Below are positions 1 to 51,508 of a stretch of 51,508 nucleotides of DNA, piece by piece (positions within the stretch are counted from its first letter, which is position 1; each line of letters opens with the position of its first letter). The notes under the pieces are model-generated. The model saw only the letters and a program-made list of their open reading frames with translations. It did not search any database and was not told the origin of the DNA. A program made the position numbers and the translations under genes. The DNA is from Clostridiales bacterium (lineage in GTDB: Bacteria; Bacillota; Clostridia; Christensenellales; Borkfalkiaceae): contig SVHP01000002.1 in assembly GCA_015055735.1 (NCBI GenBank), positions 1 through 51,508 of the forward strand, read 5' to 3'.

Positions 1-88
1 GGGTAACAAGTAAAAGGTGCGAGACTGGCAGGTCGTTTAAATACGCACTTGTGCGTAAGCCAGAATAGTTTAGGGCTAATTGCCCGAA
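1..88 (+). ncRNA. 3' end of an unidentified structured RNA (tentative)
   Basis: No reading frame fits here. The sequence folds into nested stems: CTGGC at about 27-31 can pair with GCCAG at about 59-63, enclosing an ACGCA/TGCGT hairpin, and GGGC/GCCC forms another hairpin at about 74-85. The stems are followed by the shared terminator-like hairpin at 98-116. This looks like the end of a structured RNA transcribed rightwards, but I could not match it to RNase P RNA, tmRNA, SRP RNA or rRNA by their conserved boxes. The 5' part lies outside the window, so identity and even strand are uncertain. Confidence 0.3.
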
Positions 89-91
89 AAT

Positions 92-116
92 GAAAAACCA
101 CCAGCTAGGCTGGTGG
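92..116 (-). terminator. Terminator of the PepV-like gene
   Basis: CCACCAGC/GCTGGTGG forms an 8-bp stem with a 3-nt loop. On the minus strand it is followed by a run of five T, just after the dipeptidase stop codon. On the plus strand it is followed by a looser AT-rich stretch, so it may also end the RNA at 1-88. Confidence 0.75.
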
Positions 117-125
117 ATATTTATT

Positions 126-1424
126 TTATAATAATTTGGTATCGTTAAGGTCGAATATTGCCTTTTCGTAAATATCGTACGATTTTTTAAGGTAAGATAT
201 CGGCACGTTTTCGTTGGCGTCGTGAATATTGTCGATATGATCGCTAAACTTAGGGCCGAAAGCGCAACCTTTAGCAAAAGCCCTTGCAAAAGTACTGCCA
301 CCTTGACTGATAGGCTGTGCCTTTTCGCCCGTAAAGAAGTTGTAAGCGTTGAGCAGTGTTTGAACGAAAGCCCCGTCCTTTTCGACCATAACGGGGGCAT
401 GGCGTTTTTTAGTTTTGACTGAAAGGTCAAATTTATTAAAAATCGGCATAAGGTCTAAAAGGGTTAAAGGCGCAGGGATACGGCAGTCGCAAGTAATGAC
501 TATTTTATCGTCTACTTCTTCGATTAAATCGGGCGATAAGGTGACGAAACCTTGTTCGGTTTGCATTTTTTGTACGCCGAGTTTATCTAGGAATAGGTGG
601 TCGATAAGGTCTTGAACGGCTTCGCCACACTCTAAAAGGTAATTTAATAGTGGCAAAATAGCGTTTTTACCAAGATGAGGCGTAGAGCCGTGCGCAGACT
701 TGCCGTAACTTTCTATTTCGCCATTGTCGTTTAAGGTTAAGCCGTACTTGTCTAATAGCCTTTTATCGACCATACCGCCACTGTAAGCACTTTCTTGTGG
801 AAGAATAGTAACCTTGTCGCAAACTGCGTTTACCACCGTGCCACCCTTTACGTTTTTGAAGTTTTTGAAAGACGGAATACAAAAACTTACTTCGACTATG
901 CCCTTTTCGGCGTAAGAGATAGGAAAGTTGCCGTCGGGCGAAAAGCCGTATTCGGGAAGAGTAGTTTTGGTTAGTATATATTCTAAATCACGCCAACCAC
1001 TTTCTTCGTCACAACCAACGATAAGCCTAAAGCGTTTGTTGATAGGTTTGCCGCTGTTTTTAAGTTCATTAAGCGCATATAAACAAGATAGAAGTGGCGC
1101 TTTGTCGTCCGAAACGCCCCTACCGTAAAGCACTCCCTCAATTTCGGTTAGATTAAATGGGTTGGTGTTCCAACCAATGCCGATAGGCACTACGTCAAGA
1201 TGACCGATAATACCTATTTCTTGACCACTGCCAAACGCCACTTCGCCGGCGTATCCGTCGTAATCGATAACTTCAAAGCCCATGTTTTTGGCAAGAGATA
1301 GAAAATAGTCTAGAGTCTTTCTTATATTCTCGCCGAACGGCGCAGATGAAGTAGGGTTAGATAAAACGCTTTCAAAAGAAATGAGTTTTTGTAAGTCTTT
1401 GTAATATTGTTCAAAGTTTTGCAT
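126..1424 (-). CDS. pepV: M20 family dipeptidase, PepV-like
   Basis: A 432-residue cytosolic zinc dipeptidase of the M20 family (PepV/Sapep group) that would hydrolyse dipeptides taken up or released by peptide turnover. Visible metal-site motifs are GHLDVVP, an RGVSDDK segment with the bridging aspartate, the catalytic DEESG, and a C-terminal DNIHDANEN segment with the last histidine ligand. The length is slightly below the usual ~470. A longer frame reaches 1478, but I chose the ATG at 1424 because TAAGGAGCAATCTTTA sits directly before it. It is monocistronic, has its own promoter and terminator, and is divergent from radC. Confidence 0.9.
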   Translation of the reverse strand: MQNFEQYYKDLQKLISFESVLSNPTSSAPFGENIRKTLDYFLSLAKNMGFEVIDYDGYAGEVAFGSGQEIGIIGHLDVVPIGIGWNTNPFNLTEIEGVLYGRGVSDDKAPLLSCLYALNELKNSGKPINKRFRLIVGCDEESGWRDLEYILTKTTLPEYGFSPDGNFPISYAEKGIVEVSFCIPSFKNFKNVKGGTVVNAVCDKVTILPQESAYSGGMVDKRLLDKYGLTLNDNGEIESYGKSAHGSTPHLGKNAILPLLNYLLECGEAVQDLIDHLFLDKLGVQKMQTEQGFVTLSPDLIEEVDDKIVITCDCRIPAPLTLLDLMPIFNKFDLSVKTKKRHAPVMVEKDGAFVQTLLNAYNFFTGEKAQPISQGGSTFARAFAKGCAFGPKFSDHIDNIHDANENVPISYLKKSYDIYEKAIFDLNDTKLL

Positions 1425-1521
1425 TAAAGATTGCTCCTTATTTTTAGATAAGAGATTGGCTAGATAAACGCTAGTCAAATTTTTAGCAGTAAAGTAGCCG
1501 TTGACTTGACTACTATATAAT

Positions 1522-1550
1522 ATTATACAATATTATTTAAAAATTTGTAA
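1522..1550 (-). promoter_or_regulatory. Promoter of pepV-like gene
   Basis: On the minus strand TTACAA is followed after 17 bp by TATAAT, giving a start near 1515 and a leader of about 90 nt before the pepV start codon. Confidence 0.6.
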
Positions 1551-1578
1551 TCATATTTATAATAATAATCTTTTTATT

Positions 1579-1606
1579 TTGTTTTTTTGCAAAATTATGT
1601 TAGAAT
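1579..1606 (+). promoter_or_regulatory. Promoter of radC, apparently leaderless
   Basis: TTGTTT, a 16-bp spacer and an extended minus-10 (TG-T-TAGAAT, hexamer 1601-1606). The ATG of radC is at 1614, where transcription would start, and there is no purine-rich ribosome binding site. Confidence 0.5.
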
Positions 1607-1613
1607 ATCTTGT

Positions 1614-2339
1614 ATGAAGCAAGAAAATCTACATTCTGGTCATCGTGACCGTACAATTAAAAAGTTTTTGCGTTCGCCATCGGCTTTTGCTGAACACGAA
1701 GTTTTGGAAGCGCTTTTATTTTACGCTATTCCAAGGGTGGACACAAACCCACTAGCGCATAAGCTTATAAATATGTTCGGAAGCCTTGACGGTGTGTTTA
1801 GCGCTACTCACGAACAGTTGGTGTCGGTTGACGGCGTTGGGGATAAGGTCGCTTCATATCTTATGCTAGTTGGACAGGTAATTATACGAAGTTCACAAAA
1901 TTCTAAAAAGGTAGTCAAACTAAAAAATACTTTTGAAGTTAAGAATTGGTTAGTCGACTTTTTTAAGGGCAAAAACCTTGAATCGTTCGTCATGATTATG
2001 CTAGACGATAATTATAACCTAATTGCCCACTGTGAGTTTTCGGATAAGAGCCTTAGCACGGTAAAGGCTGAAATTCCAGAAGTTGTGACGGCGTTTAATA
2101 TTCATAAGCCTAAATTTGCGATATTTTCGCATAATCACCCAAGTAGCAACGTATCGCCTAGCGAAATTGACGATTTTGCAACTAAAAAACTCAACGTGCT
2201 TTGCGAAATTAACGACGTTAACGTGCTAGACCATATTATAGTTGCAGGTGACGACGCTTATAGCTATCGTCAGTCGGGCAAACTAGACCATATTAAACAA
2301 ACGGCGTCCTTAAATACCTTGTTTAAGGAAATCAAGTAA
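1614..2339 (+). CDS. radC: RadC/JAB-domain protein
   Basis: A 241-residue RadC (UPF0758) protein. The N-terminal half carries a helix-hairpin-helix-like segment (LVSVDGVGDKVASYL) and the C-terminal half a JAB/MPN metalloprotease-like domain with the zinc motif H-N-H-P followed by the downstream aspartate (SPSEIDD). RadC was linked to DNA repair by old genetics, but its biochemical role is unsettled. A TTG nine codons upstream would extend the frame, but neither start has a ribosome binding site. I prefer ATG 1614 because it matches other RadC N-termini and coincides with the predicted transcription start. Confidence 0.85.
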   Translation: MKQENLHSGHRDRTIKKFLRSPSAFAEHEVLEALLFYAIPRVDTNPLAHKLINMFGSLDGVFSATHEQLVSVDGVGDKVASYLMLVGQVIIRSSQNSKKVVKLKNTFEVKNWLVDFFKGKNLESFVMIMLDDNYNLIAHCEFSDKSLSTVKAEIPEVVTAFNIHKPKFAIFSHNHPSSNVSPSEIDDFATKKLNVLCEINDVNVLDHIIVAGDDAYSYRQSGKLDHIKQTASLNTLFKEIK

Positions 2340-2461
2340 AAAACAACTATTAGTTAGAAAAAGATACAAAAGCATAAGTGAAATTGCTAACTAAAAAAGA
2401 TAAAACGGTTAAATTTTATACAATTTTTATATATTCTAGACAGTAAAAGGAGAAATTGAAC

Positions 2462-3901
2462 ATGGAAAAGGTAAGAACTCGTTTTGCGCCAAGCCCTACG
2501 GGATATTTACATATCGGTGGATTAAGAACGGCGCTTTATGGCTACTTATATTCTAAAAGTCACGGTGGTGACTTCATTTTGAGAATTGAAGATACCGATA
2601 CTGCTCGTTACGTGGACGGCTCGGTGCAAATTATTTACGACACCATGCGTGATTCGGGCATTATGTACGACGAAGGTCCTGACGTTGGTGGAAATTATGG
2701 GCCTTACGTTCAAAGCGAAAGAAAAGATATCTACACTGAATACGCTAAAAAATTAGTTGAACTTGGTGGCGCATACTATTGTTTCTGTACGCCTGAGCGT
2801 ATTGCGTCCTTAAAGGACGGCGAAGGCAACGTGCGTTACGATAAGCACTGCTTGAACTTGACTAAAGAAGAAATCCAAGCAAAACTCGACGCTGGCGAGC
2901 CTTACGTTATCCGTCAAAACATACCTAAAGAGGGGGTTAGCAGTTATCACGACCTAGTTTACGGTGAAATTAGCGTTGACTATAAGGATATTGAAGACGG
3001 TATTTTAATTAAGTCGGACGGGATGCCTACTTATAACTTTGCAAACGTTATCGACGACCATTTGATGAATATCACCCACGTTATTCGTGGCAACGAATAC
3101 CTTTCTTCTACTCCTAAATATAACCTAATGTACGATGCGTTCGGCTGGGAAAGACCTGTGTATATCCACCTTCCACCTATTATGAAAGATGCGACTAGAA
3201 AACTTTCTAAACGACACGGCGACGCAAGTTATGAAGACTTCGTTAATAAAGGCTACGTTAAGGAAGCAATCGTAAACTATATAGCCTTACTTGGTTGGAG
3301 TCCTAGCACTAACGACGAGAAAATGAGTCTTACCGAACTTACCGAAAGATTCTCGCTTGAAGGCATCAGCAAATCGTCGTCTATCTTTGACGAAGCCAAG
3401 ATGCGTTGGCTCTCTGGCGAGTATATCAAGGCGATGACCGATGAAGAACTAGTTGAAAAGGCTGATAAATTCTTTAAGATGAGTAAGGTTTACGGCAAAT
3501 ACGACCTTAAAAAGATTGCCTCTTTATTAAAAACTAGAATTGAAATTTACAGCGAGATTCCTGAAAAAATCAACTTCCTTGAAGAGTTTGAAAGGTACGA
3601 TTTATCACTCTATACTCATAAGAAGATGAAAACAGACGCCGATATTGCAAGAACTGTTTTACCACTTGCAAGGGAGAGGATTGCAAATCTTGCTGAATTT
3701 ACCTTCGATAGCGTTCACGATTGTTTAATGCAACTTGTTCAAGACTTGGGAGTAAAGAACGGACAAGTGTTCTGGTGCGTTAGGGTTGCTATCTCAGGTA
3801 AAGAATCGACTGCCGGTGGGGTTATGGAAATTGCAGAACTTCTAGGTAAAGAAGAAACCTTACGCCGACTTGACTATTCAATCGCATTGCTTAACGAATA
3901 A
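2462..3901 (+). CDS. gltX: Glutamyl-tRNA synthetase
   Basis: A 479-residue class I aminoacyl-tRNA synthetase that charges tRNA-Glu (and possibly tRNA-Gln for transamidation). The HIGH signature is in PSPTGYLHIGG near residue 10-20 and the KMSKS equivalent is KLSKRHG near residue 245. The length is typical. The start ATG 2462 follows AAAAGGAGA by about 9 nt. The upstream TTG two codons earlier is not needed. It is monocistronic, between radC and a strong bidirectional terminator. Confidence 0.97.
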   Translation: MEKVRTRFAPSPTGYLHIGGLRTALYGYLYSKSHGGDFILRIEDTDTARYVDGSVQIIYDTMRDSGIMYDEGPDVGGNYGPYVQSERKDIYTEYAKKLVELGGAYYCFCTPERIASLKDGEGNVRYDKHCLNLTKEEIQAKLDAGEPYVIRQNIPKEGVSSYHDLVYGEISVDYKDIEDGILIKSDGMPTYNFANVIDDHLMNITHVIRGNEYLSSTPKYNLMYDAFGWERPVYIHLPPIMKDATRKLSKRHGDASYEDFVNKGYVKEAIVNYIALLGWSPSTNDEKMSLTELTERFSLEGISKSSSIFDEAKMRWLSGEYIKAMTDEELVEKADKFFKMSKVYGKYDLKKIASLLKTRIEIYSEIPEKINFLEEFERYDLSLYTHKKMKTDADIARTVLPLARERIANLAEFTFDSVHDCLMQLVQDLGVKNGQVFWCVRVAISGKESTAGGVMEIAELLGKEETLRRLDYSIALLNE

Positions 3902-4005
3902 TTTGTACAAATAGAATTTGTTTTATTTGTAGCATTTATTGATTTATATTTAACCCATATAAAATTATAGTTAACTTGTAGAATTTATTTAACTTAATAA
4001 ACTAA

Positions 4006-4038
4006 AAACTCGGCTTTTGATTTAAGCCGAGTTTTTTT
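4006..4038 (+). terminator. Bidirectional terminator between gltX and yyaC
   Basis: AAACTCGGCTT pairs with AAGCCGAGTTT around a short loop. A T run follows on both strands, so it can end gltX (+) and the convergent yyaC (-). Confidence 0.85.
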
Positions 4039-4096
4039 ATGAAGGTTAGGTAAACTTAACAACCATAATAAAACATAATTGAATATATTACAGTGA

Positions 4097-4669
4097 TTAT
4101 GCGCCGAAAGTGCCGTTGGTTATTTGGTTTTGTTCGTCGGTTATAAAGTGTATATATTTTTCTATTCCGTTTGCGATTGTTTCAGCCATTTTATATACTA
4201 AGTTTAAGCGTGTTAAGTTAAAAAGATCATAATTTTTAACCGATTTTCCGGCAACTACGCCAATTATGGATAAATCCCCCACTATACCTAAGTTTTTATC
4301 CACCCCAAGTCCAGGTTTTAGACCTTTATTAAGTATTCTAATTAGTCCAACGTCGTCGCTTTCGCCAACGGCAGCGTCTATTGCAATAGAAATTGAGTTG
4401 GGGTGCATTTGTTTTAAGTACGTTCTTGCATATTCAACTTCTTTTGCAGTAATAGGAAAGTTTAGCGTGCCGTATACGTAAGAACGAATATTTCTTTGCT
4501 TTAACAAAGTGCCGACAAGTGGACCTAAACTATCCCCCATAACTAAGTCACTGCCTATACATATAAATATAGGTCTAAGTTTTTTAGGATTACATTCTAA
4601 TAATGAAGTAAAAATCCCGTTTGCTGTGTGTTCACTAAATAAACTAAATGAATACTCTTTGTTTTGCAT
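4097..4669 (-). CDS. yyaC: Spore protein YyaC family (DUF1256)
   Basis: A 190-residue protein of the YyaC/DUF1256 family, found in endospore formers and related to the GPR-type maturation protease fold. The family core is visible: ICIGSDLVMGDSLGPLVG near the N-terminus, then SIAIDAAVGESDDVG, with conserved acidic residues. The start was moved to ATG 4669, preceded by AAGGCGGAAGAATT. In Bacillus subtilis yyaC also lies close to soj-spo0J, and here parA-parB is 5 kb away, so the neighbourhood is conserved. Its presence suggests a sporulating ancestry, not proof of sporulation. Confidence 0.85.
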   Translation of the reverse strand: MQNKEYSFSLFSEHTANGIFTSLLECNPKKLRPIFICIGSDLVMGDSLGPLVGTLLKQRNIRSYVYGTLNFPITAKEVEYARTYLKQMHPNSISIAIDAAVGESDDVGLIRILNKGLKPGLGVDKNLGIVGDLSIIGVVAGKSVKNYDLFNLTRLNLVYKMAETIANGIEKYIHFITDEQNQITNGTFGA

Positions 4670-4929
4670 AATTCTTCCGCCTTGAATTTTTCTATATCCA
4701 TTATTGACAAAATAAATTTTTTTATTCAAAGTATTTGCAAAGCCTTGTAAAATTTTATAAAATGTGTTATTATCATTGTGTAAATCAACTTATTCAATTT
4801 ATAAATTATGTATAAATTGTTATTTAAATTGATTTTTTAATCGTATAGTTAAATTATTCAAAACCTTAACTATTCACAAAAAATATCACGCAAAAACACG
4901 AACGTATGTTTGTGTTTTGGGAGAGCATT

Positions 4930-5688
4930 ATGAATTATTTGTTGCTAAATAATTATAGTGCTATGGCTGATATAGTGGCGCTTGTCTTTTTGGCTTTGTT
5001 TGCGCTGTTTGGTTTTATTAGGGGCTTTACCAAAACTTTCTTTTCGGTATTTGGTACGATTATAGCAATCGTTTTAGCAGTTTTACTTGCCCCTGCTCTA
5101 ACCGAACTGTTACAAAATTCATTTTCGGTAATAAATACCGTGTCTGAATCTATTTCGGGAGTTCTTAACAACGTCTTTGGTGAAGAACTCATGAATATGA
5201 ATTTAGGACAAGTTTCTGAGGACGTTTTGGGTGAAACTAGTTTAGCAAGCTTTATTGTAAAAATAGTTCTTCAACTCAAGAGCGACAACACTATTCCATT
5301 GGTTACAACGTTAAATCAAATAATTTGCCCTACCTTTGCTTATTATATTGTTTTAATTTTATCAGCAGTAGTACTATTTATTATTTTTAAGATTGTATTT
5401 ATTATAGTGCATAGGCTTGTAAAACTTGCGTATGCATGTAAACTTGTTAGAAACGTAGACAGAATTTTAGGCGCTGTACTTGGCTTTATTAATGGTATTT
5501 TTAATTTAGAGTTAATAATTTTGGCAATAAGCATTATACCGATTGCGCTATTTCAAGATATTTATGCAGGAATCCAAGCATCTATACTTGCAAACTTTAT
5601 TGAAGATATAAACCTATATGGATTATTATTAAATGCAATTTCTAGCCAAAACGTAATTGGTGCAATCAAAAACACTATAAAAATCTAA
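4930..5688 (+). CDS. CvpA family membrane protein
   Basis: A 252-residue polytopic membrane protein. The N-terminal hydrophobic pair separated by GFIRGFTKTFFS is the typical CvpA-family signature. Further hydrophobic segments lie around residues 120-150 and 170-205. CvpA homologues are tied to colicin V production and envelope homeostasis in other bacteria, but the molecular role is not established. The start ATG 4930 follows GGGAGAG; an in-frame upstream ATG at 4906 lacks a site. A clear terminator follows. It lies between yyaC and the parS region. Confidence 0.75.
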   Translation: MNYLLLNNYSAMADIVALVFLALFALFGFIRGFTKTFFSVFGTIIAIVLAVLLAPALTELLQNSFSVINTVSESISGVLNNVFGEELMNMNLGQVSEDVLGETSLASFIVKIVLQLKSDNTIPLVTTLNQIICPTFAYYIVLILSAVVLFIIFKIVFIIVHRLVKLAYACKLVRNVDRILGAVLGFINGIFNLELIILAISIIPIALFQDIYAGIQASILANFIEDINLYGLLLNAISSQNVIGAIKNTIKI

Positions 5689-5694
5689 TTTTTA

Positions 5695-5727
5695 TACACC
5701 GTAATTCATTTTACGGTGTATTTTTTG
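5695..5727 (+). terminator. Terminator of cvpA-like gene
   Basis: TACACCGTAA/TTACGGTGTA 10-bp stem with a TTCATT loop, followed by TTTTTTG. Confidence 0.85.
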
Positions 5728-5956
5728 TTTAAAAACAATTAAAAACAGCCAAAACAAATATAAAATCAAATAAACATTCTATAATTATTATAAAAACTAC
5801 TAATTTTTCTATATTATCTACTATAATTTATATAAAATTTACTATAATATCTGTACAAATTAGTCAAATTTCCATACAAAATGCTTTAATTTTGTAAAAC
5901 AACAACACAAACGCTACGTAAATTACTGTTTTTTGTTAAAAACAAGCCATTTCTTA

Positions 5957-5972
5957 TGTTTCACGTGAAGCT
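5957..5972. other. parS site 1 (14/16 match)
   Basis: TGTTTCACGTGAAGCT matches the ParB binding consensus TGTTNCACGTGAAACA except at two 3' bases. The CACGTG core is intact. Confidence 0.8.
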
Positions 5973-5996
5973 TATACTGCTTGCCTTGTTTTTGGG

Positions 5997-6012
5997 TGTT
6001 TCACGTGAAACA
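5997..6012. other. parS site 2 (perfect)
   Basis: TGTTTCACGTGAAACA is a perfect 16-bp palindromic parS. The cognate parA-parB pair begins 4 kb downstream. Confidence 0.95.
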
Positions 6013-6039
6013 ATGTTTGTTGTATGGTTTTTAATAAAA

Positions 6040-6055
6040 TGTTTCATGTGAAACA
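6040..6055. other. parS site 3 (one mismatch)
   Basis: TGTTTCATGTGAAACA differs from the consensus by one core base (C to T). It lies 28 bp after site 2. Confidence 0.85.
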
Positions 6056-6293
6056 ATAATATGTAAATCTTTTCCAAAAATGGTAAAATTATACTGCATA
6101 TAATATAAAATATTTATGAATTGATACAAAATGACTGTATAAATTGCCTGGCAAAAATTTTCGTCATTCTCGCTCATTGCGTTATAATGACAATTTTTAT
6201 AATGATAATATTTTTATTAAAAGCTATAAAACGGCTGTTTTTTATTATAAATTATATTGAATAGGTGGTAAAGATGGTTTGTAAAGTAAAAAG

Positions 6294-6325
6294 TTATTAA
6301 CATATGTGCATAACTATGTTGATAA
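6294..6325. other. DnaA-box-like cluster within an inverted repeat
   Basis: TTATTAACA (6294-6302), TGTGCATAA (6305-6313, reverse complement of TTATGCACA, a full match to TTATNCACA) and TGTTGATAA (6317-6325, reverse of TTATCAACA) lie within 32 bp. The outer two form a near-perfect inverted repeat. Confidence 0.45.
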
Positions 6326-7603
6326 CTTTTCGTTTGTGCTAAAATTTTATATTAAATTATATATAAAAGTTCAAAAATCTTTAGCCTTGTATAGTCTGCG
6401 TTGTTTTTTTGTCCGAAAAGTTGATGTTCGTAAGTGTTTTTTTGATGTTTTAGAAATAGTGCTAGTTGTGCCTTTTGTTGCAGTTTGTGGCGCTTTATAT
6501 AATTGCGTTATCGATTTTATTTGGTGCTATTGTGTGCGCATGGTAGTGACTTTTGTTTTGCGAAATTTTAACAATATATTGGCGCAAAATGGCTACAAAA
6601 TCTAGTGGTTTAATTATAAATGTCCACAATTTGTGGTGTTGTGGTTATCGATGAGAATTGTTCTGATTTGATAAAAAATACCATTTGTTGTGCTGAATAT
6701 TTATTAAACTACTAGGGATTGTGTTTTGTTTTATTTGTAATAATTATTGGTGGTGTTTTTTCGTTTTTGTGATAAAAAATAACTTTAAAACTAAAAGATT
6801 ATAGATTGCAAACGTTTTGTTTTTTTATAAATAAATAACAGCTGAACTTTGTTGATTTGTTTTCTGTATTCATGCTATGTCTTAGCGAGTTTTAAGAATA
6901 AAGCATAAAAATTTTATCGACAATATGCTATAAAGCGTCAAAAAAATTAAACAAAGCTTGGTTGAAATTTTATTAGTTTTTTTGCCAAAATACTGTCAAA
7001 AATATATCAAAATAATAACCGAAAATTGATTAAAATTTGACCGTAAAAAAGGCGTTTAGAATTTACTAAATACAGGTAAAAAATTAGGACAAAAAATGGG
7101 TGAAATTACCTAAAAAATAATGCTACATATCATATAAAAACTGTTGGTTTATAAATAATTACAAAATCAAATAACGTTGTAAATTATTGTAAAAAATTGA
7201 TGAACGATCAACAAAATTAACAAAAAATGGGTAAAAAAGGCGCAAAATTTCAGTTGCAAGCGCTGTTTTTATAAAAATGTTTAAAAAAACAATACGAATT
7301 ATTTAAAAAAGCGCTAAAATCGTTTGGATTTTTTTAAGAATTATTATATAATGTATGAGATGATCGATAAGTGTCGCAGTGTGTTTTACGACTTTTTCAA
7401 AATGGAAAAAATTTGTAAAACGGTTGCGTACGCTTATGTTGTGCTTTTTTATGAAAATATTACAAAATTTTCTTCAAAAAAACACGCTGAAAAATCGGCT
7501 GAATTTTTATCGATAAACAAGTCGATTTTTGTCGTAAAATTTTATAGAGTTAAAAGCGTTTCAAGTTTGTTTTAATGAACTTGGTGTACAATGTTTTGTA
7601 AAC

Positions 7604-7634
7604 TTGAAATATTATGCAATTACTAGGGTATAAT
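7604..7634 (+). promoter_or_regulatory. Possible promoter of ftsH
   Basis: TTGAAA and TATAAT with a rather long 19-bp spacer. The resulting leader would be about 195 nt. Confidence 0.35.
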
Positions 7635-7836
7635 ATTTTGAAGAATCATTTTCAAAAAGGTTAGATTCATTTGGCAAGTTATTCGTTGCATAAAGGCGTG
7701 GCGAATACAATCGAACTCTTGTATATTAGCGTTTGTTTAGCTATTGTAGGTTATCTATCGATTGTTTCGGTTATCGATTGAAATTTTGCCTTTTAGAAAA
7801 AGATTTAAGCAAAACATTTTTAAGGAGAACTAGATT

Positions 7837-10008
7837 TTGAAAAAGAACAGCAACAAGACACTATGGTTTATTCTCGGTGCAATAATAATTTTAATTGCAG
7901 CGTTGTCTCTTCCAAATTGCGTAAACGCACGTAAGGAAGTTGACGTTTCGGAATTCCGTTCGATTTTATACGTTATGACCGAAAATGCTGATGGAACAGC
8001 CCAAGAGAATCCAGATAATATTTTAAGCCAAGCCGAATACGAGAGATTGCACGCAACTGAAATTAAGAAGGCTCTCGCTTTAACTAACGTTTCTAAAGGC
8101 TTGACGCTAGAAAACGTAGTGATAGACGGATACGTTATTACTTTTGACGTTAAACTCGTCGATTCAGTCGTGGTTGGAAGTTTCACAACCAATTTCTTAA
8201 GGACTAACGACGAAGTTAAAGAAATAAACGACGCACTAAAAAAGGTCAATATTCAGTATAAGGCTACCGACCCTAACGCAGGTTCGATTTGGTCGTCGCT
8301 ATTACCACTCGGTGGAACTATTTTAATTGCAGTAGTGTTCTTTATCTTGATGATGCAAACTCAAGGTGGAACTAAGGGCGCTATGAATTTCGCCAAGACC
8401 AACGCTAGAGTAAATCAAAACCTAAAGGTTAGATTTTCTGACGTTGCTGGCGCTGAAGAAGAAAAACAAGAACTTGCTGAAGTTGTTGACTTCTTAAAAA
8501 ATCCAAAGAAATTCTCGAACTTAGGCGCAAGAATCCCTAAGGGCGTGCTATTAGTAGGCCCTCCAGGTACGGGTAAAACCTTGTTCGCAAAAGCAGTAGC
8601 TGGTGAGGCTGGCGTGCCTTTCTTCTCAATAAGCGGTTCTGATTTTGTGGAAATGTTCGTAGGTGTGGGCGCTTCTAGAGTTAGAGATTTGTTCGATATG
8701 GCTAAAAAGAGCATGCCTTGTATCGTGTTTATCGACGAAATCGACGCAGTCGGTCGTCAACGTGGTACCGGTATGGGCGGTGGTCACGACGAAAGGGAAC
8801 AAACCCTTAACCAACTACTCGTTCAAATGGACGGCTTTGAGTCTAACGACGGTATAATCGTTATGGCTGCTACTAACAGAGCCGATATTTTAGACCCTGC
8901 TCTTCTCCGTCCAGGCCGATTCGATAGACAAATTTACGTTAATACCCCTGACGTTCGTGGAAGGGAAGCTATATTAAAAGTTCACGCAAGAAATAAGCCG
9001 TTAGCATCTAACGTTAACTTTAAGACGGTTGCTAGAATGACTAGTGGTTTCTCGGGCGCTGACTTAGAAAACCTTCTTAACGAAGCGGCTATCCTTGCCG
9101 CAAGGGCTAATAGAAAGGCTATCACTAATAAAGACCTTTACGAAGGTATCAATAAAGTGCTTATGGGCCCACAAAAGAAGAGTAGATTAGTGACCGAAAC
9201 TGATAAACGTATCACTGCTTACCACGAATCAGGCCACGCAATTCTAGCAAGATTGTTGCCAAATTGCGACCCTGTTCACGAAGTTTCTATTATTCCTCGT
9301 GGTCAAGCGGCTGGATATACCATGACTAGACCTGATAACGACGATAACCACTTAACAAAGGCTAAACTTTTAGACGATATAGTTATGACCTTGGGTGGCC
9401 GTGTGGCTGAAGAACTTATCATTAAAGATATTTCGGCAGGCGCTTCTGGGGATATCCAAGCAGTTACCAAACGTGCAAGACTTATGGTTACCGAATGGGG
9501 TATGAGCGAAAAGGTCGGCCCTATCTCGTACGCTTCGGATAAGGAAGTCTTTATCGGTAGGGATATGGCGTCTCACGTTTCGTATAGTGAACAAACGGCA
9601 GCCCTTATCGACCAAGAAATTGCTCAAATTATTGACGACGGCTTGCAAAAAGCAAGACAACTTCTTGCTAAAAATAAAAAACTTCTCGATAACATGGCTA
9701 GACTTTTGGTTGAAAGAGAAACTATCTTCACCGAAGAAGTCGATATGCTTATGGAAGGCAAGAGCGTTGAAGAAATCATGGCGTTTATGGACGAACATGA
9801 AAAGTCTTTAAGTGAAAACCCTTTTGATAGAAAGTCTTCGGTTATCATTAAAGAAAGTGATAAAAAAGAAACTTTAGAGAAAAAGGAAAATGAAGTCGAA
9901 GCCGACAAAACAAGCGTAAGCGAAGAGGCTACTCAAGAAAAAGAGCCTAAAAAGGCTAAGAAGCAAAAGAAAGAAGCCTTAGAGAAAAAGGACGACGAAA
10001 ATAAGTAA
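7837..10008 (+). CDS. ftsH: ATP-dependent zinc metalloprotease FtsH
   Basis: A 723-residue membrane-bound AAA+ protease that degrades misfolded membrane and selected regulatory proteins. Segments in order: transmembrane helix about 8-26, extracytoplasmic domain, second helix about 155-172, Walker A GPPGTGKT at 241-248, Walker [12 protein letters not shown], second region of homology, zinc site HESGH at 463-467, then a charged Lys/Glu-rich tail after about 650 that is longer than usual. The start is TTG 7837, chosen because TAAGGAGAAC lies 8 nt before it and the N-terminal membrane helix follows at once. Confidence 0.97.
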
Positions 10009-10188
10009 CGGCTAATTATATACTATAAATATATATATATTTAATTTATTATATATTGTATAGCAAAAATTATGTGCAGTAAAAAGTATTAAACATCAAA
10101 AATTGTAAACCAAAAGCATAAATCAAATAAACTTATATGAACGACAAAGGCGTTAAGAAAAAAGCAAGATCAGCTAAAGGAGAAAATT

Positions 10189-10974
10189 ATGGGAAAAATA
10201 ATTGCTTTTTCTAATCAAAAAGGTGGGGTAGGAAAGACGACTACTTGCGTAAACATGTCTGCTTACCTTGCTCAAAAAGGATATAAATGTTTGATTGTTG
10301 ACCTAGACCCACAAGGAAATGCAACCAGCGGGTTGGGGTTTGCAAAGAGTGAAGTGAAAAATTCTGTTTACAACGTTATGATCGACGAAATGCCTCTTGA
10401 ACAGGCTGTTGTTAAAACGTGTGTGGACGGGCTTGATATCTTGCCTTCAAACATCGATCTTGCCGGCGCTGAAGTTGAATTAGTTTATATTAAAGATAGA
10501 GAACACGTACTAAGTAAGGTGTTGCAATCGGCAAAAAATAGTTACGACTTTATAACAATCGATTGCCCACCGTCGCTCGGATTATTGACCATAAATGCGC
10601 TCGCTAGCGCCGATACGGTTATTATCCCAATCCAAAGCGAATATTACGCACTCGAAGGTTTATCACAACTTATGAATACTATAAAGCTTGTGGTAAAACA
10701 CTTGAACCCAACCTTAAAAATCGAAGGCGTAGTGCTAACCATGAACGATAATCGTGCTATCATTTCAAAACAAATAAGTAGCGAAATTCGTAAATTTTTT
10801 GGAAAGCGTGTGTTCGATACGGCAATACCAAGAAATATCCGCCTTGCAGAAGCGCCAAGCCATGGCTTACCTATCATGCTCCACGATACTCGTTGCTCGG
10901 GCGCTAAGGCTTACCTAGCGTTGACCGAAGAATATATTGCTAGGCAAAAGAAAAACAACGGAGAAAATAAATAA
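10189..10974 (+). CDS. parA: Chromosome partitioning ATPase ParA (Soj)
   Basis: A 261-residue ParA/MinD-type ATPase. The deviant Walker A KGGVGKTT (residues 11-18), the switch segment DLDPQGNATSGLG and the Walker B DCPPSLG are all present. It acts on the nucleoid with ParB to segregate origins and, in sporulating relatives, to regulate DnaA. The start ATG 10189 follows TAAAGGAGAAAATT. The stop codon overlaps the parB start codon (TAATG), so the two are translationally coupled. Confidence 0.95.
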   Translation: MGKIIAFSNQKGGVGKTTTCVNMSAYLAQKGYKCLIVDLDPQGNATSGLGFAKSEVKNSVYNVMIDEMPLEQAVVKTCVDGLDILPSNIDLAGAEVELVYIKDREHVLSKVLQSAKNSYDFITIDCPPSLGLLTINALASADTVIIPIQSEYYALEGLSQLMNTIKLVVKHLNPTLKIEGVVLTMNDNRAIISKQISSEIRKFFGKRVFDTAIPRNIRLAEAPSHGLPIMLHDTRCSGAKAYLALTEEYIARQKKNNGENK

Positions 10975-11882
10975 TGAAACCTACTAGAGGATTAGGAAAA
11001 GGTTTGTCGGCATTATTTTCAGAAACCGAAGAAGATTACGGAAAAAGCCTTCTCTTCGAAGAATCTGAAAATGATACCGGACAGAGCGTTAGCGAAGTGG
11101 ATATAGGTTTGATATTCGCTAACCCAAACCAACCGAGAAAGGTCTTTAATGAAACGGCGCTAAAAGAACTTGCCGATTCCATTTCAAAGCACGGCGTGAT
11201 TATGCCTATCATCGTCAATAAGAGTGGCGATAGATACATGATAATCGCAGGGGAGCGAAGATTTAGGGCAAGTAAACTTGCCGGATTATCTAAAGTTCCC
11301 GTTATCATCAAAACGTATAACGAACGCCAAATTAAAGAAATTTCATTGATTGAAAACTTGCAAAGGGAAGACTTAAACCCGATAGAAGCGGCAACTGCAA
11401 TGCGTTCGCTTATGAACGATTACGGTATGACTCAGGAAGATTTAGCCGATAGAATTGGCAAATCCCGTCCTGCAATAGCTAACACGTTAAGACTATTAAC
11501 CTTATCGCAAGAAGTAATAAAGATGGTTGCAAACGGCGAACTGTCCGCAGGACACGCCAGAGCGCTTATATCCGTTCCGAACGTTGACCAAGTAAAAATC
11601 GCAGAAAGCGTGGTTAAAGACGGGTTGTCGGTTAGGGACGTTGAGAAAAAGGTTAAAGATTACTTTGCTCCACCTGAAGAAAAAGTTAAGAAAAAAATCA
11701 AGATGGAACTATCCTTAGAGATGAGAGAACTCGTCGGGGATATGCAAAGGGTCTTAGGTACTCGTGTCAATGCTATTGGCAATGACAAAAAAGGTCGAAT
11801 TTACATAGATTACTATAATCGAGACGACCTTGATAGAATTAGTGAAATAATAGAATTTCTAAAAAAGAATAAAAAACAATAA
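10974..11882 (+). CDS. parB: Chromosome partitioning protein ParB (Spo0J)
   Basis: A 302-residue ParB family CTP-dependent clamp that binds parS. The N-terminal CTPase/ParB domain includes the GERRFRAS box (about residues 84-91). The helix-turn-helix with TQEDLADRIGKSRPAIAN is near the middle and a C-terminal dimerisation segment follows. The start overlaps the parA stop by one base. Its binding sites are recognisable 5 kb upstream (5957-6055), which supports the assignment. Only one ParB paralogue is in the window; no Noc is seen. Confidence 0.95.
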   Translation: MKPTRGLGKGLSALFSETEEDYGKSLLFEESENDTGQSVSEVDIGLIFANPNQPRKVFNETALKELADSISKHGVIMPIIVNKSGDRYMIIAGERRFRASKLAGLSKVPVIIKTYNERQIKEISLIENLQREDLNPIEAATAMRSLMNDYGMTQEDLADRIGKSRPAIANTLRLLTLSQEVIKMVANGELSAGHARALISVPNVDQVKIAESVVKDGLSVRDVEKKVKDYFAPPEEKVKKKIKMELSLEMRELVGDMQRVLGTRVNAIGNDKKGRIYIDYYNRDDLDRISEIIEFLKKNKKQ

Positions 11883-11894
11883 GGAGAAAAAAAG

Positions 11895-12731
11895 ATGGAT
11901 ATTGGAATTATTATTTGGATTGCTGTCGTTGTCGTTTCATTGATAATTGAATGGATCACTTCCGAAGCATTTATGATTTGGTTTGCAGCAGGTGGACTTG
12001 TTGCAACTATCGTTTCAGTCCTAGGTCTTGACCTATTAACTGCAGGAATTTCTTTCGTTGTCGTTTCAATCGCAACACTCGTAACGCTTAGAGCTAAGCT
12101 TAGAAGAAAGAAAGCTTTCGCTAAGATGAATGCGTTCGGCGCATACGACAAGGATTTCGTTTTACTTACCGACATTACTCGTTTTGAACCTGGTACAATC
12201 AAGATTGGCGACGTTATTTGGAGCGTTATCACCGATAAGAGTGGAGAAATCGTTCCAGCAGGCACGCTAGTTAAGGCTGTTAGACTTGAAGGTAACAAGT
12301 ATATCGTTAAACCTGTAATTAAAGATAGCGATAAGAAATACGTTGTTGAGCCAACTGCTCCAAAGGGTAATAAATACGCTGTTGAACACGGTGAACTTGA
12401 CGAATATTCAGTTCAAACAGTCGTTTGCAAACAACCTGAACAACCTAAAGAAAAGAAAGAGAAAAAGCCTTTCGGTCAAACCAAGTTCGCTTTATTCTTT
12501 AAGAAGATTGGCAGTGGAATAAAAGGTCTATTCACTAAGATGGCTGAAAGTTCTAGAGCAAGAAAGGTTAAGAGAGTTGAAGCTAGACAAGAACGTATCA
12601 GAAAAGAAAGAGCAAAGAAACCTACAAAGAAGATTATTAGAAAGGTTGTAGTTAAAAAAGTCGTTAAACAACCTGTTCAAACAAATGAACAAGCACAACC
12701 AGTAGCAACTGATGAAAAAGCTGCTAACTAG
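11895..12731 (+). CDS. NfeD family membrane protein with basic tail
   Basis: A 278-residue protein of the NfeD type: two to three hydrophobic helices in residues 1-65, an OB-fold-like NfeD domain (FEPGTIKIGDVIWSVIT), then a long Lys/Arg/Glu-rich low-complexity tail from about 170 to the end. NfeD proteins partner with SPFH/stomatin-type proteins, and the next gene is one. The start ATG follows TAAGGAGAAAAAAAG. The charged tail is unusual for the family and could bind nucleic acid or ribosomes, but that is inference. Confidence 0.8.
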   Translation: MDIGIIIWIAVVVVSLIIEWITSEAFMIWFAAGGLVATIVSVLGLDLLTAGISFVVVSIATLVTLRAKLRRKKAFAKMNAFGAYDKDFVLLTDITRFEPGTIKIGDVIWSVITDKSGEIVPAGTLVKAVRLEGNKYIVKPVIKDSDKKYVVEPTAPKGNKYAVEHGELDEYSVQTVVCKQPEQPKEKKEKKPFGQTKFALFFKKIGSGIKGLFTKMAESSRARKVKRVEARQERIRKERAKKPTKKIIRKVVVKKVVKQPVQTNEQAQPVATDEKAAN

Positions 12732-12758
12732 TCCAAAGGATAAAGGAGAACAAGAATT

Positions 12759-13778
12759 ATGTTAAATATGTTATTAGCGCCAATGTCACCTTGGGTGGTT
12801 GTTGCAATCGTAGTCGCTGCTGTTATTTTGATTCTTATCATTTCGTTTATTAGAATTATTCCTCAATCTACGGCTGTAGTTGTTGAAAGACTTGGTAGAT
12901 TTAGTAGAGTTTTGAACACCGGTCTACATCTAGTGTTCCCATTCATCGATAGAATCGTTGATCCTCCTGTTGAAATAGACGCTGCAAAAGTACATAGACA
13001 CGGAACTGTAAACCACGGAATGCCTGTTATCGGACCTGCTCGTGTTATCAGTTTAAGAGAAAAATTATTAGATTTCCCTGCAAACGACGTTATTACTAAA
13101 GATAACGTTACCATGAAAATTGATACTATCGTTTATTGTCAAGTAACCGACCCTAAACTTTATACGTACGGCGCTGAAAGCCCAATGTGCGCTATTCAAA
13201 ATCTAACTAATACTACTCTTCGTAATATCGTCGGCGAATTAGAACTTGACGAAACCCTTACTTCTCGTGACCTTATCAATAGTAAAATGAGAAAGGTGTT
13301 AGACGAAGCAACCGGTTCTTGGGGTGTTAAAATTAACCGTGTGGAAATTCAAAGGATTGAACCACCTGAAGATATTAGAAAAGCCATGGAAGCTCAAGCT
13401 ACGGCAGAGCGTAATAAAAGAGCATTAATTATTACAGCCGAAGGTAGAAAACAAGCAGACATTCTTGAAGCAGAAGGTAAGAGCCAAGCAGACATTCTTG
13501 AAGCTGAAGGTCAAGCAAAGGCTATTGAACTTATCAATTATTCATTCCCAGAAGCACAATACATGACATTGAAAGCATACGAAGCACTCAAAGCACTTGC
13601 TGACGGTCAAGCGACTAAGATTATCGTTCCAAGTGAAATTCAAAATATCGCAGGCTTACTTGCAGGCTTAAAGGGTGTTGTAAGTGACGCACCAACGCCA
13701 GGATTTAACGCTGACTTAAACGTTGACGTTAGCGCAAAGGCAGAAGCTGTTGCAAAGACTGACGTTGTTGTAAAATAA
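12759..13778 (+). CDS. SPFH/band 7 (stomatin-like, QmcA-type) protein
   Basis: A 339-residue membrane-anchored SPFH protein: one N-terminal hydrophobic helix (about 10-30), the band 7 domain starting with IIPQSTAVVVERLGRFSR, a KINRVEIQRIEPPEDIR segment, and a coiled-coil with an internal duplication of the heptad QADILEAEG. Such proteins oligomerise in membrane microdomains and often form a two-gene unit with NfeD, as here (27-bp gap, AAAGGAGAA site). A strong terminator follows. Confidence 0.88.
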   Translation: MLNMLLAPMSPWVVVAIVVAAVILILIISFIRIIPQSTAVVVERLGRFSRVLNTGLHLVFPFIDRIVDPPVEIDAAKVHRHGTVNHGMPVIGPARVISLREKLLDFPANDVITKDNVTMKIDTIVYCQVTDPKLYTYGAESPMCAIQNLTNTTLRNIVGELELDETLTSRDLINSKMRKVLDEATGSWGVKINRVEIQRIEPPEDIRKAMEAQATAERNKRALIITAEGRKQADILEAEGKSQADILEAEGQAKAIELINYSFPEAQYMTLKAYEALKALADGQATKIIVPSEIQNIAGLLAGLKGVVSDAPTPGFNADLNVDVSAKAEAVAKTDVVVK

Positions 13779-13790
13779 TTAAACAAAATA

Positions 13791-13821
13791 AAAAGCCAAG
13801 CAATCGCTTGGCTTTTGTTTT
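13791..13821 (+). terminator. Terminator of the NfeD-SPFH operon
   Basis: AAAAGCCAAGC/GCTTGGCTTTT with an AATC loop, followed by GTTTT. Confidence 0.85.
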
Positions 13822-13874
13822 AAAAATTTTATAAACACTAAAGAAAAGATATCTATATAAACATTATATATAAT

Positions 13875-15320
13875 ATGCTAAAATTTACTAGATTAGACGA
13901 GAAAAACATTTTTGAAATTAAAGATTATTTAACCGAGTACGGTGGGGAATTTTGCGACCTTTCGGTTGGTATAAAGTATATGTGGCGGGACGATTTTAAG
14001 ATAGATTACGCCATTTATAACAATACTTTAATAATGAAAGAAACCACCCCAGAGTATGAAAACGCCTTTTATTATCCACTAGGTCAAGACGTGGACGGGG
14101 CGTTAGAGAAAATAGAAAATTACACAAAAGAGAATTTTATCCCCTTAAAGTTTTGTTGCATAGATAACCTAACTACCGAGCAGTTTGTCAACCGTTATCA
14201 CGCCGTGCATATTGAAAACGATAGGGCGTGGAGCGATTATATTTACGACGCTGAAAAATTCAAAACCTATTCGGGCAAAAAGTTTAGTGGGCAAAGAAAC
14301 CACGTTAATAAGTTTACAAAACTCTACCCTAACTATAAATTTAAGGTGATAGAAAGGAGCGATTTTTCTAGGATAAAAGAGTTTTTGGACGAGTTTAACG
14401 CAAAACTAGAGTTCTTAAGGTGGACTGAAGAAGCCGAACAGCAAAAGGTTTTTGAACTTGTAGAAAATATGTTTGAACTAGGTCAAGTGGGTGGTTTAAT
14501 AGAGATAGACGGTAAAGTAGTGGCGTTTTCTATCGGCGAAAAGATTAAGGATACTTTAATCGTGCATATAGAAAAGGCTTTGACAAAATACGAAGGCGTG
14601 TATCCTACTATGGCTAAAGAGTTTGCTATTCATTTTGCCGATAGTTCCATTAAATTTATCAACCGAGAAGAAGATTGTGGGGACGACGGCTTAAGAATTT
14701 CTAAACTACAATATAAACCTATCGACATAAAGGAAAAGAACTTCGTTTGTGTAAAAACTTTGTTCGATAAAATTCGTCCACCTATAAATATAAGAGTAGG
14801 CGAACTAACTATTTCAGATCACGCTGAAAGCGATAAATTAGACTATTATAATTTATATATGGACGATGAGTTAAACAAGTGGTGGGGGTACGATTATAGG
14901 GAAGATTTGGGCGATAAAGAGCCTTCGCCCGACTATTTTTTCTCTTTTCAAAACGCATTAAAAGCCAAAAAGGAAGAATACTCGCTTTTAGTTAGGTTAA
15001 GTGGCGCTGTGGTCGATAATTCGGGGTGCGAATTAAAAGAAAACTCGACGGTTATCGGCGAATTAGTGCTACATAACTTTGACTATTTCGGTGGGGTAGA
15101 GATAGGCTTTAGGTTTTTTAACCCCTTTCAAAAAAGGGGGTATGCAACCATAAGCGCTAAAGCCTTGATTGACTACGCTTTTAATAATCTCGGTGCAACT
15201 ACCGTAAAAACTCGATGCTTTAAGCAAAATATCCCATCCTTTAATCTTATAAACAGGTTAGGCTTTAGTTTGGCTTACGAAAACGATACCCATTACTTTT
15301 TTGAACAAAAGAGAATATAA
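13875..15320 (+). CDS. DUF2156 (aminoacyl-phospholipid transferase-like) fused to GNAT acetyltransferase
   Basis: A 481-residue two-domain protein. Residues 1 to about 290 match the DUF2156 domain, the catalytic GNAT-like fold of MprF-type lysyl-phosphatidylglycerol synthases (YSGKKFSGQRNHVNKF is characteristic), without any membrane part. Residues about 305-481 look like a RimJ/RimL-type GNAT domain with the acetyl-CoA loop region FNPFQKRGYATISAKAL. Substrates are unknown. No ribosome binding site precedes the ATG; an AT-rich TATAAT run abuts it. Flanked by terminators on both sides, so it is monocistronic. Confidence 0.75.
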   Translation: MLKFTRLDEKNIFEIKDYLTEYGGEFCDLSVGIKYMWRDDFKIDYAIYNNTLIMKETTPEYENAFYYPLGQDVDGALEKIENYTKENFIPLKFCCIDNLTTEQFVNRYHAVHIENDRAWSDYIYDAEKFKTYSGKKFSGQRNHVNKFTKLYPNYKFKVIERSDFSRIKEFLDEFNAKLEFLRWTEEAEQQKVFELVENMFELGQVGGLIEIDGKVVAFSIGEKIKDTLIVHIEKALTKYEGVYPTMAKEFAIHFADSSIKFINREEDCGDDGLRISKLQYKPIDIKEKNFVCVKTLFDKIRPPINIRVGELTISDHAESDKLDYYNLYMDDELNKWWGYDYREDLGDKEPSPDYFFSFQNALKAKKEEYSLLVRLSGAVVDNSGCELKENSTVIGELVLHNFDYFGGVEIGFRFFNPFQKRGYATISAKALIDYAFNNLGATTVKTRCFKQNIPSFNLINRLGFSLAYENDTHYFFEQKRI

Positions 15321-15335
15321 AAACCTAACTAAAAC

Positions 15336-15372
15336 AAAAACATCGCAAAAATGAAAGTTTGCGATGTTTTTT
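15336..15372 (+). terminator. Bidirectional terminator
   Basis: ACATCGCAAA/TTTGCGATGT stem flanked by A and T runs. It can end the DUF2156-GNAT gene (+) and the convergent DUF378 gene (-). Confidence 0.85.
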
Positions 15373-15416
15373 GCTTTTATGTTGACTGAAAAATGAATTT
15401 TTCGTTAGTAAATCGG

Positions 15417-15632
15417 TTAGTTAAGGTGTCTAAACGGATTGTAAACAACCCAATAGAAAATTAACCATAAGCCTGCAATACCTACTAGAGAATAGATAAT
15501 TCTAGAGAACATTGCGCTAGCGCCCGTACCGAAAACAAAGGCAACTAAGTTAAAGTCGAATAGCCCAACGAGTAGCCACACGAGTGCGCCGATTATAACT
15601 AACGAGTATGATATAATTGTCGTAATTTTCAT
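15417..15632 (-). CDS. DUF378 family small membrane protein
   Basis: A 71-residue protein with two membrane helices (about 7-27 and 43-63). The pattern GALVWLLVGLF ... SRIIYSLVGIAGLWL fits the DUF378/YuzA family of small bacterial membrane proteins of unknown function. The start ATG 15632 is preceded by AGGGGGAATACT. No operon partner is tightly linked. Confidence 0.75.
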   Translation of the reverse strand: MKITTIISYSLVIIGALVWLLVGLFDFNLVAFVFGTGASAMFSRIIYSLVGIAGLWLIFYWVVYNPFRHLN

Positions 15633-15745
15633 AGTATTCCCCCTAGAAAGAGTATTTGTAGTTTTTAGGGTTTTATACGTAAAAATTTTTATTTAGGCTG
15701 TTTTTTATGGTAAGTCTATTTATAAGTTATTTGCTGGCTTATTTA

Positions 15746-16006
15746 TTAGAGCGAGCAGTTTTCTAAAACCAACCTATCGAACGAAATAGGCTCGATAAAA
15801 TCGCTTTTGGTAAAGCGAACGTTGTTGTATTTGGCGTAGTTAAAAAGGTGGGTTTTAATGAGAACGGGCGTGGCGATATCAAGGTTTTCGCAAATTTCTC
15901 TTAAGTAATCAAAGAACTCCGAGTAATCGATAGAGCCTTCCTTTTCAAACATGAATTGCTTTAATATCTTATCTTTTTTCATAACCTTTGCCCAAATGCG
16001 AATCAT
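15746..16006 (-). CDS. Conserved-looking small protein of unknown function
   Basis: An 86-residue soluble protein. The start ATG 16006 is chosen because TAAGGAGTTTATCT precedes it; a longer frame to 16069 lacks a site. The compact order RIWAKVMKKDK ... FDYLREICENLDIATPVLIKTHL ... RFTKSDFIEPISFDRLVLEN looks like a conserved clostridial protein I have seen only as hypothetical. It has no membrane helix, cysteine motif or recognised domain. Confidence 0.65.
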   Translation of the reverse strand: MIRIWAKVMKKDKILKQFMFEKEGSIDYSEFFDYLREICENLDIATPVLIKTHLFNYAKYNNVRFTKSDFIEPISFDRLVLENCSL

Positions 16007-16097
16007 AGATAAACTCCTTATATAACTTATTGCCGAAAAACGTACGTCAAATTTTTTTAATTGTACCATAAAAAAGAGAGAAAAGCAATCCCTTTAA

Positions 16098-16126
16098 TTG
16101 ACAAATTTGCACAAAAAATGTACAAT
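16098..16126 (+). promoter_or_regulatory. Promoter of the Lrp-aminotransferase operon
   Basis: TTGACA, 17 bp, TACAAT. The leader to the start codon at 16167 is about 35 nt. Confidence 0.75.
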
Positions 16127-16166
16127 ATAATAAAGCAGTATGCCTATATAACGGAGGGCGAAAATT

Positions 16167-16664
16167 ATGATCGAATTAAAAAATCAACTTATAGAACTTC
16201 TCGGTGAAAATGCTAGATATTCTTATGAACAACTAGCGTCGATTACGGGCGCTAGCGTTGAACAAGTTAAGGACGCCGTTTTATCTTTAGAACAAGACGG
16301 TATTATCGTTAAGTATTCAGCAATCATCAATAACGAAGCCATGGACGAACTTGGCTCAAAAGTTCAAGCGTTAATAGAAGTTAAAGTTGCGCCACAAAAG
16401 TTAAAGGGCTTTGATAACTACGCCGAAGAACTTTACAGTTTTAAGGAAGTGCAAAGTCTATACCTTATGAGTGGTACTTTTGACCTTGCAATTTTCGTTG
16501 AAGGCAAAAAGATTACCGATATCGCAAAATTCGTTTCTGAAAAATTAAGTATCATTGACGGAATTAGTAGCGTTCAAACACACTTCATCTTGAAAAAATA
16601 CAAGATTGAAGGGCATATCACTAAAAAAAGTGACGAACATATGAGGCAAATGGTTCAAGCATGA
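16167..16664 (+). CDS. Lrp/AsnC family transcriptional regulator
   Basis: A 165-residue regulator. The N-terminal winged helix-turn-helix (SYEQLASITGASVEQVKDAVLSLE) is followed by an AsnC/RAM ligand-binding domain (VQALIEVKVAP ... SLYLMSGTFDLAIFVEG). The ribosome binding site is CGGAGGGCG. The last codon overlaps the aminotransferase start (ATGA), so it probably regulates and is co-translated with it in response to an amino acid. The ligand is not deducible. Confidence 0.9.
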   Translation: MIELKNQLIELLGENARYSYEQLASITGASVEQVKDAVLSLEQDGIIVKYSAIINNEAMDELGSKVQALIEVKVAPQKLKGFDNYAEELYSFKEVQSLYLMSGTFDLAIFVEGKKITDIAKFVSEKLSIIDGISSVQTHFILKKYKIEGHITKKSDEHMRQMVQA

Positions 16665-17833
16665 GAGATTTTTTAAGCCATAGAGCAAAAGATATCAAGC
16701 CGTCCGGCATTAGAAAGTTTTTCGATATCGTCGCTGAAAGAAAGGACGTTATTTCTTTGGGCGTTGGCGAACCGGACTTTATCACGCCTTGGGATATTCG
16801 TGAAGCTGGTATTCAAACCATTAAAAAAGGCTACACCCAATACACTTCTAACAAGGGCTTGCCTGCTTTAAGAAAGGAAATATCCGATTACCTAAAGGTC
16901 AATTACAGTGTCAACTTCTCACCCGAAAACGTTATGATAACTGTCGGGGCAAGCGAAGCCATTGACTTGTTTTTGCGTGCCACCGTCAACGAAGGGGACG
17001 AAGTGCTTATTCCCGACCCAAGCTACGTTTCGTATAAACCGTGCGTAGAACTTTGTGGTGGAACGCCCGTTTCAGTACCTTGTGACGGCGAGAACGGTTT
17101 TAAGTTGACTTACGACAATCTTAAAAAGGTAATAACAAAAAAGAGTAAAATTCTCATTTTTCCATACCCAAACAACCCAACGGGTGGGGTTATGGAAAAG
17201 GAGTTTATCGAAAAAATTATTCCACTTATCATTGAGAACGACTTGCTCGTCGTTGCCGACGAAATTTACGCTGAACTAACTTACGGCAACAAGCACGTGT
17301 CTATCGCAAGTTTTCCCGAAATGAAAGATAGGGTGGTACTAATTAGTGGATTTAGTAAAGCGTTCGCAATGACGGGGTGGCGTATAGGCTATGCCGCAGC
17401 GCCTAGCCCTATATTTGAAACAATGCTTAAGATCCACCAGTACGCCATTATATGCGCTCCGATATTCTCGCAATATGCTGCTCTTGCTGGGCTTGCCAAC
17501 GGCAAGAAAAACGACTTTATGGATATCAAGGAAATGTGCGAAGAGTACGATAAGCGTAGAAAGTTTATGTATAAAACCTTTACCGATATGGGCTTAGAGT
17601 GTTTTGAGCCAAAAGGCTCGTTCTACATATTCCCTTGCGTAAAGAGTACGGGTATGACGGGCGAACAGTTCGCAACCGAACTACTTGAAAAACAAAAGGT
17701 GGCAGTCGTACCAGGCGATGCTTTTGGCGAGTTCGGTAAGTATTACGTTAGATGCTCTTACGCATATTCGATGAAGAACTTGGTCGAAGCAACCGATAGA
17801 ATTGCAAAATTCGTCAAGTCTATAAAGGGCTAA
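16661..17833 (+). CDS. Pyridoxal-phosphate aminotransferase, class I/II
   Basis: A 390-residue fold-type I aminotransferase of the PatA/AspC-like group. The Schiff-base lysine lies in SGFSKAFAMTGWRIGY. NPTGG and DEIYAEL are the usual cofactor-contact segments. It overlaps the Lrp-type regulator by 4 bp. Homologues in this arrangement act on aromatic amino acids or diaminopimelate precursors, but specificity cannot be assigned from sequence alone. Confidence 0.88.
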   Translation: MRDFLSHRAKDIKPSGIRKFFDIVAERKDVISLGVGEPDFITPWDIREAGIQTIKKGYTQYTSNKGLPALRKEISDYLKVNYSVNFSPENVMITVGASEAIDLFLRATVNEGDEVLIPDPSYVSYKPCVELCGGTPVSVPCDGENGFKLTYDNLKKVITKKSKILIFPYPNNPTGGVMEKEFIEKIIPLIIENDLLVVADEIYAELTYGNKHVSIASFPEMKDRVVLISGFSKAFAMTGWRIGYAAAPSPIFETMLKIHQYAIICAPIFSQYAALAGLANGKKNDFMDIKEMCEEYDKRRKFMYKTFTDMGLECFEPKGSFYIFPCVKSTGMTGEQFATELLEKQKVAVVPGDAFGEFGKYYVRCSYAYSMKNLVEATDRIAKFVKSIKG

Positions 17834-17972
17834 CGAATATTGGACGAGTTTTTATAATATAATAGAGTAGTAAAGCATAATCGACAAAAAAATACCATAA
17901 AACACAAAAAAGTTGAAAAACTTAAAAAATAAATAAATCAAATAAAAAACGAACAATTAACTAAAGGAATTT

Positions 17973-19151
17973 ATGGAAAAGATAATCGTAATAGGGGCAG
18001 GGTTTTCTGGCGCAACCATAGCAAGACTTTTTGCTGAAAGCGGAAAAGACGTCATCGTTATCGATAAAAGGGACACCGTCGGCGGAAACGCTTACGACTA
18101 TACCGATGCGCATAACATCGTAATTCAACCTTACGGCCCACATTTCTTTCACACGAACGACAAGGAAGTATTTGAGTTTTTATCACAGTTTACCGAGTGG
18201 CGAAAGCACGAACACAAGGCGCTCGCAAGAGTGCGTAGGGATAAGTTAGTGACTATTCCTTTCAACCTAAAATCGCTATACGAAGTTTATCCAGACGATA
18301 AGGCTGACGCATTAAAGAAACTTCTAATAGACACCATAGGTTTAGACAAAAGAGTGCCTATTTTACAACTTAAAAAGCACGAAAATCACGAAATAAGGAA
18401 ACTTGCCGACTATATCTACAAGCATATTTTCTCTATTTACACCATGAAACAATGGGGATATAAACCCGAAGTTTTGGGCGAAGACGTTATGAATAAAGTG
18501 CCCGTTTGCATAACCGAGGACGATAGATATTATCTAGACACCTATCAATTTATGCCAACGGAAGGCTATACTGAACTTGTAAAAAACATCTTACGTCACC
18601 CACATATCCAACTTAAACTTTCTACCGACGCTAAAAAAGAACTTACCTTAAAGAACGGTAAAATCTATTTTGGTGGTGTGGAATTTGACGGCGAAGTTAT
18701 CTATACCGGTTGCGTTGCCGAACTATTCAATTACAAGTTTGGAACGCTTGCTTATAGAAGCGCTAAGTTCAAGTTTGAAACTATCAAACAGTCCTCTTAT
18801 CAACCAGTACCCGTGGTTACCTACACGACTTCTAATAAATTTACTAGAATTACCGAGTTTACTAAGTTCACTTGCGAGCCACAGCCTGACGTTACCGTTA
18901 TTCTAAAGGAATACAGCAAGCCTTATAGAAGAAATAAGAATACGCCGTTTTATCCTATTAGAGTTAAAAAGAACTTGGCTCAATACGATAAGTATTTAGA
19001 AGAATCTAAAAAGTATCCTAACTTGCACCTACTTGGTAGACTTGCAAATTATAAGTGTATCAATATGGACGTCGCAGTTAGAAACGCTATGAATTTGTTT
19101 AATCAAATAAACCAAGTTTCAAGCGACGAAAGTTTAGCAGAACAAGAATAA
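17973..19151 (+). CDS. glf: UDP-galactopyranose mutase
   Basis: A 392-residue flavoprotein converting UDP-galactopyranose to UDP-galactofuranose for cell-surface glycans. The FAD-binding GAGFSGATIARLFAESG at the N-terminus is followed by DKRDTVGGNAYDY and the active-site segment GPHFFHTND. The length is typical. The start ATG follows TAAAGGAATTT. A perfect 16-bp stem terminator follows, and the convergent next gene is also envelope-related. Confidence 0.93.
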   Translation: MEKIIVIGAGFSGATIARLFAESGKDVIVIDKRDTVGGNAYDYTDAHNIVIQPYGPHFFHTNDKEVFEFLSQFTEWRKHEHKALARVRRDKLVTIPFNLKSLYEVYPDDKADALKKLLIDTIGLDKRVPILQLKKHENHEIRKLADYIYKHIFSIYTMKQWGYKPEVLGEDVMNKVPVCITEDDRYYLDTYQFMPTEGYTELVKNILRHPHIQLKLSTDAKKELTLKNGKIYFGGVEFDGEVIYTGCVAELFNYKFGTLAYRSAKFKFETIKQSSYQPVPVVTYTTSNKFTRITEFTKFTCEPQPDVTVILKEYSKPYRRNKNTPFYPIRVKKNLAQYDKYLEESKKYPNLHLLGRLANYKCINMDVAVRNAMNLFNQINQVSSDESLAEQE

Positions 19152-19171
19152 AACATAAGAATACATATAAC

Positions 19172-19210
19172 AAAATTGCGATATCTTTAGTAAGATATCG
19201 CAATTTTACT
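19172..19210 (+). terminator. Terminator of glf
   Basis: A 16-bp perfect stem (AAAATTGCGATATCTT and its complement) with a TAGT loop, ending in TTTT. Confidence 0.85.
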
Positions 19211-19234
19211 TAATGGAATAATTCATAAAAAACA

Positions 19235-19262
19235 AAAAACTCGGCTTTTTGAGCCAAGTTTA
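19235..19262 (-). terminator. Terminator of the flippase-like gene
   Basis: Read on the minus strand, AACTTGGCT pairs with AGCCGAGTT (one G-U) around CAAAA, followed by a run of T. Confidence 0.7.
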
Positions 19263-19289
19263 ATAAATTTTAGTAAATTTTTTGGACGA

Positions 19290-20603
19290 TTATTTTGCTT
19301 TGTTGGTGTTTTGTGGAGCAATTTCAATAGTAGGAATATTGATATAATCAGGGATATCCACGTCTTCATTAAATTCGCCTTCGGCTTCGATTATGCTCTT
19401 ATTTGCCTTTAATCTTCTTGCATCTCTATTGTTAATGTGAGTAGCAAGTATAAACCCAACGATTAAAGTGCCGTAGAACGAGCAAAGACGCCAAACCATC
19501 ATAGCAGGGAAGGCAAGACCTGAAACCAATGAACCACTAAACAATAGGTAGAAGCCACCGTCAACAACCCCAGAGTTGCCTGGCGTTGGAACGAAAGATA
19601 CCGACGCTAATAACATATACGCAATTATAGCGATTACTATATATTCTTGGAAAAAGGTTAAGCCTTCGATATAAAATCCAAAGGTTTTCAATACGAAAAA
19701 CGGAATTAAACTCAAGCAAAAATTTTCTAAAAAACTTAACAAAACGATGAGTAAAAATGCAATAGGCGTAGAGCCGAGTTTTTTTAGACAGTGCGAGTTA
19801 TGTACTATATTTTTAATGGTCGAGCGCAAGGTCTTGTTAGGATCTTTTAAGATGCGAAGTTTTGCGCCTAGTTTAACCACCCAGTACACGAGTTTAGAGC
19901 CGATTTTAGGCATAACCGAAAATAAAACTATCATTGACGGCATACCGATAAAGCAAATGCAACCGATAATAGTAAGTAGGCATAGGGTTGGGGCGTAACT
20001 TTCGGGAATCATAGCTTGCGAGTTAAGAACGTTAGTGTTAAACATGGTTAGCGCAATTATTGCTAAAATTACGAAAGTCAACTGATTTAAGAAAAATGAA
20101 GCGATAGGGATAGACGCTGCTGCGCCACCACGCACGCCGTGTTTTGAAAGATGATAAATTTCAAACGGTTGACCACCTACTGCAAGAGGGGTTACGTTAT
20201 TATAGTAAGTGCCGAGCACTGCCGTTTCCATAGAAAGTTTTACGTAAGATTTGCCAGTAAGCGCTTTGCACATAACAACGTTCTTTAATCCCTTCCAGAA
20301 AAAAGATACGAAAAGGAAGAAAACGGCAATAAGTAAACACCACCAATTCTTGCCCAAAATTTGCATTATTTCTTCAAAGGTTGCCTTTTCTCTACCTGCG
20401 TTGTCACCAAAAAAATCGTTGTACGCAGTTATTGCAATAACGCCGACTATAAATACGATAAATAAAACAGAGCAAACGTTTTTGAAGATTTTTTGTCTTT
20501 TGCTAACGCCGTCGTCCTTCTTGTCTTGGTCGATAAAGGCTTGTGGAGGGGTAATATTTTGGTTATTTTCGACAAAATCTTTTTGTTCTTTCTGGCTGGT
20601 CAT
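19290..20603 (-). CDS. Lysylphosphatidylglycerol synthase TM-region (UPF0104/MprF flippase-like) protein
   Basis: A 437-residue polytopic membrane protein with about 8 helices, matching the LPG_synthase_TM family (the flippase part of MprF). The family loop TPLAVGGQPFEIYHLSKHGV is clear. There is a hydrophilic N-terminus of about 45 residues and an acidic C-terminal tail. It lacks an aminoacyltransferase domain, so it would move a lipid rather than make one. The start follows GGGGAGGTAAACGCTAT. It is divergent from a glycolipid glycosyltransferase with shared upstream DNA. Confidence 0.85.
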   Translation of the reverse strand: MTSQKEQKDFVENNQNITPPQAFIDQDKKDDGVSKRQKIFKNVCSVLFIVFIVGVIAITAYNDFFGDNAGREKATFEEIMQILGKNWWCLLIAVFFLFVSFFWKGLKNVVMCKALTGKSYVKLSMETAVLGTYYNNVTPLAVGGQPFEIYHLSKHGVRGGAAASIPIASFFLNQLTFVILAIIALTMFNTNVLNSQAMIPESYAPTLCLLTIIGCICFIGMPSMIVLFSVMPKIGSKLVYWVVKLGAKLRILKDPNKTLRSTIKNIVHNSHCLKKLGSTPIAFLLIVLLSFLENFCLSLIPFFVLKTFGFYIEGLTFFQEYIVIAIIAYMLLASVSFVPTPGNSGVVDGGFYLLFSGSLVSGLAFPAMMVWRLCSFYGTLIVGFILATHINNRDARRLKANKSIIEAEGEFNEDVDIPDYINIPTIEIAPQNTNKAK

Positions 20604-20652
20604 ATAGCGTTTACCTCCCCACGTTATTATCTTTTTACAGTATAGTATATTA

Positions 20653-20681
20653 ATTATATATTAAATACAGTTAATTGTCAA
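20653..20681 (-). promoter_or_regulatory. Promoter of the flippase-like gene
   Basis: On the minus strand TTGACA, 17 bp, TATAAT: a full consensus match. The leader is about 45 nt. Confidence 0.8.
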
Positions 20682-20863
20682 TAAGGTTTTAAAAAATTAT
20701 TGTCTAAATTTGCCCAAAAAACCAAATTTTTTCACGGTTTTTTGCTAAAAATGGCTAATATTGAAAGCAACTTGAAAATTAAAAAGATAGCACGTATAAT
20801 CTAGTTGTGAAAAGTGTTAATAAATTTTAACTTTTGACAATTTAACAAAAATCAAAAAAACGA

Positions 20864-20892
20864 TTTACATTAGCATAAAAATGTGTTAGAAT
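20864..20892 (+). promoter_or_regulatory. Promoter of the glycosyltransferase gene
   Basis: TTTACA, 17 bp, TAGAAT with an extended TG element. The start codon is at 20923. The remaining part of the 319-bp divergent intergenic region is AT-rich with nothing else evident. Confidence 0.65.
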
Positions 20893-20922
20893 AATTTAAA
20901 AGTTGTTTTGTAAGGAAAGGTA

Positions 20923-22041
20923 ATGAAAGTTTTAATTTTAGCAGTGACAGCCGGTGAAGGACATAATTCTATAAGCAAAGCGATTGCTTCTCAATTAGGG
21001 GATAGAGCAGAAGTTAAGATCTACGACCTTTTTAAGAACGAGCAAAAATTTATGGAATTCGTGGTAAACGATTTCTATTTTTGGTCGTGCAAAAATTTCT
21101 TAAAACTTTCAAACGCTCTTTTTAGAAAAATGCGTGACTCGGAGATTAAGGACGTTAAGCATACTAGTATGCACAAAATGTTAAAGAAAACCAAGCCTCG
21201 CATATTAAAGCTTATCAACGACTATCAGCCTGACATGGTCTTTTGCGCACACACTTACGCTGCGCATATAATGAGCGAGTTTAAGGAAAACGGACTTTAT
21301 AATAACAAAGTCTTTTACGTGGTGAGCGACTACGACCTTTCGCCTTGTATTGAAACTTGTACTTTCGTGGACTACGTAATTTCGCCAAACGCCGATTTTG
21401 ACGATATCTTAATCAAGAAGGGCTTTAAAAAAGAGCAAATTTTACCGATCGGTATTCCCGTTGCGCCAAAGTTTGCAGTTGCTATCGATAAAAAAGAGAT
21501 TAGAGCAAGGCTTGGCGTTTCCCAAGATAAGTTCGTGGTGTTTATCATGAACGGTGGGGTAGGTTTTGGAAGAACTGAAAAACTTATTCAAAATCTTTGC
21601 AAGGCAAACGTGGACTTTGAAGTTATTTGCGTTTGTGGTAAAAACAAAAAATTAAAAGCCAAAATCGATAAGTATATAAGCAAAGGCAAATATAGGATAA
21701 AGGTGTATAATTACGGCTTTGTTAATAACGTTGAAGAGTTGATGAGCGCTTCCGACTGCTATATCGGCAAAATGGGTGGGCTTAGTATCAACGAAGCCTT
21801 AAATAAGGGCTTACCACTAATATCTATAAAAAAATTGCCTTGGCAAGAGTACGATAATATGGTCTACCTAACCAGTAAAGGGGTTTGCGACTATATTTAC
21901 GACGATAAGAAAGCCTACCTAGTACTCGAAAATTTGATAACTACCGACGGGCTGTTTGATGAGAGAAAGAACAACATTAAGTGTGTTTATAAGCCAAACG
22001 CCATATTTGATATAGTTGATAAAATGCTAGAAGTACAATGA
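20923..22041 (+). CDS. MGDG synthase-type glycosyltransferase (processive diacylglycerol glucosyltransferase-like)
   Basis: A 372-residue GT28-type enzyme. The N-terminal MGDG-synthase domain begins VLILAVTAGEGHNSISKAI. The C-terminal nucleotide-sugar-binding domain carries FIMNGGVGFGRTEKLIQ and GKMGGLSINEALNKGLPLI. Homologues such as UgtP transfer glucose to diacylglycerol at the membrane. Together with the divergent flippase-like protein it suggests a membrane glycolipid function. The start follows AAGGAAAGGTA. Confidence 0.85.
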   Translation: MKVLILAVTAGEGHNSISKAIASQLGDRAEVKIYDLFKNEQKFMEFVVNDFYFWSCKNFLKLSNALFRKMRDSEIKDVKHTSMHKMLKKTKPRILKLINDYQPDMVFCAHTYAAHIMSEFKENGLYNNKVFYVVSDYDLSPCIETCTFVDYVISPNADFDDILIKKGFKKEQILPIGIPVAPKFAVAIDKKEIRARLGVSQDKFVVFIMNGGVGFGRTEKLIQNLCKANVDFEVICVCGKNKKLKAKIDKYISKGKYRIKVYNYGFVNNVEELMSASDCYIGKMGGLSINEALNKGLPLISIKKLPWQEYDNMVYLTSKGVCDYIYDDKKAYLVLENLITTDGLFDERKNNIKCVYKPNAIFDIVDKMLEVQ

Positions 22042-22093
22042 TTTGCGTACTTATGATAGGCGTTTCAAAAGTAAAGACTAATAAGATAAAAAT

Positions 22094-22489
22094 AAAATGC
22101 TAGAGTTTTAGTGGCGTAGTGATAGGGATTTATCGCTACGCCACAACTATATTTGCCTAACGGCAAGTTATATTGCTATCGCAGTGATATTTTGCTTTGC
22201 AAAGTGATATTTTCACTATCGTGAAAGTTGAGGCAAATATAATATAACTTTGACCGTAGGTCAAAATATAACTGCTTACGCAGTTGGCGTTCGTTTCGCT
22301 CGGCTAAACTGTTTACTGCGTAAACAATATAACTTTTAGCCACAAGGCTAAAAATACAACTTATTTTGTTTAACTACTGTGCTAAAGATAAAGCCCACTG
22401 TACTTCGCTTTAAGCGAAATATAGTGGGCTACACTTTTATTTTTAATTGAAATCCCTATGTCTATTGAAAATTAACACTCTAGCATTTT
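22094..22489. repeat. Hairpin-array element bounded by inverted repeats
   Basis: A roughly 400-bp non-coding block framed by AAAATGCTAGAG (22094-22105) and CTCTAGCATTTT (22478-22489). Inside are about ten consecutive short hairpins, most separated by ATATAAC-like linkers. They include a 14-bp stem GTGGCGTAG.GATA (22111-22144), TTTGACC/GGTCAAA, TGTTTAC/GTAAACA, TTTTAGCC/GGCTAAAA and AGCCCACT/AGTGGGCT enclosing TTCGC/GCGAA. A copy of AAAATGCTAGA also occurs at the 3' end of the preceding gene (22021-22031). It fills the 490-bp gap between the glycosyltransferase and rplI. Confidence 0.6.
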
Positions 22490-22534
22490 TTTAGTTGATT
22501 GTCTATCAACAATTATGTAATGGTAAAATTTTGG

Positions 22535-22975
22535 TTAGTTGATTATGTCAACCGTTATTTTCGCCGTTTCTTCAGGCGAGATTTTAATGGATACAGGGTA
22601 CTTGCCTGCAGTCTTTATGTTTGATTGAATAATGATTTTTTTCTTGTCGATATCAAAGCCTAATTCTGCAAGTTTGTCGCCTATTTCCTTATTGGTAACG
22701 CTACCGAAGAATTTACCCGTTGCGCCACTCTTAACTTGAATAGTCACTGAAATTCCGTCTAATTTTTCCCTTAATTCCTTGTTGGCTTTTAAGGTTTCTT
22801 GACGGTGGAAAGCCTGCGCTTCCTTTTGTTGTTTGTTTTCGTTAATCGCTTGACTGTCGGCAGGCTTTGCTAAACCTTTCTTAATCAAAAAGTTTTGAGC
22901 AAATCCGTCCTTTGCTTCGATAATGTCGCCTGCTTTTCCAGAGCCTTTTACGTCTTTTAATAAAACTACTTTCAT
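22535..22975 (-). CDS. rplI: 50S ribosomal protein L9
   Basis: A 146-residue ribosomal protein L9. The conserved N-terminal rRNA-binding domain reads MKVVLLKDVKGSGKAGDII and then GFAQNFLIKKGLA. A long helix and the C-terminal domain (KFFGSVTNKEI) follow. The length is typical. The start follows AAAGGAGAACTAAA. It stands alone, not in the usual rpsF-ssb-rpsR-rplI or gdpP-rplI-dnaB order. Confidence 0.95.
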   Translation of the reverse strand: MKVVLLKDVKGSGKAGDIIEAKDGFAQNFLIKKGLAKPADSQAINENKQQKEAQAFHRQETLKANKELREKLDGISVTIQVKSGATGKFFGSVTNKEIGDKLAELGFDIDKKKIIIQSNIKTAGKYPVSIKISPEETAKITVDIIN

Positions 22976-23090
22976 TTTAGTTCTCCTTTACTGTACATAA
23001 TTATTTTAACCGTAAAAACAAAAAAAGTCAATACGATATGGTATTATTTTTATAAATATTACCCATAATAACTGTAAAAGGAGAGATAAT

Positions 23091-23237
23091 ATGTATAAAA
23101 ACAGCAATATTAAATGTGACGTAAGAAATTGTAAGCACAACTGTCAAGGTGAAAACTGCGAACTTCAATCAATCACTGTAACTTGTGGTTGTCAAGGTAG
23201 TTGCACTTGTTGTGGCGACTTCCAAGAAGTTGAATAA
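23091..23237 (+). CDS. DUF1540 small cysteine-rich protein
   Basis: A 48-residue protein with eight cysteines in the pattern typical of DUF1540 (IKCDVRNCKHNCQGENC ... CGCQGSCTCCGDF), likely metal-binding and common in Clostridia. Function unknown. A strong AAAAGGAGAGATAAT site precedes the ATG and a strong terminator follows, so it is a real single-gene unit despite its size. Confidence 0.85.
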   Translation: MYKNSNIKCDVRNCKHNCQGENCELQSITVTCGCQGSCTCCGDFQEVE

Positions 23238-23260
23238 TAAATAAACAAAAAAAGATAAGT

Positions 23261-23297
23261 AAAGAAGGTCGCTTTTACTAGCGACCTTCTTTATTTC
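23261..23297 (+). terminator. Terminator of the DUF1540 gene
   Basis: AAAGAAGGTCGCT/AGCGACCTTCTTT stem followed by ATTTC. The rest of 23298-23525 is AT-rich with one further inverted repeat (ACGCTTAAA/TTTAAGCGT) of unknown role. Confidence 0.8.
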
Positions 23298-23525
23298 ATA
23301 TATTATTCGGAAAAAATAAAAAATCCCATTGTACACGCTTAAAGCCCAAGAAATTTAAGCGTTACGCCTTATCTACTATCTATTCTACCATAAATTTCTA
23401 ATTTGTCAATAGTTTTTGAAAAATTTTTGCAAAAACGTGTACTTTTTTTTCAAAATAATGAAACGGACGAAAATAATTATGTTAAAATACCCGTTTTTTT
23501 CGGGCTTTGGGTAATGAAAAAGTTG

Positions 23526-23554
23526 TTGACAAAAATCGTTATATACATTATAAT
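23526..23554 (+). promoter_or_regulatory. Consensus promoter of greA-lysS
   Basis: TTGACA, 17 bp, TATAAT: a perfect match. The leader to greA is about 115 nt. Confidence 0.85.
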
Positions 23555-23675
23555 ATATAGGTTAAATGTGAAAGTGGGTATTTCTCACGATTTTTTAGAG
23601 AATATCTACTAAATACTTAATGATTAAAATTTAAACAAACTTAAAAAAATTGCTTATAAAACGGAGGGTATTTTT

Positions 23676-24146
23676 ATGGCAGAAGAAGTTATATTAACTA
23701 AAGAAGGTAAAGAAGAACTTGAAAAACGTTTAGAGTACTTAAAACTCGTTAAACGTGCTGAAATTACCGAAAGAATAAAGACTGCTAGAGAATTTGGGGA
23801 CTTGTCGGAAAACGCTGAATACGACGCTGCTAAAAACGAACAAGCCATGATCGAAGGCGAAATTCAAGAAATTGAAAATAAACTTAAATACGCAGTAATC
23901 ATCAAAGATTCTACCGCTAAAAAAGGCGTTGTTTCTCTTGGAAGCAAGGTTGATTTAATGGACGAAGATACTAAAGAGGCTATGACTTACGAAATCGTTG
24001 GTACTACCGAAGCCGACGTTGAAATGGGCAGAATTTCTAACGAAAGCCCTGTTGGCAACGCTCTTTTGGGAAGAAAAGCAGGCGAAACCGTTTCGGTTAT
24101 GGTCCCTGCAGGCGTAACTACTATAACCATTAAAAAAGTATACTAA
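23676..24146 (+). CDS. greA: Transcription elongation factor GreA
   Basis: A 156-residue GreA that rescues backtracked RNA polymerase by stimulating transcript cleavage. The N-terminal coiled coil includes the tip acidic segment (AREFGDLSENAEYDAAKNEQ). The C-terminal FKBP-like domain contains SPVGNALLGRKAGE. The length is typical. The start follows ACGGAGGGTATTTTT. It lies 23 bp before lysS, a common pairing in Bacillota. Confidence 0.96.
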   Translation: MAEEVILTKEGKEELEKRLEYLKLVKRAEITERIKTAREFGDLSENAEYDAAKNEQAMIEGEIQEIENKLKYAVIIKDSTAKKGVVSLGSKVDLMDEDTKEAMTYEIVGTTEADVEMGRISNESPVGNALLGRKAGETVSVMVPAGVTTITIKKVY

Positions 24147-24169
24147 GATAAAACAGTAGGGAATATATT

Positions 24170-25681
24170 ATGGATCAAACTAAGAATAACGGTCAAAATA
24201 CTCAAGCAGTTGAACTTGACCTTAACGAAATTTTACAAGTTAGAAGAGATAAATTAAAGGCGTTAAAAGAAGCTGGCAAAGACCCTTTTGAAAAGGTTAG
24301 ATACGATAGGGACGCTTACAGCCAAGACATTAAAGACAACTACGCTGAATACGAAGGCAAAACGGTCGGCGTTGCTGGTAGACTTATTTCTAAAAGAATT
24401 ATGGGTAAGGCGTCTTTCGCCGTTATTTTGGACGGTAAAGGCACTATTCAATCTTACCTATCTATTAACGATTTGGGCGACGAATATCTATCTTTCAAAG
24501 AATACGATATCGGCGATATCATCGGCTTAAAAGGAAAGGTATTCACCACTAGAACGGGCGAAATTTCTATTCACGCTGAAAGCGTTGAATTGCTTTCAAA
24601 ATCGCTTTTACCACTTCCTGAAAAATTCCACGGCTTAAAGGACGAAGATACTAGATACCGTCAAAGAGAAATAGACCTAATCGCTAACCCTGAAGTTAAA
24701 AAGACTTTCGTGGCTCGTTCTAAAATCTTGTCGGCAATTCGCCGTCATTTGGACAGCGTGGGCTATCTAGAAGTTGATACCCCTGTTTTGCAACCACTTG
24801 AAATAGGCGCTGCTGCAAGACCTTTCAAAACCCACCACAACGCTCTCGATATCGATATGTATTTGAGAATCGAAACCGAACTTTACCTAAAAAGATTGAT
24901 AGTCGGTGGCTTTGATAAGGTTTACGAAGTAGGTAGAATTTTTAGAAACGAAGGTATGGATAGATCTCACAACCCAGAATTTACTACGGTTGAAATGTAC
25001 CAAGCATACAGCGATTATCTAGACATGATGAACTTAATCGAAAACATGTATAGATCTATCACCGAAGAAGTTTGTGGAACGACCTTAATTACCTATCAAG
25101 GTGTTGAAATCGATATGGGCAAGCCTTGGGAAAGACTTACCATGGTCGAAGCCGTTAAGAAGTACGCTGGCGTTGACTACAACGATTGGACTACCGACGA
25201 ACAAGCTAGGGCTGTGGCTAAAGAAAAGGGCGTTGAAGTTGAAGAAGGGGATAGCGCAACCAAAGGTCACGTTCTTATCGCTTTCTTCGATAAGTTCGTA
25301 GAAGAAAACCTAATTCAACCGACCATCATTTACGACTACCCTGTTGAAAACTCGCCACTAGCTAAGAGAAAACCTTCAAATCCTGCGTTTACCGAAAGAT
25401 TTGAGTACTTTATTTACGCTAGAGAAATGGGTAATGCGTTCAGCGAATTGAACGACCCTATCGACCAAAAAGAAAGATTCGTTAAGCAAGTTGAAGAAAA
25501 GAGAGCAAGGGGCGGTAACGACGCTAAGATCGACGAAGACTTTATCACTGCGTTAGAATACGGTCTTCCACCTACGGGTGGCTTAGGCTTCGGCGTGGAT
25601 AGATTAGTTATGCTCTTAACTGACAGCGCATCGATTAGGGACGTAATTTTGTTCCCAACCATGAAACCTATAAAGAGATAA
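24170..25681 (+). CDS. lysS: Lysyl-tRNA synthetase, class II
   Basis: A 503-residue class II LysRS. The N-terminal OB-fold anticodon-binding domain occupies about residues 55-160. The catalytic core has motif 2 around FRNEGMDRSHNPEFTTVEMYQ and motif 3 at GLPPTGGLGFGVDRLVML. The start ATG is preceded by GTAGGGA. It is the second gene after greA. A degenerate MITE-like repeat follows instead of a simple terminator. Confidence 0.97.
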   Translation: MDQTKNNGQNTQAVELDLNEILQVRRDKLKALKEAGKDPFEKVRYDRDAYSQDIKDNYAEYEGKTVGVAGRLISKRIMGKASFAVILDGKGTIQSYLSINDLGDEYLSFKEYDIGDIIGLKGKVFTTRTGEISIHAESVELLSKSLLPLPEKFHGLKDEDTRYRQREIDLIANPEVKKTFVARSKILSAIRRHLDSVGYLEVDTPVLQPLEIGAAARPFKTHHNALDIDMYLRIETELYLKRLIVGGFDKVYEVGRIFRNEGMDRSHNPEFTTVEMYQAYSDYLDMMNLIENMYRSITEEVCGTTLITYQGVEIDMGKPWERLTMVEAVKKYAGVDYNDWTTDEQARAVAKEKGVEVEEGDSATKGHVLIAFFDKFVEENLIQPTIIYDYPVENSPLAKRKPSNPAFTERFEYFIYAREMGNAFSELNDPIDQKERFVKQVEEKRARGGNDAKIDEDFITALEYGLPPTGGLGFGVDRLVMLLTDSASIRDVILFPTMKPIKR

Positions 25682-25696
25682 GGCTTCTACACAAAT

Positions 25697-26007
25697 TCTG
25701 GTTGATTTTTGGTGGAAAAATACCGTGAATTACTGCGTGTTTTGTTCGGTTAAATACTTTTCAAGTATTCGCCCGCGTCGCAACGCGAAAGAGAGCAAAA
25801 GGGCAAATTAAAATTTACCCTATACGCTACTCGTTCGGTTGCTCCTTATCACAAAAAATCTTTTACAGAGTAAAACATTTTTCGTGAGAGAGATTTTAAC
25901 ACTTGTTCTTCTTGCATTTTTCTCCCCAAAACGTTAACACTAATCAACCATTATTTGTTCCGTCGCCTTAAAAAATTAAAACTAACTGATTTTTTACGGA
26001 AAAATCT
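25697..26007. repeat. Dispersed MITE-like repeat, copy 1 (expanded) plus partial left end
   Basis: It contains the family core GTTAAATACTTTTCAAGTAT at about 25750-25769 and terminal inverted sequences GGTTGATTTTT / CTAATCAACC. The interior is longer than in the other copies, giving about 270 bp. A separate left-end fragment (ACTGATTTTTTACGGAAAAA) lies at about 25985-26004. It fills the 363-bp gap between lysS and the next gene. Confidence 0.65.
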
Positions 26008-26044
26008 TGAGAGTAATAAAAAAACTTAAAAAAGAAGATATCAA

Positions 26045-27097
26045 ATGGATAATAGGATAACTAAAAAAAGATTACAAGACCTTTTGTCTTACGATTGGTT
26101 AAAGGCAGTTCTAATAGTGCTTGGCGTGATTATCGCGTGGGAATTTATATATTCGGTAGCGTCGGTTAAACTCACGGCAGGTCAAGAATTCAAAGTGTTT
26201 TTTGACCAAAATATTTATCACGTGGATTCGGATAATATCGTAGGTACGTTAAAAGATAAAAATATCGTAAGTTACGACGTGTTGAAAGTCGGCTCTGAAA
26301 ATATGCTTGCAGAGTACAACCTACTTTCTACTCGTATAGAAGTTGGCGAAGGCGATATCGTGTTTACCGATAACAAGGTAGCAGAGCCTGACGGAGATAA
26401 GAAAGTTTCTATTCGTGCAAAGGAAGTCGTAGACGGCACTCCTATCTATTCGTATGAAGTTTTGCTTAGAGAAAGCAAAAAATATATAATCGATAACTTC
26501 TATAAGGACGGCGTTATAGATATTTCTAAAGAAAACCCACTCCTTCTTAAAGACCCTTCGGTGCTAGACGAGTTAGTGCTAGACTTAGCAAATCTCGACG
26601 AGCAAAAAATCGAGTCGGTATTCCGTCAAAGAATGAAAGGCGACAATAGATTTAGAAACGAAGAGCAAATTAAGGAAGGAATAAAGGACGAAAAAGCGAG
26701 AATAGAAAAACTCGTTAGCGATATAAACTTCTTTAACGCATTTATGCAACAAGCCGAAACCATTTTTGGTCAAAATATATTTATGCGCTACACCAAATAC
26801 GAGCAGTCCGAAGACTTTAACCCAGGCGAATATGCTGAAGTCGTGCAAAGGGAAAAGAATAACGGCAGAGAAAATGCAATTTACGGCATAGACATGGGTG
26901 TGTTATCGGCTAAAGGTGGGGATAAAAACGCTTCTTCTTTGGTTAAATTAAAGACCACGAACACCGACGAAGTGTTTACGGCAGACAACGTTATAATGAT
27001 GGTTATTAACTTAAAAGACGAACAACCTCATTTGCAATACGAAACCATTTCGTTTATAAGATATATCGTACAAACCTATTCGATTTTTAAGGGTTAA
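26045..27097 (+). CDS. Unknown protein with N-terminal membrane anchor
   Basis: A 350-residue protein I do not recognise. A hydrophobic helix at about 19-38 (AVLIVLGVIIAWEFIYSVAS) after a basic N-terminus suggests a single-pass anchor or uncleaved signal, with the remaining ~310 residues outside the membrane. That part is mixed alpha/beta and includes a charged, helical middle region (about 195-245) rich in Glu, Lys and Arg. No cysteine or enzyme motifs are visible. The ribosome binding site is weak (AAAAGAAG). It lies 10 bp before tmk, so it is probably co-transcribed with the tmk-holB-ricT genes. Confidence 0.6.
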   Translation: MDNRITKKRLQDLLSYDWLKAVLIVLGVIIAWEFIYSVASVKLTAGQEFKVFFDQNIYHVDSDNIVGTLKDKNIVSYDVLKVGSENMLAEYNLLSTRIEVGEGDIVFTDNKVAEPDGDKKVSIRAKEVVDGTPIYSYEVLLRESKKYIIDNFYKDGVIDISKENPLLLKDPSVLDELVLDLANLDEQKIESVFRQRMKGDNRFRNEEQIKEGIKDEKARIEKLVSDINFFNAFMQQAETIFGQNIFMRYTKYEQSEDFNPGEYAEVVQREKNNGRENAIYGIDMGVLSAKGGDKNASSLVKLKTTNTDEVFTADNVIMMVINLKDEQPHLQYETISFIRYIVQTYSIFKG

Positions 27098-27107
27098 AGG
27101 AACAGTT

Positions 27108-27722
27108 ATGTTTATTACTTTTGAAGGGTGCGAAGGCGTTGGCAAATCGCGCCAAATAAAAGAATTAGAAAATTATCTAAAAACCAACGGCATACCTTAC
27201 TATCTAACTCGTGAACCAGGTGGAACTCCCGTTTCCGAACAAATACGAAAGGTTATTTTGGACGGTAAGAATACTTCCATGACTGACGAGTGCGAAGCGC
27301 TTTTATACGCCAGCGCAAGGGTTCAACTTCTTAAAGAAGTGGTTAAACCAAAGCTCGATGCAGGCGAATTAGTGCTTTGCGATAGGTATATCGATTCGTC
27401 GCTCGCTTACCAAGGCTACGCAAGGGGGTTGGGCGTCGATTTCGTTGAGAAAATCAACGATTACGCAATCAAGAACTTTATGCCCGACTTTACCGTATTT
27501 TTAGATCTTCCACCAGAACTCGCTTTTAAGAGAAAGGGTGGGGTTGATAAAAACGATAGGCTTGAACTTTCGGGCATGGATTTTCACCAAAAGGTATATC
27601 AAGGCTATAAGGACTTGGCTAAAAAGTATTCGTCTAGGTTTATCGTTATAGACGCTAGTGGTACTAGAGAGCAAACTCACCAAAAAATAATTGACGCTTT
27701 AAAAGAAAAAGGCGTTATATAA
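27108..27722 (+). CDS. tmk: Thymidylate kinase
   Basis: A 204-residue dTMP kinase. The P-loop is in FEGCEGVGKS (residues 4-13), the DR(Y) motif in CDRYIDSSLAYQGYARGLG, and the LID region follows DLPPELAFKRKG. The start follows AAAGGAACAGTT. It heads the conserved Bacillota order tmk-holB-ricT seen here. Confidence 0.96.
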   Translation: MFITFEGCEGVGKSRQIKELENYLKTNGIPYYLTREPGGTPVSEQIRKVILDGKNTSMTDECEALLYASARVQLLKEVVKPKLDAGELVLCDRYIDSSLAYQGYARGLGVDFVEKINDYAIKNFMPDFTVFLDLPPELAFKRKGGVDKNDRLELSGMDFHQKVYQGYKDLAKKYSSRFIVIDASGTREQTHQKIIDALKEKGVI

Positions 27723-27733
27723 TAAGGGTAAAC

Positions 27734-28762
27734 ATGATAGATTTTACGGCTATTATACAAAATACGAACGCTTATCGTATGATACAATCGGACAAGCAAA
27801 AGGGTAGTCTTTCGCACGCATACTTAGTTCTTACTTCGGATAAGGATATGTTAGAAGATTACGTTAAACTTTTGGTCAGTCTTATGTGTTGTGAAGATAA
27901 CGGCGTTTGTTTAACTTGCAGGACTTGTAGGCTTATTGCCGACAAAATGCACCCCGACGTAATTTTCTATCCTCAATCAAAAGCAAAAAAAGATAAAGAC
28001 AAAGAAAAGGGCGCAAAAGCCAAAGCCGACACCGTTTGCACTGAAGATATCGTATCTTTAATCGAAGAGAGTTTTATTAAACCTATCGAGTGCGACAAAA
28101 AGGTGTTCGTTATCCTAAACGCCCAAGACATGAACGTTCAGGCACAAAATAAACTTCTAAAAACGCTAGAAGAGCCACCTAAAAACGTTCATATAGTGCT
28201 TGGTGCAACAAGCGAATTTTCTTTGCTTCCAACGGTTAAGTCAAGGGTGAAAAAGTTGGAAATTCCACCTTTTGACAACCAAACCATATTCAAGGCGCTT
28301 GAAAACGAGTGCCCAGACCATCAAAAATTAAACTTAGCCGTATCGTGTGGGGACGGAACGATTGGAAAAGCCTTGTCCCTTTACGGCGACAAAAGTTTGC
28401 AAAACTTAACTGAACTCGTCTTAGATATGCTAGTTAATATGAATTCTAGCAAGGACGTATTAAAATATTCGACAAAAATTACCGAGCAAAAGGTCGATTT
28501 ATCGCAATTTTTATCGGTTCTACAACTTCTTTTAAGGGATTTATTAGTACTAGCGCAAAAAAAACAAGCTTTAGCCCTTAATAAGCAAGCGATTGACGAG
28601 CTAGAAAAAACTAAAAACTTTAATACAGGCTCGCTAATTCACGCTTTGGAAACGGTCAACGAGGCTGAAAAGAGAAAGAAGTTTAATATGAACGAAACCA
28701 TGCTTTTAGAGTGGTTGTTGTTTCAAATTTTGGAGGGAAAACATAAATGGCAAAAATTGTAG
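27734..28762 (+). CDS. holB: DNA polymerase III delta' subunit
   Basis: A 342-residue clamp-loader subunit. The N-terminal AAA+-like domain contains a zinc-module cysteine group (CCEDNGVCLTCRTC) and the NKLLKTLEEPP segment typical of delta'/gamma proteins. No functional Walker A is present, as expected for delta'. It overlaps the ricT start by 16 bp and follows tmk by 11 bp. Confidence 0.9.
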   Translation: MIDFTAIIQNTNAYRMIQSDKQKGSLSHAYLVLTSDKDMLEDYVKLLVSLMCCEDNGVCLTCRTCRLIADKMHPDVIFYPQSKAKKDKDKEKGAKAKADTVCTEDIVSLIEESFIKPIECDKKVFVILNAQDMNVQAQNKLLKTLEEPPKNVHIVLGATSEFSLLPTVKSRVKKLEIPPFDNQTIFKALENECPDHQKLNLAVSCGDGTIGKALSLYGDKSLQNLTELVLDMLVNMNSSKDVLKYSTKITEQKVDLSQFLSVLQLLLRDLLVLAQKKQALALNKQAIDELEKTKNFNTGSLIHALETVNEAEKRKKFNMNETMLLEWLLFQILEGKHKWQKL

Positions 28763-29634
28763 GTGTTAAATTCAAAAACACTGCTAAAATATATTATTTC
28801 GCACCCGAAGAAGGTGTGGAATACCAAGAAAAATCGGGAGTTATCGTCGAAACTGCCAAAGGCTTGGAGTACGGTACTATCGTTATCGGCGTGACCGATA
28901 TGCCCGACGATAAAATCGTTCACCCATTAAAGCCCGTTATTAGAAAGGCTACCGAAAAGGACGAAAAGACCGTTCGTGATAACGAACAAAAAATCCCCGA
29001 AGCCTTGGAATTCGCTAACAAAAAGATTGAAGAAATGAAGTTAAACATGAAACTCGTCGGCTGTGAATACGCTTTCGACGGCAAGAAACTTGCTTTCTTC
29101 TTTACTTCTGATAACCGTGTGGATTTTAGAGAATTAGTTAAGGTTTTAGCTAGCAAATTCCACGTTAGAATAGAACTTCGCCAAATCGGTATTCGTGACG
29201 AAACTAAACTGCTCGGCGGTATTGCGCCTTGTGGAAGAGAGTGCTGTTGCGCATCTTACCTATCCGACTTTGCTAAAGTTACTATAAAAATGGCGAAAAA
29301 TCAAGGACTTCACTTAAACCCTGGTAAGATAAGTGGACTATGTGGTAGACTTATGTGCTGTCTAGAGTATGAAAACGAATATTACGCTGAAGCGTGCAAA
29401 AAAGTTCCAAAACTAGGTGGAACGGTCGGAACGCCAGAAGGGGACGGCGTGGTTATCTCTAACGATATGCTTAAGATGATTTGTAAAGTTAAGATAACTA
29501 AAGAAGACGGCAGTGAAGTGTATAAGGATTTTCCTGTCGATAGGTTAAAATTTAAGAAAGCAAAGCCTACCGATAACGACGATGACGACCAAGATAAAAC
29601 TGTTTCTGAAGATATGAAAAAAATCTTGGATTAG
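28747..29634 (+). CDS. ricT: PSP1 domain protein, RicT/YaaT family
   Basis: A 295-residue PSP1 C-terminal domain protein. The cysteine-bearing stretch GGIAPCGRECCCASYL and the later SGLCGRLMCCLEYE hold the cysteines that in B. subtilis RicT help bind Fe-S clusters in the RicAFT complex, which affects RNase Y and phosphorelay output. The start overlaps the end of holB. RicA and RicF are not in the window. Confidence 0.9.
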   Translation: MAKIVGVKFKNTAKIYYFAPEEGVEYQEKSGVIVETAKGLEYGTIVIGVTDMPDDKIVHPLKPVIRKATEKDEKTVRDNEQKIPEALEFANKKIEEMKLNMKLVGCEYAFDGKKLAFFFTSDNRVDFRELVKVLASKFHVRIELRQIGIRDETKLLGGIAPCGRECCCASYLSDFAKVTIKMAKNQGLHLNPGKISGLCGRLMCCLEYENEYYAEACKKVPKLGGTVGTPEGDGVVISNDMLKMICKVKITKEDGSEVYKDFPVDRLKFKKAKPTDNDDDDQDKTVSEDMKKILD

Positions 29635-29637
29635 TTG

Positions 29638-29666
29638 TTTACAAACGTAAAATATTGTGATACAAT
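29638..29666 (+). promoter_or_regulatory. Promoter of the ferredoxin gene
   Basis: TTTACA, 17 bp, TACAAT, directly after the ricT stop codon. Confidence 0.7.
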
Positions 29667-29702
29667 ATATATAATCAAATACTAATTAGGAGGGAGACTT
29701 CA

Positions 29703-29873
29703 ATGGCTTATAAAATTAGTGATCAATGTATCTCTTGTGGCGCTTGCGCAGATACTTGTCCTTGCGGTGCTATCAGCGAAGGCGAAGGTCAATTCGTTAT
29801 CGATGCTGAAGCTTGTATGAGTTGTGGGGCTTGCGCAGAAGGTTGCCCTGTAGAAGCAATTTCTGAAGAATAA
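29703..29873 (+). CDS. 2[4Fe-4S] ferredoxin
   Basis: A 56-residue clostridial-type ferredoxin. Two CxxCxxCxxxCP motifs, CISCGACADTCP and CMSCGACAEGCP, would bind two [4Fe-4S] clusters for low-potential electron transfer. The start follows AGGAGGGAGACTTCA. It has its own promoter and terminator, so it is an independent insertion between ricT and trmN6. Confidence 0.95.
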   Translation: MAYKISDQCISCGACADTCPCGAISEGEGQFVIDAEACMSCGACAEGCPVEAISEE

Positions 29874-29899
29874 GAAACTGCATTAACTTAGAAGTTTGG

Positions 29900-29930
29900 G
29901 GTGCGATTTTTTGTCGCACCTTAACTTTTT
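29900..29930 (+). terminator. Terminator of the ferredoxin gene
   Basis: GGTGCGA/TCGCACC stem followed by TTAACTTTTTTC. Confidence 0.8.
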
Positions 29931-29935
29931 TCTTA

Positions 29936-30117
29936 AAGGCGACTCATCAAAAAATAACTGTTTTTTACGGCAAAATACTGCAAAATACTGTGCGTTTTGC
30001 TCGGTTAAATACTTTTCAAGTATTCGCCCTTGCAAGAACGCTCGTCTTTTTTGTATTTTTCTCGTAAAACCGTTATCACTAATCGTTTATTTTTTGTCTC
30101 ATCACCTTTTGTGATGT
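29936..30117. repeat. Dispersed MITE-like repeat, copy 2
   Basis: Core GGTTAAATACTTTTCAAGTA at about 30003-30022. The ends are inverted relatives: GGCGACTCATCAAAAAATAA near the left and TTATTTTTTGTCTCATCACC near the right. Internal TTTTACGGCAAAATAC also pairs with GTATTTTTCTCGTAAAA. It matches copy 3 closely. Confidence 0.7.
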
Positions 30118-30270
30118 GAGTTTTTCGTAAAACCAATAAATCTAATCAGTTGTCTTTTTCTCAATCGCCTTGTGATAAATAATAAATCTAATCAATCATT
30201 TTTTGCTTCAACACCGATAAGGAGCAAGACACTAATCAGTTATTTTTTGTCTCATCACCTTTTGGGCAAG
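30079..30270 (+). repeat. Degenerate tandem units after MITE copy 2
   Basis: The motif CTAATCNNTTATTTTTTGTC with a following TCATCACCTTTTG occurs at about 30079-30112 and 30231-30264. Two weaker units between them (AATCTAATCAGTTGTCTTTT and AATCTAATCAATCATTTTTT) give about four copies at irregular 45-60 bp spacing. They fill the gap before trmN6. Confidence 0.45.
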
Positions 30271-30307
30271 GTGTTTCAAAATTTTAATTTATAAATAAGG
30301 AATTATT

Positions 30308-30970
30308 ATGCAAACAGTTGAAAAATTAGCAAACGATATAATCGTATATCAAGATGATGAACTTTATACCTTTACTTCGGACTCTATTTTGCTCTCTCTT
30401 TTTGCTAAGGCGAAAAAAGGGGAAGTGGTTGCTGATTTTTGCGCTGGCAGTGGGGTTGTCGGGCTGAATTTTTATGCACTTAACTCTAATCTTATAAATA
30501 GCGTGACCTTTTTTGAAGTGCAAAATTCGCTTTTTGAACTTTGCAAAAATAGTATTGAACAAAATGGACTTAACGAAAAGTGCGTGGCGATAAACACAAA
30601 ACTTCAAGATATTGAAAACAAATATTACGGGTTATTTTCATTGATTTTGTGCAATCCACCGTATATGAAAATAGGACACGGCGAAGAAAATCAAGACGAG
30701 AAAAAGGCTATTTGCAAGAGCGAAGTTTTGCTATCCTTAGACGAACTTTGTCTAGCCATTAGCAAGTGCTTAAAGTACGGTGGGCGTACGGTTATGTGCC
30801 ATAGAGCCGATAGATTAGTCGAAGTTATTTGCGCTTTCAAAAAGTACAATATTGAGCCAAAGCGTTTGCAATTTGTGTGCGCTAAAAATAAACAGCCTTA
30901 CCTAATCATTATAGAAGGCGTTAAAGGGGGTAAAAGCGGTATTACCATTTTAGAAAATATCGTAAATTAA
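30308..30970 (+). CDS. trmN6: tRNA1(Val) A37 N6-methyltransferase-like (TrmN6)
   Basis: A 220-residue SAM-dependent methyltransferase. The SAM motif VADFCAGSGVVGLNFY is near residues 41-56, and the adenine-N6 catalytic motif NPPY lies in LILCNPPYMKIGHG. It matches the YabB/TrmN6 family that usually sits before rsmI in Bacillota, as here with a 3-nt gap. The start ATG follows TAAGGAATT. Confidence 0.88.
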   Translation: MQTVEKLANDIIVYQDDELYTFTSDSILLSLFAKAKKGEVVADFCAGSGVVGLNFYALNSNLINSVTFFEVQNSLFELCKNSIEQNGLNEKCVAINTKLQDIENKYYGLFSLILCNPPYMKIGHGEENQDEKKAICKSEVLLSLDELCLAISKCLKYGGRTVMCHRADRLVEVICAFKKYNIEPKRLQFVCAKNKQPYLIIIEGVKGGKSGITILENIVN

Positions 30971-30973
30971 GAT

Positions 30974-31774
30974 ATGTTATATTTTGTAGCAACGCCTATT
31001 GGCAACTTAAAAGATTTTTCATTTCGTGCGATAAACGTACTAAATGAAGTCGATGAAATCGCTTGTGAAGACACTAGGCATAGCCTTGCCTTGCTCAACG
31101 CTTACGACATAAAAAAACCACTCGTTTCTTACCATAAGTTTAACGAAAAGGAGTCGGGCGAAAAGATTATCGAAAAACTAAAGTCGGGCAAGAATATCGC
31201 CGTTATTTCGGACGCAGGTATGCCGGTTATAAGCGACCCTGGTAACGTTCTAGTCAATATGCTAATAGAAAACGGACTTGAATTTACAATAGTTCCTGGG
31301 GCTTGCGCTTTCGTTTCGGCGCTCGTTTTAAGTGGGTTAGACAGTTCTAAATTTTGCTTTTTAGGGTTTTTACCTAGCAAGAATACAGAGAAAAAAGAGT
31401 TTTTGCAAAAGTACAAAGATTTAGATATGACCTTAATTTTTTACTCAGCGCCACACGATATAAAAAAAGATATAGAGACCATCTATCAAGTGTTTGGCGA
31501 TAGAAAGGCAGTTGCCGTTAAGGAAATAACTAAACTTCACGAAAAAGCCGAACGCTTTAACCTAAAGGATAATCTATCTAGCGAACCAAAGGGTGAATTC
31601 GTGCTTTTAGTTGAGGGTGGCAAGATGCAAAACCAAAACCTAAATTTAACCGAAAAAGAACATATCGAACTATACCTAAAACAAGGCATGGACAAAAAAC
31701 AAGCCTTAAAAATGGTGGCAAAAGAAAGGGGCGTAGCAAAATCTTCTCTCTATAAATACACAATAGAAGAATAA
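30974..31774 (+). CDS. rsmI: 16S rRNA C1402 2'-O-methyltransferase RsmI
   Basis: A 266-residue tetrapyrrole-methylase-fold enzyme. The N-terminus LYFVATPIGNLKDFSFRA and the signature CEDTRHSLALLN are typical of RsmI, as is the segment VISDAGMPVISDPG. No separate ribosome binding site is visible. The start is 3 nt after the trmN6 stop, so translation is probably coupled. A strong terminator follows. Confidence 0.95.
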   Translation: MLYFVATPIGNLKDFSFRAINVLNEVDEIACEDTRHSLALLNAYDIKKPLVSYHKFNEKESGEKIIEKLKSGKNIAVISDAGMPVISDPGNVLVNMLIENGLEFTIVPGACAFVSALVLSGLDSSKFCFLGFLPSKNTEKKEFLQKYKDLDMTLIFYSAPHDIKKDIETIYQVFGDRKAVAVKEITKLHEKAERFNLKDNLSSEPKGEFVLLVEGGKMQNQNLNLTEKEHIELYLKQGMDKKQALKMVAKERGVAKSSLYKYTIEE

Positions 31775-31813
31775 GTTAATATAAAAATCTAGAAAACTCG
31801 ATTTATATAGAAA

Positions 31814-31853
31814 TGCGTGTAAGAGTTCATATCACTCTTGCACGCAATTTTTG
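31814..31853 (+). terminator. Terminator of trmN6-rsmI
   Basis: TGCGTGTAAGAGT/ACTCTTGCACGCA 13-bp stem (one G-U) followed by ATTTTTG. The promoter of the next locus starts 2 bp later. Confidence 0.85.
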
Positions 31854-31854
31854 T

Positions 31855-31883
31855 TTGACATATTTTGTAAAATATTATATACT
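31855..31883 (+). promoter_or_regulatory. Promoter of the putative type I toxin RNA
   Basis: TTGACA, 17 bp, TATACT. The RNA would begin near 31890 just before GTGGAAACCAA. The same minus-10-to-GTGG spacing is used on the other strand at the right end of the locus. Confidence 0.75.
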
Positions 31884-32049
31884 TTACGCCGTGGAAACCA
31901 ACTGTCTCTTGCTTAAGATTTTTAGTAGATATGCAGTTGGCGGTTAAAAAGACGGTTGCCTTCTTTTTGTCATCTCGCGAAAGCGAAATAAAAAGAGGAG
32001 GTGTTGTACATATTGCTCTCGCGGGAAATTTATTTTTCACGGAGGACAA

Positions 32050-32139
32050 ATGCCGATGTTTTCAATTATTGTTGGATTGTTTACGATTATTGGTGCAATC
32101 GCCACCATTATTAGCATTTTTAGCAATAAAAGAAAGTAA
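32050..32139 (+). CDS. Small hydrophobic peptide, putative type I toxin
   Basis: A 29-residue peptide (or 27 from the second ATG at 32056): a hydrophobic core FSIIVGLFTIIGAIATIISI followed by a basic tail SNKRK. That is the shape of membrane-active type I toxins such as Fst/Ldr-like and holin-like peptides. GGAGG ends 4 nt before the first ATG and 10 nt before the second, so the second may be used. The leader is long (about 160 nt) and rich in inverted sequences, as expected if translation is held back by structure. A bidirectional terminator follows at once. The assignment rests on architecture, not on a recognised family. Confidence 0.55.
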   Translation: MPMFSIIVGLFTIIGAIATIISIFSNKRK

Positions 32140-32170
32140 GCCGTCTCTAGCCCAGACGACTTACTTCTTT
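32133..32170. terminator. Bidirectional terminator shared by toxin and antisense RNA
   Basis: AAGTAAG..GTCT pairs with AGAC..CTTACTT around CTAGCCC. Plus strand continues CTTTTAT and the minus strand TTCTTTTAT, so RNAs from both directions could end here. Confidence 0.6.
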
Positions 32171-32231
32171 TATGAATTTTTTCATAAATAAGAATTATAG
32201 TTATTGTGGCAACCGTCTTTTGGTTTCCACA
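32140..32231 (-). ncRNA. Putative antisense RNA of the type I locus
   Basis: A convergent minus-strand promoter would start an RNA near 32231 and the shared hairpin would end it near 32135, about 95 nt. It would be complementary to the 3' end of the toxin transcript if that reads to or past the hairpin. Its 5' sequence GTGGAAACCAA is identical to the 5' end of the toxin RNA, and its AAGACGGTTGCC also occurs in the toxin leader (about 31951). Predicted from promoter and terminator only. Confidence 0.45.
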
Positions 32232-32237
32232 TTTTTT

Positions 32238-32265
32238 ATTATATTTATTTTTATGCAAAAGTCAA
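32238..32265 (-). promoter_or_regulatory. Antisense promoter of the type I locus
   Basis: On the minus strand TTGACT, 16 bp, TATAAT. Confidence 0.7.
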
Positions 32266-32349
32266 GTGATTTTTGCTATAGCCTATATATATTATTATAG
32301 AAAAACGAATTTGTCAATGCTCTATGACAAATTTTTTATTTTTTAATCC

Positions 32350-32841
32350 CTATTTTTCGATTATGAATTGTTGGTCTTCGGTTAGGTTTACCACGATGCA
32401 GTCGTTCATGTAAGTGCATTCAGGTAAAACTATCATAGCGCAAAGTTCGTCCTTGTTTGCTGGTAATGGCGCTAAATGCCAAACGCAAGCGTTCATTTTG
32501 ATAAGCGTGTTCTTAGGTACTAAAAACGCCTTAGTCTTATCGGTAATAGGCGAGCCTGCAGAAGGCTCTGCAACGTGCAAAATCATATCGTCGTTAAGTG
32601 GCATAATGATTTCACAAGTGGTTGTGTGGTATTCGATAGAGTTTACAAGCATTTTTTCAGGCTTTTTAACAAGTATTGGAGAAAAAGCCACTTGTCCGTC
32701 GTGATAAGCCGTAAGTCTATCAGGGAAAAAACGATGGAGTTCGCCGTTTAGCGAATGACCTTGTGGGTCGTCCATCTTGTAATAAGCGCCGTAAGGCGCA
32801 AAGTCTTGTTTAGTCAATGGTTGTACTTTTATAGTTTTCAT
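32350..32841 (-). CDS. Ureidoglycolate lyase (AllA)-like cupin protein
   Basis: A 163-residue cupin-fold protein resembling the AllA/ureidoglycolate hydrolase family: LTKQDFAPYGAYYK at the N-terminus, then EYHTTTCEIIMPL and a WHLAPLP segment. No other allantoin pathway gene is nearby, so a role in purine catabolism is doubtful and the substrate is unknown. The start follows AAGGGGTAAATTTTT. It is 39 bp downstream of dut on the same strand. Confidence 0.65.
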   Translation of the reverse strand: MKTIKVQPLTKQDFAPYGAYYKMDDPQGHSLNGELHRFFPDRLTAYHDGQVAFSPILVKKPEKMLVNSIEYHTTTCEIIMPLNDDMILHVAEPSAGSPITDKTKAFLVPKNTLIKMNACVWHLAPLPANKDELCAMIVLPECTYMNDCIVVNLTEDQQFIIEK

Positions 32842-32880
32842 AAAAATTTACCCCTTATTATATATAATGTTTAGTAAAAC

Positions 32881-33354
32881 CTATTTTTTATCGGTACTGC
32901 CGAATCCACCCGTACGGAGAGAACGAGCGTCATCGTCAACGGTGATACCGTATTCCACGAAAACGCCTTGCGCAAAGGCATTGCCTTTTTCGATTATTAA
33001 CGTTTTATCTCCACAGTTGGTAATCTTAATAAAAATATGCCCCTCATTATCGGCGTAATAGTAGTCGCTATCGATAATACCAACGGTGTTATCTAGTCTT
33101 AACCTATACTTAAACCCTAAGCTTGAGCGTGGATAAACCTTAAGCACCCAGCCCTCAGTAATCTTAACTCTAATCCCCGTTGGAATTTTAGCAGTTTGAC
33201 CTTGTTCAAGGCGAATTTCAATAGGCGCAAAAAAATCGTACCCAGCGCTACCTGCCGTAGCACGCCTTGGGAGAGATAGTTCGGCGTAGTTTTGTCCACC
33301 CGACTTTTGATATTCACTTTCACTCACTTTGAAAAATTGAGCAATTCTTTTCAT
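32881..33354 (-). CDS. dut: dUTP diphosphatase
   Basis: A 157-residue trimeric-type dUTPase that hydrolyses dUTP to dUMP, keeping uracil out of DNA. All five motifs are recognisable: AGYDF, PRSSLGFKY, the segment with TVGIIDSDYY, GNAFAQGVF and RTGGFGSTDK. The start follows AAAGGAAAACCTT. It lies downstream of the two MFS genes on the same strand. Confidence 0.93.
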   Translation of the reverse strand: MKRIAQFFKVSESEYQKSGGQNYAELSLPRRATAGSAGYDFFAPIEIRLEQGQTAKIPTGIRVKITEGWVLKVYPRSSLGFKYRLRLDNTVGIIDSDYYYADNEGHIFIKITNCGDKTLIIEKGNAFAQGVFVEYGITVDDDARSLRTGGFGSTDKK

Positions 33355-33396
33355 AAGGTTTTCCTTTTGAAACTGTTTATTTATAATCAGTTTATA

Positions 33397-34623
33397 TTAA
33401 AATAAAGGTTCTTCGTGTTTAAGTTGCAAACGCAATAGTTTAGTTCTGCTACCGTAAATAATAGTTACGGTAAATAGCAGAACGTATAGAACGAATAAGA
33501 AGATAGGGAAAGCGTCAAAGCCAACCCAAGTAGTAATTAAACCGAACAACAACGGCATAGTAAGCATACCTAAGTTATAGAAAAGGTTTTGTGCCGTTGA
33601 AATAGACCCGAATAAGTTGTTGCCGAAGTTAGTAGGCGTTAAACTTATAATGCTAGGATAGATAGGGCCGTTACCGAATCCGATAAAGAATAGCGCTGCG
33701 CCGTTAAAGAAAGATGTGGTCGGCAAGAAGAATAGTATGAAGGCTATTCCGAAAAAGGCAAGCGAAATTTGTGCCGTTTTTTGAGCAGGAGTAACTACGG
33801 ATACACGACCTGAGAAATATCGCCCAGCCGTAATACCTACGTAATAGAAAGTTAAAAACCCTGCGGCGTCGGTTGAGGTAAGCCCTAGCGATTGCACAAG
33901 GTAAGTACTTCCCCAAAGACCACAAGTAAATTCAACACCTGCAGTTAAAAAGAATAGCGCACAGGCAGCCCTTACTGCAGGGATCTTTGCAAGTTCGCCT
34001 GGCGTAAATACGATAGGATCTTTTTGTAAGGTAATAGATAGAGCAATGTTCCAAGTATTTTCGTCCGTTTGCTTAGAAGCCTTATTCATAAACGGCAAAG
34101 TGATTAGAGTTATTACTGCAATAATGCCCATGACGAGCGCAACTAAATGATAACCACTACGCCAATCGTTAGAAGTCGTCAACGATGCGAACATTAGTAA
34201 AGGCGATATCGATGCGCCAAGACTGTAAAAACAGTGTAAGAAAGTTAACTTTGACGGAGAATACTTAGCCGTTGCATACTTTGTTAAGGTTGAGTCGATA
34301 AGCCCCGTTCCGAATCCTAAAGGAATAGATAACAAGCAGAAGAACAATAGCGAATCGATAGTTGAGAAACCGATGAGAATAATAGCCATGAACACGGTGG
34401 TTATGGCAGAAACCAAAGCCGTTCCAAATTTACCCACGAGTTTTGAAGCAAGAAGGCTAGATAAAACCGTACCTAACGCAACGCAAGCAAAAATATAAAC
34501 GGCGTCGGTATCGAGAAGCCCTAGATTATCCGAAATAGCCGGCCATGCAGCGTTAAATACTGAGTCTGGTAGCCCCAGCCCAATAAAAACTATTGAAATT
34601 ACGAGAAATAGTAAAGTTGCCAT
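33397..34623 (-). CDS. MFS transporter (paralogue 2)
   Basis: A 408-residue major facilitator protein with about 12 membrane helices. It is a close paralogue of the next upstream gene (shared N-terminus MATLLF..IS.VF.GLGLPDS). I start it at ATG 34623 by analogy with that paralogue; the longer frame to 34704 begins with a TTG right at the predicted transcription start. The ribosome binding site is weak (AAGAACGG). The substrate is not deducible. Confidence 0.8.
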   Translation of the reverse strand: MATLLFLVISIVFIGLGLPDSVFNAAWPAISDNLGLLDTDAVYIFACVALGTVLSSLLASKLVGKFGTALVSAITTVFMAIILIGFSTIDSLLFFCLLSIPLGFGTGLIDSTLTKYATAKYSPSKLTFLHCFYSLGASISPLLMFASLTTSNDWRSGYHLVALVMGIIAVITLITLPFMNKASKQTDENTWNIALSITLQKDPIVFTPGELAKIPAVRAACALFFLTAGVEFTCGLWGSTYLVQSLGLTSTDAAGFLTFYYVGITAGRYFSGRVSVVTPAQKTAQISLAFFGIAFILFFLPTTSFFNGAALFFIGFGNGPIYPSIISLTPTNFGNNLFGSISTAQNLFYNLGMLTMPLLFGLITTWVGFDAFPIFLFVLYVLLFTVTIIYGSRTKLLRLQLKHEEPLF

Positions 34624-34707
34624 ATTTTTATTAACCGTTCTTAATGTTTTTCTTAAATATAAATTGAAATAAATTAAAAATTTATTTAATAATTGCTTAT
34701 CCAATAT

Positions 34708-34736
34708 ATTATAACAAACATCGTGCTTAAAATCAA
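34708..34736 (-). promoter_or_regulatory. Internal promoter of MFS paralogue 2
   Basis: On the minus strand TTGATT, 17 bp, TATAAT, overlapping the last codons of MFS paralogue 1. The leader is about 75 nt. Confidence 0.6.
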
Positions 34737-35935
34737 CAATTTTTTGATTTTTCTTTGTTAGTTATCAAATCTCTAGTGCGTTTAGCGTAAATTATGGTGG
34801 AAATTACCATGATTGCATATAAAACGGCTAGGCAAATAGGGAAAATTTCAACTCCTAGCCACTCTGCCAAGAACCCGAAAACGGGTGGCATTAAAAGTAT
34901 GCCTATATTACAGCACGCCGTTTGGGTGGCTATAACTGAAGCCGACATATCTTGACCAAAGTATCTAGGCGTTAAAAAGGTTAAGTTTGGAAAGGTCGGC
35001 CCGTTGCCGAATCCTATCATAAAGAGCGCCACGCCCTTAAAGGTCGCAGGGATAGGTAAGAAAAGTATAACTAGCGCAAGCCCAACTACTCCATATCCCA
35101 AAAAGATTATTTTTTGTGGATTTATCCACTTTGAAATAACGCCCGAAACTGCTCGCCCAGAAGTAATTCCTATATAGTAAAAGGTAAGCGTGGCGGCGGC
35201 AAGACTTTCTGACATTTTTTCTACTTGAACAAGATAAGTGCATCCCCAAATTCCACAAGTAAACTCCAACGCCACCGTAAAGAAGAATACCACCCACGCA
35301 ACTCTTACCGCTGGCATTTTAGCGAGCGTGAAAACGGACTTAGGTTTTTGTTCAACTTGCTTTTCTTGTTTTTCTTGCGTCTTGTTCTTTACCTTTTTCC
35401 AAAGAGGAAGGGCTAAAAAGCCCACCAAAGTAATGGTTGCCATAATGATTGCAACTATATGATATCCACCTTGCCAACTATCGGTTTTTGCAAGCGCAAA
35501 AGACATTAAGAGTGGGGACGCCGAAACGCCCACACCGTAAAAGCAGTGCATAAAACTCATGTGAGTTGAAGAATAATTTAGCGCCACGTAATTGTTGAGA
35601 GCGGCGTCTATTGCGCCAGCGCCCAGCCCTAACGGTATAGAAAGCAAGCAAAAGAAAATTATATTATCGCCGAGCGAGAATATTAAAAGCATTATGGTCG
35701 TTAAAAGGGTAGATAAAGCGGCAACCTTGCCCGTTCCTAGTTTAGCAACTAATTGCGAAGCAAAAAGGCTGGATAAAACCGTGCCTACCGAAATCAAAGT
35801 GGTCACGTAGTTAGCATAACTTATAGGAAGATTAAGGTCGGAATAAATATCCGGCCACGCTGCGCCGAACAGCGAGTCGGGTAACCCTAACCCCACGAAC
35901 ACAAATGAAATTACTATAAATAATAACGTCGCCAT
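34733..35935 (-). CDS. MFS transporter (paralogue 1)
   Basis: A 400-residue major facilitator protein with about 12 helices and a charged central loop (KNKTQEKQEKQVEQKPK). Conserved blocks shared with paralogue 2 include LLSIPLG.G.G.ID and FMIGFGNGP.FP. The start ATG 35935 is preceded by TAAGGAGCGTT. The tandem arrangement points to gene duplication. The substrate is unknown; sugars or small organics are possible. Confidence 0.85.
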   Translation of the reverse strand: MATLLFIVISFVFVGLGLPDSLFGAAWPDIYSDLNLPISYANYVTTLISVGTVLSSLFASQLVAKLGTGKVAALSTLLTTIMLLIFSLGDNIIFFCLLSIPLGLGAGAIDAALNNYVALNYSSTHMSFMHCFYGVGVSASPLLMSFALAKTDSWQGGYHIVAIIMATITLVGFLALPLWKKVKNKTQEKQEKQVEQKPKSVFTLAKMPAVRVAWVVFFFTVALEFTCGIWGCTYLVQVEKMSESLAAATLTFYYIGITSGRAVSGVISKWINPQKIIFLGYGVVGLALVILFLPIPATFKGVALFMIGFGNGPTFPNLTFLTPRYFGQDMSASVIATQTACCNIGILLMPPVFGFLAEWLGVEIFPICLAVLYAIMVISTIIYAKRTRDLITNKEKSKNC

Positions 35936-35992
35936 AACGCTCCTTAATTATACCGTTTTAGTTTTTTTGATTTTGAGTTTTTGAATTTTAAT

Positions 35993-37306
35993 TTATACGA
36001 CTATCGCCAAGGTGAGAACGCTTAAAAGCAGTGTTGGAATAGCCACGGTAGAGCCATAAAGCATAAATTTTCTAAACGACAAGTTGACCTCGTAATTTTT
36101 CAAAATTTTACTCCACATAATGCCTGCAAGTGCGCCCACGGGCGTTAGAAACGCACCTATATTAGAGCCGATTATCGCACCGTAAACGGCGTATAGGTTT
36201 TGTCCGTTTATTATTTTGTCGAACAACACGCTCATAGGAATATTGTTTAGAAGATTTGCGCTAAAGGTAGATAAAAACCCAAACGTTATGCAGTCTAGCT
36301 TAGTGTTGGTAATGGTTGTTTTTGCTATAAGTTCGGTCACGCCGTTTTCCTTTAACGCTAAAACGATTACGAACATGGACAAAACGAAAGGTACGAGTTC
36401 GTAAGGCGCTTTTTTAATGCTTAATAGCGCACCTTTACAAGAATATACTTTTATTAGGTCGTATACGATATTGAATAGGGTAAGGGTAATTGCTAAAACT
36501 AGACAAATTAAATACATTTCCACCATTATAACGTCGGCAATAGCAAGCAAAATTATGGCTAGGACTAGATGAACTATCGCCACTATCATAGGCGTTTTGA
36601 AAATTCTTACCTTGCTTTTTTCGGGCTGTAAAGTATCGCTTTCATTACCCATAGGCTTTGCAAGTTGTCTTCTAAACACTAACAGCAAAATCGCAAGGCT
36701 GGTTAGTCCACCGATAAGACCAGGAAGAGCCATAACCGAAAGGTATTCTAAAAAGTTTACGCCTGCAGACTGAGCAAGGTATACGTTAGTAGGGTTGCCG
36801 ACGATTAGCGCCATACTCCAAGTGTTGGCTGCAATAAATTCGCCGAATAGGTATGGGAAAGGCGAAATTTTGGCTTTCTTTGCAAAAATGCAAATAGGTG
36901 GCGTAAAGGTCAATATTATTATATCGTTTGAAGTAAACACGGTTAACACCGAAACGACTGCATATAAAATAAAGAACAGTTTATACCCACCACCCTTGCT
37001 CTTCATGAATACGGAGTTGGCAAGGTAATCGAAAAACCCAGAGTCCCCTAAATAAATGGAAATTAAGGTCATAGATAAAAATAGCGTTAAAATCTTTAAG
37101 GGATTGACGCTAGTGTTTGCAGTAATGCCACTAATGACCGTCGATATATCGATGCAACCGGTTATAAGCATAAAAAAAGCGCCTATAAAGCAGACAATCC
37201 AATATAAACCTATATTAAACTTGAAAATCTTAACGTAAGGCTTTGTCAAAACGGCAACGACCATTGCGACAACCGTTATTAACGCCAAAATAATAGTTAG
37301 TTGCAT
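35993..37306 (-). CDS. SLC13/ArsB-NhaD superfamily permease
   Basis: A 437-residue integral membrane transporter with about 11 helices. The two conserved hairpin motifs of the ion transporter superfamily are seen: TSNDIIILTFTPP in the first half and NNIPMSVLF in the second, plus GNPTNVYLAQSAG. Likely a dicarboxylate/arsenite/sodium-type secondary transporter, with no arsR or arsC beside it. The start ATG 37306 follows GGGAATAG. Confidence 0.82.
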   Translation of the reverse strand: MQLTIILALITVVAMVVAVLTKPYVKIFKFNIGLYWIVCFIGAFFMLITGCIDISTVISGITANTSVNPLKILTLFLSMTLISIYLGDSGFFDYLANSVFMKSKGGGYKLFFILYAVVSVLTVFTSNDIIILTFTPPICIFAKKAKISPFPYLFGEFIAANTWSMALIVGNPTNVYLAQSAGVNFLEYLSVMALPGLIGGLTSLAILLLVFRRQLAKPMGNESDTLQPEKSKVRIFKTPMIVAIVHLVLAIILLAIADVIMVEMYLICLVLAITLTLFNIVYDLIKVYSCKGALLSIKKAPYELVPFVLSMFVIVLALKENGVTELIAKTTITNTKLDCITFGFLSTFSANLLNNIPMSVLFDKIINGQNLYAVYGAIIGSNIGAFLTPVGALAGIMWSKILKNYEVNLSFRKFMLYGSTVAIPTLLLSVLTLAIVV

Positions 37307-37430
37307 GTGTAAACTATTCCCTTAAAAATTCAATAGTACGATTATAGCACGATTAAAAGTTTTTTCAAAACGATATGGACGAAATTATATAATAAATTAT
37401 ATAATAATTTGCTTTTTTCAAAAATTTTAG

Positions 37431-37459
37431 TTCATTTATAAACCGTTCGTGCATATACT
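37431..37459 (+). promoter_or_regulatory. Promoter of the PRC-barrel gene, apparently leaderless
   Basis: TTCATT, 17 bp, TATACT; the minus-10 ends 5 bp before the ATG at 37465, and no ribosome binding site exists. Confidence 0.5.
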
Positions 37460-37464
37460 GTCGT

Positions 37465-37947
37465 ATGGAATTAACTTATAACGATTTAAAAAAGCGCGAC
37501 GTTATAAACGTCGTGGACGGAAAGTGTTTCGGTAGGGTTAATAATTTAAGCCTATCCTTTCCACGTGGCGTTTTGACGGGTATTTACGTGCCTGCAAGAA
37601 AAAACAAGGGCTTTTTTTGGTTTTTGGATAAAAGTTCGCTCTTTATCAGCGTGGATAAAATTGTAAAAATCGGTGGCGACGTCATTTTAGTGGATATTAA
37701 GTGTGGGGAAAACTGCGTGCCAAGTACCCCCGTCGGCAAAAAAGAACAAATTAAAAAGCCAAACCCTTGCCCACCACAGTGTCCACCACCATGCCCACCA
37801 TCTTGTCCACCAAATCACCCGTGTCCACCACCATGTCCACCAAATCAGCCTTGCACACCTTTTTCGCCAAGCGATAGAAATTCGCAAGACACCGTCGATT
37901 TGTCGGGACTTTTTGATGATTCTAGAATAGATTTAGAAGATTACTAA
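37465..37947 (+). CDS. PRC-barrel protein (YlmC/YmxH-like) with Cys-Pro-Pro-rich tail
   Basis: A 160-residue protein. Residues 1-80 match the PRC-barrel fold of the YlmC/YmxH sporulation-associated family (LKKRDVINVVDGKCFGRVNNL). Residues about 95-133 are a repeat of C-P-P-x units with around ten cysteines (PNPCPPQCPPPCPPSC and onward), then an acidic tail. The Cys-Pro tail is not part of the family core; it could bind metals or cross-link in a coat. Start ATG 37465 coincides with the likely transcription start. Confidence 0.75.
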   Translation: MELTYNDLKKRDVINVVDGKCFGRVNNLSLSFPRGVLTGIYVPARKNKGFFWFLDKSSLFISVDKIVKIGGDVILVDIKCGENCVPSTPVGKKEQIKKPNPCPPQCPPPCPPSCPPNHPCPPPCPPNQPCTPFSPSDRNSQDTVDLSGLFDDSRIDLEDY

Positions 37948-37988
37948 AAAAATATCCAAAAAAAGTTAAATTATTTTTAAAAACCCCC

Positions 37989-38017
37989 TTGAAAAATATC
38001 AAGTTATGGTTTATAAT
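37989..38017 (+). promoter_or_regulatory. Promoter of the EF-G2 gene
   Basis: TTGAAA, 17 bp, TATAAT; start codon at 38076 with GGGGG before it. Confidence 0.7.
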
Positions 38018-38075
38018 GGAAATAACGTTGATTAACGATTTTACCGAAAGTATATAAAAGGGGGACAAAATTATT

Positions 38076-40148
38076 ATGGGTAAAATTTTATCGGAAAATA
38101 TTAGAAACATCGCTATCGTTGGGCATAGCGGGGCAGGCAAAACTTCTTTGGCAGAAGCAATTCTATTTAACGGCAAGAGCATTGATAGATTGGGTAAAAC
38201 TTCTGAAAAGAATACGGTTATGGATTACGATGAACAAGAAATGGCTAGGGGAATATCAATCTCTCTTTCTTGCGCATATACATATTGGCGTGACGTTAAG
38301 ATTAACGTTATAGACGTACCTGGCTTTTACGATTTTGAAGGCGAATTTGAAGAAGCGATGAGAGCCGTTGGCTCTGCGATTTTAGTTGCCGACGCTAGTG
38401 GCGATATCGCCGTTGGCTCTGAAAAGGTTGTGGACTATTGTATCCGTCGTCATATTCCTTTGATGATTTTCGTTAACGGAGTAGACAAGGAAAACGCCGA
38501 CTACGTTAAGACGGTTGAAGCGTTTAAGCAAAAATACGGCAAGAAAATTTCGCCAACACACCTTCCTATTATCCGTGACGGAAAGATGAAAGGTTACGTT
38601 TCAGTAATTTCAAGCAAGGCGTTTGAATTTACTCAAGGTGGAAGAAACGAAGTGCAAGTTCCACAAAACATGGCTGACGAGCTAGCATCTCTAAAAGAAA
38701 TCCTAACCGAATCGGCTGCTGAATCTAGCGAAGCGTTGTTAGATAAATATTTATCCGACGGGGCGCTTACTAACGACGAAATAGTTAGTGGTGTTAAGAG
38801 TGGTCTAAAACAAGGTGAAACTATCCCTATCATGGGTGGTTCAGCCCTTCAAAATATGGGTGTTATCAACCTACTTCACGAAATAGTAGACCTTCTTCCA
38901 TCGCCTTTCGATAGACGACCTGTTATGGCAACAAGCATTGCTAACGACGATACTCAAGGCGAAGTTTACTCTGTCGTTTGCGATACCGAAAAGCCGTTCG
39001 CTGGACAAGTGTTTAAGACGGTTGCCGACCCGTTCGTTGGTAAACTCAATATGATTAGAGTATTTACGGGTACTCTAAAGAGTGGTATGACGGTCGTTAA
39101 CGCAACGACGGGCGAAAAGGAAAGAATTAACTCGCTATACCTAATGAAAGGCAAAAAGCAAGAACCTGTTGACGAACTCGTTGCAGGCGATATCGGCGCT
39201 GTGAATAAACTTAACAACACAAACACAGGCGATACTCTTTGCGATGAAAAGTTCCAAGTTAAATTTTACGATATCCCACTGCCAAAGCCTGTTATCACTA
39301 TGGCGATTGCAGCAAAAGGCAGTGACGAAGATAAGGTATTCCAAGGCTTAAATAGACTTGCCGAAGAAGATTTAACCTTTAAGGTTGAAAAAGATAAGGA
39401 AACGGGCGAAATGGTTATTCGTGGACAAGGCGAAACCCAACTCGATATCCTTTGCAAGAAACTAAAGGCTAAATTCGGTTGCGAAGCCGTATTATCTACA
39501 CCAAGAGTTGCCTTTAAGGAAACCATTAAGGGCGTTGCTGAAGCCGAAGGTAAACACAAAAAGCAATCGGGTGGCGCAGGTCAGTTCGGTGTGGTTAACA
39601 TTAAGTTTGAACCAGGCGCAGCAGACGGCGAGTTCGAGTTCGTAAACGCTATCGTAGGTGGCGCAGTTTCTAAACCTTTCGCTCAAGCGACCGAAAAGGG
39701 ACTTCGTGAAGCGATGCAAAAGGGCGTTCTTGCAGGATACCCTATGACCGACTTAAAATGCACCTTGTTTGACGGTAAAGAACACCCTGTTGATAGTAAG
39801 GAAGTTGCGTTCGTTTCGGCTGCAAAACTCGCTTACGACGAAGGCGTAAGGGCTGCTAAACCTGTTATCTTAGAACCTGTTTACAGTTATAAAATTATAG
39901 TCCCTGATACTTATACGGGCGATATTTTGGGCGATATGAATAAGCGCCGTGGTAGAATTTTGGGTATGGAAATGGTTGACGGCTTGCAAGAAATCGCTGC
40001 CGAAGCACCACTTATCGAAATGCTTAAATACGCTACCGACTTAAGAAGTATGACTCAAGGTAGGGGCAAGTTCTCTGCAGAATTCTTAAGATACGAAGAA
40101 GTACCGTTCTCGGCTCAAGAAAAAATCATAGCCGACGCTAAGAAATAG
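38076..40148 (+). CDS. fusA2: Elongation factor G-like protein (EF-G2)
   Basis: A 690-residue translational GTPase with the five-domain EF-G layout. The P-loop GHSGAGKT is near residues 16-23. The switch segment is RGISIS, G3 reads DVPGFYDF rather than the DTPGHxDF of canonical EF-G, and G4 reads NGVD rather than NKxD. These changes and the Phe replacing the catalytic His fit the EF-G2/FusA2 paralogue group rather than the main translocase. The start ATG follows AAAAGGGGGACAAAATT. It is monocistronic, so it is not in an rpsL-rpsG-fusA operon. Confidence 0.88.
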   Translation: MGKILSENIRNIAIVGHSGAGKTSLAEAILFNGKSIDRLGKTSEKNTVMDYDEQEMARGISISLSCAYTYWRDVKINVIDVPGFYDFEGEFEEAMRAVGSAILVADASGDIAVGSEKVVDYCIRRHIPLMIFVNGVDKENADYVKTVEAFKQKYGKKISPTHLPIIRDGKMKGYVSVISSKAFEFTQGGRNEVQVPQNMADELASLKEILTESAAESSEALLDKYLSDGALTNDEIVSGVKSGLKQGETIPIMGGSALQNMGVINLLHEIVDLLPSPFDRRPVMATSIANDDTQGEVYSVVCDTEKPFAGQVFKTVADPFVGKLNMIRVFTGTLKSGMTVVNATTGEKERINSLYLMKGKKQEPVDELVAGDIGAVNKLNNTNTGDTLCDEKFQVKFYDIPLPKPVITMAIAAKGSDEDKVFQGLNRLAEEDLTFKVEKDKETGEMVIRGQGETQLDILCKKLKAKFGCEAVLSTPRVAFKETIKGVAEAEGKHKKQSGGAGQFGVVNIKFEPGAADGEFEFVNAIVGGAVSKPFAQATEKGLREAMQKGVLAGYPMTDLKCTLFDGKEHPVDSKEVAFVSAAKLAYDEGVRAAKPVILEPVYSYKIIVPDTYTGDILGDMNKRRGRILGMEMVDGLQEIAAEAPLIEMLKYATDLRSMTQGRGKFSAEFLRYEEVPFSAQEKIIADAKK

Positions 40149-40166
40149 GTGACTTTTCCCCAAACT

Positions 40167-40305
40167 CTAACTGATTTTTGACGGAAAAATACTGCGAAAT
40201 ACTTTGTTTTTTGTTCAGTTAAATACTTTTCAAGTATTCGCCTTCACAAGAAAACTCGTCTTTCTTGTATTTTTCTCGTCAAAGCGATAAATCTAATCAG
40301 TTATC
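40167..40305. repeat. Dispersed MITE-like repeat, copy 3
   Basis: About 140 bp bounded by CTAACTGATTTTTGACGG and CTAATCAGTTAT. Internally GACGGAAAAATAC pairs with GTATTTTTCTCGTC, and the shared core GTTAAATACTTTTCAAGTAT (about 40218-40237) is present. It sits right after the EF-G2 stop codon and occupies most of the 280-bp gap before the sugar kinase. Confidence 0.7.
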
Positions 40306-40429
40306 GTTTGTATCAAAGCCACGAGAAATAAAACAATCGTTGTTAAAAATACTGCGAAAATAACAATCAATAAACAAAGGATAAATTTTAACGAAAGTGT
40401 GGTTAAAATTTATTAAAGGAGCAAATAAC

Positions 40430-41359
40430 ATGATATTAACTATATGCCCGAATCCTAGTATTGACTGCACTATTGAACTCGACAGTCTAAACGTTGGTAA
40501 GTTGAATAGGGTGGACAATAAGGTTGAAACCTATTCGGGCAAGGCGTTAAACGTAGCCGTGGGGATAGCTCGTCTTGGCGAAAAAAGTCTTGCAACCGGC
40601 TTTATGTTTGACAAACACGCCCGTCTATTTGAACAAGTTTTGGATAGAGAAGGGGTAGAACACGATTTCGTGTACAACAGTGGTTCGGCTAGAACTAACT
40701 ATAAGATTATTGACAAACGCTCTATGCTTACCGAAATTAACGATAAGGGCGAACGGGTAATGGAATTTAAGCAAGAAGAACTTATCGAAAAGGTTGCTAA
40801 AATTTCACCCGATTACGAAATTGCCGTTATGAGTGGAAGTCTTCCTAAAGGCGTTGACCCGTCTTTTTACGGTAAAGTGGTAGAACAAATCCCTAGCCAC
40901 GTTAAACTTATTCTAGATACCGAAAAGGCGAATATGCTTTCTGCATTAGGTAGCCGAGAAGTGTTTATGGTTAAGCCAAACTTAAGGGAACTAGAAGAAT
41001 TTACGGGCAAGGATATACACTCTCTTCAAGATATGGTTTCGGCATCTAAAAAATATTTGGATAGGGGCGTAAAATACGTACTCGTATCCTTGGGCGCTGA
41101 AGGCGCAGTCTTAACCGACGGTACGGACAGTTATTTTTGTAAGAGCGCGTCGGTTGCCGTTAACTCTACCGTTGGCGCAGGCGATAGTATGGTCGCAGCG
41201 TCTTGCGTTGGCATTTCCAAAGGCGTTCCTATGCAAGAGATCTTAAGAATGGCAGCCGCCGCAGGCACTGCAGCAGTCACTACTTCAGGTACAAACCTAT
41301 TCTATCGTGACAAGTACAACGAAATCTATTCAAAAATCTATTCAGAAAGAATTTATTGA
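40430..41359 (+). CDS. 1-phosphofructokinase family sugar kinase (PfkB)
   Basis: A 309-residue PfkB-family kinase close to FruK/LacC. The N-terminus ILTICPNPSIDCTIELD and the C-terminal signature GAGDSMVAA (anion hole and catalytic Asp) are clear. It phosphorylates fructose 1-phosphate or tagatose 6-phosphate in homologues. No PTS or aldolase gene is beside it. The start ATG 40430 is chosen because AAAGGAGCAAATAAC precedes it. A strong terminator follows. Confidence 0.88.
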   Translation: MILTICPNPSIDCTIELDSLNVGKLNRVDNKVETYSGKALNVAVGIARLGEKSLATGFMFDKHARLFEQVLDREGVEHDFVYNSGSARTNYKIIDKRSMLTEINDKGERVMEFKQEELIEKVAKISPDYEIAVMSGSLPKGVDPSFYGKVVEQIPSHVKLILDTEKANMLSALGSREVFMVKPNLRELEEFTGKDIHSLQDMVSASKKYLDRGVKYVLVSLGAEGAVLTDGTDSYFCKSASVAVNSTVGAGDSMVAASCVGISKGVPMQEILRMAAAAGTAAVTTSGTNLFYRDKYNEIYSKIYSERIY

Positions 41360-41379
41360 TAAAAGATTTTAGACAAGTT

Positions 41380-41417
41380 AAAAGGATAGCGAATTTTTCG
41401 CTATCCTTTACTTTTTG
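41380..41417 (+). terminator. Terminator of the sugar kinase gene
   Basis: AAAGGATAGCGA/TCGCTATCCTTT stem followed by ACTTTTT. A separate hairpin at about 41431-41460 (ACGAC..TTTGC/GCAAA..GTCGT) resembles the last hairpin of the 22-kb array. Confidence 0.85.
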
Positions 41418-41514
41418 CTTTGCCGAACACACGACTTTGCAGAGCAAAGTATAGTGTCGTAAACCAACATTATGGACAAATAAAAAAATTTACAAAAGCG
41501 AGCAATTCACAATT

Positions 41515-41553
41515 AAAAAAGAACTTAGACGTTAAAATCTAAGTTCTTTTTTT
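41515..41553. terminator. Bidirectional terminator at the left edge of the island
   Basis: AAAAAAGAACTTAGA/TCTAAGTTCTTTTTTT. It can stop minus-strand transcription from the GHKL operon and plus-strand read-through from the kinase. A short palindrome ATATGGGTTTCCCATAT follows at 41568-41584. Confidence 0.8.
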
Positions 41554-41606
41554 ATCCGTAAAATATGATATGGGTTTCCCATATGCTTAAGGGCAAAAGT
41601 GGGAAG

Positions 41607-41654
41607 TGTGGCACTTTTCTTTACCTGCTTTGATTTTACCCCATTTTGTGGCAC
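41607..41654. repeat. Two direct copies of TGTGGCAC, 40 bp apart
   Basis: TGTGGCAC at 41607-41614 and 41647-41654, both followed by a T-rich tract, in the non-coding strip between the island terminator and the last island gene. Possibly recombinase arm-type sites; function not shown. Confidence 0.3.
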
Positions 41655-41661
41655 ATTTTCA

Positions 41662-41790
41662 CTATTTTTTATTAAAAAGCTCAAATATACTTTTTGTAAC
41701 CCAACCTATTACACTAAATATTAATACGCCTGCAAAAAATATTCCTCTCAATATCTTTTCAATGTCTTTTTGACTTATTGCGGGTTTCAT
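41662..41790 (-). CDS. 42-residue single-pass membrane protein, last gene of the GHKL operon
   Basis: A 42-residue peptide with a polar N-terminus (MKPAISQKDIEKILR), one hydrophobic helix of about 15-20 residues (GIFFAGVLIFSVIGWV) and a short basic tail (ELFNKK). The ATG lies one base after the stop of the DUF6339-like gene, so translation is likely coupled, which is good evidence that it is real. I know no family for it. In the setting of a defence-like operon it could be a membrane effector or an anchor, which is inference only. Confidence 0.6.
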   Translation of the reverse strand: MKPAISQKDIEKILRGIFFAGVLIFSVIGWVTKSIFELFNKK

Positions 41791-41791
41791 T

Positions 41792-42574
41792 TTAATCACT
41801 CAATGAAAAACGACTGGTCGTTTTATTATTTAAGTTTGTTTCTAAACGTATAAGTTCATCATAAAATTTCTCGTAAAGTTCTTCACGACTAAAAACGTCT
41901 ACAAGATAAGCACCACCTAAAAATGATACATATTTTACTATACCATTATAAATTTCTTTCTTTTCGATACTTCCGCCATCTCTTTCATAGTCACGTAGTG
42001 CTTGTATTAAAGCAAGTCTAACGTTTTTAGAACCAGAATAAGTTCTTGAATAAATACTAATTAAAAAGTCTTTATGTTTGAAACAAAACTCTGTTAATTC
42101 ATAAGGGTTTTCAAGTGAGTCGTCGTATGTTAAATATACATACCACCAAAGCATTGAAATGCCTTGTCTAAACAAATCGGCTTTTCTACTTTGACCTTGG
42201 AACAGCCATTTATTCTTAAAATACTTATTATTTGTTGACAAATTGTATCTATATTGCATATAAGAATAAAATTTATCAAAGGTTAAACCCGCCCATAGTC
42301 TTGTATCACAAGCAGTGCTTTCCGAAAGATGCTTTAAGGCTTCAAAAAGTCTTTTAGCATTTTCAAAGTCCGTATCTTCAGGTCTTTCAGCAGACATATC
42401 CATTTCAAAATCTTCCATATCAACTTTTGAAAGAGTAAATGGTTCATCTACCTTGAAAACATCTTTTAACCACTCATTTGTAGGGTTGTCTTTAATATAT
42501 TTTTCAATAACTTCTAAATTTTCTTTAGTTGATAAAGTTTCTAATTTTTCTTCAGAAAGTATCTTAATCTTCAT
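41792..42574 (-). CDS. DUF6339-like protein of the GHKL operon
   Basis: A 260-residue soluble, mostly helical protein. From memory it resembles proteins labelled DUF6339. The conserved-looking centre is STACDTRLWAGLTFDKFY followed by KNKWLFQGQSRKADLFRQG and ISMLWWYVYLTYD. No catalytic motif is evident. The start is ATG 42574 with GGAGGAAGTTCAA before it. It overlaps the upstream 294-residue gene by 11 bp, so the two are coupled. Confidence 0.7.
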   Translation of the reverse strand: MKIKILSEEKLETLSTKENLEVIEKYIKDNPTNEWLKDVFKVDEPFTLSKVDMEDFEMDMSAERPEDTDFENAKRLFEALKHLSESTACDTRLWAGLTFDKFYSYMQYRYNLSTNNKYFKNKWLFQGQSRKADLFRQGISMLWWYVYLTYDDSLENPYELTEFCFKHKDFLISIYSRTYSGSKNVRLALIQALRDYERDGGSIEKKEIYNGIVKYVSFLGGAYLVDVFSREELYEKFYDELIRLETNLNNKTTSRFSLSD

Positions 42575-43448
42575 TTGAACTTCCTCCTTCAATAGCAACT
42601 TTATTCAAGTTAATAATGCCGTTTGCCGTGGTGTTTTTCATTATCTTTTGTGCAACGTCAAATGTATCAATATTGCTGATATTTTCTTCGCTAATATCAA
42701 TGTTCAACTTTTTAGCAGCCTTTTGAATTGACCTAAACCATCTTCTTTCTTCGTATAGATAATAATCGTCACCAGAGTGCTTAACTTCTTCCAAACACTT
42801 AATAAGAGCGGGAATAATAAGCATAGCATGTAAAACAGGTTGTGCATTAGGGTTGTTGCTATTTTGTGTTACAAACTTTCTGTAAACAGGTGACGGAAGC
42901 CTTAAACCAATTTTGTCACTTGAATAGTCAATAACAATATCCGTAACCTTTGGGTCAATAATTTCAGTAACAGAGAAGATAGAAGGAACGTTTGCAAGGT
43001 CATCATCTTCTTTTTCAATTCTAATAACCTTTTCAAAACCAATAGCCATAATGCTACCTTTGTCTAATTCAAACGAAACACCTTCATATTCAGCGTTAAA
43101 TTTACTATTTTTATAGTCGTAGATATCTCTATCAGCAACTATAAAAGGACAAAGGTGCATAACTTCTTCAACTTTGTTTGCAGAAATCGTAATTGTTTTC
43201 CCTTCAAACGGAATTTCTACGAGTTTTCTAAAACAAGTAAAGGCACATTCAATATGTACAACAAAAGATGCATCATTAGAGCGAATTACGTTTGCCAATT
43301 CTTCATTATCAAGTTTTGGTGTAAACTTTAATGTAATTTCTTTTTCGGTAATAATTTCTTCAACTTCAATATCAAATGAACTATCTAAATAGTCATTATT
43401 AAATGATGCTAATACGGGATAGGGATATAATTTAGCCTTTATATGCAT
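42564..43448 (-). CDS. Unknown 294-residue protein of the GHKL operon
   Basis: I do not recognise this protein. The first ~150 residues look beta-rich and the second half helical, with a block LRLPSPVYRKFVTQ and YLYEERRWFRSIQKAAKKL near residues 185-255. No membrane segment, no cysteine motif. The start ATG 43448 follows TGGAGGTAAAGATAT and overlaps the GHKL gene by 17 bp. A structural or adaptor subunit is the simplest guess. Confidence 0.7.
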   Translation of the reverse strand: MHIKAKLYPYPVLASFNNDYLDSSFDIEVEEIITEKEITLKFTPKLDNEELANVIRSNDASFVVHIECAFTCFRKLVEIPFEGKTITISANKVEEVMHLCPFIVADRDIYDYKNSKFNAEYEGVSFELDKGSIMAIGFEKVIRIEKEDDDLANVPSIFSVTEIIDPKVTDIVIDYSSDKIGLRLPSPVYRKFVTQNSNNPNAQPVLHAMLIIPALIKCLEEVKHSGDDYYLYEERRWFRSIQKAAKKLNIDISEENISNIDTFDVAQKIMKNTTANGIINLNKVAIEGGSSNED

Positions 43449-45345
43449 ATATCTTTACCTCCATAGAGCAGTAGTCTTGTCCTTCAATTTGAACGTCTAT
43501 TGATTTTGTTAAACCTTCTTCAAGTTCAACGTAGCCAACTTTGTTTTTGATAATAGTAGGATTATCAATACCTTTTACAGATAAAATCTTTACAGCCTCT
43601 TTTTCAGATAATTCAGCAACTTTATTTATTGCTAAATATGCCTTTTTACTACTTTCGTTTGGTGTAAAAATCAAACGATAGAATTGATTTTTCTTGTCAA
43701 TACAGAAAATTCTAAAGTGTTTTGCTTTGACAAGAACAACTTTCTTGCCAGTATTTCCATCACCTTCTTCAAAAGAAACTTCTTCTGGGTCACGTTCTCC
43801 ATCACCGTGAGATTTGCCACCGTGATGCATAAAGCCTTCTTCATCAGTCCCTTCGATAATATTACCTTCAGAATCAACTTTTTCTCTTAAATCTTCACCA
43901 ATTTCAAAAGTAGAAAGATTTGCAACACTGTCAACTTTGGTTTTAACTTTCTTTTCAATATTGACAATTCTATTGATAACTTCCGTTTTCTTGGTAGGTT
44001 GCTTTTCTTCGCCAGCGCTTATATCGTCAGGCAAGAACTCGCCAGCACCTTCAATGTCAACAGTAGAACTAAATGTTTTTTCTGCAAACTCATTTAACTT
44101 ATCTTTGATAAGGTCATACATTGTATTGAGTAACTTCTGAGAAGTAGCAGGATCAAAACGTTTCGGCTCCCATTTGTTATGAGAAGGGTTTTCTAACTTT
44201 ATAAGTCGTTCATTAAGAACTTTACCTTCTACGACAGCAATGCCAACAAATCTCATTGTAGGGCATAATTTATCTTTATCAAGTATTTTCATGCCCGTAC
44301 TTCTAATCATAGAAATTTTGTTATTGCCATCGTGTCTTAAAGAAATCGCTAATTTAAGAGAACCAATTTTAACATTAGCAATGCTAATATCAATAGTTTC
44401 CCATTGTACGTCTTTTGAAAGCAATTCAAAATTCATTATAGTAGAAGAACTTAATTTGTCCTTAAACTTTTCAATAATGGTAGGCAGTGTAGATTTATTG
44501 ATAACAAATGAATTTACTCTTACTTCAAGTTTTTCGTTCCAAATAGCCATAATAAAGCCATCAAGCACTTCATTTATTATGGTTGCTTGTAATTCGTTTG
44601 TATCTTGGTATATATTTTCTCTTAAACCTGCAATATAAATATCAGTTCCCGACGTTTCTCTTTTAAAAGACTCGTCTAAAACAAGCATTTCATTATTTGG
44701 TAATATTTTGTGAGGTTCTTGAATACCAAAATAACCAACACCTTGAGCAATGTCGTCAGAGCCATCTTCAAATTTGCCTAATTTAAAAGAAGTCAAACGA
44801 GATACACCTTGACTTGCCTTTTTGCCTTCACAATCTAATGTGCTATAAAATACTGTTCTTAAAGCAGAGCATGCAAAAGGAGCGCCTTTACCAATACCAA
44901 AGCTACCGCCTTTTTCTCCGTTTTTATCAGAAGAACCTGTTGACCTAACAAGGTTGCTCCAGTCAGTTCCACGTTCTTTGTCAGAACCACGTAAACCTTT
45001 TGTGTTAAAGTCGCTTATTCTTAAAAAGTGTATTTTATCAGACGCTAAAACCTTTTTAGCATCTTCAAAAAACTTGACAGTCTTTTCGTTTCTTGCAAAC
45101 TCTTGACATTTAGCCATAATATTGCTTAATTCATCACAGCCCGGAAAAGCATCACGAATTAAACTAAAAGACTTAAATTCAACTATAGCTTGCTTGCCTG
45201 TTAGAGCAGCGTCTAAAGAGTTTTGAACAATTTCTCTTGCTAAAGATTTAATAGGCGAATCGTTAAAGGTTTCAATCAAAGAGTTGTTCAAACCTTGTTC
45301 GTCGCCACCACTATTAGAAGGGAAACACCATTTACTTATAGCCAT
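43432..45345 (-). CDS. GHKL (MORC/Hsp90-like) ATPase
   Basis: A 637-residue protein with an N-terminal GHKL ATP-binding domain. The N box is REIVQNSLDA (Glu38, Asn42), the G1 box ISDFNTKGL (Asp112) and the G2 box GGSFGIGKGAPF (146-157). A long middle region follows, then a Lys/Glu-rich linker and a C-terminal domain after about 530. It is not a histidine kinase: no dimerisation/H box is seen. MORC-like GHKL ATPases of bacteria often sit in anti-phage loci. The start follows AGGAGGGTGTAATT, which overlaps the stop codon region of the 73-residue gene. Confidence 0.82.
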   Translation of the reverse strand: MAISKWCFPSNSGGDEQGLNNSLIETFNDSPIKSLAREIVQNSLDAALTGKQAIVEFKSFSLIRDAFPGCDELSNIMAKCQEFARNEKTVKFFEDAKKVLASDKIHFLRISDFNTKGLRGSDKERGTDWSNLVRSTGSSDKNGEKGGSFGIGKGAPFACSALRTVFYSTLDCEGKKASQGVSRLTSFKLGKFEDGSDDIAQGVGYFGIQEPHKILPNNEMLVLDESFKRETSGTDIYIAGLRENIYQDTNELQATIINEVLDGFIMAIWNEKLEVRVNSFVINKSTLPTIIEKFKDKLSSSTIMNFELLSKDVQWETIDISIANVKIGSLKLAISLRHDGNNKISMIRSTGMKILDKDKLCPTMRFVGIAVVEGKVLNERLIKLENPSHNKWEPKRFDPATSQKLLNTMYDLIKDKLNEFAEKTFSSTVDIEGAGEFLPDDISAGEEKQPTKKTEVINRIVNIEKKVKTKVDSVANLSTFEIGEDLREKVDSEGNIIEGTDEEGFMHHGGKSHGDGERDPEEVSFEEGDGNTGKKVVLVKAKHFRIFCIDKKNQFYRLIFTPNESSKKAYLAINKVAELSEKEAVKILSVKGIDNPTIIKNKVGYVELEEGLTKSIDVQIEGQDYCSMEVKIYAYKG

Positions 45346-45357
45346 AATTACACCCTC

Positions 45358-45579
45358 CTAAATCAACTTAAATTTATCAGGCCCACCGATATCGGTAAAT
45401 TGCTTTTTTGCAAGTGCCGTTTCAGTTTCAATAGCCTTAAAAATCTTTTCTACATCTTTTGCAGTATAATCATATACTGATTTGTTTGCTAAATTGCCTA
45501 TAAGTCTAATCATTTCAAGAACCTTATTAGTTCTATTTTCGGCAAGTCTAACAAATTTTTCCTTCTTAGTTTCTTGCAT
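45358..45579 (-). CDS. 73-residue protein, first gene of the GHKL operon
   Basis: A small, mostly helical, charged protein (KFVRLAENRTNKVLEMIRLI then VYDYTAKDVEKIFKAIETE). I recall similar small proteins next to plasmid and defence genes but cannot name a family. The start follows GAGGTAGTATTTT and a consensus promoter lies about 35 bp upstream. It ends 12 bp before the ATPase start. Confidence 0.7.
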   Translation of the reverse strand: MQETKKEKFVRLAENRTNKVLEMIRLIGNLANKSVYDYTAKDVEKIFKAIETETALAKKQFTDIGGPDKFKLI

Positions 45580-45613
45580 AAAATACTACCTCACAGTTAA
45601 TTTTATCAAGTAA

Positions 45614-45642
45614 ATTATAGCATCACAAAATAATATTGTCAA
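45614..45642 (-). promoter_or_regulatory. Consensus promoter of the GHKL operon
   Basis: On the minus strand TTGACA, 17 bp, TATAAT: a perfect match, in the 110-bp gap between the 914-residue gene and the 73-residue gene. So the five-gene cassette can be expressed independently of the upstream AbiE operon. Confidence 0.85.
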
Positions 45643-45690
45643 TATATATTACAAATATTTTGCATATATTTTCAAAATATTATTAAAATG

Positions 45691-48435
45691 TTAGAAAACC
45701 AAGTTTCTTTCTTTCATATAAATTGCCATCTGCGTATCGTCAAAACCACGCTTATTTTTAATAATGTTAAGCAATTCTTCTAAATCTTTTGGTTCTTCTT
45801 CTAATCTATAAATAATAGGAACAGAGTATCTAAACTGAGATGAACTCATCATAACCTTATATTTATTAGACCATTTATTGATAACGCTATAAACGAGCCA
45901 ATCGTTCCATTGAATATTGATTTTAGGCAAGAGAGAGTAATTAAGGTTATTTAATACAAGAACTTCGTTGCCTTTGATAATTTCATCAATATATTCTTCA
46001 ACGTATTCTGCTTTATATTTGTTTAAGCCCGTTGAATCAATACTTATAAGGGTATTTTTGTTTTTAAGTAAGTATATATCGTTAAATGCGTTTAGCTGAG
46101 TTAATATGTTCCACACAACAAACGAATTGTCTCTAACAAATTCCATAAATTCGTCAATATCAACTTCATTTTTGCCTTCCAAGTAATCACGCATACGTTC
46201 TTCTTGTTTACCAATTTCAATGCCTTTTAATGCAAAGAATGGACGAGATAGAGAGAAATCTTCCTTAAATAATGCTTCAACAATACTAAATAATGTATAT
46301 CTTGACTCAATTTCAAAGGCTTCTATTATTTCAGGATGCATTAAACTTAATATTGACATCAAATCTTCTGATTTATGTATTTCGCCATCTTCAACCATTT
46401 CTGAAATAACATTTCTTAACGTGTCAACGTATTCGCTTTGCTTTTCAATAAAATCCTTTGACATATAAACTGAAAAACCACAAATAATGTTTTCATCTTG
46501 CATTGCAAAAGATATAACAACGTCAGTAACACCCGGAAATTCTTCTCTAAGTTGAGCCTTAGTTACGGGACTATCGCTTTGACAAACAAATTTAGTTATT
46601 TCAGCATAAAGAGAAGTCGCCTCTTTGGATTTGCTAACATAATCTCTCTTGAAAAAATATTTATTAGGTAAAGATGCGTGTAAAACACCTTGCATATAAT
46701 ATTTATTGTTAATTCCTTCAGACCTTAATTTATCCTCAAATAAATTAAATATGGTATTTGTAATAAATATTTCTTTTTCACTTGAATCAATATAATCACA
46801 AATCTCTTTAAGCAATTCATCGGAAATAAGAGTCTTAGGCTTAATTTTATATTCTCCACGTCCACAAAGGATACCAATGCGCGTTAAAATTCCCGCTATA
46901 GAACGATCACTATACTCCTTATTGTCTCCAAAGGTTTTGCTATATAGCTTCTTAAATTTTGTCAAGAATTCATCATCGTATATATTGATAACTTCGGGAA
47001 AATATTCTTTCCAAATAAACTTATATTTTTCGGCTAAGTTCATTTTGTTTTTAGAGTAAATATCTCCAGACTTCTTATAAAGAGAAAGTATAATTTTTCT
47101 ACAATCCTCTATAGAAATTACAGTCTCGTTTGCAAGTAATATATTAACAAGCTCATCTGAATAATTATTAACATCCGCTTCGTCTAATTGTTCAGGCAAA
47201 TTTTCCGCATAACGAACAGCTTCGTCATACCATCGATAATCATCCACATAATAGAACTTGCCTAACTCTTCCGCGTATTCAAGATTATCATTGTTTGAAT
47301 TTAGCAAAAAGAACTTAAATAACAATGGATTAAATGAGAATATTTTTATTATATCTGCATCTTGAACAAATAAATCATCTTCAACCATTGCTCTCAAAAT
47401 ACTAATGGGATAATTTAATTTTTGATTAAATTTGTTAAACAACTCAAAATATTTGCTTTCTAATTGACGAACGCGTTCTCTAGTTAATTCTAAATGTTCT
47501 CCGGATGCTTCCAATGTTTTTCCTTTCGCTCTATTTTCCAATATAGAAACATAATTCTCCCATAATCGATGGGGCTTATTTTGTTTATTTGCTTGTTGAA
47601 CTAGCAGCTTAAATTCTTCATTTAGTTTTTCTTTTAAACTAAACTGTAATGTTTTTAGTTTATTTATGATATTTGTTTCATGATTTAGGAGTTCTTCTAA
47701 AACATTTGCTTCTAAATCATTTAATTCTTGAATTGTTTTGATATTATGCGCAGACAATATTTGCGATACACTTCCTGCGAATAAGTATTTTACCAACAAA
47801 CTTAAATTGTCTTTATGCACATATTCTAAACGAAAATTAATGTTGTTTTTAAGTTGTTGACATTTTGTTTTTCTTTGCGTAATTTCTATAAATGATTCTA
47901 TTTTATTTGTTATGGCTTCTTCGTCTTGCAAAATAGTAAGCAGCTTATTTTCCTCATATCCCTCAACAAACATATATAACAACGAAGAATTTTTTGTCTT
48001 TATATTGGTTTCTTCGTTTTTGTCCAAGAATTGATTCAACAAAACTAACCATCGTGAAAAACCATTAGAAAGCATATCTTTTAGAGAATCTAATCCTAAT
48101 ACGTTTATAAATTCTATTACTCGTATTCTATTTTGTATAAATACCTTATTTAAAATATCATAATTGACACTTTCTTCTTTATTTGTTTCAACTACATATT
48201 TTACATACAAATCCTTAACGGTATTAAAACTAACGTCTCCAGATGACCCCAATAATTCTATTAGATTTGCACGATTAAATGATTTTGCATTAAATTGTTC
48301 TCTTAAATATTCATAAATATCCGATATGTTAATAAATGATTTGTTCGTCGTATTATACAAATCATAAATTTTTTGAACAACGTTCTTAATAGGGAATCTT
48401 ATATATTTAGAGCAATAATAATATTTTTCTTCCAT
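45691..48435 (-). CDS. Large protein with sigma-region-4-like and RNAP alpha-CTD-like segments
   Basis: A 914-residue soluble protein of unknown function. Residues about 218-262 (LSAHNIKTIQELNDLEANVLEELL) resemble the helix-hairpin-helix of the RNA polymerase alpha C-terminal domain. Residues about 301-335 (GKTLEASGEHLELTRERVRQL) match sigma-70 region 4, the minus-35-binding helix-turn-helix. The ~580 residues after that show no motif I know; helicase, nuclease and kinase signatures are absent. The start follows AGAGGAAGAA, 28 bp after the HEPN-like gene, so it is in the AbiE operon. Confidence 0.7.
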   Translation of the reverse strand: MEEKYYYCSKYIRFPIKNVVQKIYDLYNTTNKSFINISDIYEYLREQFNAKSFNRANLIELLGSSGDVSFNTVKDLYVKYVVETNKEESVNYDILNKVFIQNRIRVIEFINVLGLDSLKDMLSNGFSRWLVLLNQFLDKNEETNIKTKNSSLLYMFVEGYEENKLLTILQDEEAITNKIESFIEITQRKTKCQQLKNNINFRLEYVHKDNLSLLVKYLFAGSVSQILSAHNIKTIQELNDLEANVLEELLNHETNIINKLKTLQFSLKEKLNEEFKLLVQQANKQNKPHRLWENYVSILENRAKGKTLEASGEHLELTRERVRQLESKYFELFNKFNQKLNYPISILRAMVEDDLFVQDADIIKIFSFNPLLFKFFLLNSNNDNLEYAEELGKFYYVDDYRWYDEAVRYAENLPEQLDEADVNNYSDELVNILLANETVISIEDCRKIILSLYKKSGDIYSKNKMNLAEKYKFIWKEYFPEVINIYDDEFLTKFKKLYSKTFGDNKEYSDRSIAGILTRIGILCGRGEYKIKPKTLISDELLKEICDYIDSSEKEIFITNTIFNLFEDKLRSEGINNKYYMQGVLHASLPNKYFFKRDYVSKSKEATSLYAEITKFVCQSDSPVTKAQLREEFPGVTDVVISFAMQDENIICGFSVYMSKDFIEKQSEYVDTLRNVISEMVEDGEIHKSEDLMSILSLMHPEIIEAFEIESRYTLFSIVEALFKEDFSLSRPFFALKGIEIGKQEERMRDYLEGKNEVDIDEFMEFVRDNSFVVWNILTQLNAFNDIYLLKNKNTLISIDSTGLNKYKAEYVEEYIDEIIKGNEVLVLNNLNYSLLPKINIQWNDWLVYSVINKWSNKYKVMMSSSQFRYSVPIIYRLEEEPKDLEELLNIIKNKRGFDDTQMAIYMKERNLVF

Positions 48436-48463
48436 TTCTTCCTCTTTTACTATTTTCTTGTGT

Positions 48464-49204
48464 TTAATTTTTTTTTTGATTTAAATAGTCTAAGCCATCC
48501 ACCCAAAGCATTATTTTAAGAAAGTCGTATTTCGAATATTCTTTTCTTGTTCTCCCATGCAAAAGCCAATGTCTATTTAAACCGTTAGGTTCATCTTGCG
48601 AAAAATCAAAAAATTTAAATGGTGTATTGTCAATCTTCTCAATAGCAGTATAAATACACAATGTTTTTCTATCTATTTCATTTAGTTCGACCTTATCTTT
48701 TAATTTCTTTTCTACAACATTTATCCTTTTATTAAAACTTGTCGTGTTATTGTTTGAAACATCCGAAAGCAGACCATCCAATATTGAGAAAAGTCCAAGA
48801 CAAGCAAGTTGATAATGTTCTTTGTTATACGAATCCAATATTTGTGTAAACAATATTTTATATTCTTTAATTAGATTAGAAGCTTGACAGCGATCTATTA
48901 ACATTATTAAGTTTCCATTATCATTTTCAAAGTAATAATTTTGTATAAATTTATCTATATCGGCAGAATATTCAATTTCTTTTGCCATCTCTAATGTTAA
49001 ATCATCTGTAAAAACAATCTGTTTTTTAGCCAATTTTTCCGTCGCTGAGCACCAAACTGCAAAATTTTCAAAAGTTTTTATATATTCTACAATATTATCA
49101 GCGTTTTTTTCATACCACTTATGTGCAATAGCTAACACATCTACAAACTTTAAAATAAATGTTTTTGCTCCCTCTAAAAATTTTTTATAACTAGATTCGT
49201 CCAC
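48464..49204 (-). CDS. HEPN-like protein (R-X4-H motif)
   Basis: A 246-residue helical protein. Near the C-terminus LNRHWLLHGRTR (Arg211-His216) fits the R-X4-6-H signature of HEPN ribonuclease domains. The preceding helix pair around 130-150 (YQLACLGLFSILDGLLSD) is the usual partner of such Apea-type domains. The start is GTG 49204 with AAAAGGAGAG upstream; the gene begins 17 bp after the AbiEii stop. It may be an RNase effector or RNA-binding partner of the 914-residue protein, which is inference. Confidence 0.6.
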   Translation of the reverse strand: MDESSYKKFLEGAKTFILKFVDVLAIAHKWYEKNADNIVEYIKTFENFAVWCSATEKLAKKQIVFTDDLTLEMAKEIEYSADIDKFIQNYYFENDNGNLIMLIDRCQASNLIKEYKILFTQILDSYNKEHYQLACLGLFSILDGLLSDVSNNNTTSFNKRINVVEKKLKDKVELNEIDRKTLCIYTAIEKIDNTPFKFFDFSQDEPNGLNRHWLLHGRTRKEYSKYDFLKIMLWVDGLDYLNQKKN

Positions 49205-49221
49205 CTTAGCTACTCTCCTTT

Positions 49222-50226
49222 TTACACCTTTGCGTTATTTATTTCTTTTTCTAACTCTTTGATTACTTCCAAAATGGCATCAAAATCCGGTTTTTCACCA
49301 TAAAGCATATTTTGCATTTTTCCATAATCTTCTTTAAATGCTTTTACGTTATATTCGGGAGGAAGAAGCTTTATAGTTCCTTTCTTTGCTTCTTCGTATT
49401 TAGCCCAAGAACAATGATAAAACTTGTCCTTAAATTCAACAACCTTGCTTAAAAGTTCAAAAGCTTTTAAGGCAGAATCCTTAACACTGGAATTTGCCAT
49501 ACAATAAACGTCATAATAATGTCTAGAATAACGTTGTGGCACTTTACTACCTTCAGATCTATTTGCTTCTCTATGTAAAATTGTTATCTTTTCCCAAAAC
49601 GTTCTTTCAGGAAGAACAGTTAAAACGCTTGTACTTGGCTCTTTGAAAAGTCTTGGATATTCTTCTGCAACAAATGGAGTGATTTCTTTCTCCGCTGCAG
49701 GCGTCCACGCTGCAAGCGCACCAATTTCTAATCTTATAACCGACAAAATAGAAGAATCTTCAAACCCTTGTGGATACGCAAAAACGACAGTTTGTGGGTC
49801 ATCTTTATCAATATAACAGTCAATCTTTGCAGATATTTCGTTTTGCATATCTTTTTTAAGTTCTGGCAAAAATACTTCTCTTAAAAACTCTTCCGTTTTA
49901 GCATTCGCTTCATTATTAAAAGCAGTTTGTTTACTAACTGAACGAGCTTTCCATGGTTCGTCTTTTGTATATCCTATAACTCTCCAATCCAAAATCAAGT
50001 CGATATCTTCTGAAAATCTTTTTATTAAGTTATAAGATTTAGAAAGGCTCGTGCCGCCCTTAAATGCGATATTGTTTTTCCATTTTGAACGATGAAATAG
50101 ATAATCAAGCATAAAGCAAACCCAATAATCTTTTTCAATTATCGCTTCGGTTAAGCCCTTTTTAGTCGCTGTGTTTATAAACAAATCTCTTCTATCGCTT
50201 TCATTTATTTTTGCTATTGCTCTCAT
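49222..50226 (-). CDS. abiEii: AbiEii/AbiGii nucleotidyltransferase toxin
   Basis: A 334-residue type IV toxin of the DUF1814/AbiEii nucleotidyltransferase family. The nucleotidyltransferase motifs GGTSLSK (57-63) and RFSEDIDL (about 70-77) and the later ERTFWEKITILH are intact, so it is probably active. Relatives add nucleotides to tRNA acceptor ends or otherwise block growth. The start ATG 50226 is preceded by TGGAGGTAAAT, which overlaps the end of the antitoxin gene. The longer frame to 50241 is not needed. Confidence 0.9.
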   Translation of the reverse strand: MRAIAKINESDRRDLFINTATKKGLTEAIIEKDYWVCFMLDYLFHRSKWKNNIAFKGGTSLSKSYNLIKRFSEDIDLILDWRVIGYTKDEPWKARSVSKQTAFNNEANAKTEEFLREVFLPELKKDMQNEISAKIDCYIDKDDPQTVVFAYPQGFEDSSILSVIRLEIGALAAWTPAAEKEITPFVAEEYPRLFKEPSTSVLTVLPERTFWEKITILHREANRSEGSKVPQRYSRHYYDVYCMANSSVKDSALKAFELLSKVVEFKDKFYHCSWAKYEEAKKGTIKLLPPEYNVKAFKEDYGKMQNMLYGEKPDFDAILEVIKELEKEINNAKV

Positions 50227-50228
50227 AT

Positions 50229-50837
50229 TTACCTCCAGCAAATTTCTCTTATGATTTCATATATCCACGAAGGAACAAATTTGGCTTCTATAAGCATCCT
50301 TTGTTTTTCATCATAATTTAATTTAAAACTTATTTTATCTATGTCTAGTTGAGTTATATTATCTATCCCTAACGCCCTTATTGCCTGAATAACCAATGCC
50401 GTTTTATAACTTACAACGGTTATTTGTCTATTCATTGTCTTTTTAAAAATAATTTGGACCTTTTTATATCCGTATTCACGATATAAACCGTCACTCACAT
50501 AACTCCAAACAGAAGGAACTTGAGTGGATAACCCAAGCAAGTTTAATGCTGTTTCTCCACACGGAACAATCGTCCAACCATAGTTCCTCGCAATTGCGTG
50601 AGCAACGGCATCAGGATGCGGAGCAACAAATTCACCTAAAAATGAATTATACTTAGGTTTATAATATACTCCGCGCATTACTCTAGCAATTTGTTTATAA
50701 GCAACCAATCTATTTAAAGTTTGCCTAATTGTTGCTTGATTAGCAATATCTAAAAAATCAGCAATAATAAAAACACTGCCTTCTGGATAGTTGTATATTC
50801 TATTACATATTTGCTGAAAAAAGCTTAATCGTTCCAT
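50229..50837 (-). CDS. abiEi: AbiEi-type antitoxin (DUF6088-like)
   Basis: A 202-residue antitoxin with an N-terminal winged helix (GSVFIIADFLDIANQATIRQTL then ARVMRGVYYKPKY) and an AbiEi-like C-terminal domain (HAIARNYGWTIVPCGETALNLLGLS). AbiEi proteins bind inverted repeats in their own promoter, and a fitting repeat overlaps the minus-10 here. The start is ATG 50837 with AAGGAGAAGATT before it; the in-frame extension to 50879 overlaps the promoter. Confidence 0.88.
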   Translation of the reverse strand: MERLSFFQQICNRIYNYPEGSVFIIADFLDIANQATIRQTLNRLVAYKQIARVMRGVYYKPKYNSFLGEFVAPHPDAVAHAIARNYGWTIVPCGETALNLLGLSTQVPSVWSYVSDGLYREYGYKKVQIIFKKTMNRQITVVSYKTALVIQAIRALGIDNITQLDIDKISFKLNYDEKQRMLIEAKFVPSWIYEIIREICWR

Positions 50838-50847
50838 AATCTTCTCC

Positions 50848-50879
50848 TTGTCACAAATATTATATAGTATTCGTGACAA
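50848..50879. promoter_or_regulatory. Inverted-repeat operator over the abiE promoter
   Basis: TTGTCACAAATA (50848-50859) and TATTCGTGACAA (50868-50879) form a 12-bp inverted repeat with one mismatch, flanking the minus-10 of the abiE promoter. It is the expected binding site for AbiEi autoregulation. Confidence 0.65.
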
Positions 50880-50887
50880 AAATGCAA
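50859..50887 (-). promoter_or_regulatory. Promoter of the abiE operon
   Basis: On the minus strand TTGCAT, 17 bp, TATAAT. The start would be near 50852, giving a leader of about 15 nt. Confidence 0.7.
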
Positions 50888-50933
50888 TAGTATATGACGC
50901 TATTTTTTAATTTTTTATATAATACCATACAAT

Positions 50934-50964
50934 ATATGACAAAATCTGTCATATTTGCTATGAT
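50934..50964 (+). promoter_or_regulatory. Promoter and palindrome of the divergent sigma-like gene
   Basis: ATGACA (50936), 17 bp, TATGAT (50959). The palindrome ATATGACA-aaatc-TGTCATAT (50934-50954) covers the minus-35, so a repressor or activator could control this gene. Confidence 0.5.
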
Positions 50965-50988
50965 AAAATAACGTCAAGGTGTAATAGA

Positions 50989-51508
50989 ATGAAGAAACGC
51001 GTTCAACTTCACGCAAAAGACGTGATGTGCTATCAAGAAAATGAAGAATATTACTTAAACCGCTTTCCGAAACGAGCTAAAACGGAAGGCATGGTTTACT
51101 ATTTTCAAAAGATAGACGGCGTTATTATTAAAACAGAAATAACCATTGAACAGTGGAAAGAGCTGTACCTGTTCAACAAGCGGTTATATAGAAGCAACCT
51201 TAAACATTATGACGATAGATATTTTGCACGTTTCTCTATCTATCAAGACGAAGATGGCGATGAAGCCGACCCGATGGAATATCAAGCCGATATGGAAAGT
51301 TTTTATACCGAAGCAAACGCTTGCGAAAGATTAGACTTGCAAAATGTTATAAGGAGATTAACCGAAGAGCAACAAGATATTTATACGCTTTCATACATAC
51401 AAGACTTTACGCAAGAAGAAATCGCCAAAACGTTAAATTTAGAGCAATACCAAGTGAGCCGTATATTAAAGGAACTTGACGAAATTATTTATACAGCAAA
51501 GTTAGACG
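50989..51508 (+). CDS. Sigma-70 region 4-like regulator (partial, runs off the window)
   Basis: At least 173 residues, open at the right edge. The N-terminal part (about 1-120) is charged and not recognised. The C-terminal part visible (RLTEEQQDIYTLSYIQDFTQ then EEIAKTLNLEQYQVSRILKEL) matches sigma-70 region 4 helix-turn-helix as in ECF-like and conjugative-element sigma proteins. AAGGTG lies 8 nt before the ATG. It is divergent from abiE. Such proteins are typical of integrative elements, suggesting that one continues beyond 51508. Confidence 0.7.
   Translation, partial: MKKRVQLHAKDVMCYQENEEYYLNRFPKRAKTEGMVYYFQKIDGVIIKTEITIEQWKELYLFNKRLYRSNLKHYDDRYFARFSIYQDEDGDEADPMEYQADMESFYTEANACERLDLQNVIRRLTEEQQDIYTLSYIQDFTQEEIAKTLNLEQYQVSRILKELDEIIYTAKLD

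Follow-up and report, generated by a model that had tools for sequence, protein, structure and literature searches.

A paraMORC2-type ATPase module of the defence candidate PDC-M33 in a Clostridiales genome, with a small fourth gene and recurrent partners

The window, by which we mean the whole 51,508-nucleotide stretch of Clostridiales DNA that was analysed, carries a compact group of genes around a GHKL-type ATPase, and this locus raises the question of which genes belong together as one unit and what that unit may do. The initial annotation saw here an undescribed defence system of five genes. All five open reading frames were found on the minus strand in the order given there, and their tight packing was also evident: the gene for a small 73-aa protein (s73) is separated from the ATPase gene (A) by 12 bp, A overlaps the gene for a 294-aa protein (B) by 17 bp, and B overlaps the gene for a DUF6339 protein (C) by 11 bp if the ATG at 42574 is taken as the start. 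However, the gene list itself had to be changed. Instead of five genes we found three fixed ones (A, B and C), a frequent fourth (s73) and an overlooked partner, a 914-aa gene directly upstream of the s73 promoter on the same strand, and the transcription order is 914-aa gene, promoter, s73, A, B, C and 42-aa ORF. The hydrophobic 42-aa ORF is indeed present after C, but its place in the unit was not supported: phmmer gave no relative among the loci searched, which is a weak test for a peptide this short, and in the three nearest relatives (L042-L044) other genes come after C.

Table 1 Positions of the module and its adjoining features in the window
Feature	Position	Strand	Basis or remark
A/T tracts, phased at about 10-11 bp, 5' of the -35	45643..45690	-	Column information and autocorrelation
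Sigma-70-type promoter, TTGACA-17-TATAAT with extended -10 TG	45614..45642	-	Precedes the 73-aa gene
s73, small 73-aa protein, frequent fourth component	45358..45579	-	ORF; recurrence in relatives
A, 637-aa GHKL-S5 ATPase (predicted), paraMORC2 type, PDC-M33A	43432..45345	-	PADLOC, motifs, predicted fold
B, 294-aa protein, PDC-M33B; N-terminal half beta-rich, C-terminal half helical	42564..43448	-	
C, DUF6339 protein, PDC-M33C; ATG start, open frame extends to 42598	41792..42574	-	
914-aa protein, recurrent partner; members of its family carry sigma-4 and RNA polymerase alpha-CTD domains	45691..48435	-	
42-aa hydrophobic peptide ORF, candidate only, membership of the unit unsupported	41662..41790	-	

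The ATPase and its companion proteins

PADLOC profiles matched the three fixed proteins, PDC-M33A the ATPase (E 9.6e-184), PDC-M33B the 294-aa protein (E 2.7e-88) and PDC-M33C the DUF6339 protein (E 1.1e-65). Intact N, G1 and G2 boxes had been reported for the ATPase, and their residues were invariant in 64 aligned ATPases including that of the window: E38, Q41, N42 and D45; D112, T115 and G117; G147, G150, G152 and K153. An ExxxH motif (E385 and H389) was invariant in 64/64, inside the fold-matched range 12-431, and likewise in a separate 19-sequence alignment that includes plasmid rows. The larger alignment holds 64 of 69 listed sequences, the five most divergent (L028, L090, L101, L113 and L125) having been left out, as were plasmid rows and duplicates. 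A motif check over several sets counted the ATPase patterns in 48 to 62 of the 64, and because these patterns are narrow for A, the counts of alignment columns are the better test.

The ATPase was predicted to have a GHKL-S5 fold of the Hsp90/MORC/MutL type, and structure comparison showed that the predicted fold resembles MORC3, MORC4 and MORC2. Together with the intact motifs, this agrees with the earlier description of a MORC-like GHKL ATPase. As no HATPase Pfam model was listed for any of the 64 members, the GHKL assignment rests on the motifs and the predicted fold. The C-terminus was predicted to be a beta-rich domain, and no nuclease family was among the 15 Pfam families listed for the 64 members at E 0.05. 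A direct search of genome contigs with the ATPase alone as query gave 18 stretches that fit a pattern, none of which was confirmed.

The DUF6339-like label of C was borne out by a match to PF19866 (E 9.7e-47). For B, Pfam gave NUMOD1 at E 0.021 and NUMOD-like at E 0.088, both DNA-binding motifs of endonucleases, but these matches were sub-threshold. No credible relative emerged from PDB sequence searches, for which profiles of A (in two versions), B, C, s73 and the two further ATPase clusters were used; the best match for B was YibL (E 0.028). Structural comparison of B gave no informative match, an absence that shows nothing. No nuclease domain was recognised in A, B, C or s73.

Going by these comparisons and by the gene neighbourhoods described below, we think that the paraMORC2-type ATPase with B and the DUF6339 protein, usually with s73, probably acts as a DNA clamp or looping machine, driven by ATP, in defence of the restriction-modification type, and we hold this with modest confidence. 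In analogy to MORC, MutL and Hsp90, the ATPase would dimerise and close on ATP, gripping DNA or a nuclease complex, with B and C as dedicated subunits of the same complex. As suggested earlier, it may sense or remodel invading nucleic acid. The clamp idea takes up what was put forward in 2008 for MORCs and paraMORCs (PMC2292703), and VcSduA, described below, is an experimental precedent.

Distribution of the module and its neighbour genes

Among 398 genomes of the phylum, B and C each matched eight, the same eight, which matched A too, and A, B and C were adjacent in every one. The ATPase matched nine genomes, the ninth (G342) by weak fragments only, and none of 14 control genomes matched A, B or C. 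In the window's family the ATPase matched 6 of 201 genomes, the window's own counted, with only fragmentary or weak matches in G158 and G088; the former, of the same genus, holds fragments of A, B and C (L019) that look like a decayed copy. In a wider collection, order and strand were kept in 70/70 complete A-B-C loci, 52 of them fetched with s73 as probe and 18 otherwise. Eighteen further rows (L019, L028, L035, L037-L039, L065, L074, L086, L090, L091, L094-L096, L101, L113, L125 and L129) were set aside from this count as duplicates, cut contigs or incomplete sets, and near-identical loci remain among the 70, for example L070/L072/L073 and L083/L085. The single unit proposed by the initial annotation is therefore supported for A, B and C, but not for its other members, which are not fixed. 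Homologues scattered without their neighbours, the pattern that would have spoken against such a unit, were not what was found for these three genes.

The labels of the complete loci include Bacillota, Pseudomonadota, Actinomycetota, Deinococcota, Mycoplasmatota and metagenome-assembled genomes named as Bacteroidota, and some A loci lie on plasmids and some on viral contigs. Because of these several phyla and the plasmid and viral-contig copies, the distribution reads as lateral spread. In two Pseudomonas loci (L090 and L101) s73 is accompanied by a divergent A, and the two genes that come next, of about 250 aa, were not matched by the B and C profiles; in L090 they also had no PADLOC match.

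Two genes recur around the fixed set. s73 was present in 63/70 complete loci and a C5 cytosine methyltransferase in 51/70, its gene often preceding s73 immediately and in the same orientation. Since 52 of the loci had been fetched with s73, the fairer counts are those for the 18 loci fetched otherwise, with s73 in 11 and the methyltransferase in 10. PF00145 had 24 matches in about 32 Mb, in 14 genomes with an A match, and at this density about 0.8 of 70 loci would be expected to have one by background, although this profile differs from the home-made one used on the loci. Thus, the frequency of the C5 methyltransferase at A-B-C loci is far above background.

If the ATPase acts as a clamp in defence, the recognition and cutting enzymes would be supplied by neighbours that can be exchanged. 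Usually this would be a C5 cytosine methyltransferase, at times accompanied by Vsr or a restriction endonuclease; elsewhere it would be an SF2 helicase together with an N6/N4-type methyltransferase, and the action of the ATPase might then depend on methylation. In line with this, L043 and L044, from the branch to which the window belongs, have next to the module an SNF2 helicase with an N6/N4 methyltransferase and a type III restriction subunit, respectively. Points against it are that a search of the window gave no C5 methyltransferase ORF, that the nine proteins scanned between 41.66 and 50.88 kb included no restriction enzyme, and that L042, the nearest relative, showed no C5 methyltransferase on its short contig. 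The only C5 methyltransferase matches in the source genome are on another contig, where a 751-aa open frame with two such matches lies with two further genes near the contig end (L174; G000 contig C43, 36198-39982 of 40319). It could act as a partner in restriction-modification or belong to a system of its own.

Vsr was found in 8/68 downstream and 11/80 upstream neighbours scanned (68 of 106 and 80 of 96 unlabelled neighbours, respectively). An alternative is a repair or self-protection module, in which the ATPase is a MutL-like partner for very-short-patch repair, or limits self-damage by the neighbouring methyltransferase and restriction enzyme, and is not a defence effector. We regard this as unlikely, because Vsr is only a minority of the neighbours, because the window and 18 other complete loci of the 70 showed no C5 methyltransferase, and because the patchy distribution, the plasmid copies and the listing as a defence candidate argue against it.

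A different alternative is a self-contained antiviral or abortive-infection system. Here A, B and C would detect infection and respond to it themselves, whether or not s73 and the 914-aa protein take part, and the restriction genes would be mere island neighbours. The co-occurrence of A, B and C in the same eight genomes would fit this, as would the 11/70 complete loci that have neither the C5 methyltransferase nor the 914-aa protein, which also weigh against the clamp interpretation, and the strong promoter of their own before s73. But the far-above-background frequency of the methyltransferase, often just upstream of s73 on the same strand, and the fact that no effector domain was recognised in B or C make it improbable in our view, and a clamp that works with neighbouring enzymes is still preferred.

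The 914-aa protein belongs to a family present in 15/70 complete loci, the window counted and L111 included through a cut fragment. Its homologues lie upstream of s73 in L042-L044 and directly after C in ten other loci, and in L110 as two pieces between s73 and A. On the ATPase tree, the window and L042-L044 formed a clade with 100/100 support, and the 914-aa label (14/64 rows) needed 4 changes compared with 12.8 in shuffles, none of 500 being as low. In the window's branch a protein of this sigma-4/alpha-CTD type would fill the slot before the s73 promoter. Sigma70_r4 was found in 9/11 and RNA_pol_A_CTD in 7/11 members of the family, and these domains, together with the place of the gene immediately ahead of the s73 promoter both in L042-L044 and in the window, are what could be expected if this branch monitored transcription, the 914-aa protein reading promoter DNA or the phage take-over of RNA polymerase and triggering the ATPase. 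However, loci that lack the 914-aa protein show the promoter pattern as well, and the window protein itself had a weak sigma-4 match (E 0.017) with no alpha-CTD match listed, so we give this alternative very little weight.

The genomic surroundings of the module were also considered. An AbiEi/AbiEii type IV toxin-antitoxin pair lies beside it at 49222-50879 (AbiEii E 3.5e-110; AbiEi E 3.2e-63, Pfam DUF6088). Between the 914-aa gene and this pair, a 246-aa protein (48464-49204) had a weak match to phrog_30981 (E 4.5e-6), and its RHWLLHG stretch may resemble HEPN-type RNases. Of the 15 other genomes of the genus with a match, six were examined for the neighbours of pfkB. In 6/6 another gene follows it, so the stretch between about 41.4 kb and the contig end (51508) reads as an insertion in this genome; no tRNA gene, as a possible mark of an integration site, was found in the window. 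With the insertion after pfkB and the adjacent AbiE pair, the module sits in a probable defence island, and the defence context proposed earlier is supported.

s73 and its promoter

Among the 398 genomes s73 was found in five, beside A in only three of the eight A genomes, for which reason we weighed the clamp interpretation slightly down. The two genomes with s73 but without A had it beside another GHKL-like ATPase (L040) and at a contig edge. An alignment of eleven s73 sequences was run as probe on 84,980 species genomes and gave 95 confirmed loci, of which the best 80 were analysed. A was near s73 in 58 of these 80 (the next gene in 55, within 3.5 kb in 3), which was expected because the seed sequences came from A loci. 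The informative part is the 15 loci, assigned by reading, where another GHKL-like ATPase is next; the remaining seven had other contexts, among them an s73 fused to an AMP-binding enzyme. s73 was also found in 15 plasmid records, 5 of them also found with the ATPase (Deinococcus, Arthrobacter, Planococcus and two Priestia).

The 15 other ATPases are of a 767-aa type in 13 loci and a 794-aa type in 2. In profile comparison with A, the 767-aa ATPases gave E 4e-4 with a probability of only 35%, and a 794/822-aa set gave nothing significant, so both are GHKL-like mainly by motif. N, G1, G3 and S5 patterns were found in 9/9 and G2 in 8/9 of the 767-aa proteins aligned (9 of the 13); in the four 794/822-aa proteins, two of which came from outside the 80 loci, N and G1 were found in 4/4, G2 in 2/4 and a loose G3 pattern in 1/4. 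A C5 methyltransferase ORF was present in 11/13 loci of the 767-aa type, one of them a 31-aa edge piece, and in 2/2 of the 794-aa type, and one s73 locus with the 767-aa type (L046) carries a FokI-type nuclease. We infer that s73 may be a small adaptor or regulator that is common to other GHKL-like ATPases.

The 767-aa-type loci (L045, L046, L047, L050, L053, L054, L056, L057, L059, L060, L063, L064 and L081) have the order s73, GHKL-like ATPase and a protein of about 255 aa, possibly a sister system; in the one locus scanned, L045, the ATPase and the ~255-aa protein matched no PADLOC model at E 0.001. In three further loci (L118, L119 and L120) an s73-like N-terminus is part of a 615-aa protein with no GHKL gene recognised adjacent, and the one scanned, from L118, is an AMP-binding enzyme.

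The s73 promoter of the window matches the consensus at 12/12 positions and has TG before the -10. Three copies of the exact pattern are present in the window (the others at 20653-20681 and 23526-23554) against 0.03 expected from shuffles, so it is not due to chance, yet it is not unique here. Scored as hexamer matches out of 12, plus one for TG, 58/70 loci holding both s73 and the ATPase (a different set from the 70 complete A-B-C loci) reached a score of at least 10 upstream of s73. The perfect promoter noted by the initial annotation is therefore real, but it is not peculiar to this locus. In 43/70 of these loci the score was equalled by at most 5% of shuffles, the control being mononucleotide shuffling and not other promoters from the same genomes.

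When 60 upstream regions were anchored on TTGAC[AG], column information was 24.4 bits compared with 17.4 (sd 0.2) in shuffles, and the A-minus-T autocorrelation peaked at lag 10-11, which places the tracts upstream of the -35 in phase with the helix. We presume that these phased A/T tracts are UP-element-like. They occur also at s73 loci with other ATPases and, the control here being shuffles, may be general to strong promoters of A+T-rich bacteria.

A more far-reaching idea, which we offer as speculation, is that s73 with its phased-A-tract promoter is portable among several distantly related MORC-type GHKL ATPases of restriction-modification loci, which would then share a small subunit and make up a single mechanistic class. 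In one branch a large DNA reader resembling RNA polymerase (sigma-4 plus alpha-CTD) would stand in for the methyltransferase, and the ATP clamp would be guided through recognition of promoters and not through methylation.

Meaning and comparison with known systems

With A, B and C fixed, s73 usually present and a methyltransferase or sigma-like protein as recurrent partner, there is a concrete complex for reconstitution, and s73 is a sequence handle for finding further GHKL-type systems. What is new here is this fourth gene together with its partnership beyond A, the partner of sigma-4/alpha-CTD type, the conservation of the promoter and the corrected gene list.

The locus can no longer be called undescribed, because its three fixed genes are PDC-M33A/B/C of PADLOC and its ATPase fits the paraMORC2 family of Iyer et al. 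2008 (PMC2292703). The PDC-M33 models (PADLOC-DB 2.0.0) each cover most of the corresponding window protein and have the same gene order, whereas no PADLOC model matched s73 or the 914-aa protein, or the 42-aa peptide, up to E 1. An HMM match to an already described system, the other outcome that had been named as speaking against novelty, was thus obtained only in part: the system is listed and named as a candidate, but our literature search found no paper naming PDC-M33 or DUF6339 and no phage test or other experiment on PDC-M33. A 2025 paper presents PDC systems as unpublished candidates (PMC11811056), and the PADLOC candidates PDC-M63AB and PDC-S04 are given as showing no activity when tested (PMC12409345).

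As had been claimed, the locus does not correspond to BREX, DISARM, Druantia, Zorya or AVAST, no such PADLOC model being listed for the nine window proteins. MZA was rejected because the 914-aa protein, compared with the sigma factor MzaA, reached 15.3 bits over residues 305-331 against a cut-off of 800. Shedu with GHKL (paraMORC3) was rejected because no C-terminal DUF4263/PD-(D/E)xK nuclease was among the Pfam families listed for the 64 members and PADLOC gave the window ATPase only PDC-M33A. VcSduA, a GHKL-Shedu (paraMORC3) protein, acts in phage defence and needs both its ATPase and its nuclease residues, as described in PMC12137116. It belongs with the window ATPase to the GHKL ATPases of the paraMORC radiation, but it has a C-terminal DUF4263 nuclease of its own (PMC12137116), whereas the window ATPase has a predicted beta-rich C-terminus with no nuclease match.

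Iyer, Abhiman and Aravind described the paraMORC2 family with its ExxxH mark in 2008 and used gene context to connect the prokaryotic relatives of the MORC ATPases of eukaryotes with restriction-modification (PMC2292703). The family shares with the window ATPase a GHKL plus S5 module and the ExxxH motif, and with the relatives of the module a Gram-positive prevalence and restriction-modification neighbours including cytosine methylases and Vsr, a C5 methyltransferase being found in 51/70 complete loci but not in the window; B, DUF6339, s73 and the sigma-like partner are not named in the accessible part of that description (PMC2292703). By the features tested, GHKL motifs and the S5 ExxxH, the window ATPase fits paraMORC2, and by its defining genes A, B and C in order the locus is, at the level of sequence, a member of PDC-M33.
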